Assembly: GCF_001590905.1 (NCBI RefSeq)
Contig: NZ_BCTT01000007.1
Coordinates: 124,001 to 188,000 of the forward strand
DNA: 64,000 bases
Reading direction: 5' to 3'
Source of the DNA: Serratia grimesii NBRC 13537
GTDB taxonomy: Bacteria; Pseudomonadota; Gammaproteobacteria; Enterobacterales; Enterobacteriaceae
Both the position numbers and the translations under genes were made by a program. Shown here one piece after another: positions 1 to 64,000 of this stretch (position 1 is its first letter; each line of letters begins with the position of its first letter). The notes below the pieces were generated by a model. That model ran no database searches. It had not been told where the DNA came from and saw nothing but the letters and a program-made list of their open reading frames with translations.

Positions 1-658
1 TGGCCATGTCGCCGTGGTAATCCAGGTGGTCACGGCTCAGATTGGTAAACACCGCAGCAGCAAATGGCAGCGCCGCCACACGGTTTTGCACCAAACCGTG
101 AGAAGAAACTTCCATCGCGGCAAACGTAGCACCACGCTCAACCAGTTCGTTCAGTACATGCTGAACGTCCACAGCAGAACCGGTCGTGTTCTCCGTTGGG
201 CATACTTGACCCAACAGACCGTTACCGACAGTGCCCATCACTGCGCTGGTTTCACCCAGCAGTTGGCCCCACTGCGCCAACAGTTGGGCCGTCGTGGTCT
301 TGCCGTTGGTACCGGTGACACCGACCAGGCGCAGACGCTCTGCCGGTTCATGATAAAAACGGCCAGCCAGCGCGGACAGGCGCTGATTAAGTTGGCTCAG
401 ATAAATCACCGGAACGCCATGCATTTCCGTGATAGCGCCGTCTTCGGCCTGTCCTTCAGCTTCGGCAATCACAGCGGCAACACCCTGCGCGATAGCCTGC
501 GGAATATAGCGGCGTCCATCCGTCTGATGGCCGACAACGGCGACAAACAGATCCCCGGCAGCCGCAATACGGCTGTCTAATGTCATTTCCCGCAGCGCGC
601 GCCCGGGTGCCGTTGGCACCCACGGAGCGAGTAAGTCGCGCAAATTACGATCGGCCAC
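1..658 (-). CDS. murE: UDP-MurNAc-tripeptide ligase MurE (5' part, cut by window edge)
   Basis: Only the first 219 codons are present; the gene runs off the left edge. MurE adds meso-diaminopimelate to UDP-MurNAc-L-Ala-D-Glu in the cytoplasm during peptidoglycan precursor synthesis. The minus strand reads GTG GCC GAT CGT AAT TTG CGC, i.e. MADRNLR, the family N-terminus. The ATP-binding TGTNGKTTT loop is encoded near 289-322. The GTG at 658 lies inside the end of ftsI, so the genes overlap by 14 nt as in E. coli, which points to translational coupling in the dcw cluster. The start choice rests on match to the family N-terminus. Confidence 0.95.
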
Positions 659-2408
659 CTGAACCCTCTTTTCTGTTGATTACAAAATCGCTTTTCTCAC
701 CGGTGGGCAACGCATCCGGCTCAACGTTCATGGTACGCAATACGCCGCCCATGATGGCGCCAAACACCGGTGCAGAAATCGCACCACCGTAGTATTTCCC
801 ACCCTGCGGGTCGTTGATCACCACCACCAGAGCGAAACGGGGATTACTGGCTGGCGCAACGCCAGCGGTATAAGCGATGTATCTGTTGACGTATTTGCCA
901 TCCGGCCCCACCTTTTTGGCAGTACCGGTTTTGATAGCAATGCGGTAACCCTTGATCGCGGCCTTCACCCCACCGCCGCCGGGTAAGGCAACGCTTTCCA
1001 TCATATGCACGACAGTGCGCACCAGAGGTTCAGGGAAGACACGCTCACCGGCAACCGGTGGGTCAACTTTGGTAATCGACAGCGGGCGATAAACACCCAG
1101 ACTGCCGATCGTGGCGTAGACTCGCGCTAACTGTAACGGGGTTACCATTAGCCCATAGCCGAAAGAGAAGGTGGCCCTCTCTATGTCAGACCACCGTTGT
1201 TTTTTTGGGTATATGCCACTGCTTTCTCCGACCAGCCCCAAATTGGTCGCTTTTCCCAATCCAAAACGAGAGTAAGTATCTACTAACGCTGAGGACGGCA
1301 TCGATAACGCCAGCCGTGAAACGCCGACGTTACTCGACTTCTGCAAGATCCCGGTCAAAGAGAGTTCCGCGTAACGCGCAACGTCTCTGATTTCCTTGCC
1401 GTTGATACGGTAAGGGACGGTATTGAGCACACTGTTTTCTTTCACAATGCCGTGCTGCAATGCCGTCATAACCACCATAGGTTTCACGGTGGAGCCGGGT
1501 TCAAAAATATCGGTGATAGCACGGTTACGCATGGTTTCTTTCGGCGTACCGGCCATATTGTTCGGGTTGTAAGACGGGCTGTTAGCCATCGCCAACACTT
1601 CGCCGGTGTTCACATCCACCAGTACCGCGGTACCAGATTCAGCCTTGTTGAACGCCACAGCGTTGTTCAGTTCACGGTAAACCAGCGCTTGCAGGCGTTC
1701 ATCGACGCTCAGGACCAGGTTATGCGCGGCCTGGCTGTCGACAGAGGAGATATCCTCGATCACCCTGCCAAAGCGGTCTTTACGCACAGTCCTTTCGCCC
1801 GGTTGCCCGGTCAGCCAGCGATCGAAGCTCTTCTCAACGCCTTCAATCCCCTGCCCGTCAATGTTGGTTACGCCGATAATATGCGAAGTCACCTGACCGG
1901 AAGGATAGTAGCGTCGGGATTCCTGACGCAGATAAATCCCCGGCAGTTTCAGCTTGTGAATGTAATCGCCGATCGCCGGGTTCACCTGACGCGCCAGATA
2001 GACAAAGCGCCCCTTCGGATTGGCATTAATGCGAGTAGAAAGCTGGTCCAGCGGGATATTCAGCGCATCAGACAGCGCCTTCCAGCGGCTGTCCAACGTA
2101 ATGCCCCCGCGCTCATTGAGCTCTTTCGGATCCGCCCAGATAGCGTTCACCGGGACGCTCACCGCCAGCGGGCGGCCTGAGCGATCGCTGATCATACCGC
2201 GCGACGTCGGGACTTCCTGCACGCGCAGTGATCGCATGTCGCCTTCTTTCACCAGGCGGTCCGGGTTAATCACCTGCAAATAAGCCACACGCAGCATCAA
2301 CCCAACCAACGCCAGCAAAATACAGCCGCACAGCAACGCAAAACGCCAGCTTACAAAGCTGGCCTGATCTTCCTGGCGTTTCAACTTACCGGGGCGTGCT
2401 GCTTTCAT
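645..2408 (-). CDS. ftsI: Peptidoglycan transpeptidase FtsI (penicillin-binding protein 3)
   Basis: Septal D,D-transpeptidase that cross-links peptidoglycan at the division site and works with FtsW and FtsQLB. The 587-residue protein has a short basic cytoplasmic tail, one membrane segment at about residues 23-45, a pedestal domain, and a transpeptidase domain carrying all three active-site motifs: STVK with Ser306, SSN at 358-360 and KTG at 493-495. Length equals the E. coli protein (588). It lies between ftsL (42 nt upstream) and murE (14-nt overlap) in the usual dcw order, so it is probably cotranscribed from the mraZ promoter. Nothing is unusual in the motifs. Confidence 0.97.
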
Positions 2409-2450
2409 GCGTTCCCTTTCTACTCCGTGTAATGATTTCAGTTAAACCCT

Positions 2451-2771
2451 TCATTGTTTAACGATGATATTTTCCTGAGATGGATCAACATGTTGCATCT
2501 GCAGTTTTTCAGTAGCGATGCGCTCTACCCGACTGTGATCCCCAAGAGCATTCTCTTCCAGAATCAGGTTGCGCCACTCAATGTCCAGAGCGTCTCTCTC
2601 TAAAACAAGCTGCTCGCGTTCGGCGGTCAACAAGCGGGTGCGGTGCGCGGTTGTCACCACGAAAACCGCAGAAACCAGCGAAGCAATCAGCAAAATCAAT
2701 GGGATCTTGGCGTTGCGCAGCAAATCACCGCCAATGACGCCAACTAAGCCGTGACGCTCATTACCAATCAC
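2451..2771 (-). CDS. ftsL: Cell division protein FtsL
   Basis: Small bitopic inner-membrane division protein that forms the FtsQLB complex and activates septal peptidoglycan synthesis. The 106 residues comprise a short cytoplasmic N-terminus, one hydrophobic segment at about 22-41, and a periplasmic helix with leucine heptads ([20 protein letters not shown]) typical of the FtsL/FtsB coiled coil. The C-terminal half is almost identical to E. coli FtsL; the protein is about 15 residues shorter at the N-terminus. Its start overlaps the 3' end of rsmH by 4 nt, which indicates translational coupling. Confidence 0.95.
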
Positions 2772-3709
2772 GCGGGCATCCTCTCGGCAATACGCAGCAC
2801 CGAGCTACGCGCACGTGGGTTTTCAGCGACTTCGGCATCTCCAGGCATCATCTTGCCCAGCGCTTTCAGCGTACGCCCGCCCATGCTGCGCAATTGCTCT
2901 TCAGTCAGCGGAATACCCGCAGGAACCTGAGCACCGCGGCTATGGTGGCGCATGAAGCGTTTAACAATACGGTCTTCTAAAGAATGGAAGCTGATGATCG
3001 ACAGGCGCCCTTGTGGGGCCAGCACTTCCAGCGCGCCGTCCAGCGCACGTTCAATCTCTTCCAATTCACTGTTGATATAGATACGGATCGCCTGGAAGCT
3101 GCGGGTTGCCGGATGCTTATGCTTATCCCGGAACGGGCTGGCATTGGCGATCAAATCGGCCAGCTCTTTAGTCCGCGTCATTGGCTCTACGAGGTTTCTT
3201 TCTACGATGGCGCGAGCAATGCGCTTGGCGAAACGCTCTTCACCGAAGGTTTTTAACACCCAGGCAATGTCGTCTGCTTCCGCTTTCATCAGCCATTCAG
3301 CAGCCGACTGACCGCTCGATGAGTCCATACGCATATCCAGCGGACCGTCACGCATGAAAGAGAATCCGCGTTCTGCGTCATCCAACTGCGGGGAAGAAAC
3401 GCCCAGATCGAGCAAAATGCCATCAATCCGCCCCACTAATTCGCGTTCCCGCACATAGTGTGACAAATCTGAGAATGGGCCGTGTACGATGCTAAAACGA
3501 GGATCTTCAATAGACTTGGCGGCTGCAATCGCCTGTGGGTCGCGGTCAATTGCCAGCAAACGTCCTTCCGGCCCTAGCTGGGACAGAATCAGACGCGAAT
3601 GGCCACCGCGGCCAAAAGTACCGTCGATATATATGCCGTTACTGCGAATATTGAGGCCGTTAACCGCCTCATCCAACAGTACGGTAGTGTGTTTATAATT
3701 TTCCAACAT
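2768..3709 (-). CDS. rsmH: 16S rRNA (cytosine(1402)-N4)-methyltransferase RsmH
   Basis: S-adenosylmethionine-dependent enzyme (formerly MraW) that N4-methylates C1402 of 16S rRNA in the ribosomal P site. The 313-residue protein has the glycine-rich SAM loop [10 protein letters not shown] at residues 29-38 and the [20 protein letters not shown] signature further in. Length matches E. coli (313). The ATG at 3709 follows the mraZ stop by 2 nt, so expression is expected from the mraZ promoter. The position between mraZ and ftsL is the conserved dcw arrangement. Confidence 0.97.
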
Positions 3710-3711
3710 GC

Positions 3712-4170
3712 TTATAGCGACAAGTCCTGTAGCCGCTCAGACAACGGTTCCTGAGTCGACTGTTCTGCGTCAATATCATCCTTGACTTGTTGATACCAGG
3801 TCTGTTCATCCCACAGTTCAAACTTGTTGAACTGCCCGACCAGCATCACTTCTTTTGTAAGCCCGGCGTGTTGACGTAGCGTAGTGGCTAACAACAACCG
3901 ACCGGCACTATCCATCTGACACTCACTGGCATGTCCCAATAACAGGCGCTGAACGCGGCGCTCGGCGGGATTCATACTCGACAGACGGGATAACTTTTGT
4001 TCAATAATTTCCCATTCGGGCAGTGGATAAAGCAGCAGGCAGGGCTGGTGGAGGTCAATGGTACAGACCATTTGGCCTTGCGATTGCTCGTTCAGCAAAT
4101 CCCGATAACGGGTGGGTACGGCAAGCCGCCCTTTGCTGTCGAGGTTAACCATCGTTGCTCCACGGAACAT
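3712..4170 (-). CDS. mraZ: Transcriptional regulator MraZ
   Basis: First gene of the dcw cluster; a DNA-binding protein with two AbrB-like SpoVT folds that in E. coli represses its own promoter by binding TGGGN repeats. The 152 residues carry the two DxxxR motifs, D11-S-K-G-R15 and D87-S-A-G-R91. Length equals the E. coli protein. The promoter and repeats it should bind are recognisable directly upstream and are annotated separately. The window shows rsmH, ftsL, ftsI and murE following with almost no spacing. Confidence 0.96.
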
Positions 4171-4198
4171 TCCTGAGTTACCCCTTCACGACCGTTTT

Positions 4199-4223
4199 CA
4201 CCACTTTACCCCACAAATTCCCA
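4199..4223 (-). promoter_or_regulatory. MraZ operator (TGGGN repeats)
   Basis: On the minus strand, reading towards mraZ, TGGGA (4223-4219), TGGGG (4213-4209) and TGGTG (4203-4199) are separated by exactly 5 nt. This is the direct-repeat layout of the E. coli MraZ operator; the third repeat is degenerate (TGGTG rather than TGGGN). Confidence 0.85.
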
Positions 4224-4232
4224 CATAATGGA

Positions 4233-4261
4233 GTTTACGGAGGGTATGAAAACCTTGTCAA
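4233..4261 (-). promoter_or_regulatory. dcw cluster promoter (Pmra)
   Basis: Minus-strand -35 TTGACA at 4261-4256 and -10 GTAAAC at 4238-4233 with a 17-nt spacer. The hexamers and spacing are those of E. coli Pmra, and the MraZ repeats follow immediately downstream. Confidence 0.85.
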
Positions 4262-5041
4262 GCCAGAGCGCCAGCGCTTTGGCAATATTTCTTCGGTCAT
4301 TTTGGGAGCTAGCTCGCGAAAGGAACGCTATTTATTAGATGATTAAAAATTAACATCATGATAAACGGGGAGAATTTTCTAAGCGGAAAGAACCTGATTA
4401 AAAACCTGACAAATCGGCGATTAATTAACTCAATACTTCCTTCTGCAATCGATGTCTCATTTTTCAGCTCGGCAATCACAGCCCTGTAACCCTGCGCGAG
4501 CCGCAGCGGGCAAGGCCCAACGTCAGCTCGCTCTAAAAGTGAAATATGGCATAAGCTATTGAGTTAATAACGCTCAATGGTTATTTCACCCCAAGCCGGG
4601 GGCTATTTTACTTCAATTAATGCGCCAGTGATAAGTCAGGCAGAAAAATAAATCACTCGGATATTACGAGGCGAGCTAATTTCGATTTAAATCAATTTAG
4701 TAAGATTATTCTCAAAATACCTGTTTACAATTATGGTTTCATTTCCTTACATCATTTATTCCCACAATTTTTAGTGAAAATAATCACCTTGCGACCAAAG
4801 ATTATGCAACTCATTGTTTTTTATTGAATAGTTTGAATGCATCCATTTTTAATCCCTTCGCGCCATATTCTTCTGCATTCTCCCAGAACAAAAATCACAC
4901 AACCCCGTTAAATAAAAATATTCAACTACTTAGCTAACACTTTATGAAGGTATAAACTACGTAAAGAATGAAAGACCAGACTTAACATCTTTAAATTAAA
5001 CAATTAACAGAACATTAACTAATAATCACGGAGATTGCACT
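4262..5041. other. Gene-free AT-rich intergenic region between mraZ and alaE
   Basis: About 780 nt with no convincing coding sequence; the composition becomes strongly AT-rich after 4680. A short GC hairpin (CCCC-N5-GGGG) occurs near 4591-4603. Neither a recognised small-RNA motif nor a family repeat could be identified. It must hold the alaE promoter; GGAG lies at 5030-5033, about 8 nt before the alaE ATG. Confidence 0.6.
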
Positions 5042-5482
5042 ATGCTTTCGCCTGTTCCGCATTGGCGTAGCGCCGCTGCCGATACCTTTGCACTGGTGGT
5101 GTACTGTTTCATTGCCGGCATGGCAATAGAAATCTTGATATCCGGGATGAGTTTCCAGCAGTCACTCTCATCTCGTTTGCTGTCAATCCCCGTCAATATC
5201 CTGATCGCCTGGCCTTATGGCCGTTATCGTGACGCCTTTATCCGCGTCGCTAAACGTCTTCACGGTCATCCTTTTTTACTGCGTAACCTTGCCGACTTGT
5301 TGGCCTATGTCAGTTTCCAATCGCCGGTTTACGCGGCCATATTGTGGAGCGTAGGTGCCGACGGGCAGCAAATCATGACCGCAGTAACCAGCAACGCGGT
5401 AGTCTCAATGGCGATGGGCGTGGTGTATGGCTACTTTCTCGAATATTGCAGAAAGCTGTTCAGAGTGGCGGGTTACGTATAA
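5042..5482 (+). CDS. alaE: L-alanine exporter AlaE
   Basis: Inner-membrane protein of the AlaE (YgaW) family, which in E. coli exports L-alanine and prevents its toxic accumulation. The 146 residues carry four hydrophobic segments, and the conserved stretches [32 protein letters not shown] and [14 protein letters not shown] align with the 149-residue E. coli protein. In E. coli this gene is elsewhere; here it stands alone and convergent with cra. The function is inferred from family membership. Confidence 0.9.
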
Positions 5483-5490
5483 GGGGATTC

Positions 5491-5518
5491 GGCAGGAGTG
5501 CAAAACAGCACACCTGCC
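5491..5518. terminator. Shared hairpin between convergent alaE and cra
   Basis: GGCAGG-A-GTGC / GCAC-A-CCTGCC forms a 10-bp stem with one A-A mismatch and a 6-nt loop, filling the 42-nt gap between the two convergent stop codons. No long T tract follows on either strand, so termination efficiency is uncertain. Confidence 0.6.
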
Positions 5519-5524
5519 AGAAGA

Positions 5525-6529
5525 TTATTTGCGGCTCAGGCTGCCACGGCGGAAAAGATTACGGCGAATACGCGTCAGGCCAGGTTTAGGTTTGCGTGGT
5601 TCATCCAGGCTGGCCAAGACCAGTTCCAGCACGCGCTCGGCCACATCACGGTGGCGCTGTGCGACTGCCAAGACAGGGCACTCCAGGAAGTCCAACAACT
5701 CATGATCGCCGAATGTGGCGATGGCCAGATCGGTCGGCAAACGACCGCGTTGTTTCAGCGTTACATCCATCACTCCTTGCAACAAAGAGAATGAAGTCGT
5801 GAACAATGCTTGTGGCATTGGATGAGTTTTCAGCCATTCGGCAAATAACACCCCCGCCGCCTCACGTTCATAGCTGTTGGCATACAGATAATCGACATGC
5901 CTTTCATCATCTTGCCATGCTTGACGGAACCCTTGTTCACGCAGGAAACTAACGGAAAGCTCCGGCAACGCGCCCAAATACAGCACGGACTCTGCCGGGA
6001 ATGTACGAAGTTCCTGTGCCAACGCGAAAGAGTCTTCTTGATCGGCACCGACAACGCTGATGAAGTGTTCGCGGTCCAGCGCTCGGTCCAGCGCGATAAT
6101 CGGCAAAGGATCGTTAGCCCAACGCTGATAAAACGGATGCTCCGGTGGCAGCGCGGTGGATACAATAAGCGCATCAACCTGACGTTGCAGCAAATGCTCA
6201 ATGCAACGCATTTCGTTATCCGGTTGATCTTCCGAACAGGCAATCAGCAACTGGTAACCACGTTGACGCGCCTGACGCTCCAGATAGTTGGCAATCCGGG
6301 TATAACTGGTATTTTCCAGATCCGGTATCACCAAACCGATTGATCGGGTTCGCCCAGCGCGCAACCCTGCCGCTACGGCATTTGGGTGATAGTTGTGCTC
6401 CCTGACCACGGCCATCACTTTTTCGACGGTTTTATCGCTGACACGATACTGCTTCGCCTTGCCGTTGATGACATAACTGGCCGTGGTGCGCGAAACGCCT
6501 GCGAGACGCGCGATTTCATCCAGTTTCAC
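5525..6529 (-). CDS. cra: Catabolite repressor/activator Cra (FruR)
   Basis: LacI/GalR-family global regulator of carbon flux that senses fructose phosphates and controls glycolytic and gluconeogenic genes. The 334 residues begin with a helix-turn-helix (residues 1-56) essentially identical to E. coli Cra, followed by the periplasmic-binding-protein-like effector domain. Length equals the E. coli protein. It is monocistronic, with 208 nt to the ilvIH terminator region upstream. The gene order cra next to ilvH and mraZ is the ancestral enterobacterial order. Confidence 0.98.
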
Positions 6530-6690
6530 GTTAACCCCTTAATGACGCTGAAAATAGAAGTGAAAGCTATGCTCGGATTAACCATCGCATCCTGTGCGGG
6601 TATTCAATCCAGCCTCTGCGATCTAACAGCAGAAAACACTGCTGAGCAACCGCTTTTGCCGAAAGGTGCCAGCAAACAGGCAAAAAACAC

Positions 6691-6713
6691 CGAAAAACAA
6701 AGGGCGCAGCCCT
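6691..6713 (-). terminator. Rho-independent terminator of ilvIH
   Basis: On the minus strand AGGGC-TGC-GCCCT (6713-6701) is followed by TTGTTTTT. It lies 32 nt after the ilvH stop. Confidence 0.85.
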
Positions 6714-6744
6714 GCCACGCCCCTAAATCCTGCTACATTGGGCT

Positions 6745-7236
6745 TCAACGCATGATTTTATCGCCGCGCGACACGCCAACCACGCCAGAGCGCGCGACCT
6801 CAACGATCTCGGCCACTTCGCGCACCGCGTTAAGGAAGGCGTCCAGCTTATCGCTGGTACCGGCCAACTGAACGGTGTAAAGCGTGGCGGTCACATCGAC
6901 AATCTGCCCGCGGAAAATATCAGCGCAGCGCTTCACTTCCTCACGGCCATAACCGCTGGCTTGTAACTTCACCAACATAATTTCACGCTCAACGTGTGCA
7001 CCCTGCACCAGTTCGCTAACGCGCAGCACATCCACCAGCTTATGCAGCTGCTTTTCGATCTGCTCTAACACTTTCTCATCACCGACGGTTTGAATCGTCA
7101 TGCGTGAGAGCGTGGGATCATCAGTCGGTGCTACCGTCAGGCTTTCGATGTTATAACCACGTTGAGAAAACAAACCCACCACACGCGATAACGCACCAGA
7201 TTCGTTTTCCAGTAATACAGATAAAATACGGCGCAT
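6745..7236 (-). CDS. ilvH: Acetolactate synthase III small subunit IlvH
   Basis: Regulatory subunit of acetohydroxyacid synthase III, conferring valine feedback inhibition on IlvI. The N-terminal ACT domain spans about residues 2-78 ([20 protein letters not shown]) with a C-terminal ACT-like domain after it. The open frame extends 10 codons further upstream, but MRRILSVL at 7236 gives 163 residues, exactly the E. coli length, and a GGAG-rich RBS sits inside the ilvI end. The gap to the ilvI stop is 2 nt, so the two genes form one operon. Confidence 0.97.
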
Positions 7237-7238
7237 GA

Positions 7239-8957
7239 TCAGGTCCTCTCCGTTTTGCTTAACCACATTTCGTCCATGCTTCCACCCCGAATCTGCATTG
7301 GATAAACATGTTCGGTTTCATCGACGGTCACATCGACAAATACCAGGCGTTCTTTTTCGGCCAGCGCCTGCGCCAGCTTGCTTTCCAGCTCATCCGGCGT
7401 ACGAATGGCAATACCTACGTGGCCGTACGCCTCTGCCAGCTTGACGAAGTCCGGCAAGGAATCCATGTAAGATTGGGAGTGGCGGCCGGAATAAATCATG
7501 TCCTGCCATTGTTTCACCATACCCAAATAACGGTTGTTAAGATTCACAACAATCACCGGCAGGTTGTACTGCAATGCGGTGGACAATTCCTGAATATTCA
7601 TCTGGATGCTGCCGTCGCCGGTCACACACACCACGGTTTCATCAGGTAGCGCAAGCTTTACACCCAGTGCTGCCGGCAGACCAAAGCCCATGGTGCCAAG
7701 CCCACCGGAGTTGATCCAACGGCGGGGTTTGTCGAACGGGTAGTAGAGTGCGGCGAACATCTGGTGCTGACCGACATCGGAGGTGACATAAGCGTCCCCT
7801 TTGGTCAGCCGGTGCAAGGTTTCGATCACCGCCTGTGGCTTGATGGTGCCGCTGTTTTTGTCGTAACCCAGGCAGTCGCGTGCACGCCACTGCTCGATGG
7901 ATTGCCACCAATCACGCAACGCATCGTGATCCTGCGCTTTGTCTTCCTGCGCCAGCAGTTCCAACATCTGGGTCAACACCTGTTTGGCATCGCCAACAAT
8001 GGGAATATCAGCGTCTACCGTTTTGGATATTGATGTAGGGTCAATGTCGATATGCAGTACAGTCGCGTCCGGGCAGTATTTGGCGAGGTTGTTGGTAGTA
8101 CGATCGTCAAAACGCACGCCGACAGCAAAGATCACATCAGAATTGTGCATGGTTTTGTTGGCTTCATAAGTACCGTGCATACCCAACATACCAACGCTCT
8201 GGCGGTGTGTGCCGGGGAACGCGCCCAGCCCCATCAGTGTACAAGTGACCGGCAGACTCAGTTTTTCTGCCAGTTCCAGCAGTTCTGCGTCGCACGCCGA
8301 GTTGATCGCGCCACCACCGACGTACATAACGGGTTTTTTGGCCGACAGAATAGTATGCAATGCGCGTTTGATCTGCCCACGATGCCCCTGCACCGTTGGA
8401 TTATAGGAGCGCATACTCACTTCATCCGGGTAAGCGTATGGCATTCTCACCGCAGGACCCACGATGTCTTTCGGCAGGTCAATCACGACAGGGCCAGGAC
8501 GGCCCGTAGAGGCCAGGTAAAACGCTTTTTTCAGTATGCCGGGAATATCTTCGGTACGTTTCACCAGGAAGCTGTGTTTCACCACCGGACGAGAAATCCC
8601 GACCATGTCACATTCCTGGAAGGCGTCGTAGCCAATCAGCGAGCTGGGAACCTGTCCGGAAAGCACCACCATCGGGATAGAGTCCATATAGGCCGTCGCA
8701 ATGCCTGTAATCGCATTGGTCGCCCCAGGGCCTGAAGTCACCAGCACCACCCCCACTTCACCGGTCGCGCGTGCGTAGCCATCGGCCATATGCACTGCAC
8801 CTTGCTCATGACGAACCAATATGTGATCGATTCCTCCAACGGTATGCAGGGCGTCGTAAATATCGAGCACCGCCCCGCCGGGATAACCGAATACATGCTT
8901 AACGCCCTGATCAATCAACGATCGGACGACCATCTCGGCTCCTGACAACATCTCCAT
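7239..8957 (-). CDS. ilvI: Acetolactate synthase III large subunit IlvI
   Basis: Catalytic ThDP-dependent subunit that condenses pyruvate with pyruvate or 2-oxobutyrate in valine, leucine and isoleucine synthesis. The 572 residues show the N-terminal PYR domain with [18 protein letters not shown] (contains the catalytic Glu), a central FAD-binding domain, and the C-terminal ThDP/Mg motif [12 protein letters not shown]...NLNN. Close to E. coli IlvI (574). Known Lrp activation in E. coli is a reasonable expectation here. It is one of two acetohydroxyacid synthases in this window, the other being ilvBN. Confidence 0.98.
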
Positions 8958-9272
8958 GGGTTTGCCTCCAGGCTAACTTATTCTTATCTGGCGCCGGAAC
9001 GTGACGCCTGTTGTGGGGCAATACCCCAAAATTTTTATGGATTGACTATAACCCATTAACATAACGTCAGAATATGAGGCAGGCAAACGGCAAAATGACA
9101 CAATAAATGAAGGGTTACTGTCACAGGCTGGGGATCGGGAATTTACAGAAACAATGCACTAGCCACAGGTAAATCAAGCTAGGCATTGTTTCAGTCAGGC
9201 AGATAATTACAGAACTATATCAGGCAAGAATGATGTTGCTCTTTTCGCTGAACACCAACCCAGTAGATGCCG
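8958..9272. other. ilvI upstream region
   Basis: 315 nt without a gene. On the minus strand a possible -10 TATAGT (9050-9045) has only a poor -35, as expected for an Lrp-activated promoter. A TGGGG-N5-CCCCA hairpin (9014-9028) would lie in the leader of that transcript. Lrp sites are too degenerate to assign by eye. No terminator was recognised for the acyl-CoA ligase gene, whose stop is at 9273. Confidence 0.4.
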
Positions 9273-11081
9273 TTAAGCGGGATCCTGATACATTGAGTCA
9301 ATTTCACGCTGATAACGCTGAGAAATCACTTTACGGCGCAGCTTCAACGTTGGTGTCAGCTCGCCCAGTTCCATAGAAAAAGCCGCCGGCAACAGGGTAA
9401 ACTTTTTCACCTGTTCAAAACGCGCCAACTCTTTTTGCATTTCACGCAGGCGGCTTTCAAACATGTCCAGAATGTGGCTATTGCGCAACAGTTCAAGCCG
9501 ATCCTGATATTTCAAGTTGATGGACTTGGCGTACTCTTCCAGGGACTCAAAGCTCGGTACAATCAAAGCAGAAACAAATTTACGCGCATCGGCGATGATC
9601 GCCACCTGTTCGATAAAGCGATCCTGCGCCAGCGTTCCTTCAAGCATCTGCGGCGCAATATATTTACCGCCAGAGGTTTTCATCAGATCTTTAAGACGTT
9701 CAGTGATGAACAGGTTACCGCCTTCATCAATAGCACCGGCGTCACCCGTTTTCAGCCAACCGTCCTCCGTAAAGCTGTCAGCCGTTTCCAGTGGTTTATT
9801 GAAATAGCCACGCATCACTATTGGACCACGTACCTGGATTTCATTCTCCTGCCCAATACGCACTTCAATTCCCGGTAAGGGTTTACCAATTGAGCCAAAG
9901 CGGAAGTTGCTTTCCTCCCAACAGGAAACCGTGGCGCAAGTCTCAGTCATCCCATAACCGTATTTGATGTTAATGCCCATCGCCTGAAAAAACAGAATGA
10001 CGTTGTCGTCAAGTTTGGCCCCTGCCGCGGGTAAGAAACGCACCCGCCCGCCAAGTATGCCACGCAGCTTGCTCAGCACTAGCTTATCGGCCCAACGATG
10101 GGAAAGATCAAACAGCTTACCCAAAGGCTTACCGGCGCGTTCCTGCAGGAATTTGCGCTCACCGCAAACAATGGCCCAATGGAACAACGCACGCCGCAAC
10201 CACGGCGCACGTGCAACCTTTTCATGCACTGCACTGAAGATTTTTTCATAGAAACGCGGCACAGCGCACATCAGCGTTGGACGCACCGACGCCATGGCCT
10301 CACGCACCCAGTCGGTATTGGGTAAAAATACGTTCTGTGCGCCGGAGTGCATGATAAAAAAGCTCCAGGCACGTTCAAACACATGTGACATCGGCAGGAA
10401 ACTGAGAGAAACATCCTCTTCATTCACCGTCAGCCGCTCATCGTGCAGATAAAGCTGCGCAGCCAGATTACGATAATCCAGCATGACCCCTTTTGGCTCG
10501 CCAGTGGTGCCAGAGGTATAGATCAGTGTGAACAGATCACTCAAATCACAATCGGCTATACGCTGCTGCCGCTGCAATTCAACAGCGGCAAGGTCAGCTT
10601 CCCGCTCGAAGGTACTCAGGTGCTGTGCAATTTCGCAGCCGCGCAGATCGACAACGTCATCAAACACAATAATGTGGCTTAGTTGCGGACACACGCCACG
10701 CAATGCAATAGCGGCATCCAATTGGGCCTGTTCACCAACAAACAGAATCCGTATATCAGCATCATTAATGATAAAAGCTGCCTGGGCCGCCGTGTTAGTG
10801 GCATACAGCGGCACACTAACACCACGCAATTGCAGAATGGCCAAATCAACCAGTGACCAGGCCATGCAGTTGTTAGCAAAAATCGCGATACGTTCCTGCA
10901 CGTCAACGCCCAACGCCAGTAACGCACTAGCGATGTGGCTGATATGCGTATCGACTTGTCGCCAGGTCAGCTGCGTCTCACCATTAGGAGACCATTGGCG
11001 AAAAGCTGTGCGATCGGCACGGTGGGAAACTTGGTGCTGTATACGGTGAGTCAAATGGTATTGCAGCAAATTATTGATCAT
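9273..11081 (-). CDS. AMP-dependent long-chain fatty acyl-CoA synthetase
   Basis: Adenylate-forming enzyme of the FAA1/long-chain acyl-CoA ligase type, which activates a fatty acid to acyl-AMP and then the CoA thioester. The 602 residues contain the AMP-binding P-loop IYTSGTTGEPKGVM at 187-200, the A5 motif YGMTETCATVS, and the LKTGDAGAIDEGGNLFITER / LKDLMKTSGGKYIAP hinge and lysine region. It resembles FAA1-type enzymes (about 600 aa) more than E. coli FadD. It is a single gene between ilvI and leuO; the substrate is not defined by sequence, and a link with branched-chain metabolism is only positional. Confidence 0.9.
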   Translation of the reverse strand: MINNLLQYHLTHRIQHQVSHRADRTAFRQWSPNGETQLTWRQVDTHISHIASALLALGVDVQERIAIFANNCMAWSLVDLAILQLRGVSVPLYATNTAAQAAFIINDADIRILFVGEQAQLDAAIALRGVCPQLSHIIVFDDVVDLRGCEIAQHLSTFEREADLAAVELQRQQRIADCDLSDLFTLIYTSGTTGEPKGVMLDYRNLAAQLYLHDERLTVNEEDVSLSFLPMSHVFERAWSFFIMHSGAQNVFLPNTDWVREAMASVRPTLMCAVPRFYEKIFSAVHEKVARAPWLRRALFHWAIVCGERKFLQERAGKPLGKLFDLSHRWADKLVLSKLRGILGGRVRFLPAAGAKLDDNVILFFQAMGINIKYGYGMTETCATVSCWEESNFRFGSIGKPLPGIEVRIGQENEIQVRGPIVMRGYFNKPLETADSFTEDGWLKTGDAGAIDEGGNLFITERLKDLMKTSGGKYIAPQMLEGTLAQDRFIEQVAIIADARKFVSALIVPSFESLEEYAKSINLKYQDRLELLRNSHILDMFESRLREMQKELARFEQVKKFTLLPAAFSMELGELTPTLKLRRKVISQRYQREIDSMYQDPA

Positions 11082-11502
11082 AGCGCTCTAAGCCTGAAAT
11101 GAATCAAACAGTTAACCTTGGGCAGGACGGTACATCCCGCATCTCAGCTTACACGTGTTTACTTTTTTTCGCGCAGTCTACCTACTCTCTGGCAGCGGGA
11201 AAAGAGTTTTCAGCGTCGAAGTGTGCGCTAAAACTGAGATTAATTTCACCACGCCCATTCATTTGGACAAAAGGAAGGTTAAAAGGTTTGGTTCAGGATA
11301 CAGAATGCATGCCAGGCAGCAGTGCCTTACCAACAGGTAAAAACACTAACCATGATTAAAATGTCAGGATATAATTTCATAATGACTGTTTTCGGTAAAA
11401 CTATCGAAAAAATCAGGAAGTGGTTAATTAAAAACACTTGGCTCAAGATATATCTTAGAAAAATCCAAGATAATTCCTAATAAACAAACAGCAAAAATTA
11501 TT
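11082..11502. other. Intergenic region upstream of the acyl-CoA ligase gene
   Basis: About 420 nt separating leuO and the ligase gene, both on the minus strand. Composition is AT-rich between 11340 and 11500. It should contain the ligase promoter, but no hexamer pair stood out. Short open frames on the plus strand here have no family resemblance. Confidence 0.4.
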
Positions 11503-11532
11503 CCCCCAATCGGGAGATAACCGCCTCGGGGG
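11503..11532 (-). terminator. Probable leuO terminator
   Basis: On the minus strand CCCCC (11532-11528) pairs with GGGGG (11507-11503) across a 20-nt interior, followed by AATAATTTTTGC. It lies 15 nt after the leuO stop. The long interior makes it less certain than a compact hairpin. Confidence 0.5.
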
Positions 11533-11546
11533 TAATAACCAGCTAT

Positions 11547-12494
11547 TTACTCAGTTATCTCAGGCTGACTCAGCATAGATTTCAACCATTGATGCCCCTT
11601 ATCACGCTCAGCCGATTCATGCCAAGAAAGATAACATGTGGCCTTGTTCTCAAACCAAGGCAAGGGAATATATTTCAACTGTAATTTTTCAGCTTGCTGC
11701 TGAGCTAGCCAAGCGGGAACAATAGCAACCATGTCAGTATTGGATACAATGTTCAGTACACTATATAAATCCGTACACTGCTGAGTGATGACCCGCCGCA
11801 TCGTGTCTTCTATATAGTAAGGTTTACTGAATGAATAAAATCCCTCAAGTGAGACGACAGCATGCTGCTCCGATAAAATCTGTTCCGGTGTGATGTCGAT
11901 ATCTATTCTCGGATGTTTCTGAGCCAAGACTAACATCAGCTCATCCTCAAAAAGCATGACATTGTTAAATTCAGTAGATTCGAAATTTGCATAACCAATG
12001 ACAAATTCCACATCCTGATAACGCAATTGGTTGTCAATGTTACTTGTTATATAAGACTTTATTTTTAAATGCGTTTGTGGCGCAATTTCTTTAACATGGT
12101 TGATTATTGTTGCCCCCAAACGTAAATCAAGCGGGCTGCAAAGTGCAACAGAGAAAGTGCGATCACTGGTGGCAGGTTCAAACTCCGCCCCTGGCAATTC
12201 ATTTTGCACTAACTGCAACGCTTGGCGCATAGGGCCAAACAGCTGCCTCGCCCGTGCCGTGGGCTGAATACCACGTCCACAACGTACAAACAGCTCGTCA
12301 TTAAACATCAGCTTCAAACGTGCCACGGCGTTACTCACCGCGGGTTGTGACATCCCCAAAAAGCTCGCCGCCCGCGTAATATTCTGCATTTGCATAACGG
12401 CGTCAAACACCGTAAGTAAGTTCAGATCGACGCTACGCAGGTGTATATCACCTACCTCTTTATCAATAACAACTTCTGAATTACATTCCGACAT
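11547..12494 (-). CDS. leuO: LysR-family regulator LeuO
   Basis: Pleiotropic LysR-type regulator that antagonises H-NS silencing and in E. coli affects leu, cas and many stress loci. The winged helix-turn-helix includes VDLNLLTVFDAVMQMQNITR and MSQPAVSNAVARLKLMFNDE, near identical to E. coli LeuO; the effector domain is more divergent but ends in the shared CYLSWHESAERDKGHQW. The frame extends to a GTG at 12506, but the ATG at 12494 has GGAG six nt upstream and gives 315 residues (E. coli 314). It is divergent from leuLABCD across a 720-nt AT-rich spacer. Confidence 0.95.
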   Translation of the reverse strand: MSECNSEVVIDKEVGDIHLRSVDLNLLTVFDAVMQMQNITRAASFLGMSQPAVSNAVARLKLMFNDELFVRCGRGIQPTARARQLFGPMRQALQLVQNELPGAEFEPATSDRTFSVALCSPLDLRLGATIINHVKEIAPQTHLKIKSYITSNIDNQLRYQDVEFVIGYANFESTEFNNVMLFEDELMLVLAQKHPRIDIDITPEQILSEQHAVVSLEGFYSFSKPYYIEDTMRRVITQQCTDLYSVLNIVSNTDMVAIVPAWLAQQQAEKLQLKYIPLPWFENKATCYLSWHESAERDKGHQWLKSMLSQPEITE

Positions 12495-13148
12495 ATCCCA
12501 CTCCACTAAGTCCTATTTAGATAACTCAAACGAATATAATAAAAACAATGATTGAAACATCACTCTCTTGATCACACACGAAAAAGTTAGTTATCTCCCG
12601 CCTTTCCATTTAAAAATTGGCTTGAGCATCATCCTATATAAAAACATGATTAAAGGTTAAATCCTGACGTACGTCTCATTTCTTTTCTTTGCAGCAGACA
12701 GAAAATTATCATTGGCTGCTCAACAAATAATCATAAATAACTTATCGTTATAATATCATCTAACACCTTTATCACTAACTGGTCAGATCACAAGAAAATA
12801 AAATACAAAAGCACAACATGTCAAATGTCTATTTTTATCCGTTGACATTCATGTTTTATAACTCATTCACAAGATACATAAAAAAAGCAAACACATTGAC
12901 ACTGGAAATATAAAAGAAGGAAAAGCGCTCTTTTAGCATCACGAGACCGATGGTTAGACACGTTTAATTTTAACCAAATGAAAATCAGAAGCAATTGCGA
13001 CAATATACATTCAGTTAATTTATGCTGAGACGCCCGCAAATCACTCATGATTTTTTATCTGATAATATCATTTTTTGCCGAATTATCGTCTAAAGCACGA
13101 TATCTGTTAATCACGTATGTAAAGACCATCCCCATTTTCAATCAGGTG
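12495..13148. other. AT-rich leuO-leuL spacer
   Basis: About 650 nt of markedly AT-rich DNA with many A and T tracts and no credible gene. Regions like this upstream of leuO are bound by H-NS and LeuO in E. coli and Salmonella; here that is inference from composition and position. A 61-codon open frame on the minus strand (12863-13048) shows no RBS or family resemblance and was not called. Confidence 0.6.
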
Positions 13149-13177
13149 TTGACATAGCCAAGCCAATAACGTATCAA
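13149..13177 (+). promoter_or_regulatory. leuLABCD promoter
   Basis: -35 TTGACA at 13149-13154 and -10 TATCAA at 13172-13177 with a 17-nt spacer, 38 nt before the leader peptide start. It is the best sigma-70 match upstream of leuL. Confidence 0.75.
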
Positions 13178-13215
13178 ATTAGACAACGACATTATTTTAG
13201 AGAAGTTGAACCGCT

Positions 13216-13299
13216 ATGAACCGTACTTACCGTCTACTAGGCCTACTACTTAACGCATCTTCTTTGCGCGGTATGCCGGTGGACGCAGTTCAGAGCTGA
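13216..13299 (+). CDS. leuL: leu operon leader peptide LeuL
   Basis: 27-codon leader peptide of the leucine attenuator. It reads MNRTYRLLGLLLNASSLRG followed by a short tail, close to E. coli LeuL. It has a Leu cluster (CTA CTA GGC CTA CTA CTT) using mostly the rare CTA codon, so ribosome stalling reports charged tRNA-Leu. The intrinsic terminator follows 20 nt after the stop. Too short for automatic gene calling. Confidence 0.93.
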   Translation: MNRTYRLLGLLLNASSLRGMPVDAVQS

Positions 13300-13318
13300 T
13301 TCAGCCCACGACATAACA

Positions 13319-13347
13319 AACCCGCGCTACTGCGCGGGTTTTTTTTT
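13319..13347 (+). terminator. leu attenuator terminator
   Basis: AACCCGCGC-TACT-GCGCGGGTT forms a perfect 9-bp stem followed by an unbroken T tract to 13347, located between leuL and leuA. This is the attenuator of the operon. Confidence 0.93.
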
Positions 13348-13387
13348 ACCCGCTTAGCGTGAAATAAACACGATAAGGAACGCCCTG

Positions 13388-17458
<4,071 letters not shown>

Positions 17459-17467
17459 GGGGCTAAC

Positions 17468-18070
17468 GTGTCTAAATTTACTCAGCATATCGGTTTAGTC
17501 GTACCTCTGGACGCGGCTAACGTCGACACCGATGCCATCATCCCAAAACAGTTTTTACAGAAAGTAACGCGTACAGGTTTCGGCCAGCACCTGTTCAACG
17601 ACTGGCGTTTTCTCGACGATGCCGGTCAGCAACCGAACCCGGAGTTCGTGCTGAACAAACCGCGTTACAAAGGGGCCAGCATCCTGCTGGCGCGTGAAAA
17701 CTTTGGCTGTGGCTCCTCACGTGAGCATGCACCTTGGGCACTGACCGATTACGGTTTCAAAGTCGTGATCGCACCCAGCTTCGCTGATATTTTCTATGGC
17801 AACTCGTTCAACAACCAGTTGCTGCCTGTCACACTGAGCGAACAAGAAGTCGATGAGTTGTTCAAACTGGTGGCCGACAATGAAGGTGTGGAGTTCGTGG
17901 TTGATTTGGAAAATCAGACCGTCAACGCAGGTGGTAAAAGCTATCCGTTCGAAATTGACAGCTTCCGTCGCCACTGCATGATCAATGGGCTGGACAGCAT
18001 CGGTTTGACGTTGCAGCACGAAGCAGATATTTCCCGCTACGAAGCACAGCAGCCGGCGTTTCTGAACTGA
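17468..18070 (+). CDS. leuD: 3-isopropylmalate dehydratase small subunit LeuD
   Basis: Swivel-domain partner of LeuC. The 200 residues show [13 protein letters not shown] near the N-terminus and the [16 protein letters not shown] loop characteristic of aconitase small subunits. It is the last gene of the leu operon, 9 nt after leuC. No clear intrinsic terminator follows; an ERIC repeat lies 14 nt downstream and may serve as the transcript end. Confidence 0.97.
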
Positions 18071-18083
18071 TCATCGGCTACTA

Positions 18084-18204
18084 ATACCCTAAATAATTGG
18101 AACTGCGGCAAGGCTGCAAGTAAGAATCCCCTGAAGCTTAGTGAACTAAGTAACAGGGGTGTGCTTACGCAGCCAAGACAGCGGCAGTTTCAAGTATGAC
18201 GGGT
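18084..18204. repeat. ERIC (IRU) element
   Basis: Runs from ATACCCTAAATAATTGG to CAAGTATGACGGGT and contains the ERIC core (AATCCCC...TAAGTAACAGGGGTG...GCAGCCAA). It fills the gap between leuD and the convergent transporter gene and ends one base before that gene's stop codon. Confidence 0.85.
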
Positions 18205-18205
18205 T

Positions 18206-19678
18206 TCACCAGTAACCTAGCCACTTCCACCACGCCCCACCAATCAACATCCAAATCAGCAGGTTAACTACGCTCATCACCCAACCGGCCTTCCACCATT
18301 CACCCAGCGTCACATAGCCAGAGCCGAAAATAATCGGTGCCGTACCTGTGCCATAGTGAGTCAGTGACATCATTAGTGAAGAAGAGAACGCCAGGATTAG
18401 CCCCAGCAACGCGGGCGGTGCTCCGAGTGCAACCCCGGCAGCAAAGAACGCGGCAAACATGGCAGTGACGTGCGCGGTCGTGCTGGCGAAAAAGTAATGC
18501 GAATACAGATAGATGATAGTCAGTAACACCGTACCACCTACCCAGCTCATACCCATGTGATCGATACCGTTGCCCACCGTTTGCGACAGCCAACTGATCA
18601 ATCCCAACTTACCAAGGAAACTGGCCATCATCACCAGCGCGGAGAACCACACGACCGTATCCCAAGCGCCCTTGTGTTTCAGTACATCCTCCCAGCTCAA
18701 CACCCCCGTCGCCAATAGCACCGCCAGGCCAATCAGCGCCGCAGTGGTTGGGTTAACCGACAATGCCGGACCAAAGATCATCGCTGGGATACCTGCCCAC
18801 ATCACCAACAGCAAGGCAAACACCGCCAAAGTGATTTTCTCGGGTAATGTGATTAGCCCCAAGGCCTGCAGTTTTTCCCGGGCGAAACGTGGTGCATCCG
18901 GGGTACTTTTTACTTCCGGCGGATACAACAGATAAATGACCAGCGGCATAACGATGAGCGAGCACAAGCCTGGCACCAGAGCTGCAACAGCCCACATTGA
19001 CCAAGTAAGCTCAAAGTTGCCATGGGTACCTTTGGCAATCAAACTGACGATCAATGGGTTAGGTGCCGTAGCAGTGATAAACATCGCAGAAGTGATGGGG
19101 TTGATATTGTAATTCACCAGTGACAAATAGCGCCCAATCTTACCGGAAGTATTCAACTCGGGTTTGGAGCCAAAGCTATCGGCGATCGATCTCATGATCG
19201 GGTGGATAATCCCGCCGCCACGGGCAGTATTGCTTGGCGTTACCGGTGCCAACGTGGTCTCCGCCAGCGTTAATGCATAGGCGATCCCCAGTGTCTTTTT
19301 GCCGAATAGCGAAATAAAGTAATAGCCAATGCGCGCCCCTAACCCGGTTTTGTTCAGGCTAAGAGAGATCATGATCGAGAAACCAATTAGCCAAATCAAT
19401 TGGTTGGAAAATCCGCTCAGCGCATCATTCAGCGCCGCGCCTGGGTTACCCGGGTTGGTAACACCGGTCACTGCTACCAGCGCAATAGCCACCACCGAAA
19501 CGGCACCAATGGGCATCGCTTTGCCGATAATGGCGATAATAGTGCCGATAAACAGCGCCAGTAAATGCCAGGCATTGGGCTCTACCCCAGCAGGCACAGG
19601 GATCACAAACCAAATTAGCAAAGTCGCAGCGAGGGCAAACAGGGAAGGAACAGGCTTGAGCGGTGTTAGTTTATCCAT
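18206..19678 (-). CDS. DASS-family anion:sodium symporter or exchanger
   Basis: Inner-membrane transporter of the divalent anion:sodium symporter (SLC13) family, which contains CitT, TtdT and TtdT-like di- and tricarboxylate carriers. The 490 residues have 11-14 hydrophobic segments and the two SNT-type substrate motifs: APVTPSNTARGGGIIHPI in the first half and SSLMMSLTHYGTGTAPIIFG in the second. The substrate (tartrate, succinate, citrate or another) cannot be told by eye. It stands between leuD and setA, a place with no gene in E. coli; its stop codon abuts the ERIC repeat. Confidence 0.88.
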   Translation of the reverse strand: MDKLTPLKPVPSLFALAATLLIWFVIPVPAGVEPNAWHLLALFIGTIIAIIGKAMPIGAVSVVAIALVAVTGVTNPGNPGAALNDALSGFSNQLIWLIGFSIMISLSLNKTGLGARIGYYFISLFGKKTLGIAYALTLAETTLAPVTPSNTARGGGIIHPIMRSIADSFGSKPELNTSGKIGRYLSLVNYNINPITSAMFITATAPNPLIVSLIAKGTHGNFELTWSMWAVAALVPGLCSLIVMPLVIYLLYPPEVKSTPDAPRFAREKLQALGLITLPEKITLAVFALLLVMWAGIPAMIFGPALSVNPTTAALIGLAVLLATGVLSWEDVLKHKGAWDTVVWFSALVMMASFLGKLGLISWLSQTVGNGIDHMGMSWVGGTVLLTIIYLYSHYFFASTTAHVTAMFAAFFAAGVALGAPPALLGLILAFSSSLMMSLTHYGTGTAPIIFGSGYVTLGEWWKAGWVMSVVNLLIWMLIGGAWWKWLGYW

Positions 19679-19820
19679 AACATACCCACTTTTCTAAACG
19701 GATCGGCATCTCAGCAGCAAGATGGGCGGGAGCGTAGCAGTCACGCTCCGTGTTCCCTTTAGCTTGGAGGGTTGGCGTAATGTTCTCAATGACATGCGTC
19801 AATGTTGCTGATGTTAAAAC

Positions 19821-21026
19821 TCACACTTCCCGCACGCGAGCACTCATCCATAACGCCGCTACTGCCAGGATGGTCGCGAACCAATACACCGCATAATGGC
19901 CCAGGTTTTCCACCAATGCCCCCTGCAGTACCCCCGCCAGAATCACACCGGTAGAAATACTATTGGTAAACAGCGTCGTCGCAGCCCCCGGACGTCCCGG
20001 CATCAGGTCCTGGAAATAAAGCATGCCGATACCGGCGATAATGCCGATAAATATGGCGTTGAACAGCTGTAACACCATCAGAGCCAGCTTGAATTTAAAC
20101 ATCACCAACCCGGCATAAAACAAAATACCCGCCACCACAGCAAACAACATCATGTTGCGCTTACCGAACCGTTTGACGTAATAGCCGGCCAGCAGCATTG
20201 CAGGAATTTCCAACCCCGCCGCAGTGCCCATCAGCAGGCCCGCCAGATTCTCCGGCAGCCCCAAATCCGCGGTAATATAGAGCGGCATATCGATGATATA
20301 CATCGTATTGCACGTCCACATCAGCATCGAGGCGATAAACAAGCGCCGTACATCACGGTTACGCCAGGCACTGGCGGGTGCAATAGGCGCCGAAGCCGTA
20401 TTGGTAAGTACATTGTCCTGAACTTCCTGCTCAGCACGCGGCACCGATGGCAAGGTAAACCACACCAGTAACGCACAGACAGCAAAGGTTGTCGCCGCAA
20501 TTACAAACATCACGGTAAATCCGTAGGTCAGCGCCAACGTAAACGACAGCGGCGGGCCAATTACCCATGCCAGCGACAGTTGTGCACGCATCACCGAACT
20601 GAACATCACTACTTCACGCGCCGAGCTGTCAGCATATTCTCGCGCCAGCGCGAAAATTTGCGGCATCGCGGTATTGGCAATCGCCGACAACAGCACACCG
20701 GCGGTGATCAGCGTCAAATAGTCACGGTTGAAGGCAAACAACAGACAGTTGCCGATCGCCATAATACAACACACCAGAATCAACTTACGCCGGTCGCCAT
20801 GCGTATCCGAACGCTTGGCCAACAGAAAACTGACGGCAATACCGACAATGGCATTAACGGTGTAAAACAGACCAACCCACAGTGGCCGTACCTTAACTTC
20901 AGTCGTAAGGAAGAGGCTCAGCGTCGGGGCCAATAACGCTCCGGCAATGCCAGAAAGAAACGCAATCAGCAGGAAAGCGGCAAAAATGGGATTAAAGCGG
21001 CGTGGTAACCCGTACAGACGTTTCAT
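19821..21026 (-). CDS. setA: Sugar efflux transporter SetA
   Basis: Major facilitator exporter of the Set family; in E. coli it exports glucose analogues and lactose and relieves sugar-phosphate stress. The 401 residues are close to E. coli SetA throughout (for example ALAREYADSSAREVVMFSSV and FQDLMPGRPGAATTLFTNSI). It is placed downstream of sgrS/sgrT as in E. coli, so the SetA assignment is preferred over SetB. The sgrS terminator lies between the two genes, so part of setA expression is likely by read-through. Confidence 0.93.
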   Translation of the reverse strand: MKRLYGLPRRFNPIFAAFLLIAFLSGIAGALLAPTLSLFLTTEVKVRPLWVGLFYTVNAIVGIAVSFLLAKRSDTHGDRRKLILVCCIMAIGNCLLFAFNRDYLTLITAGVLLSAIANTAMPQIFALAREYADSSAREVVMFSSVMRAQLSLAWVIGPPLSFTLALTYGFTVMFVIAATTFAVCALLVWFTLPSVPRAEQEVQDNVLTNTASAPIAPASAWRNRDVRRLFIASMLMWTCNTMYIIDMPLYITADLGLPENLAGLLMGTAAGLEIPAMLLAGYYVKRFGKRNMMLFAVVAGILFYAGLVMFKFKLALMVLQLFNAIFIGIIAGIGMLYFQDLMPGRPGAATTLFTNSISTGVILAGVLQGALVENLGHYAVYWFATILAVAALWMSARVREV

Positions 21027-21109
21027 ATTGTCGTCCCTGGCCCTAATGCGGAAGAGAGAACCTTAGGCTACGGCAGATAAATTGCAAGAACATCATCGCG
21101 GCTGGTGAT

Positions 21110-21447
21110 AAAAAAACCAGTGGGTATGACCCCACTGGCTGGTGAAACAGCACCATTACTCAGAAACTCTTGTGCCCTTCGCCTTTCAAGCCGCGATGTT
21201 GCTGCTCAAAGCGCAGTGGCCTAACTCAGTTGTCGCATCAAAGATGCTCGCGATATTCCTTGTCCGTCATCTTATGGATGTCCCATTGGGTCAGGTGAGC
21301 CAGCATATCCAGCCGCGCCTGTTCAGGCACCAGCCCCAGCCAATCGGCATGCTGGCGGCGTACCGCGCTGAAATACCGTTGATAGAACTGTTTTGACAAG
21401 AAAACTTTCATCTGTCGCCCTCCCCCTTTCATTGAGGAAAATTATCG
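21110..21447 (-). ncRNA. sgrS: SgrS glucose-phosphate stress small RNA
   Basis: The 3' end matches E. coli SgrS: CTGAGTAATGGTG (21163-21151), the region that pairs with ptsG mRNA in E. coli, differs there by one base, and is followed by the terminator CCAGTGGGG-TCATA-CCCACTGG type hairpin (21138-21117) and a T tract to 21110. The RNA contains the sgrT frame and is divergent from its activator gene sgrR. The 5' end is estimated from a -10-like TATATT at 21457-21452; it is uncertain. The transcript would be about 100 nt longer than in E. coli. Confidence 0.85.
21238..21411 (-). CDS. sgrT: Glucose-transport inhibitor peptide SgrT
   Basis: Small protein encoded within SgrS; in E. coli SgrT (43 aa) blocks glucose uptake by PtsG. 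Here 57 residues start at ATG 21411 after GGGGGAGGG. Residues 7-16, KQFYQRYFSA, align with the E. coli start RQFYQHYFTA, and WLGLVPEQARLDML...TQWD matches its core. It carries six extra N-terminal and about ten extra C-terminal residues (KMTDKEYREHL). Seven additional in-frame codons upstream (from 21432) are rejected because the RBS lies inside them. Confidence 0.88.
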   Translation of the reverse strand: MKVFLSKQFYQRYFSAVRRQHADWLGLVPEQARLDMLAHLTQWDIHKMTDKEYREHL

Positions 21448-21501
21448 GCGTAATATAGGGAAAGATAAATTGATGGGTTGATACCGGAGCGTTCCTCTTT
21501 T

Positions 21502-23163
21502 ATGTCCACCTCCAGATTGCAACAGCAGTTCATTCGTCTGTGGCAACGCTGCCATGGCGAGCCGACCGATACCACGCTGCAAGAGCTGGCCGAAGTGCTC
21601 ACCTGCTCACGTCGTCACGTGCGTTCGCTACTTGGGGCCATGCAGCAGCAAGGCTGGCTGACCTGGCAAGCGGAATCGGGGCGTGGTAAACGTTCGCGGC
21701 TCACCTTCCACTACACTGGCCTGGCATTGCAGCAGCAGCGTGCGGAAGAATTGTTGGAGCAAGACCGTATTGATCAACTGGTGCAACTGGTCGGCGATAA
21801 AAATGTGGTGCGGCAGATGCTGCTGTCCCAACTGGGGCGCAGCTTTCGTCAGGGCAAACATATTCTGCGCGTGCTCTACTATCGCCAGTTGTACAACCTG
21901 TTGCCCGGTTCAGCGTTACGACGTTCGGAAACCCATTTGGCACGGCAGATTTTCAGCGGATTGACGCGCATAAATGAGGAAAACGGGGAACTGGAATCAG
22001 ACCTCGCGCATCATTGGCAAGCTTTAACACCGCTGCATTGGCGTTTTTATCTGCGTCCGGCGATTCATTTTCATCATGGCCGCGAGCTGGAAATGGAGGA
22101 TGTCATCAATACGCTCAGTCGCTTGATGCCACAGCCCCTGTTTTCCCATATCGAGCGCGTGACCTCGCCGACGCCATACGTGATTGACGTGCACCTGCTC
22201 AGCCCCGACTACTGGCTACCCTGGTTGCTGGGTTCTGTGCACGCCATGATCCTCCCACGTGAGTGGCAGAGTCTGCCGGAGTTCTCACGCCATCCAATAG
22301 GAACCGGACCGTACAGTGTGGTACGCAACCACCGCAGCCAGATGAAAATTCACGCCTTCGACGATTACTTTGGTTACCGCGCACTGATCGATGAGGTGAA
22401 CATCTGGGTGCTGCCGGAAGTGACCGAAGAACTGGTGCACTCCGGCGTCCAGTTGCAGGCGGACGACACTGGCAAAAATGAACTGGAAAGCCGGTTGGAA
22501 GAAGGCTGCTATTTCCTGCTGTTTGATCAGCGCTCCTCATTGGCGGCGGATCCGGCCATTCGCAGTTGGCTGTGTGAGTTGATCAACCCGATTTCACTGT
22601 TGAGCAACGCCGGGCCAGTCTATCAACGCTATTGGTCTCCCGCCTATGGCATTCTGCCGCGCTGGCACCATAACCGTGCGCTGGCACTACAATCCAAGCC
22701 GTCTGGGTTAACCGAACTGACACTGACCTTCTACAGCGAACACTCGGAATTCCACGCCATTCAACAAGCGATCGAACCCTTGCTGGTGCAACAGGGTATC
22801 AAGCTAAAGATTCAGATCGTCGATTACGATACCTGGCATAAAGGCGATGCGATCAGCGATGTGTGGCTAGGCAGCGCTAACTTCTATCTGCCGCTGGAAT
22901 TCTCGCTGTTCGCCACGCTGTATGAGTTGCCGCTAATGCAGCACTGCATGAATGAAGATCTCGCTGAAGATGCGACGTTGTGGCGCGCCAATACCTTACC
23001 GCTGGCCGATTTTGGCCGACGTCTGGTCAGCAGCCATCAGCTACACCCGCTGTTCCACCACTGGTTGCAATTGCATGGTCAACGCAGTATGCGCGGTGTG
23101 CGGATGAACACCCTCGGCTGGTTTGATTTTAAATCCGCGTGGTTTGCGCCGCCGGAAGCATAA
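21502..23163 (+). CDS. sgrR: Transcriptional regulator SgrR
   Basis: Activator of sgrS under glucose-phosphate stress; it pairs an N-terminal winged helix with a solute-binding-protein-like domain. From ATG 21502 the protein is 553 residues and begins [17 protein letters not shown], matching E. coli SgrR (551); an earlier in-frame ATG at 21478 would add eight residues not found in the family. The C-terminus [20 protein letters not shown] is also conserved. Divergent from sgrS, as expected for direct control. Confidence 0.96.
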
Positions 23164-23204
23164 GCGCCTTTCACCGGCGCCCGTTAGTCTTTACAATGGC
23201 GCCG

Positions 23205-23297
23205 TCTCAACGGGGTGCAAAAATGCGGCGTGCCGATTTTGCTGAGAATAAACCCGTCGAACCTGATCCGGTCAATACCGGCGGAGGGATTTGAGCC
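23205..23297 (+). promoter_or_regulatory. TPP riboswitch (THI element)
   Basis: ACGGGGTGC, then GCTGAGAATAAACCC, then GAACCTGATCCGGTCAATACC and GGCGGAGGGA are the ordered conserved blocks of the thiamine pyrophosphate aptamer. It precedes thiB by 67 nt and should shut off thiBPQ when TPP is abundant. Confidence 0.97.
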
Positions 23298-23364
23298 TAG
23301 CGAACCGGCAGCCGCCACTCGCCCCCTCAGATACCCTTGCCCCCTAAATGTTCAGGAGTGCAAA

Positions 23365-24351
23365 GTGGTCAAAAAAAGTCTGCCCTTATTATTGTTGCTG
23401 AGCGCCGCGCCGGTGTTCGCCAAACCTACGCTGACGGTCTACACCTATGATTCCTTCGCTACAGACTGGGGCCCTGGTCCGGCAGTCAAAAAGGCCTTTG
23501 AGGCCCAGTGCGACTGTGAGCTGAAATTCGTCGCACTGGAAGATGGCGTATCACTGCTTAACCGTCTACGTATGGAAGGCAAAAACAGTGCCGCCGACGT
23601 GGTTCTGGGGTTGGACAACAACCTGTTACAGGCCGCGCAGCAAACCGGTTTATTCGCACCAAGCAACGTCGACAGCGCTCAGTTAAGCGTCCCCGGCGGC
23701 TGGCAGGATAAAACCTTCGTGCCTTACGACTACGGCTACTTTGCCTTTGTTTACAATAAAGAAAAACTGAAAAATCCCCCCACAAGCCTGAAAGAACTGG
23801 TCGACAGCGACCAAAATTGGAAAGTGATTTACGAAGATCCTCGCACCAGCACGCCGGGCCTGGGGCTGCTGCTGTGGATGCAGAAAGTCTATGGTGACAA
23901 AGCCCCCGAAGCTTGGCAGAAACTGGCGAAGAAAACCGTCACCGTGACCAAAGGCTGGAGTGAAGCCTACGGTCTGTTCCTGAAAGGTGAAGGCGATCTG
24001 GTGCTCAGCTACACCACCTCTCCGGCCTATCATCTGATTGAAGAGAAAAAAGACAGCTACGCCGCTGCCAACTTTAGCGAAGGTCATTATCTGCAAGTCG
24101 AAGTGGCGGGCAAACTCAAGGCCAGTAAACAACCGGCACTGGCCGAGCGCTTTATGCAATTTATGGTGACTCCAGCGTTCCAGAACACCATTCCTACCGG
24201 TAACTGGATGTACCCGGTGATCAAAACCCAACTACCGGCAGGTTTTGAGCAAATGACCGTACCGCAGACAGCGCTGCAATACAGCGCTGAAGACGTGGCT
24301 AAGCAACGCGGCAACTGGATCCGGGCATGGCAAACCGCCGTCAGCCACTGA
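23365..24351 (+). CDS. thiB: Thiamine-binding periplasmic protein ThiB
   Basis: Substrate-binding protein of the thiamine/TPP ABC importer. From the GTG at 23365 the protein has 328 residues: a signal peptide VVKKSLPLLLLLSAAPVFA cleaved around residue 19, then KPTLTVYTYDSFATDWGPGP, the ThiB fold. The GTG is chosen because CAGGAG lies 6 nt upstream and E. coli also uses GTG here; the longer open frame to 23215 runs through the riboswitch and is rejected. First gene of thiBPQ; it overlaps thiP by 25 nt. Confidence 0.96.
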   Translation: MVKKSLPLLLLLSAAPVFAKPTLTVYTYDSFATDWGPGPAVKKAFEAQCDCELKFVALEDGVSLLNRLRMEGKNSAADVVLGLDNNLLQAAQQTGLFAPSNVDSAQLSVPGGWQDKTFVPYDYGYFAFVYNKEKLKNPPTSLKELVDSDQNWKVIYEDPRTSTPGLGLLLWMQKVYGDKAPEAWQKLAKKTVTVTKGWSEAYGLFLKGEGDLVLSYTTSPAYHLIEEKKDSYAAANFSEGHYLQVEVAGKLKASKQPALAERFMQFMVTPAFQNTIPTGNWMYPVIKTQLPAGFEQMTVPQTALQYSAEDVAKQRGNWIRAWQTAVSH

Positions 24352-25934
24352 TCCCACGCTGGTTATGGCCGGGGCTGCTGGCTTCCGGTCTGATCCTGAC
24401 CATCGCCGTACTGGCGATGGGTTCGCTGTGGCGACACGCGCCCGAAAGCGACTTGCGGGGTCTGTGGCAGGACAGCTACCTGTGGCATGTGGTGCGTTTC
24501 ACCTTCTGGCAGGCGTTGTTGTCGGCGCTGATCTCGGTGCTGCCCGCGATCCTGTTGGCACGCGCACTGTTCCGCCGCCGTTTCCCCGGCCGCCAGTTAC
24601 TGCTGCGACTGTGCGCCATGACGCTGGTGCTGCCGGTACTGGTGGCGGTGTTCGGCCTGCTCAGTGTTTATGGCCGACAAGGCTGGCTGGCTGCAATATG
24701 CGGTTGGCTCGGCATTAACTACAGTTTCTCCCCTTACGGCTTGCAGGGCATCCTGTTGGCACACATGTTCTTCAACCTGCCGCTGGCGACTCGCTTGCTG
24801 CTGCAGGCACTGGAAAATATTCCGGTCGAACAACGCCAATTAGCGGCCCAGCTTGGCATGAGCGGCTGGCAGCAATTCCGCTTCGTTGAGTGGCCAGCAC
24901 TGCGTCGCCAGATCCTGCCGAGCGGTGCACTGATCTTTATGCTGTGCTTTGCCAGCTTCGCCACCGTGTTGTCACTGGGCGGCGGGCCGCAGGCCACCAC
25001 CATCGAACTGGCGATCTACCAGGCACTCAGCTATGACTACGATCTCAGCCGCGCTGCACTGCTGGCACTGATCCAACTGGCCTGCTGCCTGGGGCTGGTG
25101 GTGCTCAGCCAGCGCTTGAGTCAGGCGCTGCCCGTGGGCAGTACCCATGCCAACATCTGGCGCAATCCGGAAGACAGCTTGTGGCGCCGCGTGAGCGATT
25201 TTTTGCTGATTGCCGCCGCGCTGCTACTGCTGCTGCCCCCGCTGTTGGCCGTCATTGCCGACGGTGCCAACCAAAGCCTGGTCAGCGTACTGCAACAACA
25301 GGTGCTGTGGCAGGCGTTATTCACCTCGTTACGTATTGCTCTCGGTGCCGGTGCGCTGTGCGTGGTACTGACCATGATGCTGCTGTGGAGCAGCCGTGAG
25401 CTGAAGTTGCAACAGCGGCTGCGCTGGGGACAGCGACTTGAGCTGAGCGGTATGGTGATCCTGGCAATGCCGGGTATCGTGCTGGCGACCGGCTTCTTCT
25501 TGTTGTTAAGCGATACCGTGGGGCTGCCGCAGTCGCCGTATGCGCTGGTGATCCTCACCAATGCACTGATGGCGGTGCCCTACGCGCTGAAAGTGCTGGA
25601 AAACCCGATGCGTGACCTGGCCGAACGCTATAACCCGCTGTGCCTGTCGCTGGATATCCACGGCTGGCAGCGACTGCGGCTTATCGAACTAAAAGCATTG
25701 CGCCGCCCACTGGCCCAGGCGCTGGCCTTCGCCTGCGTACTGTCGATTGGCGATTTCGGTGTGGTGGCCCTGTTTGGCAACGAGCACTTCCGCACCCTGC
25801 CTTTTTACCTGTATCAGCAGATTGGTGCCTATCGCAGTAATGACGGCGCTGTCACCGCACTGTTGCTGCTACTGTTGTGCTTCCTGCTGTTTACCCTGAT
25901 CGAACGTTTACCGGGCCGCCATGATAGATCTTGA
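24327..25934 (+). CDS. thiP: Thiamine ABC transporter permease ThiP
   Basis: Inner-membrane permease with two fused binding-protein-dependent transport domains (535 residues, about 12 hydrophobic segments). Each half has the cytoplasmic EAA-type loop contacting Thi[21 protein letters not shown] and the equivalent [20 protein letters not shown]. It overlaps thiB by 25 nt and thiQ by 14 nt, so the operon is tightly coupled. Under TPP riboswitch control. Confidence 0.95.
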
Positions 25935-26625
25935 AAAACTGACCTACCTGTATGAACACCTGCCAATGCGCTTTGATCTACGCATTGAACCAGGCGAACG
26001 TGTCGCGGTGCTTGGCCCCAGCGGGGCGGGCAAAAGTACGCTTCTTAGCCTGATTGCCGGGTTCCTGTCAGCCACCAGCGGTGAACTGCGGCTAGATGGC
26101 AGCGACCACACCACAACGCCACCGGCTAAACGCCCTGTTTCGATGCTGTTTCAGGAAAATAACCTGTTCGCCCATCTGACGGTGGCGCAAAACATCGGAT
26201 TAGGTTTGGATCCCGGATTGCGGCTGAACGAAGAACAGAAGCAACAGTTGGCACAAATAGCGCGACAAGTCGGATTGGAAGAACATGTACTGCGCCTGCC
26301 GTCACAGCTATCCGGGGGGCAGCGACAGCGTGCAGCCTTGGCCCGCTGTCTGATCAGGCAACAGCCAATCCTGTTGCTCGACGAGCCTTTTTCAGCACTC
26401 GACCCAGCACTGCGCAATGAAATGTTGCAGCTACTGCAAGAAGTTTGCGACCAGCGCAACCTGACATTGCTGATGGTCTCTCACAACCTGGATGATGCTG
26501 CACGTATTGCGCCACGCACCTTACTCGTGGTCGACGGCCGTATTTATTATGACGGCCCAACGCTGGCGTTACTGGACGGCAGCGCCCCAGAGGCCAAGGT
26601 GCTCGGCATTTCACACAAAGCGTGA
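25921..26625 (+). CDS. thiQ: Thiamine ABC transporter ATPase ThiQ
   Basis: Nucleotide-binding subunit that energises thiamine uptake. The 234 residues show Walker [10 protein letters not shown] at 32-40, the signature [13 protein letters not shown] from 130, Walker [12 protein letters not shown] at 151-161 and a switch histidine in [11 protein letters not shown]. coli ThiQ has 232 residues. Last gene of the operon; ivbL starts 103 nt downstream. Confidence 0.96.
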
Positions 26626-26728
26626 TCCGCAGCGCGTTTTTTATGCTGCGCAAATAAACCTGTTGTGCGAATTTTGCGCCTGTGGTTTTATAAAATCCTG
26701 ACTTTTTTTACTGATGATAAGGTTCCCT

Positions 26729-26830
26729 GTGATCGCATCCTCGCTGACTTCGACCCTACTAGTTACCGCGCTACCAGCCGCGGTGATGGTCGTCGTGCGT
26801 GTGGTGGTGGTCGTCGGCAATGCGCCGTAG
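26729..26830 (+). CDS. ivbL: ilvBN leader peptide IvbL
   Basis: 33-codon attenuator leader. It ends AAVMVVVRVVVVVGNAP, nearly identical to the end of E. coli IvbL, and is packed with valine codons (plus leucines earlier), so stalling senses valine and leucine tRNA charging. The GTG at 26729 has TAAGG six nt upstream; an in-frame ATG at 26714 would add five residues but has no RBS. Confidence 0.93.
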   Translation: MIASSLTSTLLVTALPAAVMVVVRVVVVVGNAP

Positions 26831-26855
26831 GGTCCGAATCAACGCATCGATTCCC

Positions 26856-26888
26856 AAACCCCGCCGGCGCAAACCGGGCGGGGTTTTT
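26856..26888 (+). terminator. ilvBN attenuator terminator
   Basis: AAACCCCGCC (26856-26865) pairs perfectly with GGCGGGGTTT (26877-26886), followed by further T residues. It lies between ivbL and ilvB. Confidence 0.92.
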
Positions 26889-26941
26889 AGTTTCAGCCCC
26901 CTGCCCAGAAAAGCGAACCGGCCTTGAGAAAGGATAGGAAC

Positions 26942-28636
26942 ATGGCAATTTCGGGCACGCCACAGCAAGGCAACCGCTTCACCGGCGCACAGCTGATCGT
27001 TCATCTGCTGGAACGTCAGGGCATCACCACCGTTGCCGGCATTCCCGGCGGCGCTGCACTGCCGCTGTATGACGCACTGAGCCAAAGCACCCGCATTCAT
27101 CACGTACTGGCACGCCACGAACAGGGCGCGGGCTTTATGGCACAAGGCATGGCACGTGCCAATGGCAAGGCGGCGGTATGTATCGCTTCCAGCGGACCGG
27201 GCGCAACAAATCTGGTCACCGCTATCGCTGACGCCAAGCTCGATTCCATCCCGCTGGTATGCATCACCGGCCAAGTGCCTTCCTCAATGATCGGCACCGA
27301 CGCCTTCCAGGAAGTAGATACCTACGGCATCTCGATTCCTATCACCAAGCACAACCATTTGGTACGCGATATCCGCGAACTGCCGCAAGTGATCTGTGAT
27401 GCATTTCGGATTGCAGAATCCGGTCGTCCTGGTCCTGTATGGATCGACGTGCCTAAAGATGTACAAACTGCGGTGATCGATTTGGATGAACTGCCGCCGA
27501 TCGCCATTCCCGATGCGGCACCGGCCTTTGAGGCCTCTGACGTAACCCAGGCCGCTGCGATGATCAACCAGGCCAAACGCCCGGTACTGTATCTGGGTGG
27601 TGGCATCATCTGCGCCAATGCTTACCAACAGGCGATTGAGTTGGCGGAACGCGCCAACCTGCCGACCACCATGACGCTGATGGCGTTGGGTGCGATGCCG
27701 GTGCAACACCCGCTGTCGCTGGGCATGCTGGGGATGCATGCAGCACGCAGCACCAACTTTATTCTGCAAGAGGCCGATCTGCTGATCGTACTGGGCGCCC
27801 GCTTTGACGATCGGGCGATTGGCAAAACCGAGCAGTTCTGCCCGAACGCCGCCATCATTCATGTGGATATCGATCGTGCCGAACTGGGCAAGGTGAAACA
27901 GGCCAATATTGCCATTCACGCCGATGTTGGCCAGGTATTGCAACAGCTGTTACCACAGATTGAGGCGCAGCCGCGCAGCGAATGGCTGGACACCGTCAAC
28001 GGCCTGAAGCGCGAGTTCCCATTCAGCATGCCGGATGCCGAAGATCCACTGAGCCACTATGGGCTGGTGCTGGCTGCTGCGCGCTGCGTGGATGAAAGCG
28101 CCATTATCACCACCGACGTGGGCCAGCATCAAATGTGGGTGGCGCAGGCCTACCCGCTGAGTCGTCCGCGCCAGTGGCTGACCTCCGGCGGATTGGGCAC
28201 CATGGGCTTCGGTCTGCCGGCAGCGATAGGCGCAGCCCTGGCCGAACCGCAGCGCAAGGTGCTGTGCTTCTCCGGTGACGGCAGCCTGATGATGAACATT
28301 CAGGAAATGGCCACCGCCGTTGAGCATGATCTGGACGTGAAAATTATCCTGATGAACAATCAGGCGTTGGGACTGGTACATCAGCAGCAAACCCTGTTTT
28401 ATCAGCAGCGTATTTTTGCCGCCGCCTATCCCAAGCGTACCGACTTTATCAAGATTGCCGCCGGTTTCGGGTTGGACACCTGCGATTTGAACGCCGCTGA
28501 AGATCCGCAAGCCGCTCTCGCAGAAGCGATCCAACGCCCGGGCCCTTGTCTGATCCACGCGCTGATCGATATCAATGAAAAAGTCTTCCCGATGGTGCCG
28601 CCGGGTGCCGCTAACATCGACATGATTGGAGAATAA
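26942..28636 (+). CDS. ilvB: Acetohydroxyacid synthase I large subunit IlvB
   Basis: Valine-sensitive ThDP-dependent enzyme condensing pyruvate units for branched-chain amino acids. From ATG 26942 (AGGATAGGAAC upstream) it has 564 residues; six earlier codons are rejected because the RBS lies there. RHEQGAGFMAQGMARANGK holds the catalytic Glu and GDGSLMMNIQEMATA...NNQALG the ThDP/Mg motif. Highly similar to E. coli IlvB (562). In E. coli this operon is far away near uhp; here it sits between thiQ and yabI. Confidence 0.97.
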   Translation: MAISGTPQQGNRFTGAQLIVHLLERQGITTVAGIPGGAALPLYDALSQSTRIHHVLARHEQGAGFMAQGMARANGKAAVCIASSGPGATNLVTAIADAKLDSIPLVCITGQVPSSMIGTDAFQEVDTYGISIPITKHNHLVRDIRELPQVICDAFRIAESGRPGPVWIDVPKDVQTAVIDLDELPPIAIPDAAPAFEASDVTQAAAMINQAKRPVLYLGGGIICANAYQQAIELAERANLPTTMTLMALGAMPVQHPLSLGMLGMHAARSTNFILQEADLLIVLGARFDDRAIGKTEQFCPNAAIIHVDIDRAELGKVKQANIAIHADVGQVLQQLLPQIEAQPRSEWLDTVNGLKREFPFSMPDAEDPLSHYGLVLAAARCVDESAIITTDVGQHQMWVAQAYPLSRPRQWLTSGGLGTMGFGLPAAIGAALAEPQRKVLCFSGDGSLMMNIQEMATAVEHDLDVKIILMNNQALGLVHQQQTLFYQQRIFAAAYPKRTDFIKIAAGFGLDTCDLNAAEDPQAALAEAIQRPGPCLIHALIDINEKVFPMVPPGAANIDMIGE

Positions 28637-28639
28637 GCC

Positions 28640-28933
28640 ATGTCAGAACAATACAATAACCCGCAGGTAATCCTGGAGCTGACGGTACGTAACCATCCCG
28701 GCGTGATGTCGCATGTGTGCGGTCTGTTCGCCCGCCGTGCCTTTAACGTGGAAGGCATTCTGTGTCTACCGCTGAAAGACGGTAAACAGAGCCGCATCTG
28801 GCTATTGGTAGCGGACGATCAACGACTGATGCAGATGATAAGCCAAGTGGAAAAACTCGAAGATGTGTTGCAGGTAAAGCGCCACAGCGAAGACGTGCGG
28901 GTATTCGAACAGTTGGAGGCCTTCTTCCAGTAA
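28640..28933 (+). CDS. ilvN: Acetohydroxyacid synthase I small subunit IlvN
   Basis: 97-residue regulatory subunit made of a single ACT domain ([20 protein letters not shown]), binding valine. Length matches E. coli IlvN (96). It starts 3 nt after the ilvB stop. A GGGGG-N7-CCCCC hairpin follows the stop by 8 nt. Confidence 0.96.
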
Positions 28934-28941
28934 TGTACAGA

Positions 28942-28964
28942 GGGGGCGTTACACCCCCGAGTTT
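28942..28964 (+). terminator. Possible ilvBN terminator
   Basis: GGGGG-CGTTACA-CCCCC (28942-28958) followed by GAGTTT. The stem is strong but the T tract is only three bases, so this is a moderate call. Confidence 0.5.
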
Positions 28965-28967
28965 GAT

Positions 28968-29109
28968 GACAAAGTTGTCTTTGGACCCGAGATACCCGGG
29001 CCTAGCGCACCGAGGAACCATTATGGGACACGTCCATGTGTCCCACCCTATGGGCCGACTGAAAGTCGTTCCAATTTGCTCCCGGCAAATTGGTCGGCGG
29101 ACAAGCCGC
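28968..29109. repeat. Array of six short hairpins
   Basis: Six inverted repeats occur in 142 nt: GACAA/TTGTC (28968-28979), CCCG/CGGG (28986-29000), TGGGACAC/GTGTCCCA (29024-29045), CGACT/AGTCG (29056-29068), CCAATTTGC/GCAAATTGG (29071-29093) and GCGG/CCGC (29097-29109). Stems of 8 and 9 bp are perfect. Not ERIC. The region lies between convergent ilvN and yabI; it may be an interspersed structured repeat, which one window cannot prove. Confidence 0.55.
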
Positions 29110-29177
29110 TACGACCCCTTCGGCACGCTCTCCCTAATAACGGGCTTGGTCAGCAGTCTGAAGTGAATACCCTCTTG

Positions 29178-29948
29178 TTACTGCCCTGCCAGCACCTTCC
29201 AAAGTAAATGCCGGTAAACCGGCATTAGCGGCTGTTGGGACAGGTAATAAAAGGTGCCGATCGCCAGGATCCAACTCAGCACGCAGGCTATCCGTAGCCG
29301 CAGTGGCGACAACCATTGGCTCAAGCGGTCATTGCTGCGTTTACCTTCACGCCACCAGCGCCAGCTCAGCCAGGCGGCCAGCCAAATCAGCATCGCCACC
29401 GCAAACAGCAACCATTTGAATAATGCACTGTTAGCGCTGGCAGGAATGTCGATCGCCACACCAGCCAGAATACCCGGGAAAAAATAGACCGGTGGCCAGG
29501 TGATACAGCCGATAATGTTCGGCAATGCGAATTTGTACGGCGGTAAATCCAACATCCCGGCGACCATCGGTACCAGTGGACGCGTCGGGCCAATAAAACG
29601 ACCAATCAGAATGGTCGCCATACTATGCTGATGTAACGCATGCTCGGTCTTGTCGAGCATCGCCTTGTTCTTTTTCAGGAAGGACCAACGGTGCAACGGC
29701 CCTTTGAAGGCACGACCGATAAAGTAAGAAATCCAGTCGCCCAAAAGACAGCCGACAATACCTGCCGCCCAGGCGTAATAGAAGTCAACCTGACCACTGC
29801 CGATCAATGCACCGATACTGGCCATCATCACCGTGCCGGGCAACAATAATCCCACCAGCGCCAATGACTCCAAAAACGCGACAAGCATGACGACCATCAG
29901 AGTGAAAGCCAAAGACTGGGTAATTAAATGCTGTAAATAGGCTTCCAT
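29178..29948 (-). CDS. yabI: DedA-family membrane protein YabI
   Basis: DedA/VTT-family inner-membrane protein; the family is implicated in undecaprenyl-phosphate or phospholipid translocation and in proton-motive-force homeostasis, while YabI itself is not well defined. The 256 residues contain FLESLALVGLLLPGTV with the conserved acidic residue, and GRFIGPTRPLVPMVAGML with the family arginines. E. coli YabI has 254 residues and also lies near thiQ. In E. coli araCBAD separates yabI from polB; here polB follows directly in the opposite orientation. Confidence 0.92.
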   Translation of the reverse strand: MEAYLQHLITQSLAFTLMVVMLVAFLESLALVGLLLPGTVMMASIGALIGSGQVDFYYAWAAGIVGCLLGDWISYFIGRAFKGPLHRWSFLKKNKAMLDKTEHALHQHSMATILIGRFIGPTRPLVPMVAGMLDLPPYKFALPNIIGCITWPPVYFFPGILAGVAIDIPASANSALFKWLLFAVAMLIWLAAWLSWRWWREGKRSNDRLSQWLSPLRLRIACVLSWILAIGTFYYLSQQPLMPVYRHLLWKVLAGQ

Positions 29949-30064
29949 TAAACCTCTGTTGGTTATCCAAAGCGCGTGGGCGTGGGATTGTCAGGTGCGA
30001 CCGGAAACGAGTCAACCGGTGAATTGTATGGTTTTTTGGCAGAACTGTGTGCTAATAGACAATT

Positions 30065-30082
30065 ACTGTATAAAAACCCATA
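30065..30082 (+). promoter_or_regulatory. Candidate degenerate LexA box upstream of polB
   Basis: TACTGTATAAAAACCCAT has a near-perfect LexA left half (TACTGTATA) but CCAT where ACAG is expected. E. coli polB carries an SOS box at this place. About 50 nt before the ATG. Confidence 0.4.
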
Positions 30083-30132
30083 CTATAGTCTATATATTCT
30101 CCCTTATAGCTTAGCTTGTCAGGAACAGCGCG

Positions 30133-32496
30133 ATGTCACTCCAACAGGGTTTCTTGCTCACCCGCCACTGGCGTGATACGCCCGCCGGCACCGAGGTGGA
30201 GTTTTGGCTGGCGACCGAGAACGGCCCGCAGCAAATTCGCCTGTCGCCACAGACCTCCGTCGCCTTCATTCCTGCCGAACAGCGTCAACGTGCTGAGTTG
30301 TTGCTGCGCGAAGAACGGCAATGGGAGCTAAAACCCTTACCGCTGACTGATTTTCATCATCGCCCGGTATTGGGGCTGTATTGCCGCCAACACCGCCAGT
30401 TGATCAAACTGGAAAGGCTGCTGAAAGACGGCGGCGTTAATATCTACGAAGCCGATATTCGCCCGCCTGAACGCTATCTGATGGAGCGCTTTATCACCGC
30501 GCCGGTATGGTTCAGCGGCCAGCCAAATGGCACTGGCCCACTGCTCAACAGTAAAATGAAACCCGCGCCAGAATATCGCCCTGCCTTGAAGCTGGTCTCG
30601 CTGGACATTGAAACCACTGCTCATGGTGAGCTGTACTCTATTGCACTGGAAGGCTGCGGTCAGCGCCAGGTCTACATGCTCGGGCCGGCCAACGGTGGCA
30701 ATGAATCGCTGGATTTTGACCTGGAGTACTGCGTCAGCCGCCCACAGATGCTGGAACGCCTGAACCAGTGGCTGGAACAACACGATCCCGATGCCATCAT
30801 CGGTTGGAATCTGGTGCAGTTCGATCTGCGAGTACTGCAAAAACACGCTGAACGTTACCAAATCCCGCTAAAGCTGGGCCGTGGTGGCAACCTGCTCGAA
30901 TGGCGTGAACACGGTTTCAAACAGAATCACTTTTTCGCCTCCGCTGCCGGGCGGTTGATTATCGACGGCATCGAGGCGCTAAAGTCTGCCACCTGGAACT
31001 TCCCTTCTTTTAGCCTCGAGCACGTGTCACAGACACTACTGGGGGAAGGCAAGTCGATCGACAACCCCTATCAGCGGATGGCTGAAATAGACCGACGCTT
31101 CGCAGAAGACAAACCGGCACTGGCGCGCTACAACCTAAAAGACTGCGAGCTGGTGACGCGAATTTTTGCAAAAACCGAATTGTTGACCTTCCTGCTGGAG
31201 CGCGCCACGGTGACCGGGTTAGCAGCCGATCGTAGCGGCGGTTCGGTCGCGGCTTTCAGCAATCTGTATATGCCACGCATGCACCGACTGGGTTTTATCG
31301 CCCCCAATCTCGGCGAACAGCCGGAAGAACACAGCCCTGGCGGTTTTGTGATGGATTCGCGACCCGGCCTGTATGACTCAGTTCTGGTACTGGATTACAA
31401 AAGCCTGTACCCGTCGATCATCCGCACTTTCCTGATCGATCCCGTTGGGCTGGTGGAAGGTATGCAACACCCGAGCGATGCCGATTCAGTGCCCGGCTTC
31501 CGCAATGCGCGCTTCTCCCGTGAAAAACATTGCCTGCCGGCGATCGTCGAGCAGATCTGGCAGGGCCGTGAAGCGGCGAAGCGTCAGCAGAACAAAGCGT
31601 TATCCCAGGCATTGAAGATCATCATGAACGCGCTGTATGGGGTATTGGGATCGAGCGGCTGCCGCTTTTTCGATCCCCGCCTGGCCTCGTCGATCACCCT
31701 GCGTGGCCATGAGATCATGCGCCAAACACGAGAGCTGATAGAAGCGCAAGGTTACCAGGTGATCTACGGAGATACCGATTCTACCTTCGTCTGGCTCAAG
31801 CAACCGCATGACGAGCAGCAGGCAGCCAACATTGGCCGGACGCTGGTCCAGCAAGTGAACCAATGGTGGCAACAACATTTGCAGGAGCAATATGGGCTGG
31901 ATAATGCCCTGGAACTGGAGTTCGAAACCCATTATTCACGCTTCCTGATGCCTACCATCCGTGGTGCCGAACAGGGCAGTAAAAAGCGTTATGCCGGGTT
32001 AATCGCAAGAACGGATGGCAGCGAAGAAATGGTATACAAAGGCCTGGAAACCGTGCGCACAGACTGGACACCGCTGGCGCAGCAGTTCCAGCAACTGCTC
32101 TACCAACGCATTTTTAAGCAACAGCCATATCAGGACTTTGTGCGGGAATACGTCAGCCAAACCCTCAATGGTGATTTTGACGATCGCTTGGTCTACCGCA
32201 AGCGCCTACGCCGGAGGCTGGACGAATATCAGCGCAACGTACCGCCACATGTTCGTGCTGCACGCATCGCTGACGACTATAATCGTCAACAGGGGCGACC
32301 GCTTCAATACCAGAACGGCGGCTGGATCAGCTATGTCATGACCGTGGCCGGGCCTGAGCCGCTTGAGACCCAGCAGTCGGCAATTGATTATCCCCATTAT
32401 CTGGAGCGTCAGTTACAACCTGTGGCAGACGCTATACTCCCATTCTTGCATGACGATTTTACCACGCTGGTGACCGGGCAAATGGGGTTGTTTTGA
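30133..32496 (+). CDS. polB: DNA polymerase II
   Basis: Family B DNA polymerase of the SOS response, used in replication restart and translesion synthesis, with 3'-5' proofreading. The 787 residues show the exonuclease ExoI motif SLDIETTA around 157, the polymerase motif [14 protein letters not shown] and motif [11 protein letters not shown]. coli Pol II has 783 residues. It is divergent from yabI; the candidate LexA site upstream is degenerate. Confidence 0.97.
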
Positions 32497-32501
32497 CATT
32501 C

Positions 32502-32520
32502 AGCCCGTCCCGCGGGCTTT
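32502..32520 (+). terminator. Possible polB terminator
   Basis: AGCCCG-TCCCG-CGGGCT followed by TTT, 6 nt after the polB stop. Six-base-pair GC stem with a short T run. Confidence 0.55.
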
Positions 32521-32765
32521 GGCGAAGGGTTAAGAAAAATCATCAGGTTTTGCAGGTGACGAACGCGTCGCCTTCCATTACCATAGCGCCCTTCCCAAAT
32601 TCTGGACCACACTTCACCCATGCCGTCTGACGATGTTTGCATGGGGTGAATAGCTATTGCCCGCCATATTAAAATAAATCGGGATTAGCAGACGTTTGAT
32701 ACGGGTACCGCGGTGATCAAAGCCCGGTAACAAGACTTACTTAAAAAGAATCGAGCCGACAATAT

Positions 32766-35672
32766 ATGCCTTTTACACTTGGTCAACGCTGGATCAGCGA
32801 CACGGAAAGCGAATTAGGACTGGGTACTGTCGTGGCGCTGGATGCGCGCATGATTACCCTGCTTTTCCCCGCAACCGGCGAAAACCGCCTCTATGCCAGA
32901 AATGACTCGCCAATCACTCGCGTGATGTTCAACCCGGGCGACACTATCAGCAACCACGAAGGCTGGGAGCTGCAGGTAGAAGAGGTCAAAGAGGATAACG
33001 GCCTGCTGACCTACATTGGCACCCGTCTGGACACCCAGGAAAGCGGTGTGTCAATGCGTGAAGTGCTGCTGGACAGTAAGCTGACCTTCAGCAAGCCACA
33101 GGACCGTCTGTTTGCCGGCCAGATCGACCGTATGGATCGCTTCGCTTTGCGTTTCCGCGCCCGTAAATACCAGAGCGAGCAATATCGTCTGCCATTTGCC
33201 GGTCTGCGCGGTATGCGAGCCAGCCTGATCCCCCACCAGTTGCATATTGCCTATGAAGTCGGCCAGCGCCATGCGCCACGCGTTCTGTTGGCTGATGAAG
33301 TGGGTCTGGGTAAAACCATTGAAGCCGGTATGATCATCCACCAGCAATTGCTGGCGGGCCGTGCCGAGCGCGTGTTGATCGTGGTGCCAGAAACATTGCA
33401 GCACCAGTGGCTGGTCGAAATGATGCGCCGCTTCAACCTGTATTTTTCTCTGTTCGACGACAGCCGTTACTCAGAAGCTAAGCTCGACAGCAGCAACCCG
33501 TTTGAAACTGAACAGTTGGTGATCTGCTCGCTGGACTTCGTGCGCCGTAATAAGCAGCGCCTGGAAGAACTGGCCGATGCCCAGTGGGATTTGCTGGTAG
33601 TGGATGAAGCACACCACTTGGCCTGGAGCGAAGATGCTCCCAGCCGCGAATACCAAGTCATTGAACAGCTGGCTGAGCACATCCCCGGTGTACTGCTGCT
33701 GACGGCAACCCCAGAGCAACTTGGCCAACAAAGCCACTTCGCACGCTTACGCCTGTTGGATCCAAACCGTTTCCACGACTACCACGAGTTTGTCGCAGAA
33801 CAGCAGAAATACCGCCCTGTGGCGGATGCAGTCACCTTGCTACTGAGCGGTGAACGTCTGGCCGATGATAAGCTGAATCTGTTGGGCGAACTGATCGACG
33901 AACAAGATATTGAGCCACTGCTGAAGGCCGCCAACAGCGACAGCGATGGCGCCGAGCAGGCACGCCAGGAACTGGTCACCATGCTGATGGACCGCCACGG
34001 CACCAGCCGTGTGCTGTTCCGTAACACCCGCAATGGTGTAAAAGGCTTCCCGCACCGCAACCTGCACCAAATCAAACTGCCGCTGCCGACCCAATATCAG
34101 ACCGCCATTAAAGTGTCTGGCATCATGGGTGCGAAGAAAACCGTTGAAGCACGCGCACGCGATATGCTGTACCCAGAGCAAATCTATCAGGAATTTGAAG
34201 GCGAAAATGCCACCTGGTGGAACTTCGATCCGCGCGTTGAGTGGTTACTGAATTACCTGGTGAGCAACCGCAACGAAAAAGTGCTGGTGATCTGCGCCAA
34301 GGCCGCCACCGCACTGCAACTGGAACAGGTATTGCGTGAGCGTGAAGCTATCCGCGCCGCAGTGTTCCATGAAGGCTTGTCGATTATCGAACGCGATCGT
34401 GCCGCCGCTTACTTCGCTTCAGAAGAAGACGGCGCTCAAGTGCTGCTGTGCTCGGAAATCGGCTCCGAAGGCCGTAACTTCCAGTTCGCCAGCCATCTGG
34501 TAATGTTCGATCTGCCGTTTAACCCGGATCTGCTGGAGCAACGTATTGGCCGTCTGGACCGTATCGGCCAGATGCATGACATTCAAATCATGGTGCCTTA
34601 CCTGGAAAACACCGCTCAGGCGGTACTGGGGCGTTGGTTCCACGAAGGGCTTGATGCCTTCGAACATACCTGCCCGACCGGCCGTACCATTTATGACAGT
34701 GGTTATGAGCAACTGATCGGTTTCCTGGCGTCGCCGACTGAACAAGAAGGGCTGGATGAATTCATTCACACCTGCCGTCAACAGCATGACCACCTGAAGG
34801 TGCAACTGGAGCAGGGCCGCGATCGCCTGCTGGAAATGCACTCCAACGGCGGCGAGAAAGCACAGGCACTGGCTGAAGCCATTGCCAATCAGGACAACGA
34901 CGTCAACCTGGTGGGCTTTGCGCTTAACCTGTTCGACATCGTCGGTATCAATCAGGACGATCGCAGCGACAACCTGATTGTCCTGACGCCATCTGACCAC
35001 ATGCTGGTGCCGGACTTCCCGGGTCTGCCGCAGGACGGCTGCACCGTGACCTTCGATCGCGAGCAGGCGTTGTCGCGTGAAGATGCACAGTTCGTCAGTT
35101 GGGAACACCCGATTATCCGCAACGGTCTGGATCTGATCCTGTCCGGCGATACCGGTAGCTGTGCCGTTTCTCTGTTGAAAAACAAGGCGCTGCCTGTCGG
35201 GACCTTGCTGGTTGAATTAGTGTATGTGGTTGAGGCACAAGCGCCGAAGCACCTGCAACTGACCCGCTTCCTGCCACCGACGCCAATCCGTATGCTGATG
35301 GACCGCAAAGGCACCAATCTGGCGGCACAGGTTGAATTCGAAAGCTTCAACCGTCAGTTGAACGCGGTCAACCGCCATACCTCCAGCAAGCTGGTCAATG
35401 CGGTGCAGCAAGATGTGCACGCCATGCTGCAACAGGCGGAAAGCCTGGTTGAAGAGCAGGCCCGTGCCTTGATCGAGCAAGCAAAACAGGAAGCGGATGA
35501 CAAGCTGAGCACCGAGCTGGCGCGTCTGGAAGCCCTGAAGGCGGTCAACCCGAACATCCGTGATGACGAAGTCGAAGCGCTGGAGTTCAATCGCAAGCAG
35601 GTGCTGGTTAACCTGAATGAAGCAGGATGGCGTCTGGATGCAATCCGTCTGGTCGTTGTGACCCACCAGTAA
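32766..35672 (+). CDS. rapA: RNA polymerase-associated helicase-like ATPase RapA
   Basis: Swi2/Snf2-family ATPase that binds RNA polymerase and promotes its recycling. The 968 residues (same length as E. coli) carry Walker [13 protein letters not shown] near 177, the DEAH box in [12 protein letters not shown], and the C-terminal helicase motifs [19 protein letters not shown] and [11 protein letters not shown]. It is followed 58 nt later by rluA, with a hairpin in the gap, as in E. coli. Confidence 0.97.
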
Positions 35673-35681
35673 CCGGCACAG

Positions 35682-35715
35682 CGCGGGGGACCCCGGTTCC
35701 CCGCGTGGCCTTTTC
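35682..35715 (+). terminator. Hairpin between rapA and rluA
   Basis: CGCGGGG (35682-35688) pairs with CCCCGCG (35699-35705), with extra G-T and A-T pairs inside; TGGCCTTTTC follows. Possible terminator or attenuator in the 58-nt gap. Confidence 0.5.
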
Positions 35716-35730
35716 AGCGGAGCCAATGAG

Positions 35731-36381
35731 ATGGAACCCTACAATCCCCCGCAAGGCCCGATGCATATCCTGTATCAGGATGAGCACATTATCGTGGTCA
35801 ACAAGCCGAGCGGCCTGCTGTCGGTACCCGGCCGTGCGCCGGAAAACAAAGACAGTCTGATGACGCGCATTCAGGCAGACTTTCCGGCCGCCGAGTCGGT
35901 GCATCGCCTGGATATGGCAACCAGTGGTGTGATTGTGGTGGCGCTGAACAAGGCGGCAGAGCGTGAACTGAAACGCCAGTTCCGCGAACGTGAACCGAAG
36001 AAGTCCTATATCGCTCGCGTATGGGGCCATCTGGAGCACGACGAAGGTTTGGTGGATTTGCCACTGATTTGTGACTGGCCTAACCGGCCGTTGCAGAAAG
36101 TGTGTTTTGAAACGGGTAAAGCGGCACAGACTGAGTACCTGGTGCTGTCACGTGATACCGATGGCAGCACGCGGGTAAAACTCATGCCGATAACCGGTCG
36201 CTCGCACCAATTGCGCGTGCACATGCTGGCGCTAGGCCACCCGATCCTCGGTGACGGTTTCTATGCACATCCAGAAGCCAAGGCCATGGCACCCCGGCTA
36301 CAGCTGCACGCCCAGGAACTGCGTATTACCCACCCCGCATTCCAGACACCTATGCATTTTCGCGCCGAGCCGGATTTCTAA
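35731..36381 (+). CDS. rluA: Dual-specificity pseudouridine synthase RluA
   Basis: Converts U746 of 23S rRNA and U32 of several tRNAs to pseudouridine. The 216 residues include the catalytic aspartate in HRLDMATSGVIVVAL and the substrate-recognition ITGRSHQLRVHMLALGHPI. E. coli RluA has 219 residues. Probably read from the rapA promoter or from its own promoter after the hairpin; the tandem ERIC pair follows its stop. Confidence 0.96.
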   Translation: MEPYNPPQGPMHILYQDEHIIVVNKPSGLLSVPGRAPENKDSLMTRIQADFPAAESVHRLDMATSGVIVVALNKAAERELKRQFREREPKKSYIARVWGHLEHDEGLVDLPLICDWPNRPLQKVCFETGKAAQTEYLVLSRDTDGSTRVKLMPITGRSHQLRVHMLALGHPILGDGFYAHPEAKAMAPRLQLHAQELRITHPAFQTPMHFRAEPDF

Positions 36382-36396
36382 CACCACCGGACGGCT

Positions 36397-36520
36397 ATAC
36401 CCCAAATACTTCGAGTTGCAGAAAGTCGGTAACTAAGCGCAACCCCGGAAACGTACAGAAAGTACATGACCGGGGTGAACAGGCGCAGCCAACAAAGAGG
36501 CAGCTTCAACTATGACGGTT
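36397..36520. repeat. ERIC (IRU) element, tandem copy 1
   Basis: From ATACCCCAAATACTTCGAG to CAACTATGACGG, with the core CCCCGG...TACATGACCGGGGTGAACAGGC type sequence and GCAGCCAACAAAGAGGCAGC. It is in the same orientation as the next copy. Confidence 0.85.
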
Positions 36521-36522
36521 CT

Positions 36523-36647
36523 ATACCCTAAATAATTGGAGTTGCGTCGAGGCGGCAAGCATGTAAATCCCCGGGAGCATAGTCAACTATGTGACCGGGG
36601 TGAGCAGGCGCAGCCAACAAAGAGGCAGCTTCAAGTATGACGGGTAT
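36523..36647. repeat. ERIC (IRU) element, tandem copy 2
   Basis: From ATACCCTAAATAATTGGAG to AGTATGACGGGTAT, containing ATGTAAATCCCCGGGAGC and TATGTGACCGGGGTGAGC, very close to the ERIC consensus primers. Ends two bases before the djlA stop codon. Confidence 0.9.
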
Positions 36648-36649
36648 CG

Positions 36650-37471
36650 TTACTTGAAGCCTTTTTCACGCTTGATCAGGTCATATGCCGCCTGAATTTC
36701 CTGCGCTTTCTGCTTGGCCATTTCCATCATTTGCGGTGGTAAACCTTTCGCCACCAGCTTATCCGGATGGTGCTCGCTCATCAGCTTGCGGTAAGCACGC
36801 TTGATGGTAGTCGCATCGTCGCTGCTGCTGACACCCAGCACTTTACAGGCATCATCCAAAGTAGGCCCACGCTGCGCCTGCTGGTAACCGCCCTGCGAAT
36901 ACCCGCCTTGCTGACCACCGCCAAATTGGCGTCCACCTTCCATCATGCTGAGGAACTGATCAAACTGCGCCCGTGAAATGCCCAATTCTTCAGCGATGAC
37001 ATACAGCACCTGCCGCTCGTTTGGATGCAGCGAACCGTCGGCGAATGCCGCCTGGATTTGAATTTCCAGAAACATCCGAATCAGGTCAAAACGACCGAAG
37101 CAGATACTGCGGAACTGCTGCAGTGTCTCCCTCAACGGGAACTGGCTTTGCTTGCCTTCACGAAACGCCTGCTGCGCCGCCGTACGGGCTTCACCGTGCA
37201 GTTGTAGACGATCCATAAACAGGCTGGCGATCTGAATATCCGCCTCGGTAACACGCCCTTTTGATTTAGTCAGGTGACCCATCACCTGAAAAGTGGTGCG
37301 GAAAAACAACGTTTGCCGCGTTTGCTGATCGGCGAAAAAGCCCCGGCTACGCTTGTTGCTGCGCGCAGTGTCAATCATATGACCGACAATCAGCCCCAAA
37401 ACTACACCCCAGAATCCCGCGCCAGCCCAAATGGCCACGATGACCCCGAGCAGTTTTCCCCAATACTGCAT
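36650..37471 (-). CDS. djlA: Co-chaperone DjlA
   Basis: Membrane-anchored type III J-domain protein that stimulates DnaK and can activate the Rcs envelope-stress phosphorelay. From ATG 37471 (GAGGAG upstream) it has 273 residues: an N-terminal membrane segment with glycines (about 6-28), a central TerB-like domain, a Gly/Gln-rich linker ([17 protein letters not shown]), and a C-terminal J domain with HPD in [12 protein letters not shown]. Six codons upstream in the same frame are not part of the family N-terminus. Divergent from lptD. Confidence 0.95.
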
Positions 37472-37699
37472 ATACTCCTCAATTATCATGCCGAAAGCCG
37501 ACTGCTCCCTTCCGTCTTAGGTAAGGGTTAAGGCGATTTTTCCCAGGATTTGGATTATCATACCTGTCATTTATCTTTGCGCCTATCGACGACGCAAGTA
37601 AACGGCCGGATTTAACACTAGCGCAACGCAGATGAGTGATATAGTCTCTGACCGTTTGCCGGACATGACGCCTCTGATGACGGAACACCAAAACCGCGT

Positions 37700-40063
37700 A
37701 TGAAAAAAAGTTTCCCAACACTGCTGGCCACACTGATTTGGACGGCACTCTACAGTCAGCACGCGCTGGCTGACCTGGCTGAGCAATGTATGCTTGGCGT
37801 ACCTGTTTATGACAAACCGCTGGTCAGCGGCGATCCTAACAGCCAGCCCGTCACTATTCACGCTGATGACTCTCGCGCAGATTATCCAAAAAGCGCGCTG
37901 TTCACCGGTAACGTGAATATTGAGCAAGGCAACAGCACCCTGACCGCCAAACAGGTGGAGCTTAACCAGACGCAAAACCCAGGGCAGACCGAGCCGGTAC
38001 GTACCGTAACGGCGACCGGTGACGTGCACTACAGCGACAATCAGATTAAACTGAAAGGTCCGAAAGCCTGGTCAAACCTGAATAATAAAGATACCGATGT
38101 CTATGAAGGTGACTACCAAATGGTAGGCCGTCAGGGGCGCGGTGACGCCGACAAGATGAAGATGCGCGGTGCCAACCGTTACACCATTCTGGAAAACGGC
38201 ACCTTTACATCCTGCTTGCCGGGTGACGACAGCTGGAGCGTAGTCGGCTCCGAAGTGATCCACGACCGCGAAGAGCAGGTTGCAGAAATCTGGAACGCCC
38301 GCTTTAAAATTGGCGGCGTCCCCGTATTCTACAGTCCTTACCTGCAATTGCCGGTGGGTGATAAACGTCGTTCCGGTTTCCTGATCCCGAATGCAAAATA
38401 TGGTAGCAGCAATGGCTTTGAGTTCATGCTGCCGTATTACTGGAACATTGCGCCAAACTTCGACGCCACCATCACACCACACTACATGTCCCGGCGTGGC
38501 TTGCAGTTGCAGAACGAATTCCGCTATCTGGTAGAGCCTGGCTTGGGCCTGATGGAATTAGACTGGTTGCCGAACGATAAGGAATACAGCAAGGACAATC
38601 CTGACGACAGCAAGCGTTGGTTATTCTACTGGAACCACAATGGTGTCATGGACAAGGTGTGGCGTTTCAACGTCGACTACACCAAGGTCAGTGACTCCAA
38701 ATACTTTACCGATCTGGACTCCAAATACGGCTCAACAACCGACGGTTATGCCACGCAGAAATTCAGCGTCGGCTACGCCATTGATAACTGGGACGCAACC
38801 TTAAGCTCCAAACAGTTCCAGATCTATGACGATACCGACCGCAGCCAATCGGATTCTTATAAAGTTCAGCCACAGTTGGACCTGAACTACTATAAAGACG
38901 ATATTGGCCCGTTCGATTTCCACATTTATGGCCAGGCAGCCAAGTTCATTAGCGTTAACCCATACAGCCCTGACGCCACGCGTCTGCATATGGAACCAAC
39001 GTTAAGCCTGCCATTGACCAACGGTTGGGGCAGTCTGAACACCGAAGCCAAACTGCTGGCGACCCACTATCAGCAGGATATTCCAGACGGTTTTGCTACC
39101 AACTACAAGAACCGCACCGGTAACAATGCGCCAGACTTGGAAGATTCGGTGAACCGCGTTCTACCGCAGTTCAAAGTCGACGGCAAGATGGTATTCGATC
39201 GCCCAATGAACTGGTCTGAGGGCTATACACAAACCCTCGAGCCGCGCGTGCAGTATTTGTATGTGCCGTATCGTGACCAAAGCAACATCTATACCTACGA
39301 CACCACATTGCTGCAAACCGACTACTCTGGCTTGTTCCGTGACCGAACCTACAGCGGTTTGGATCGCATTGCTTCGCAGAACCGTATTTCAACCGGTTTG
39401 ACCTCGCGTATTTATGATGACGCGCTGGTTGAACGTTTTAATGTTTCCGTAGGTCAAATCTACTACTTCAGCCGTTCTCGTACCGGCGACCAAACGACGC
39501 GTTACGACAACAATGACGATACCGGTAGCCTGGCTTGGGCTGGCGATAGCTATTGGAAGATTGACGATCGTTGGGGTCTGCGTGGCGGTCTGCAGTATGA
39601 CACGCGTCTCAATAGCATCTCATTGGGTAATGGTGTACTGGAGTACCGTCAGGATTCTGAACGCGTATTGCAGTTGAACTACCGTTACGCTACACCGGAG
39701 TATATTGAGACGGCGTTGAATACCACGCAGGTTCCGGCTTATCAGGACGGTATTTCGCAAGTGGGCGTCACCGGCAGTTGGCCGATTGCCGATCGCTGGG
39801 CCGTTGTAGGTGCTTATTACTACGACACCCGTGCAAAACAATCTGCCGATCAGTTGCTCGGCGTGAAGTACAACACCTGCTGTTGGGCGGTAACCTTGGG
39901 CTATGAGCGCAAGATCACCGACTGGAACAACAGCAACAATACCAGCGTTTATGACAACAAAGTTTCATTCAACGTCGAACTGCGTGGCCTGAGCAGCGAT
40001 CACAGTCTGGGCTCCGCGGAAATGTTGCGTTCCGGCATTCTGCCTTACCAGCGTGCATTTTGA
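37700..40063 (+). CDS. lptD: LPS-assembly protein LptD
   Basis: Outer-membrane beta-barrel that inserts lipopolysaccharide with LptE. The 787 residues start with a signal peptide ([24 protein letters not shown] in the sequence), then the OstA/jellyroll domain, then the barrel. Cys pattern fits the disulphide-rearranging family: one near the mature N-terminus (LAEQC), one in TSCLPG and an adjacent pair in YNTCCWAV. Followed by surA, whose start lies 65 nt after the stop. Confidence 0.97.
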
Positions 40064-40128
40064 TGCTTTGTAACACTTTGAAAACGAGAACTTTCACCCG
40101 CATTTGCGGATTACATAATGGGAAATGT

Positions 40129-41427
40129 ATGAAGAACTGGAGAACGCTTATTCTCGGATTGGTGGTTTGCGCCAATACCGCGTTCGCAGCACCCCAAGAA
40201 GTGGATAAAGTCGCCGCCGTCGTGGATAACGGCGTTGTGCTTGAGAGCGACGTAAACACCCTGTTGCAGTCGGTGAAACTTAATGCGCAGCAGGCCGGGC
40301 AACAATTGCCGGATGACAAGACACTGCGTCACCAGATCCTTGAGCGTCTGATTATGGATAACATCCAATTGCAGATGGCCAAGAAAATGGGGATCAACGT
40401 TTCCGACGCCGATCTGGACAAAGCCATCAGTAATATCGCCGCACAGAACAAAATGAGCATCGATCAGATGCGCAGCCGTCTGGCGTATGAAGGTCTGAAC
40501 TACAACACTTACCGTTCGCAGATCCGTAAGGAAATGCTGATTTCTGAAGTGCGTAACAACGAAGTTCGCCGACGCGTCACCATCCTGCCTCAGGAAGTCG
40601 ACTCACTGGCAACGCAGGTTGGCGCTCAGAACGGTAGCGATACTGAAATGAACATCAGTCACATCCTGATCCCGCTGCCGGAAAATCCGTCGCAGGCGCA
40701 GGTTGACGACGCGGAAGCCTTGGCTAAAAAACTGATGGGTGAAATCAACGGCGGGGCCGACTTCGGCAAGCTGGCGATCGCCTACTCCGCGGATTCCCAG
40801 GCGCTGAAAGGCGGCAACATGGGTTGGGGCAAGCTGCAGGAAATCCCTACTCTGTTCGCCGAAAGACTGGTTAACGCTAAAAAAGGTGATGTGGTCGGCC
40901 CAATCCGTTCTGGCGTTGGCTTCCACATCCTGAAAGTGAACGATATCCGTGGTGCAAACCAGTCAGTATCCGTCACCGAGGTTCATGCACGTCATATTCT
41001 GCTGAAGCCGTCTGTGGTGCTGACCGACGATCAGGCACGTGCAAAACTGCAAGCTGTTGCTGCTGAAATCAAGAGCGGCCGCGCCAAGTTTGCTGACGAA
41101 GCTAAACAGCTTTCTCAGGATCCAGGTTCTGCACTTCAGGGTGGTGATCTCGGCTGGGCTTCTCCAGACATCTACGATCCCGCTTTCCGCGATGCCTTAA
41201 TGAAACTGAGTAAAGGCGAAGTCAGCCAACCAGTGCACTCTTCCTTCGGCTGGCACCTGATTCAGTTGCTGGATACGCGTCAGGTGGATAAAACCGACGC
41301 GGCGCAGAAAGACCGTGCTTACCGCATGTTGTTCAACCGCAAGTTTGCTGAAGAAGCGCAAACCTGGATGCAGGAACAACGTGCTCAGGCTTACGTGAAG
41401 ATCCTTGACGGTAATGCACAACAATAA
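40129..41427 (+). CDS. surA: Periplasmic chaperone and peptidyl-prolyl isomerase SurA
   Basis: Assists folding of outer-membrane proteins, including LptD encoded just upstream. From ATG 40129 the protein has 432 residues: signal peptide [20 protein letters not shown], an N-terminal chaperone module, then two parvulin (PPIC) domains, with [14 protein letters not shown] and later [13 protein letters not shown] opening them. The frame extends 23 codons upstream, but the signal peptide defines the start. It overlaps pdxA by 14 nt. Confidence 0.97.
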
Positions 41428-42406
41428 TCGTATCGTAATCACCCCCGGCGAGCCTGCCGGGGTTGGGCCGGATTTGGTGGCAGCGCTGGCGCAACAGGAT
41501 TGGCCTGTTGAACTTGTGGTGTGCGCGGATCCGGCCTTGTTGCTTGAGCGCGCCCGGCAGTTAAACCTGCCGTTGCAACTGCGCGACTATCAACCACAGC
41601 AGCCAGCCCTGCCACAGCGAGCCGGTACGCTGACGGTCTTACCCGTCGCGCTCGCTCATACGGTAGTAGCGGGTGAATTGAACGTGGGCAATAGCGCCTA
41701 CGTGGTGGAAACGCTGGCACGCGCCTGCGACGGTTGTCTGAATGGCGAATTCGCCGCACTGATAACCGGCCCGGTGAACAAAGGCGTGATTAACGATGCC
41801 GGTGTCCCCTTTATTGGCCATACCGAATTCTTTGCCGATCGCAGCGGCTGCGATCGTGTCGTGATGATGTTGGCGACCGAAGAGCTGCGCGTGGCGCTGG
41901 CGACCACTCATCTGCCTTTACTGGCGGTACCTGGCGCTATCACCCAGCAGAGTCTGCATGAAGTCATCCATATTCTCGACCATGACCTGAAAACCAAATT
42001 TGGCCTGCCCCAACCACAAATTTATGTCTGTGGTTTAAATCCGCATGCCGGAGAAGGCGGCCATATGGGACGTGAAGAGATCGATACCATTATCCCGGCG
42101 CTTGACGCGCTGCGTGCTGAAGGTATTCATCTGATCGGCCCACTGCCGGCAGACACCCTGTTCCAGCCCAAATATCTGCAACATGCCGACGCTGTGCTGG
42201 CGATGTATCACGATCAGGGTCTGCCAGTGCTAAAATACCAAGGGTTCGGCCGGGCGGTAAATATTACCCTCGGTTTGCCTTTTATCCGTACCTCGGTCGA
42301 CCACGGTACCGCTTTAGAACTTGCAGGCACCGGCACCGCCGATGCAGGCAGTTTCAAAACGGCCTTGAATCTCGCCATTAAAATGATAATTAATTGTAAT
42401 GAATAA
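41414..42406 (+). CDS. pdxA: 4-hydroxythreonine-4-phosphate dehydrogenase PdxA
   Basis: NAD-dependent enzyme of pyridoxal phosphate synthesis. From ATG 41414 the protein has 330 residues, beginning [20 protein letters not shown]; an upstream TTG (41405) would add three. The conserved [25 protein letters not shown] and [14 protein letters not shown] stretches, which carry metal and substrate ligands, are present. Start is inside surA and end overlaps rsmA by 8 nt. Confidence 0.97.
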
Positions 42407-43217
42407 TAAAGTCCACCAAGGGCACTTTGCCCGCAAACGCTTTGGACAGAACTTTTTAACCGATCAGTTTGTCATCGATAGCATTGTCTCTGCCATTCAC
42501 CCAATACCGGGTGAAGCGGTTGTTGAAATAGGTCCCGGGTTGGGTGCATTGACCGAGCCGGTTGGCGCACGTATGGACCGCATGACAGTGATTGAGCTGG
42601 ACCGCGATCTGGCGGCTCGTCTGGCGAACCACCCGCAGCTGAAAGACAAACTGACCATTCACCAGCAAGATGCCATGACGGTGAACTTTGCCGAAATGGC
42701 CGAGCAGGCTGGCCAACCACTGCGCGTGTTTGGTAACCTGCCGTATAACATTTCGACACCGCTGATGTTCCACCTTTTCAGCTATACTCAGGCCATCCGC
42801 GACATGCACTTTATGTTGCAGAAAGAGGTAGTCAACCGTCTGGTTGCTGGGCCAAACAGCAAAGCCTACGGGCGTTTAACCGTGATGGCACAGTACTACT
42901 GCAACGTCATCCCGGTGCTGGAAGTACCACCGACCTCTTTCACCCCAGCGCCAAAAGTGGATTCCGCTGTGGTACGTCTGGTTCCGCACCTGGTGAACCC
43001 AAACCCAGTGGGTGACGTACGCATGCTAAGCCGGATTACAACTCAGGCGTTCAACCAGCGCCGGAAGACTGTCCGCAACAGCCTGGGTGACCTGTTCACG
43101 CCAGAGCAACTGACGGAATTGGGTATCGATCCGGTACTTAGAGCAGAGAATATTTCTGTGGCGCAATACTGTAAGCTGGCTAACTGGCTTTCAGCCAATC
43201 CCGCGCCGCAGCAATAA
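42399..43217 (+). CDS. rsmA: 16S rRNA dimethyladenosine transferase RsmA (KsgA)
   Basis: Dimethylates A1518 and A1519 of 16S rRNA late in 30S assembly. The 272 residues have the [10 protein letters not shown]-terminus, SAM motif [13 protein letters not shown] and the catalytic [10 protein letters not shown]. coli KsgA has 273 residues. It overlaps the 3' end of pdxA by 8 nt, part of the surA-pdxA-rsmA-apaG-apaH operon. Confidence 0.97.
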
Positions 43218-43229
43218 GGAGTAGTGGTC

Positions 43230-43607
43230 ATGATTGATTCGCCTCGTGTATGTATTCAGGTACAAAGTGTCTATGTGGAATCACAATCGATACCTGAGGA
43301 AGAACGTTACGTCTTCGCTTATACCATCACCATCCGCAATTTGGGGCGTTTCAACGTACAACTGCTGGGCCGTTACTGGTTGATTACCAACAGCAATGGC
43401 CGTCAAACCGAAGTTCAGGGTGAAGGGGTGGTTGGCGAACAACCTCTCATTCCACCTGGGGGAGAATTCCAATACACCAGCGGCGCGATTCTTGAAACGC
43501 CACTGGGTACCATGGAAGGGCATTACGAAATGGTTGATCATCAAGGTCAACCGTTCCAGACCGCTATTCCCGTGTTCCGCTTAGCTATTCCAACACTGAT
43601 CCACTAA
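43230..43607 (+). CDS. apaG: ApaG protein
   Basis: Small beta-sandwich (DUF525) protein of unsettled function, conserved beside apaH. From ATG 43230 it has 125 residues, exactly the E. coli length, and AAGGAG lies at 43216-43221. A GTG at 43224 is too close to that [20 protein letters not shown] and the C-terminal [11 protein letters not shown] match the family. Confidence 0.95.
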
Positions 43608-43611
43608 TTCT

Positions 43612-44463
43612 ATGTCGACATATCTTATCGGCGATGTTCATGGCTGTTTTGATGAACTGCAGTCGCTATTGGCCCAAGTTGCTTTCGATCCTCAGCATGA
43701 CCGGCTGTGGCTGACCGGTGATTTGGTTGCCCGCGGCCCCGGTTCGTTGGACGTGCTGCGTTACGTGCGTTCACTCGGTCCTGCGGTACGTATGGTGTTG
43801 GGCAACCACGATCTGCACCTGTTAGCTGTCTATGCGGGTATCAGTCGCAATAAGCCTAAAGATCGCATCACTCAACTGCTGGAAGCCCCTGACGCTGATG
43901 AGCTTATCAACTGGCTGCGCCGCCAACCGGTGCTGCAAGTGGATGAACAACTCAAACTGGTGATGGCACATGCCGGAATCACCCCGCAATGGGACATTGA
44001 AACGGCACAAATCTGCGCCCGTGAAGTGGAAGCCGTACTGAGCAGTGACAGCTATCCGCTATTCCTCGACGCCATGTACGGCGATATGCCGAACAACTGG
44101 AGCCCAGATCTGAGCGGATTAGCACGCCTGCGGTTTAGCACCAACGCCCTGACACGTATGCGTTACTGCTTCCCGAACGGCCAGCTTGATATGATCTGTA
44201 AAGATGCGCCAGGTACAGCACCGGCCCCACTCAAGCCTTGGTTTGAATTGCCACGACTGGTCAATGCCGATTACACCATTATCTTTGGTCATTGGGCATC
44301 ACTGGAAGGTAAGGGTACGCCAGCAGGCGTTATCGGTCTCGATACTGGCTGTTGCTGGGGAGGTGACCTGACCATGTTGCGCTGGGAAGATAAGCAGTAC
44401 TTTACCCAACCGGCTAATCGCCGAGAGCTGCTGGACGGCGTGCACCAACAGGTAGCGTCATAA
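43612..44463 (+). CDS. apaH: Diadenosine tetraphosphatase ApaH
   Basis: Symmetrical Ap4A hydrolase that also removes Np4 caps from RNA. The 283 residues show the metallophosphatase motifs [26 protein letters not shown] and [13 protein letters not shown], plus the later GHWAS histidine. Last gene of the operon; a strong terminator follows. Confidence 0.97.
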
Positions 44464-44469
44464 TCAAGC

Positions 44470-44498
44470 CGGGGCGGTCAACACCGCCCCGCTATTTT
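44470..44498 (+). terminator. apaH terminator
   Basis: CGGGGCGG-TCAACA-CCGCCCCG (44470-44491) followed by CTATTTT. It sits between convergent apaH and the PhoX-family gene and may serve both. Confidence 0.8.
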
Positions 44499-44502
44499 CT
44501 GG

Positions 44503-46392
44503 TTAAGCCCCGATCACTCCACCGTCTTCACGCGTAATCATCAATACTGACGAGCGCGGGCGCGGACTGTTGTTCGGGAAATGAGAATCCCCCTCTTCGC
44601 CCGGGTGCTGTACGTTGACGAACATCGTCTTGTAATCCGGAGTGAAGGTAATCCCGGTTAACTCGCACGACTTTGGCCCAACCATAAAGCGGCGGATCTC
44701 GCCACTGAGTGGATCGCCCACCAGCATCTGGTTGTTCCCCTGACCTGCATAGTCGCCCTTATTACTGTATTTACCGTCGGTGAGGATCCACAGACGACCT
44801 GACTTATCAAAACCTAAGCCATCCGGGCTGTTAAAGGTATTGTCCGCAGTAATGTTTGGCGTACCACGATTCACTCCTTCCGGGTGCGCAATCGGGTTTC
44901 CACACAGTGCATAAATATCCCAGTTGAATGACGCCGCCGTGGCATCGCCACCTTCATCCCAACGGATAATCTGGCCATAGACATTGTTCGGGCGTGGGTT
45001 AGCCGCGTTCAATGGCATACCTTCTTCGCCGCGCTTGCTATTGTTGGTCAATGTGCAGTAGGCGCGACCATCATGCGGGTTGACTGCGATCCATTCCGGG
45101 CGGTCCATTTTGGTGGCGCCCACCTGTGCCGCAGCTTTGCGGGCGAAGATCAGCACTTCGGCCTCATCCCGGAAGCCATTTTCCGGCGTCAGGCCATTTT
45201 TGCCGAACTCCAGGGCAATCCAGCGCCCGGTGCCTTTCAACGGTGTGCCGCTGGCGTCACCGTCAAACTGAGCGACATACAGCGTGCCTTCGTCCAGCAG
45301 GGTACGGTTATTGGCCGGGTTAGCCACGTCGACCACGCCTTTGGAAACGTATTTATAAATGTGCTCGCCGCGCTCATCGTCCCCCATGTAAACCACCAGG
45401 CGACCATCCTTGGCAACGGTTACCGCGGCATTTTCATGTTTGAAGCGACCCAGCGCTGTGTGTTTGATTGGCGTCGAGGTCGGATTCATTGGGTCGATTT
45501 CGACAATCCAACCGTGGCGGTTAAATTCATTCGGGTTCTTCGCCACGTCAAAACGCTCGTCGTAATCTGGCCAGTTGCGTTCCGGTTCGCTGACTTTTAG
45601 CGTATAGCGCTTTTGCTCCGCCGTGGTCTTATAGTCGGCCTGATGGGTGCCAAAATAGGTATCGAAGTTCTCTTCACAGGTCAGGTAAGTGCCCCAGGGC
45701 GTTTTACCGTTGGCACAGTTGCCGAAGGTGCCCAGCACCTTTCGCCCAGTAGGGTCGGCTGCCGTTTGCAGCAATGCATGACCGGCAGCCGGGCCGCTGA
45801 ACTGCATCTCGGTGTTGGCCGTAATGCGGCGGTTATAACGTGACGGGCGTTCTACCTCCCAACGCTGGCTGTCACCGTCACGGTGCACCGCAACAATAGA
45901 AACACCATGTGCGGCCTGAGATTTTCGCACATCTTCCAGGCTGGTGGCTTTGGTGCCACCGTGGGCAAAGAGGTATTGCTCATTAACGTATTCGTTGTTG
46001 ATGGCCATCACGCCGTGGTTGTCATCAATCGGGAAGAAGCTCATACCGTCATTATTATCGCCGAATTGCTTTTCCTGGTCGGCGGCGCTGTTGTTGCCCT
46101 GCGGGTCAAACGCGGCGGCCCCCTCTACCAGCGGTTCCCCCCAAGAGATCAGCACCTCAGCGCGGTACCCCGGTGCAATCGCCACCTCATCGGCCGTTGA
46201 GGCCGCAATGCCTTTGAAGCCCAGCAGCTTATTTGGCGGTAAATCCTCTGCCAGTGCCTCGGCGGACACGGTCCAAATGCCGCCGCCGAGGAAACCGGCC
46301 AGGCCAACGGCACCTGCGCTGCCCAGCAGTAACTTACGGCGGGTGGGATCGGTCAGGCGATCGGCATCTAATTGCTCAATTTTGGTCGTCAT
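44503..46392 (-). CDS. PhoX-family alkaline phosphatase, Tat-exported
   Basis: Member of the PhoX/DUF839 family; characterised PhoX enzymes are calcium- and iron-dependent phosphomonoesterases outside the cytoplasm. The 629 residues begin with a twin-arginine signal: TRRKLLLGSAGAVGLAGFLG, arginines at 18-19, then an alanine-rich c-region. Family-like acidic and histidine-rich loops recur (NDGMSFFPIDDNHGVMAINN; NTFNSPDGLGFDKSGRLWIL). Catalytic activity is inferred, as several members are uncharacterised. The gene stands between apaH and folA, and a candidate PHO box upstream supports phosphate control. Start: ATG 46392 after AAGGAAA. Confidence 0.85.
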   Translation of the reverse strand: MTTKIEQLDADRLTDPTRRKLLLGSAGAVGLAGFLGGGIWTVSAEALAEDLPPNKLLGFKGIAASTADEVAIAPGYRAEVLISWGEPLVEGAAAFDPQGNNSAADQEKQFGDNNDGMSFFPIDDNHGVMAINNEYVNEQYLFAHGGTKATSLEDVRKSQAAHGVSIVAVHRDGDSQRWEVERPSRYNRRITANTEMQFSGPAAGHALLQTAADPTGRKVLGTFGNCANGKTPWGTYLTCEENFDTYFGTHQADYKTTAEQKRYTLKVSEPERNWPDYDERFDVAKNPNEFNRHGWIVEIDPMNPTSTPIKHTALGRFKHENAAVTVAKDGRLVVYMGDDERGEHIYKYVSKGVVDVANPANNRTLLDEGTLYVAQFDGDASGTPLKGTGRWIALEFGKNGLTPENGFRDEAEVLIFARKAAAQVGATKMDRPEWIAVNPHDGRAYCTLTNNSKRGEEGMPLNAANPRPNNVYGQIIRWDEGGDATAASFNWDIYALCGNPIAHPEGVNRGTPNITADNTFNSPDGLGFDKSGRLWILTDGKYSNKGDYAGQGNNQMLVGDPLSGEIRRFMVGPKSCELTGITFTPDYKTMFVNVQHPGEEGDSHFPNNSPRPRSSVLMITREDGGVIGA

Positions 46393-46466
46393 AGGTTTAT
46401 TTCCTTTTTAATATGGCGCCGCGATCAAGATTCACCAGAGTTGCCGGGCGCTCAGAGTTGGGCTTC

Positions 46467-46500
46467 ATACTAATCAGGAAGTGTGACGAAAATGTTACAA
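46467..46500 (-). promoter_or_regulatory. Candidate PHO box and promoter of the phoX-like gene
   Basis: On the minus strand TTGTAAC-ATTT-TCGTCAC (46500-46483) resembles the CTGTCAT-N4-CTGTCAC direct repeat bound by PhoB. It is followed after 10 nt by a -10-like TAGTAT (46472-46467) with no -35 hexamer, the architecture of PhoB-activated promoters. Confidence 0.6.
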
Positions 46501-46533
46501 CTAAAAGTCAGGAAACCTTTGCCCGCAGAAACG

Positions 46534-46563
46534 ACAAAGGACGCAATCTCTTGCGCCCTTTGT
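46534..46563 (-). terminator. folA terminator
   Basis: On the minus strand ACAAAGGGCGCAA-GAGA-TTGCGTCCTTTGT forms a 13-bp stem with one G-T pair, 23 nt after the folA stop, followed by CGTTTC. The T run is short. Confidence 0.7.
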
Positions 46564-46586
46564 AGGATATTGCTAACACCCGATTA

Positions 46587-47069
46587 TTAGCGGTGTTCTA
46601 AAATCTCGAAGCAATAGCTGTGAGAATTCAGCTCGTCAGCATCGTGGAACTCACTGAACGAGGTTTCCCATTCATCCGGCTCATAGTCAGGGAAATGAGT
46701 GTCACCACCGACTTCGGCATCGATATGCGTCAGGTACATGCGGTTGGCTCGTGGCAGGAATTGGGTATAAATACGCCCACCGCCCATCACCATGACTTCT
46801 TCGACATCGCCAGCAGCGGCCAGTGCTTCGTCCAGCGACGTCGCCCAAGTCACCCCGGTTTCACTGCCAGGACGGCTGCTTAAAACGATGTTATGGCGGC
46901 CCGGCAATGGACGACCAATGGACTCGAACGTTTTACGGCCCATAATAACCGGTTTATTCAGCGTGTTACGTTTAAACCACGCTAAATCTGCTGGCAGGTG
47001 CCACGGCATGGCGTTTTCCATACCAATAACGCGATCCGCCGCCAAGGCAGCGATCAGGCTGATAATCAT
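46587..47069 (-). CDS. folA: Dihydrofolate reductase FolA
   Basis: NADPH-dependent reduction of dihydrofolate to tetrahydrofolate; target of trimethoprim. From ATG 47069 it has 160 residues starting [20 protein letters not shown], with [32 protein letters not shown] and the [13 protein letters not shown] segment. Eight earlier in-frame codons are not part of the family. E. coli FolA has 159 residues. It is monocistronic. Confidence 0.97.
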
Positions 47070-47211
47070 TGTTAAACCCTGTGTAGGCAGCAAAATTGCT
47101 CACACTATACGTAAAGCCCTATCTGCCGTCGATAGGCTAATCAAGCAATATGAATATATAAGATAGCTCTTATCAGCATAACTAATACTCAATTTTACCG
47201 GCTGATCACGC

Positions 47212-47676
47212 TTAGACTCCCGGGCGTTTCCGATATAGCCACAGCCCGGGTAATGACAGCCCGATCGATAACGCGCCGACGATAAAACAGGCCTTGAGGA
47301 AGTTACTCATCAGGGTGGCCATCAGCGCCTCGCTATAACCCAGATGCGAAATTTCCACCACCGAGATCATCGCAGTATAAGCCGGTATCCCTGGGAACAT
47401 CGGAATCACTGCCGCCACGGTAAACACCTTCGGGTGTGCCAACAGCCAGCGCGACCAGTAAATACCGATCATACCGATCAAAATCGATGCCAAAAACGTG
47501 GCCCATTCGATGTTCATTCCTGCGTGCATCATCAGCATGCGTGAACCGTGGCCTACTGCGCCAAGCAGTGCACAATAACGCAGCGCGCGCACCGGCACGT
47601 TAAATACCATGGCAAAACCCAGCGCCGGTACCGCCGCCAGCAACATGTCCTGCAGTAAGGCCCAAAGCAAACTCAT
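47212..47676 (-). CDS. yjjB: ThrE-family exporter subunit YjjB
   Basis: Small membrane subunit of the split ThrE-type transporter YjjPB; in E. coli this pair has been linked to succinate export. From ATG 47676 it has 154 residues with four to five hydrophobic segments, starting [20 protein letters not shown] and including [20 protein letters not shown]. The ATG overlaps the yjjP stop as ATGA, so the genes are translationally coupled; the 28 codons upstream in frame are yjjP sequence. In E. coli the pair lies near dnaT, not folA. Confidence 0.88.
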
Positions 47677-48473
47677 GACCACCCCCGCAGATCCCACAGC
47701 GACATCGCCATCACTACACCGATACAAGTGGCCAGCGTCAGCAAACTCGCCATCGCCCAACGCGCCAAGCCGGTATTAATGTGCCCCTTAAACATATCGG
47801 CGACCGCGTTAATCAGTGGGAACCCGGGTACCAGCAGCAGCACGCTGGCAGCCATCGCCACCGTGGAGGTTTGGCTGAATACCGGCAATCGCAGCAGCAA
47901 GCCGGAAACCGAAGTGGCGACAAAGGCCGTCAGACAAAAATTGATCAACGGATTCATGTGGCGGGCGGTCAGCATTTGGCGCACCGACATGGCCAGACCA
48001 CTGGCGATAAAGGTCACGGCAAACGCTTTTTGATCGCCACCGTTGAGCATGCTGAAGCAACCGCAAGATAACGCCACCATCAACACCACCAGCCAGCGTG
48101 GATAGCGAAGCGGGCGAATTTTCTGGAGACGGCGGGCCACGTCGTGTGCATCCGCCAGCCGGTGTTCTGCCAAAATAACGATATGTTGCACCTCGGTCAC
48201 CATCTGCATATTGATGCCGCGATCGACGTTCTTGCGTGTCGTGGTTAAGCATTCACCGTGACTGAGGGTCGTCAACACCACCGCGTTGGCCGATATCGAA
48301 CTTTCTACGCTGTCCATGCCCAATGCCAACCCCAAACGCGTCGACAACTGCTCCACCACCATACTTTCCGCCCCATGCTGTAACAACAGCAAGGCGCATT
48401 GAATACACAGACGGGTGATTTCACGCTGTTGCCGCTGCGGCGGCGGGGTGTCGGTGGTGGTCGGCTGCTGCAT
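47673..48473 (-). CDS. yjjP: ThrE-family exporter subunit YjjP
   Basis: Large subunit of the YjjPB transporter (DUF1212/ThrE N-terminal domain). The 266 residues have a soluble N-terminal region ([20 protein letters not shown]) and about five membrane segments from residue 125, with [21 protein letters not shown] conserved in the ThrE family. A Pro/Gln-rich N-terminal tail is slightly longer than in E. coli. The succinate role is known for E. coli; here it is inferred. Divergent from the RhtB-type exporter. Confidence 0.88.
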
Positions 48474-48600
48474 GGGGGCCCCTGGTTCATCAAAATAATG
48501 TTCATCTTATTGCCAAACATTACCTCATTTGGTTGATGCGCATCAGGAGAAGCAGCGTTATTATCAGCGCAATTAGGCCTTTTGTGCAGAGAGTCAAATC

Positions 48601-49215
48601 ATGCTTGAAACTTCGCTATTCGTTGCCGGTATTGCAGCCTTGGGGATGCTATCACCAGGTCCGGATTTTTTCCTGGTGATCAAGAACGCGGCCCGTTATC
48701 CGCGACTGGCCGCCATGATGACCGCCTTCGGTGTGTTCTGCGGCGTCGCAACCCACATGTCTTACTGTGTTGCCGGCTTGGCCGTGGTGATCACCACCAC
48801 GCCATGGCTGTTCAACGTGTTGAAATACGCTGGGGCGGTATACCTGATCTGGGTTGGGATTCAGGCGTTGCTTTCACGCGGCGGCAGCAAGATGAATGTC
48901 AGCAATCTGCCACAACAGCAGGTGAGCCTGAGAAGTGCCTTTGTACAAGGCTACCTGTGCAATCTGCTCAACCCAAAAGCCACGTTATTCTTCCTGGCCG
49001 TGTTCACTCAGGTATTGCAGATCAACTCCGGGCTGGGCGAAAAGCTGTGGTACGCGGGAATTATCCTGGGGCTGTCTGCCCTCTGGTGGCCGGCGCTGGT
49101 CTTCCTTATTCAAAGCGGGCCAGTACGCCGTGGGCTGGAAAAGACTCAGAAGATCGTCGACAAAGTGCTGGGCGGTATGCTGATTGCACTAGGTATCAAA
49201 GTCGCACTGAGTTAA
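48601..49215 (+). CDS. LysE/RhtB-family amino acid exporter
   Basis: Inner-membrane exporter of the LysE/RhtB superfamily, whose characterised members export threonine, homoserine or other amino acids. The 204 residues have six hydrophobic segments and the family N-terminal motif SPGPDFF at 18-24; LLNPKATLFFLAVFTQ matches the second conserved region. The N-terminus resembles RhtC more than RhtB, but the substrate is not assigned. It is divergent from yjjPB and convergent with kefC. Confidence 0.88.
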   Translation: MLETSLFVAGIAALGMLSPGPDFFLVIKNAARYPRLAAMMTAFGVFCGVATHMSYCVAGLAVVITTTPWLFNVLKYAGAVYLIWVGIQALLSRGGSKMNVSNLPQQQVSLRSAFVQGYLCNLLNPKATLFFLAVFTQVLQINSGLGEKLWYAGIILGLSALWWPALVFLIQSGPVRRGLEKTQKIVDKVLGGMLIALGIKVALS

Positions 49216-49227
49216 CTCTCCGTTACA

Positions 49228-49250
49228 GGGCGCAGCACCGCGCTGCGCCC
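49228..49250. terminator. Hairpin between the RhtB-type gene and kefC
   Basis: GGGCGCAGC-ACCGC-GCTGCGCCC is a perfect 9-bp stem between two convergent stop codons. T tracts are weak on both sides, so it may act bidirectionally. Confidence 0.65.
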
Positions 49251-49257
49251 ACTCGAT

Positions 49258-51111
49258 TTATCCTTTGGCTTCCACCACTTCATCCTCCGGCGCTTTGCCA
49301 TCAATACTGCCACGCCAACCACTTTGCTGTACCCGAGCCAGTCGATTTTGGTCCTGCTCGATAGCAGCACTGAGCATCTCTTTGGCACGTTGTAGGCTCG
49401 CAAGGCGGAATTCAGTATCCTGATAATTTTCCAGTGTTTCTTCCAGCATCTTCAGGTTATAACGCCGGAAGGTATCTGCTTTCTCACGCGCCTCGTAGGC
49501 ATCCAGCCCCAGCAGCTCCAGTGTTTCACGACCGATACGCAGCGAGCTTTCAAAGGTTTCACGTTCCGGGCTTTCCACCCCCAACTGCCGCAGCTGATAC
49601 CAGTGATCGACGTCACGTGCACGCGCCACCACCTTCAGATGCGGGAAGTGCCGTTTGGCCAGTTCGGTCAACTGCAAGTTGGCCTCTACGTCATCGATAG
49701 CATTAATCAACACCTTGGCATGCTCAGCCCCCGCGGCCTCAAGTAGATCGGCACGGGTGGCATCGCCATAAAATACTTTGGTGTCGAATTTACGCAGTGT
49801 TTCAATATGGTCCGGGTCGTGGTCCAACACCACGGTATGCACGCCATTGGCCAGCAATAAACGGCCGGCGATCTGACCGAAACGACCAAATCCGGCGATG
49901 ATTACGCTGGCATTCTCATCGTCAATCTCATCCGCCGGGCGTTCGTCTTTCGGCGCGTTCTTCTCAAGCCGTGAGGCCACCACTAACAACAACGGTGTCA
50001 TCGCCATCGACAGAGCCACAGCCAGTGTCAGCGACTTGGCCCATTCTGGCGGTAAAACTCCAGCCAGTTGCGCAGCCGCAAAGATGACAAAAGCAAACTC
50101 ACTGCCCTGACCTAACAAGATGGCAAACATGCCACGCTGACGTTTCGGCACACCCAGCCACGGTCCAATCAGCCACAGCAACGCTGCCTTGATCAGCATA
50201 AAGCCCAACAGTAGCGATGCGATCAGCAGCGGATGGTGGAACAAAGTGCCGAAGTCGATAGACATGCCGACGCCGATGAAGAACAGCCCGAGTAACAACC
50301 CTTTGAATGGCTGAATATCGCTTTCCAATGCATGGCGGTATTCAGAACTCGCTAACATCACCCCTGCGAGGAAAGCCCCCATCGCCATCGACAGCCCGGC
50401 CATTTCCAGCAGAATGCCAAAACCAAAGACCAGGAACAGTGCCACGGCACTGAAGACTTCACGCATACCGGAACGGGCAACAAAGTGCAGCAGCGGTCGA
50501 GTGACATAGCGACCAAGCAGTACCACCGTCGCCAATGCCCCAACCACCTTGGCCGCCGACAGGGCGAATGATGCCAACGTGGTCGCAGTACCGCTGCTGG
50601 CCAATAGCGGAATCATCGCTACCAAAGGGATCGCCGCGATATCCTGGAATAACAATGCTGCAAACGCGCTGCGACCAATTGGCGATGGTGTCAGATTACG
50701 TTCACTCATCGCCTGCATGGCAATAGCGGTGGAGGACAATGCCAGTGTCAGACCAATCAGCAGCGCAACCTTCCAGTCCAGGCCGAGAAAATAACAAAAA
50801 GCACTCAGCGCTAGCCCGCAAGCCGCCATCTGAATAATGCCGCCGCCAAATACCGACGCCCGCAACGTCCACAATCGTTTCGGATCCAACTCCAACCCAA
50901 TGATAAACAGCATCAGCACGACGCCGATCTCGGCAAAGGTGAGGATCGACTCTGCGTCGGACACCAATTTCAATCCCCAGGGACCAATAATACAGCCGGC
51001 AATCAGATAGCCGAGTACCGATCCCAGGCCGAGTCGTACCGCAATCGGCACGAACAGCGCAGCCGATCCCAGATAGATCAGCCCCTCAATCATCATGTTG
51101 TGATTATCCAT
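49258..51111 (-). CDS. kefC: Glutathione-regulated potassium efflux system KefC
   Basis: CPA2-family K+/H+ exchanger that protects from electrophiles by acidifying the cytoplasm; glutathione keeps it closed, glutathione adducts open it. From ATG 51111 the protein has 617 residues: 12 membrane segments, a linker, and the C-terminal KTN Rossmann domain starting [21 protein letters not shown]. The start [20 protein letters not shown] matches E. coli KefC. It overlaps the kefF end by 8 nt. E. coli KefC has 620 residues. Confidence 0.95.
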
Positions 51112-51661
51112 GCTCAACTCCCTGCTCCGCCGGTTCACTGTGTTCCATCAGATATGCAACTAAACGCTGGCGGTAAGCCTCACCGGCAGCAATCAACGCC
51201 GGTTCATTGCAAGTAAAGGTGTTATGCACGGCAAAGTAGGGCTGCCAGTTCATGCCACAATACAATGCTGTCGCCTGCAGTGGTTGTGCCAATGCTGCAA
51301 AATTGGGGTAATCACCCAGTTCAAAATGGTGTTCATCCCCACCACTGGTAACGGCCCAGAGGACATCTTTCCCCACCAAAGCATCGCCTTCATGGCCATA
51401 AGCCCAGCCATGCTCCAGCACTTTATCAATCCACAGTTTCAGTAGCGGCGGTTGGCTATACCACTGTATCGGGTGTTGCAGCACCACCAGATCGGCGCGC
51501 TCCAAGGCTTGCTGCTCAGCATTGATATCGATGTTGAAATCGGGATACAGCTCATACAACGAACGGACTTCCACCTCGGGAAGATCCTTTACCGCCTGTA
51601 ACAGACGTTGGTTGGCATGGGAATGCCGTGGATACGGATGGGCGTAAATAATCAGGATCAT
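51104..51661 (-). CDS. kefF: KefC ancillary quinone oxidoreductase KefF
   Basis: Flavodoxin-fold FMN oxidoreductase needed for full KefC activity. From ATG 51661 it has 185 residues beginning [20 protein letters not shown], with [20 protein letters not shown] and AVTSGG as family markers. The open frame continues 14 codons upstream without family support. E. coli KefF has 176 residues; the extra length is a C-terminal tail. First gene of kefFC. Confidence 0.95.
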
Positions 51662-51786
51662 GGTTGTCGTCGTTCCTTCGTTCCTTGCCAATACTTCAAG
51701 CATATACCAATCACAAGAGTGACAGTTTACGTATTGATTGATAGCGGAAATTTTTAACGCGACACAACAAATTGACTGAAAGAGAT

Positions 51787-51819
51787 AAAAAAGGGCGCTG
51801 CAGTTAACTGCGGCGCCCT
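51787..51819 (-). terminator. carAB terminator
   Basis: On the minus strand AGGGCGCCGCAG-TTAA-CTGCAGCGCCCT forms a 12-bp stem with one mismatch, followed by TTTTTTAT, 20 nt after the carB stop. Confidence 0.92.
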
Positions 51820-51839
51820 GATGTTATGGCAATGGGAGA

Positions 51840-54800
51840 TTACTTACCGATGCGTGCGTGCAGCTCTTGTACCGAAGTGACTTGCTCGGTTGGATCTGCC
51901 TTCAGCGCCATCGCGGTGGCAAAGCCGCCGTTCAGGGTCGTGTCGTAATGCACTTTATACTGCAGTGCACTGCGGCGAATCAGCTTGGAATCCTCAATCG
52001 CCTGACGACCGGCCGTGGTGTTAACGATGTAGGTGTACTCGCCATTCTTGATACGGTCCTGAATGTGCGGACGACCTTCATGCACCTTATTGACCAGACG
52101 TGGGTTAATCCCCGCCTCGCCCAATACCACTGCGGTGCCGTGAGTTGCATCCAGCTCGAAACCCTGTTTCAGCAGGCTTGCGGCCAAATCCACCACGCGG
52201 GCTTTATCGCCTTCACGTACTGACAGCAGTGCACGGCCCTGTTTTTTCATGCCTGACTGGCTACCAAGCATCGCCTTGGAGAAGGCTTCTGCGAAGGTGC
52301 GCCCAACGCCCATCACTTCCCCGGTAGAGCGCATTTCTGGCCCTAAAATCGGGTCAACGCCTGGGAATTTGTTGAACGGCAACACCACTTCTTTCACTGA
52401 GTAGTACGGCGGGATAACTTCTTCCGTCACGCCCTGCTCAGCCAGTGTTTTGCCTGCCATCACACGCGCAGCCACCTTGGCCAAGGGTACACCTGTCGCT
52501 TTGGAGACGAACGGCACGGTACGTGCTGCACGTGGGTTGACTTCAATCAGGTAGACTTCGTTATTCTTCACAGCAAACTGCACGTTCATCAGGCCACGAA
52601 CTTGCAGCTCAAACGCCAATTTCTCAACCTGCTGACGCATAACATCCTGAATTTCTTTGCTCAGGGTGTACGCCGGCAGTGAGCAAGCGGAGTCACCGGA
52701 GTGCACGCCCGCCTGTTCGATGTGTTCCATGATGCCGCCAATCAGCACCCGCTCGCCGTCGCAAATGGCGTCGACGTCGACTTCTACCGCGTCATCCAGG
52801 AAGCGGTCCAGCAGCACTGGCGCGTCGTTAGAAACGCTGACCGCGTTCTGGAAATAACGACGCAGGTCGATGTCGTCATACACGATTTCCATCGCACGGC
52901 CACCCAGCACATAGGATGGACGCACTACCAGCGGATAACCGATGCCCGCCGCTTTCTCCACCGCTTGTTCGATGGTGGCAACAGTGGCATTAGCCGGCTG
53001 TTTCAGGCCCAGACGATGCACCGCTTGTTGGAAACGCTCACGGTCTTCGGCACGGTCAATGGCATCCGGGCTGGTACCGATAATCGGCACACCTGCTGCT
53101 TCCAGCTCACGCGCCAACTTCAACGGAGTCTGGCCGCCGTATTGCACGATCACGCCTTTCGGTTTCTCGATGCGCACGATTTCCAGCACGTCTTCCAGCG
53201 TCACCGGCTCGAAGTACAGGCGGTCAGAGGTGTCGTAGTCGGTAGACACGGTTTCCGGGTTACAGTTGACCATAATGGTTTCGTAACCATCTTCACGCAG
53301 CGCCAGCGAGGCGTGTACGCAACAGTAGTCGAACTCAATGCCTTGGCCGATACGGTTCGGACCACCGCCCAGCACTATCACTTTCGGACGGTCATTGGTC
53401 GGGTTGGACTCACACTCTTCTTCATAGGTGGAGTACATGTAAGCGGTGTCGGTGGCGAACTCTGCTGCGCAGGTATCCACACGTTTGTAAACCGGATGCA
53501 GGCCATAACCGTGGCGCAGTTTGCGGATTTCGCTTTCGGCGACGCCAGCCAAAGTGGCCAAACGTGCATCAGCGAAGCCTTTACGCTTCAGGGTACGCAG
53601 GAACTCTTGGGTCAGGCCGTTGATGCCGGTTTCGGCCACCTGCTCTTCCAGGCGCACCAGTTCTTCAATCTGTACCAGGAACCAGCGGTCAACGTTGGTC
53701 AGGTTGAATACACCGTCAACTGACAGGCCGGCACGGAAGGCGTCAGCGATGTACCAGATACGGTCAGAGCCCGCATCTTTCAGCTCACGACGAATTTTGG
53801 TCAACGCTTCCGGGTCATCCAGGCTGACTTTCGGGTCAAAACCTGTGGCACCGACTTCCAGACCGCGCAGGGCTTTTTGCAGCGACTCTTGTTGGGTGCG
53901 GCCAATGGCCATCACTTCTCCAACGGATTTCATTTGCGTGGTCAAACGGTCGTTAGCACCGGCAAATTTCTCGAAGTTGAAACGAGGGATTTTAGTCACA
54001 ACGTAGTCGATAGACGGTTCAAACGATGCAGGCGTACGACCACCCGTGATGTCGTTCATCAGTTCATCGAGCGTATACCCCACCGCCAGCTTGGCGGCGA
54101 TTTTAGCAATCGGGAAGCCAGTAGCTTTCGACGCCAATGCCGAAGAACGGGACACGCGCGGGTTCATTTCGATGACGATCAAACGGCCAGTTTTCGGGTT
54201 AACCGAGAACTGCACGTTGGAGCCGCCGGTTTCCACGCCGATTTCACGCAGCACCGCCATCGAGGCGTTACGCATGATTTGGTATTCTTTGTCGGTCAGC
54301 GTCTGCGCCGGTGCTACGGTGATTGAGTCACCGGTATGGATGCCCATGGCGTCGAAGTTTTCAATCGAGCAGACGATGATGCAGTTATCATTCTTATCGC
54401 GCACCACCTCCATCTCGTATTCTTTCCAGCCAATCAGCGACTCGTCAATCAACAGCTCTTTGGTTGGTGACAAGTCCAGACCGCGTTCGCAGATCTCTTC
54501 GAACTCTTCGCGGTTATAAGCGATGCCGCCACCGGTGCCCCCCATCGTAAAGGAAGGACGGATGATGCATGGGAAGCCAACGTCAGCGGCAACCGCCAGC
54601 GCTTCTTCCATGTTGTGTGCGATGCCTGAACGCGCGGTGTCCAGACCGATTTTCTTCATTGCTACGTCAAAACGGCGACGATCTTCAGCTTTATCGATCG
54701 CGTCAGCGGTCGCGCCAATCATGGTCACGCCAAACTCGGCCAGCACGCCCTGACGTTCCAGCTCCAGTGCACAGTTCAGTGCGGTCTGACCGCCCATGGT

Positions 54801-55064
54801 CGGCAGCACGGCATCTGGACGCTCTTTTTCGATGATTTTACGCACCACTTCCCAGTGGATTGGCTCGATGTAGGTCGCATCTGCCATTTCCGGGTCGGTC
54901 ATGATGGTGGCCGGGTTGGAGTTCACCAGAATTACCCGGTAACCCTCTTCGCGCAGCGCTTTACACGCCTGGGCACCCGAGTAGTCGAACTCACACGCCT
55001 GGCCGATAACAATCGGGCCAGCGCCGAGGATCAGGATGCTTTTTATGTCTGTACGTTTTGGCAT
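51840..55064 (-). CDS. carB: Carbamoyl-phosphate synthase large subunit CarB
   Basis: Synthesises carbamoyl phosphate from ammonia (delivered by CarA), bicarbonate and two ATP for arginine and pyrimidine synthesis. The 1074 residues contain two homologous ATP-grasp halves, each with a lead-in like [20 protein letters not shown] (residue 10 on) and [20 protein letters not shown], and a C-terminal allosteric MGS-like domain binding UMP and ornithine. Length is within two residues of E. coli CarB. It follows carA by 16 nt. Confidence 0.98.
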
Positions 55065-55080
55065 TTTTTACTGCTCCTGA

Positions 55081-56229
55081 TTATTTGGCGTTAGAACGGT
55101 AAGTCTCGATCAGTTCGATAAAGTGATCGAACAGCGGCGCGGCATCATGTGGGCCCGGGCTGGCTTCAGGGTGACCCTGGAAGCTAAACGCTGCTTTATC
55201 GGTGCGGTGAATGCCCTGCACCGTGTGGTCAAACAAGGATTTATGCGTGATGCGCAGTTCGGCCGGCAGGTTATTTTCGTCCACCGCAAAACCGTGGTTC
55301 TGCGCAGTAATCATGACGCAGTCGTTATCCAGGTCTTTCACAGGGTGATTGCCGCCGTGGTGACCAAGCTTCATCTTCACGGTTTTTGCGCCGCTAGCCA
55401 GTGCCAGTAACTGATGGCCAAGGCAGATGCCAAACACCGGAATGTCGGTCTCCAGGAACTGTTTAATCGCCGTGATAGCGTAATCACAGGGCTCTGGGTC
55501 ACCTGGGCCGTTGGACAGGAAAATACCATCCGGATTCATCTTCAATACATCATCTGCCGGGGTCTGTGCCGGTACTACCGTCAGACGGCAGCCGCGATCC
55601 ACCAGCATACGCAGGATGTTGCGCTTGGCGCCGTAATCATATGCCACAACGTGGAATGGCAGTTCAGAAGCTGTTTTGGCTTCCGGCAGTTCGCCTTCAA
55701 GTGTCCAGCTACCCTGCTGCCAGCTGTAAGCTTCCTGGGTGGTCACTTCTTTAGCCAGATCCATGCCTTTCAGGCCTGGGAAGGCTTTCGCCTTCGCTAA
55801 CGCCAAAGCAGCATCCGGTGTGTCAGCGGCGATGATGCAACCGTTCTGAGCACCCTTCTCACGCAGCAGGCGAGTCAGCTTGCGGGTATCAATATCGGCA
55901 ATCGCCACGATGTTATGACGCTTCAGGTAATCAGACAGGCCTTCTTCGTTGCGGTAGTTGCTGGCAATCAGTGGGAGGTCACGAATGACGAGGCCTTGGG
56001 CGTGTACTGCGGAGGATTCTTCGTCGGAAGCATTGGTGCCGACATTGCCGATATGGGGATAAGTAAGAGTAACGATCTGGCGGGAGTAGGAAGGATCAGT
56101 GAGGATTTCTTGATAACCGGTCATCGACGTATTGAAGACCACTTCCCCCACTGCCGTACCCTCTGCCCCGATGGCCCGACCGTGGAATTGGGTTCCGTCT
56201 TCGAGAACCAATAGCGCTGACTTAATCAA
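55081..56229 (-). CDS. carA: Carbamoyl-phosphate synthase small subunit CarA
   Basis: Glutaminase subunit that supplies ammonia to CarB. The triad-type glutamine amidotransferase domain has the nucleophile in [14 protein letters not shown] and the His/Glu in [14 protein letters not shown]. The open frame extends to 56256, but TTG at 56229 gives [20 protein letters not shown], has GGAGG eight nt upstream and is the start used in E. coli; this yields 382 residues (E. coli 382). Expression is expected from two promoters controlled by pyrimidines, purines and arginine. Confidence 0.96.
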
Positions 56230-56239
56230 AACACCCTCC

Positions 56240-56278
56240 AAGGAATAATCAATCACAATATTTGCATATTAATTCAGA
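56240..56278 (-). promoter_or_regulatory. Tandem ARG boxes upstream of carA
   Basis: On the minus strand TCTGAATTAATATGCAAA (56278-56261) and TGTGATTGATTATTCCTT (56257-56240) fit TNTGAATWWWWATTCANW and are 3 nt apart, the arrangement ArgR hexamers bind at the carAB arginine promoter of E. coli. Confidence 0.85.
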
Positions 56279-56339
56279 TATCGCGATCTAAATCAATGCA
56301 AAAACCGCCCTCAAGGTCAATTTTTGGCAAATTGGGCGC

Positions 56340-56368
56340 ATTTTAATGATGAGTGCTTCACTTGTCTA
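56340..56368 (-). promoter_or_regulatory. carAB upstream promoter P1
   Basis: Minus-strand -35 TAGACA (56368-56363) and -10 TAAAAT (56345-56340) with a 17-nt spacer. It corresponds to the pyrimidine-regulated upstream promoter of E. coli. Confidence 0.75.
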
Positions 56369-56453
56369 CCCAAAGCGCCATTTTTTCTCTTATTTTTGCA
56401 CTTCTCGGCGTTTAATAGCCTCAGTCGCCATAAAAACACCGCTAAACTCGGGC

Positions 56454-56469
56454 TGGTAAACGGTTGCGG
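56454..56469 (-). promoter_or_regulatory. Candidate PurR box upstream of carAB
   Basis: CCGCAACCGTTTACCA matches ANGCAANCGNTTNCNT at 9 of 11 fixed positions. Its centre is about 128 nt upstream of the P1 start, where the PUR box of E. coli carAB lies. Confidence 0.65.
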
Positions 56470-56617
56470 GATGGGATGACAGAAAATAGCAATAATGAAG
56501 ACCCAATATCGGGTTGAAAACATCACCAAAGCCTATTACGAACGAAAAAACCCACAAAAACACAAACAAATACACGTCACTAACAATAATTATGACGAAG
56601 ACATCATTTTTCATGTT

Positions 56618-56645
56618 AAAAAAAAGGACAATAAAATTATTGCCC
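56618..56645 (-). terminator. dapB terminator
   Basis: On the minus strand GGGCAAT-AATTTT-ATTGTCC (56645-56626, one G-T pair) is followed by TTTTTTTT. It lies about 55 nt after the dapB stop. Confidence 0.88.
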
Positions 56646-56699
56646 TTTAATCATATGGTTATGATTAATACAACCACATCACGATGGTGTATAAATTAA

Positions 56700-57841
<1,142 letters not shown>

Positions 57842-57866
57842 AAAAAAGGCACCACGAAGGGTGCCT
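57842..57866 (-). terminator. Terminator of the isonitrile operon
   Basis: On the minus strand AGGCACC-CTTCGT-GGTGCCT (57866-57847) is followed by TTTTTA. It lies 22 nt after the glycosyltransferase stop and closes the three-gene operon. Confidence 0.9.
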
Positions 57867-57888
57867 AAAAGGTCATGAAACGGGTTGT

Positions 57889-59163
57889 TCACCCGGTTAA
57901 TGCCACCACTTCCTCAGCGATCATCGCCAGCGCATCATGACGAGCATAATCAGCCTGGACCAGCGCCGCACGCTGTCGATACAGTGGTTGTGCCAGAATC
58001 TGCTGCACAGCCTGCCTCAACTGCGCTTCATCCGGATTGCTGGTCTGTAGGTTTACCCCACAGCCCGCAGCGACCACCCGCGTAGCTGCCTCGAGTTTAT
58101 CCTCCCCCGTACCGGCGACAATCAAGGGGACACCGTGATCCAACGCGGCGTTGATCGAACCGTAACCGCCATTGGTGATCAGCAGCGCCGCCTGCGGCAA
58201 CCAGTGATCGAAAGAGATAAACTCTTGTACCTTGGCGTTGGCAGGCAACAACGCCAACAGTGCTTCGACCGAACGCCCGCCAGTGGTCGCCAAAACCCGC
58301 ACTGGTAACTGCGACAGCGCCTTCAGTGTTGGCACAATCAACTGGTGCAGATCGACATTCGCCAGCGTGCCCTGCGAGACGATCACCAACGGACGACGAT
58401 CTGACTCATCCCAGAGGTCTGGAGTCTGCTCCGCCGTCGCTACATGGCGTAATGGACCGATAAAGCGCACGCTGTCAGGCAAATCGTCACGGGGATATTC
58501 CAGCGCCGGGGTGGCCAGTTGCAAAAAGCGATCACAGCCGCCAATCAATGCATCAGTAAACGCTTGTTGCAGTGGCTTACCGCCGGATTGAGCCATCGCA
58601 ACATCAAAACGCTGTTGCACTTCATCGATGAGCAAACGGGTCGCATCATCCACCAGTTGCTCACGCAGCAGATCACGAGGCAATAATGCGGGGGGTATAC
58701 GCGGCCCGTAGAAGATCGAATCCGTTGAAGAATACGACAACGGTGTCACGCCAATGCCGAGCACCGGGGGACGATCCATCGTCTGCAGCAGTGGCAACAC
58801 GCCATAGAAGCAGTTTTCCACCATCAACAAATCCGTGGGCTCAGCCGTAATCGCGATGCGTAATTGCTGATCCAATAGTGGGATCGGCGCAGCAAAAAAA
58901 TCTTTCAGCGCTAACGCCATCTGTGCATTACCGGGAGGCAACGCAGCACGCTCTGGAAAGTGCTGTTCAAGATAGCGGTAATCAAAATCCACCCGCTCAT
59001 CAAAGGCGATAAATTGCGCGCCAGCTGCTTCGGCACGTTCACGAAACAGGGCACCGGTCATCACCCGAACCTGATGCCCTTGCGCAATCAGGTGTCGAGC
59101 AATGCTCAGCATCGGATAAACATGACCCGGCGTTGCCACCGCGGTCATCAGAATACATGCCAT
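57889..59163 (-). CDS. Family-1 (UGT/MGT-like) glycosyltransferase of the isonitrile cluster
   Basis: Probable GT-B fold glycosyltransferase acting on the small-molecule product of the two genes before it. The 424 residues show an N-terminal acceptor half with TPGHVYPML, whose His14 is in the position of the catalytic base, and a C-terminal donor half with VSQGTLAN (262-269), TNGGYGS (330-336) and VAGTGEDK (349-356). The usual HGG of plant-type enzymes is NGG here, as in many bacterial relatives. The sugar donor cannot be read by eye; dTDP- or UDP-sugars are typical. It starts 6 nt after the oxygenase stop. Confidence 0.85.
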   Translation of the reverse strand: MACILMTAVATPGHVYPMLSIARHLIAQGHQVRVMTGALFRERAEAAGAQFIAFDERVDFDYRYLEQHFPERAALPPGNAQMALALKDFFAAPIPLLDQQLRIAITAEPTDLLMVENCFYGVLPLLQTMDRPPVLGIGVTPLSYSSTDSIFYGPRIPPALLPRDLLREQLVDDATRLLIDEVQQRFDVAMAQSGGKPLQQAFTDALIGGCDRFLQLATPALEYPRDDLPDSVRFIGPLRHVATAEQTPDLWDESDRRPLVIVSQGTLANVDLHQLIVPTLKALSQLPVRVLATTGGRSVEALLALLPANAKVQEFISFDHWLPQAALLITNGGYGSINAALDHGVPLIVAGTGEDKLEAATRVVAAGCGVNLQTSNPDEAQLRQAVQQILAQPLYRQRAALVQADYARHDALAMIAEEVVALTG

Positions 59164-59169
59164 AACGGG

Positions 59170-60033
59170 TTAAACCTCTGCGTTAGCCGGCTTCAGCGCC
59201 AGATTGGCGCACACCGGGTTACTCTGAATATGCACGCGCTGCAAATGGCGTGCGGAACGGGCCGTGAAACCTTCACGGCCGTGCAATAATGAGAAGTTGT
59301 CAGCTATGACCACGTCACCCTGCTGCCATTGATGGGCATAATAGTGGCGCGGATCGTACAGGTGCTGCTGCAACGTCTGATGGAAAGCCTCCTGTTGATC
59401 TTGCGGCACGCCGTGGTATTCCAAAGCATGCTGATTCAGGAATTTCTTGCCCTCGGTCGGTGGCTCGTTGTAACGCATGATCTGCCCATGGCCGCTTGGA
59501 TGCGTCACCACCAGTGGCGAACATACCTCACCGCCATAGTGCACCACCTGCTTAATACGGTAGGAGATCGATACCGTCAGCCATTGGGCCAATAGTGATT
59601 CATCGGCATTGGCCAGCAAGCGTGTGGTATCTACAAAGGTAGTCCGCCCGCCTTCATCCTGTGAAGGTGCAGCGACGCAGTGGAACAGCTGGAATTCTGG
59701 AATGGTCGGCTTGTACATACCATCCCAATGCAGTGGCACATAACTGCTGTCGAAAATGTGGTCCTTGGCGTCCGGGTGTTCTTTCACGTCCAACACAGCA
59801 CCGAACGGCCACATCATAATGTCTCCCCACCCCTCGGCATAATGAGTCAGTACCTGTGGGTCGTTAAAGCCGGAGTCAAAGCCGCGCAACACCAGCAGAT
59901 GATGCTGCTGCGCTAATGCCCGCAGTGCAGCTACCGGCAGTTCGCTGATGTGCTGCCCAGAGTGCATAGGGGTCAGTACCGCACCAAAGGGGGTATTCAG
60001 TTCAATGCGGCAGTTCAGTGTTTGATTGTCCAT
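59170..60033 (-). CDS. Fe(II)/2-oxoglutarate-dependent oxygenase, PvcB/IsnB type
   Basis: TauD-family oxygenase. Known IsnB enzymes oxidatively decarboxylate the tyrosine isonitrile to a vinyl isonitrile; PvcB performs a related oxidation. The 287 residues carry the 2-His-1-carboxylate facial triad: HWD at 102-104 (H102, D104) and H251 in LLHGREGF, with R262 and R266 placed to bind 2-oxoglutarate. WGDIMMWPFGAVLDVKEHPD is typical of the PvcB branch. It follows the isocyanide synthase by 90 nt containing two hairpins. IsnB rather than PvcB function is inferred from the glycosyltransferase partner. Confidence 0.87.
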   Translation of the reverse strand: MDNQTLNCRIELNTPFGAVLTPMHSGQHISELPVAALRALAQQHHLLVLRGFDSGFNDPQVLTHYAEGWGDIMMWPFGAVLDVKEHPDAKDHIFDSSYVPLHWDGMYKPTIPEFQLFHCVAAPSQDEGGRTTFVDTTRLLANADESLLAQWLTVSISYRIKQVVHYGGEVCSPLVVTHPSGHGQIMRYNEPPTEGKKFLNQHALEYHGVPQDQQEAFHQTLQQHLYDPRHYYAHQWQQGDVVIADNFSLLHGREGFTARSARHLQRVHIQSNPVCANLALKPANAEV

Positions 60034-60067
60034 CAGTAACTCTCCTTGAATCGAATTTGCTGCTCAC

Positions 60068-60111
60068 ACGGCAACCGTGCCGTTAAAAGACGCCCGCCAA
60101 GATTGCGGGCG
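60068..60111 (-). other. Two hairpins between isocyanide synthase and oxygenase genes
   Basis: On the minus strand CGCCCGC-AATCTTG-GCGGGCG (60111-60091) is followed by TCTTTTAA, then ACGGCA-CGGT-TGCCGT (60083-60068). The first resembles a weak intrinsic terminator or an mRNA-stabilising structure inside the operon. Confidence 0.6.
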
Positions 60112-60123
60112 TAATGTGGCCTA

Positions 60124-61089
60124 TTACGCCATTTGAGGCTGTTCGATCAGGTAATGGCTGGGTGTCCCGCGGATCGTTACCAGCTCACCCGCTAACTGTT
60201 GAGCATCCTTGCGCTTCATCAATACAAACTGTCCGTTGATGTTCGCCGCTACACCGTGCCACGGGGTCAGCCAATCATCTTTTGTTGGCATCATATGGAT
60301 GCCCATTTTCAGGCTGTCCGAAGGCTGCGGATGAATAGACAAGCGTATCGCCGATGGGAAATGCTGGGCCAACAAATTGCCCCAAGCCCAGCTACGCTGT
60401 ATCACGCCACACGCACGTTGTTTGGCATCTTTTTGCAGCGCCGCGTTGGAACCAACGTAATCAGGAAGTTGACTGTCTTCATACAAAAAGCGGGTGATGG
60501 CACGATACAGCTGTAACCCTTGTTCATCCTGCATCAACTGTTGTTTGATCGTCGTTTCCGATTCGGCATAGCCGTCGACCAGCAACTGACGCAGGAGATC
60601 GTAATCACCGGTATGTTCGGCCAACCCTTCCACGTCGCCCAGGTTGAACACGCTCAGGTGAGTCGCCCCAACTTCGTGTAACAAGTTTTCAATTTCGCGC
60701 TGATAATGGTTAATGGCGTCGTCGCTGACGCGGATCAAATCACCGAAAACATGACCGTCAGAACAGATGACGATATGCGCACCTGGCGGGTAATAAAGCT
60801 GAATACGCTGGCAGAGAGAATTAAGGAATATCAGCGACAGCCGTTCTGCCATATCGGGCACCGAACCAATCACCTTATTAGTATTAGGTGATTTTGTTGG
60901 GAAGGCCGGGAGTACAAATTCAATACGCTGTTGGTTTTCAATAAATGCACGGATACGCGGTAATTGTACCTGAGAAACGGCATGTTCTTCCTCATTGTTT
61001 GAGGTTTCCAATCCTGGGAACCGACGTCGATATTGCAATAGCTCATGAAGGATTTTTAACGATATTGTATTAATACGAGCACTATCCAC
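60124..61089 (-). CDS. Isocyanide (isonitrile) synthase, PvcA/IsnA (DIT1) family
   Basis: Family members convert the amino group of tyrosine (or tryptophan) into an isonitrile using ribulose 5-phosphate as the carbon source. The 321 residues contain the family stretches PAFPTKSPNTNKVIGSVPD (61-79), IVICSDGHVFGDLIRVSDD (106-124), IQRSWAWGN (230-238) and RLSIHPQ (249-255). Start is GTG at 61089 with AGGAG six to seven nt upstream. It heads a three-gene operon with an oxygenase and a glycosyltransferase and is divergent from a LysR regulator. Substrate (Tyr or Trp) is inferred as Tyr from the cluster type. Confidence 0.9.
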   Translation of the reverse strand: MDSARINTISLKILHELLQYRRRFPGLETSNNEEEHAVSQVQLPRIRAFIENQQRIEFVLPAFPTKSPNTNKVIGSVPDMAERLSLIFLNSLCQRIQLYYPPGAHIVICSDGHVFGDLIRVSDDAINHYQREIENLLHEVGATHLSVFNLGDVEGLAEHTGDYDLLRQLLVDGYAESETTIKQQLMQDEQGLQLYRAITRFLYEDSQLPDYVGSNAALQKDAKQRACGVIQRSWAWGNLLAQHFPSAIRLSIHPQPSDSLKMGIHMMPTKDDWLTPWHGVAANINGQFVLMKRKDAQQLAGELVTIRGTPSHYLIEQPQMA

Positions 61090-61280
61090 AATTAACTCCT
61101 GTTCAGATGTGGCGCAGGCAATTTATTCGCAAACGCAATAAGACTTATCAAAAAGAGAGATGACGCTCGGGAAATAAGTCTGCCCTCACGATTTATCTGC
61201 TTCAGGCAATATAGAAGAGAAAATGCTATATTATTAGCCCGTATAATTCACAATCTTGGTTAAGTTGAACTTAACAAACT
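61090..61280. promoter_or_regulatory. Divergent promoter region of isonitrile operon and lysR gene
   Basis: 191 nt, AT-rich near the LysR side. A plus-strand -10 TATAAT lies at 61242-61247 with a poor -35 (GAAAAT-like). Minus-strand hexamers for the isonitrile operon are weak (TATATT at 61213-61208), as is usual for LysR-activated promoters. Confidence 0.5.
61259..61275. promoter_or_regulatory. Perfect palindrome next to the lysR start, putative operator
   Basis: GTTAAGTT-G-AACTTAAC is a perfect 8-bp inverted repeat around one base, ending 5 nt before the ATG of the LysR gene and about 12 nt downstream of the TATAAT. Its position suits autorepression; LysR proteins favour dyads of T-N11-A type. 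Confidence 0.65.
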
Positions 61281-62204
61281 ATGAGTAATATTCTAAAACG
61301 CATGGCCATTTTTTCTAAAGTTGTCGATTGCGGCGCGTTCAGCATGGCAGCCAAAGAATTAGGCATTACTACTTCCGCCGTCAGCCAGCATATCCGCTTG
61401 CTGGAAACCGAACTGGGCATTCAATTACTTCTACGTTCTACTCGTTCATTGAGCCTGACCGAGGCCGGACTGTGTTTTTATGAGGATTGTGTACTGATGA
61501 TCCATGCAGCCGAACGGGGACAGCAGCGTATCGCTGCCCTGCGCGGCGAACTGGCGGGGGAATTGCGCGTCGCCACCTCCACGGAGTTTGCCACCCATTA
61601 TCTGGTGCCGGCGCTGCAAAGCTTCCTGGACGAACACCCACGGATCACACTGAGATTGGAGATTCATGACGAAAAAATCGACCTGATAGGCCAACGCATT
61701 GATCTGGCAATTCGTGGTGGTGTGTTAGCCGACTCCAGTTACGTCTCGACCCGGCTGGCACGCTTTCGCGAAGTCCTGTGTGCCTCTCCAACCTACCTTG
61801 CCAGCCACGGCATACCCGATAGTCCTCAGTCACTAACCCACCACCAATGGGTCACTTTTACTCCCTTGGGCAATCCGCAGTTTGTTCGCCTGCTCCACCA
61901 TGACGGTGCAGAACATCGGTTGCGAATGACCGGACGTTTATTTACCAATAACGGCATGGCGATGAAAGAATTGGCACTGGCTGGCAAAGGAATCATCCGT
62001 AATTTCTTTGTCAATGTTGAGCGTGAATTACACAACGGTGATTTGGTGGAAGTGTTACCCGAGTGGCGATTACCCGATATTAATTGCTATGCCATTATGC
62101 CAAGAAGGGACAGCCAACCATTAAAAGTTCGCCGTTTATTAGAGCATATGAAAATCCATTTACAGAAAAAAGAGAAGCATTCTTTAGAGCAGTTCAGAAC
62201 TTAA
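61281..62204 (+). CDS. LysR-family regulator adjacent to isonitrile cluster
   Basis: Probable regulator of the divergent isonitrile operon. The 307 residues have an N-terminal winged helix (MAAKELGITTSAVSQHIRLL at about 26-45) and a periplasmic-binding-like effector domain with VATSTEFATHYLVPAL. It belongs to the CrgA-like group rather than to LeuO. No strong Shine-Dalgarno sequence precedes the ATG; the palindrome occupies that space, so operator binding could also affect translation of a short-leader mRNA. Regulation of the operon is inferred from orientation. Confidence 0.88.
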   Translation: MSNILKRMAIFSKVVDCGAFSMAAKELGITTSAVSQHIRLLETELGIQLLLRSTRSLSLTEAGLCFYEDCVLMIHAAERGQQRIAALRGELAGELRVATSTEFATHYLVPALQSFLDEHPRITLRLEIHDEKIDLIGQRIDLAIRGGVLADSSYVSTRLARFREVLCASPTYLASHGIPDSPQSLTHHQWVTFTPLGNPQFVRLLHHDGAEHRLRMTGRLFTNNGMAMKELALAGKGIIRNFFVNVERELHNGDLVEVLPEWRLPDINCYAIMPRRDSQPLKVRRLLEHMKIHLQKKEKHSLEQFRT

Positions 62205-62465
62205 TGAAATAAGAAGTTTCCGTAACACCACTTAATTTAGTTATTTAACTTTTCAGCCCATTGCTGACCAGCACCAGAGCTCATTTAGATTGCAGACTAA
62301 TGATATTATCCTTAATAACTCTCTCACTTCCTATATAAGTATTTCCTCTATCATTAATTCAAATTGTCAGAACAAATTTGACTTTAAATAGCAGAAAATT
62401 TGAATTAGCCCCATTTCCCTACTCAACGTTATACTTTTATTTCCTGGCACCGCCCCCAAAAGCAA
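62205..62465. other. AT-rich intergenic region
   Basis: About 260 nt between lysR and ispH, which converge. It is AT-rich at 62210-62430 and shows no gene, RNA motif or repeat. Confidence 0.5.
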
Positions 62466-62489
62466 AACGGGGAGCCTAGGCTCCCCGTT
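62466..62489 (-). terminator. ispH terminator
   Basis: AACGGGGAGCC-TA-GGCTCCCCGTT, an 11-bp near-perfect palindrome, is followed on the minus strand by TTGCTTTT. It lies about 20 nt after the ispH stop and could also end lysR transcripts. Confidence 0.85.
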
Positions 62490-62509
62490 ATCTTATTTGT
62501 AGCTGATGC

Positions 62510-63463
62510 TTATTCAACCTGCTTGATATCAACCCGCAGCTCTTTCGGCACTTCAAACACGATGTTCTCTTCGCGTCCACTGACTTCCTGCACGTTAGCA
62601 CCACCCAGCGCCTTCAGACGACTGATCACATCCTGAACCAACACGTCAGGTGCGGATGCTCCGGCGGTAACACCAATATTACGGGCACCTTTCAGCCAGG
62701 CTTCCTGAATGTCAGCCGCGGAGTCAATCAGATATGCCGGCTCGCCGACACGCTGAGCCAACTCCGCCAGACGGTTAGAGTTAGACGAGTTTTTCGACCC
62801 CACAACCAGAACCACATCCGCATCACCAGCCAGGTTACGTACTGCTTCCTGACGGTTAGTGGTGGCGTAGCAGATATCGTCCTTACGCGGGCCGATAATG
62901 CTCGGGAAGCGCTTGCGCAATGCATCGATCACGTCAGACGTATCATCCACCGACAATGTGGTTTGTGTCATAAAGCACAGGTTGCTCTCATCCTTCACCT
63001 GCAGCTTCCACACATCATCTGGCGACTCGACCAGGTACATGCCCCCTTTAGGGTTACTGTACTGGCCCATGGTGCCTTCCACTTCTGGATGGCCCGCATG
63101 ACCAATCAGGATCGCCTCGGTACCACGGCGACTGGCTCGCGCCACTTCCATATGTACTTTGGTTACCAGTGGGCAAGTTGCATCAAACAGCATGGTCAAA
63201 TCACGTGCTTTGGCTTCTGCTCGTACCGCCTGAGAAACACCGTGCGCCGAGAAGATCAAAATAGACCCATCCGGCACTTCGGTGATTTCCTCAATGAACA
63301 CCGCCCCGCGCTCACGCAGGCTATCTACCACATAGCGGTTATGCACCACTTCGTGGCGTACATAGATAGGCGCGCCGTAAATTTCCAGCGCACGTTCAAC
63401 GATACTGATCGCACGATCAACCCCAGCACAGAAGCCGCGTGGGTTAGCCAGCAATATTTGCAT
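62510..63463 (-). CDS. ispH: 4-hydroxy-3-methylbut-2-enyl diphosphate reductase IspH
   Basis: Last enzyme of the MEP pathway, making IPP and DMAPP with a [4Fe-4S] cluster. The 317 residues hold the three cluster cysteines C12 (PRGFCAGV), C97 (FDATCPLV) and C198 ([11 protein letters not shown]), and the HGV and TQTTL motifs. E. coli IspH has 316 residues. It overlaps the end of fkpB by 20 nt, the conserved lspA-fkpB-ispH arrangement. Confidence 0.98.
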
Positions 63464-63914
63464 GCGTCTCCTCCTGCTGCGGATCGATCTCCAGCACTTC
63501 GATATCGAAGGTTACCGGATGGCCCGCCAGCGGATGGTTGAAATCAACGGTAATCGAATCTTCCGCCACTTCACGTACTACGCCTGGCATTTCGCTACCA
63601 TCGACAGCGGTAAACAGCATAATTGTGCCGACGTCCGGCACCCCGGTTTCCGCGAAATCGCGACGCGAGAAGAACTGGACCAGATCCGGGTTCTCTGCAC
63701 CAAATGCCGCTTCCGGCTGTAAGGTAAAAGCACATTTGTCGCCCGCACTCAGGCCAAGCAACTGTGCTTCCAGCGGCTCGGACAAACTGCCATCACCCAA
63801 ACGGAACAGTGCCGGTTTGCCACTGCTGCGGGTGGATTCTGCGGTCGAACCATCTTCCAGTTTCAGCGTGAAGTGCACCAGCACTTCACTGCTACTGTTA
63901 ACCTGAGCCGTCAT
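63444..63914 (-). CDS. fkpB: FKBP-type peptidyl-prolyl isomerase FkpB (SlpA)
   Basis: Cytoplasmic SlyD-like prolyl isomerase and chaperone with an FKBP core and an inserted flap domain. The 156-residue reading from ATG 63914 ([20 protein letters not shown]) has AGG eight nt upstream; a GTG at 63923 would add three residues and overlap lspA, so the start is not fully fixed. [20 protein letters not shown] at the C-terminal end is diagnostic. E. coli FkpB has 149 residues. Confidence 0.93.
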
Positions 63915-63915
63915 A

Positions 63916-64000
63916 TTACTCACCTTTGCTCTTTGCGCTTTTGTTCGCCGGCGACAAGAAGCCTTCCAGCACGATCATCGCCGCCCCTACGCAAATAAAA
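63916..64000 (-). CDS. lspA: Lipoprotein signal peptidase LspA (3' end, cut by window edge)
   Basis: Only the last 27 codons and the stop (TAA at 63918-63916) are present: [20 protein letters not shown], then AKSKGE. These match the last membrane segment and basic tail of E. coli LspA, which removes signal peptides from lipoproteins. The tail is a few residues longer than in E. coli. Confidence 0.9.

What the first reader, a model, noticed from the sequence alone, without database searches (positions are those of the whole stretch)
57842..62204. Isonitrile synthase, oxygenase and glycosyltransferase operon with divergent LysR regulator
Seen: three minus-strand genes (PvcA/IsnA-type synthase, PvcB/IsnB-type Fe(II)/2OG oxygenase with H102/D104/H251, GT1 glycosyltransferase) closed by one terminator, and a divergent LysR gene. 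Known: IsnA plus IsnB make tyrosine vinyl-isonitrile, and a glycosyltransferase completes rhabduscin (Xenorhabdus, Photorhabdus); byelyankacin is a related rhamnoside. Inference: the product is a glycosylated vinyl-isonitrile, possibly a phenoloxidase/tyrosinase inhibitor or copper-binding agent relevant to insect or plant hosts. No transporter gene is present, and the sugar is unknown.
Basis: partly seen in the sequence, partly recalled or inferred. Interest (0 to 1): 0.88.

Follow-up and report, generated by a model that had tools for sequence, protein, structure and literature searches.

The report
Rhabduscin-type isonitrile glycoside operon, Serratia
This Serratia genome carries a three-gene pathway that very likely turns tyrosine into a sugar-capped isonitrile like the insect-immunity blocker rhabduscin, although details of the sugar-adding enzyme suggest that the sugar may be a different one.

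Summary
Three minus-strand genes encode an L-tyrosine isonitrile synthase, a vinyl-isonitrile-type Fe/2OG oxygenase and a GT1 glycosyltransferase; a divergent LysR gene faces them and a terminator ends the operon. By nearest named loci the host is a Serratia. This is a rhabduscin-type cluster: a new member of a known kind (isnAB homologues in S. marcescens are in print).

New here: 26 of 30 genus genomes carry it; the four without it are 1.5-3.6 Mb. Its glycosyltransferase is 53-65% identical to the Xenorhabdus and Photorhabdus ones. A byelyankacin-like rhamnoside is unlikely: the own genome and 11 of the 25 other carriers show no rmlC. dTDP-Fuc4NAc, probably rhabduscin's donor, can be made. 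But the glycosyltransferase keeps the sugar-contacting Asp (26 of 26) that all Xenorhabdus and Photorhabdus copies read have lost, so the sugar may be a third one. No product was shown. A 2019 study held S. entomophila to lack phenoloxidase inhibitors; whether it carries this cluster was not tested here.

The parts
61281..62204 (+). LysR-type regulator gene, divergent
   Evidence: no NCBIfam model over its cut-off among the 25 of 52 rows shown; orthologue (86-97%) at the locus in all 12 named Serratia loci, no LysR match over 36% at the loci of other genera
61259..61275 (.). inverted repeat GTTAAG-N5-CTTAAC (contains T-N11-A), 5 bp before the lysR start; candidate LysR site
   Evidence: exact in 25 of 26 distinct Serratia intergenic sequences; only match in the window at up to 1 mismatch, 0.08 expected
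61208..61232 (.). inverted repeat AATATAG-N11-CTATATT, 118 bp before pvcA; candidate activation site or promoter
   Evidence: exact in 26 of 26 distinct Serratia intergenic sequences; only match in the window at up to 2 mismatches, 0.05 expected
60124..61089 (-). pvcA/isnA, L-tyrosine isonitrile synthase
   Evidence: PF05141, NF045653 over cut-off, PDB 9dhm, 9dh4, 3e59, tree
60090..60112 (-). stem-loop of 8 pairs between pvcA and pvcB, followed by TTTT at 60088-60085: terminator-like or attenuator-like
   Evidence: 25 distinct Serratia sequences: 4 of 8 pairs change on both sides, 91.5% of cells paired; window fold -29.7 kcal/mol, z -2.07, 9 of 200 shuffles as low; too short a T run to be listed by the scan
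60068..60083 (-). second stem-loop of 6 pairs directly after the first
   Evidence: 96.7% of cells paired, no double changes
59170..60033 (-). pvcB/isnB, PIsnB-type Fe(II)/2OG oxygenase (H102, D104, H251; K108, N189)
   Evidence: PF02668, PDB 7tcl best, residues, tree
57889..59163 (-). GT1 (GT-B fold) glycosyltransferase, rhabduscin-GT clade; His14 and an acid at 116 (Glu, Asp in Xenorhabdus); donor motif G353-E-D-K356
57847..57866 (-). intrinsic terminator closing the operon

Best explanation
A rhabduscin-type biosynthetic operon of Serratia. PvcA/IsnA converts the amino group of L-tyrosine into an isonitrile. PvcB/IsnB, of the PIsnB type, desaturates and decarboxylates it to 4-(2-isocyanovinyl)phenol. 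The GT1 enzyme glycosylates the phenol with a nucleotide sugar taken from general metabolism. The divergent LysR protein probably controls both promoters through the conserved dyads, and the hairpin between pvcA and pvcB probably lowers pvcB-GT expression relative to pvcA. The product most likely works like rhabduscin (mimic inhibitor of phenoloxidase or tyrosinase; aglycone reported to block the alternative complement pathway). Shown by sequence: gene families, clade, diagnostic residues, conservation. Inferred: product, regulation, biological role. The sugar is unsettled: Fuc4NAc or an ordinary UDP-hexose, hardly dTDP-rhamnose.
For: PvcA equivalog cut-off met. PvcB diagnostic residues K and N, the PIsnB rule of PMC9467999. 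PvcB and GT fall with Xenorhabdus, Photorhabdus, Pectobacterium and Aeromonas, PvcB apart from the P. aeruginosa type. In the three Photorhabdus genomes searched the GTs are tandem copies away from isnAB, as published, and 56-65% identical to this GT (PMC6386379). Purifying selection. 26 of 30 genus genomes carry synthase and full-length GT. wecE and wecD over cut-off in the own genome; no rmlC match.
Against: No metabolite evidence. S. entomophila supernatant did not inhibit phenoloxidase (PMC6386379). Single mutations at the two PvcB diagnostic positions did not switch the product of PIsnB-Ah (PMC9467999), so they are markers and not proof. The GT donor motif GEDK differs from that of the rhabduscin genera. 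Regulation by this LysR is untested, and the sigma-70-type promoter scan found no excess over shuffles (7 vs 5.7).
Confidence: 0.8

Rival explanations
1. The product is rhabduscin itself: the GT uses dTDP-Fuc4NAc from enterobacterial common antigen synthesis.
For: wecE and wecD in the own genome and wecD over cut-off in all 26 cluster-bearing genus genomes. The GT is closer to a Photorhabdus GT (64% to L105) than that one is to three Xenorhabdus GTs (55-56%), although those two genera share the product. Rhabduscin is made in E. coli from the three genes alone (PMC6386379), so its donor is a native E. coli sugar.
Against: The Asp that in VvGT1 contacts the 3- and 4-OH (PMC10602602; position aligned) is Gly in 19 of 19 Xenorhabdus genes and Gly in 6 and Ser in 1 of 7 distinct Photorhabdus genes from three genomes, but Asp in 26 of 26 genus genomes and in the 4 Aeromonas genes read, whose four genomes show no wecE or wecD over cut-off. 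That rhabduscin's sugar is 4-acetamido-4,6-dideoxy is recalled, not read here.
Confidence: 0.38
2. The sugar is an ordinary UDP-hexose (Glc, Gal or GlcNAc), giving a glycoside different from rhabduscin and byelyankacin.
For: Canonical Asp kept; the same motif in Aeromonas genomes without wecE or wecD over cut-off and in Serratia without rmlC. The nearest solved folds tie between the macrolide GT 2iya and the TDP-bound CalG1, so the fold does not speak against it.
Against: Assumes one donor across GEDK enzymes; the Aeromonas GTs sit on a long branch of 1.08, and the ECA review lists Aeromonas hydrophila 209A in its table of organisms with ECA (passage only). The canonical Gln is Lys in every copy read. 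One residue is weak evidence.
Confidence: 0.42
3. A byelyankacin-type rhamnoside.
Against: No rmlC match in the own genome (given as 100% complete) nor in 11 of the other 25 carriers, seven of them in 1-3 contigs, while a full-length GT is in all 26. RmlD was not searched.
Confidence: 0.06
4. A paerucumarin (pvc) type pathway making isocyanoacrylate.
For: PvcA and PvcB homology to the solved PvcA and PvcB proteins.
Against: PvcB has K/N and not L/C; a branch of 100/99 support separates it from P. aeruginosa-type PvcB; a GT follows pvcB.
Confidence: 0.04

Closest known systems
Rhabduscin cluster isnA-isnB-GT of Xenorhabdus nematophila (XNC1_1221-1223)
   Same: Gene content and order; against other Xenorhabdus species PvcA is 69-72%, PvcB 52-57% and GT 53-56% identical (X. 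nematophila itself was not among the fetched loci)
   Different: Among the loci compared, the LysR orthologue is at the Serratia loci only, and I saw the pvcA-pvcB hairpin only there; the dyads were looked for in Serratia only; GT motif GEDK instead of GDGK; product unknown
Photorhabdus rhabduscin genes (isnAB, with the GT elsewhere in tandem)
   Same: PvcB 60-62%, GT 56-65% identical
   Different: GT unlinked and in 2-3 copies; GEGK or GESK motif
Pectobacterium pvcA-pvcB-GT cassette
   Same: Sister in the GT tree (93/85) and PvcB tree (97/95); GT 67-70%, PvcB 72-73% in the five complete loci; GEDK motif
   Different: No LysR orthologue and no dapB or ispH match in the loci fetched; degraded in some strains (L049, L094, L092)
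Paerucumarin pvcABCD of Pseudomonas aeruginosa
   Same: Synthase and oxygenase families
   Different: PvcB-type L/C residues; no GT match beside it in PA7

Membership tests
Rhabduscin-type cluster | L-Tyr isonitrile synthase of the IsnA clade | tested here: met
   (the PvcA tree does not resolve the order of the genera)
Rhabduscin-type cluster | PIsnB-type oxygenase (K/R and N/H at the two positions) | tested here: met
   K108 and N189; rule from PMC9467999
Rhabduscin-type cluster | Linked GT orthologous to the rhabduscin GT | tested here: met
Rhabduscin-type cluster | Donor-site residue as in the rhabduscin genera (Gly or Ser before Lys) | tested here: not met
   GEDK vs GDGK, GEGK, GESK; that this feature is defining is my inference, so I file it as rhabduscin-type and not as a rhabduscin cluster
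Rhabduscin-type cluster | Produces rhabduscin / inhibits phenoloxidase | not testable with these tools
   needs LC-MS and an enzyme assay
Byelyankacin-type rhamnoside pathway | dTDP-L-rhamnose supply | tested here: not met
   no rmlC match in the own genome; patchy in the genus; rmlD not searched
Paerucumarin/PvcB type | Leu and Cys at the PIsnB K107/N188 positions | tested here: not met
GT1 (GT-B) glycosyltransferase | GT-B fold and catalytic His | tested here: met
   that His14 is the catalytic residue is from general knowledge of the family

The most novel reading that the evidence does not exclude
Serratia makes a third vinyl-isonitrile glycoside, neither rhabduscin nor byelyankacin, from a genus-core operon that is silent in ordinary culture and gated by a LysR switch plus an internal attenuator; this would explain why a Serratia was scored as lacking phenoloxidase inhibitors.
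Probability: 0.3. Interest if true: 0.62.

Novelty: new member of a known kind. Interest (0 to 1): 0.42.

Why it matters
[quoted passage not shown] The 2019 phenoloxidase study used S. entomophila as a naive host and explained its negative result by a lack of inhibitors; a conserved native cluster in the genus makes that assumption testable. The Asp/Gly difference gives a concrete prediction of which sugar is attached.

Tried and rejected
Rhamnoside: disfavoured on rmlC distribution. Paerucumarin type: rejected on residues and tree. A linked exporter: I recognised none in the Serratia interval; eight flanking ORFs from six loci of other genera gave an OprB porin, an L,D-transpeptidase, YceI, a glutaredoxin 2, an Ntox21 domain and three without a family, so no shared partner was found in that sample. 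Rfam: no family at the operon up to E = 1 (only DapZ beside dapB). Fold comparison did not separate UDP- from TDP-sugar enzymes. The wecE of Pseudomonas G433 lies beside WbqC, GT2 and methyltransferase genes on another contig than the GT, so it says little about the GT donor. S. entomophila could not be looked up by name. A Burkholderia stagnalis record fetched carried no annotation and was not used. Literature searches (open-licence PMC only) listed no paper on a Serratia product of this cluster; I saw listings and starts of abstracts, and passages or sections of eight papers.

Weak points and corrections. The PvcA tree does not resolve relations among genera, and Pse, Aer and Phaseolibacter rows are long branches. 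The GT tree held repeated Photorhabdus rows: my script had taken the same gene from overlapping loci, so its seven rows were three genes. The '7 GEGK' is thus wrong as a count of genes. could read the motif in 54 of 86 GT hits (32 were cut fragments, and some of the 54 are repeats); the 25 other genus genomes were read in full. One search missed by a faulty expression. Hairpin counts: on 18 sequences that I picked, then on all 25 distinct ones: shuffles reaching the observed value were 3 of 500 (cells paired), 14 (pairs with double change), 1 (cells with double change), 60 (further pair types, not significant) and 1 (covariation score); the innermost pair is broken in 12 sequences, and the sequences are of one genus.
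Full report
Observation. The interval between dapB (56700-57521) and ispH (62510-63463) holds four intact genes as described. Family scans identify PvcA, a TauD-type oxygenase, a GT1/GT28-type glycosyltransferase and a LysR regulator; the synthase passes the curated cut-off of the L-tyrosine isonitrile synthase equivalog. The solved structures matched are 9dhm, 9dh4 and PvcA 3e59 for the synthase and, best first, 7tcl (PIsnB by PMC9467999) and PvcB 3eat/4ylm for the oxygenase. The closing terminator is there.

Host and distribution. The nearest named locus is Serratia sp. PL17 (PvcA 98, PvcB 99, GT 94%). In the genus, 26 of 30 genomes carry the synthase over cut-off and a full-length GT (its tally of 30 of 30 includes four matches of about 40 residues under 20 bits); the four others are 1.5, 1.9, 2.5 and 3.6 Mb. 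In an even sample of 394 genomes of the order, 9 matched the synthase family, 8 over cut-off. A named-genome scan gave 69 loci in Serratia, Pectobacterium, Xenorhabdus, Photorhabdus, Aeromonas, Pseudomonas and a few others; it depends on two short peptide patterns and is not a census. Of 12 named Serratia loci, 11 show ispH on one side and 10 show dapB on the other; L039 is cut by its contig end and L038 shows no dapB in the stretch held. The LysR orthologue is at the locus in all 12 and not in other genera.

Chemistry. Published work divides these oxygenases into PIsnB type (K/R and N/H; vinyl isonitrile) and PvcB type (L and C; isocyanoacrylate) (PMC9467999, section read). The window enzyme has K108 and N189. 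K/R with N is found at every GT-linked locus whose PvcB was complete enough to align, while P. aeruginosa PA7, two further Pseudomonas and a Paraburkholderia have L/C; a few distant homologues fit neither type. In the tree this PvcB lies with Pectobacterium, Photorhabdus, Aeromonas, Xenorhabdus and one Pseudomonas, separated from P. aeruginosa-type PvcB by a branch of 100/99. The GT tree, rebuilt with distinct genes only, keeps the genera as clean groups, with Xenorhabdus and Photorhabdus together at 99/95 and Serratia with Pectobacterium at 93/85 (one search held repeated rows). In three Photorhabdus genomes the GT lies away from isnAB in two or three tandem copies, as PMC6386379 states for rhabduscin (passages); P. 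asymbiotica has three, matching PAU_02755-7 in PMC4683029 (passages). The GT is therefore an orthologue of the rhabduscin GT.

Which sugar. dTDP-Fuc4NAc is made by RmlA, RmlB, WecE and WecD (PMC7439462, passages). The own genome has wecE and wecD over cut-off, and all 26 cluster-bearing genus genomes have wecD over cut-off. RmlC, needed for dTDP-rhamnose, has no match in the own genome or in the two Xenorhabdus and two Photorhabdus genomes searched, and is found in 14 of the 26 carriers. So rhamnose is hardly the general donor. Rhabduscin's donor is an amido sugar available in E. coli, since the three genes suffice there (PMC6386379); that it is 4-acetamido-4,6-dideoxy is recalled. Against simple identity, the profile alignment puts window D355-K356 opposite the Asp-Gln pair of solved GT1 enzymes; in VvGT1 this Asp contacts the 3- and 4-OH (PMC10602602, passage). 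It is Asp in 26 of 26 genus genomes (window; 25 others), in 5 of 5 Pectobacterium, the 4 full-length Aeromonas and 1 Pseudomonas genes, but Gly in 19 of 19 Xenorhabdus genes and Gly in 6 and Ser in 1 of 7 distinct Photorhabdus genes. None of the four Aeromonas genomes searched has wecE or wecD over cut-off. This suggests, without proving, that GEDK enzymes use a sugar with a free 4-OH. Structure prediction gave a good GT-B model (pLDDT 85.6), whose nearest solved neighbours tie between a macrolide GT and a TDP-bound enzyme.

Regulation. The lysR-pvcA gap of 190-193 bp holds two inverted repeats, exact in 25 of 26 and 26 of 26 distinct Serratia sequences; the first abuts the lysR start. Their role as LysR sites is inferred from position, symmetry and T-N11-A spacing. 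Between pvcA and pvcB a GC stem with a T run is conserved in Serratia; across 25 distinct sequences 4 of its 8 pairs change on both sides and 91.5% of cells pair (shuffle controls are given under Tried and rejected). In the gaps of 14 loci of other genera I saw no GC stem followed by a T run (by eye); refolding them gave -15.8 kcal/mol for one Pectobacterium gap (L045) and -8.4 or weaker for the others, against -29.7 in the window and -32.3 in S. marcescens, whose gaps are longer. It looks like a partial terminator or attenuator, unlike a plain co-transcribed operon.

Selection. dN/dS against five Serratia loci is 0.016-0.040 for pvcB, 0.028-0.039 for pvcA, 0.041-0.067 for lysR and 0.076-0.102 for the GT, versus 0.057-0.067 for dapB and 0.012-0.033 for ispH (dS exceeds 1 in several pairs, so ratios are rough). 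The GT is the fastest but clearly constrained.

Literature and novelty. isnAB homologues in S. marcescens are mentioned in print (PMC6386379, citing the list in a supplement of PMC4683029, which I did not open). PMC6386379 used S. entomophila Mor4.1 as a strain unable to inhibit phenoloxidase and attributed this to a lack of inhibiting factors (sections read); its authors tested supernatants. If that strain carries the locus, the result means silence, cell-surface retention or a different activity. I could not identify S. entomophila among the genomes given without names. The finding is thus a new member of a known kind with a few features that my searches did not find described.

Noticed in passing
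window 56616-56692 (-): Match to DapZ small RNA (RF02551, 71 bits, gathering 56) just downstream of dapB.
   Followed up: no
L049, L094, L092 (Pectobacterium): Degraded cassettes: L049 and L094 keep pvcA but only about 30 aa matching pvcB and no GT match in the stretch held; L092 has partial matches to all three.
   Followed up: partly
L147 286-1584 (-), P. asymbiotica genome: The third tandem GT copy is the most divergent Photorhabdus one and has Ser (GESK) where the others have Gly; PMC4683029 suggests that this species' rhabduscin may differ.
   Followed up: partly
L099, L100 (Bdellovibrionia MAGs): PvcB homologues with R and C at the two diagnostic positions, neither PIsnB nor PvcB type.
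   Followed up: no
G006, G009, G017, G020 (same genus, 1.5-3.6 Mb): The only genus members without the cluster are those with reduced genomes; two of them keep wecD over cut-off.
   Followed up: partly
L034 with L032 (genome G298): Two PvcA-family genes near each other on one contig (one in an 879-aa open frame), with a PvcB homologue at 36%.
   Followed up: no
L044 4326-5024 (Pectobacterium zantedeschiae): Ntox21-domain protein upstream of the cassette.
   Followed up: no
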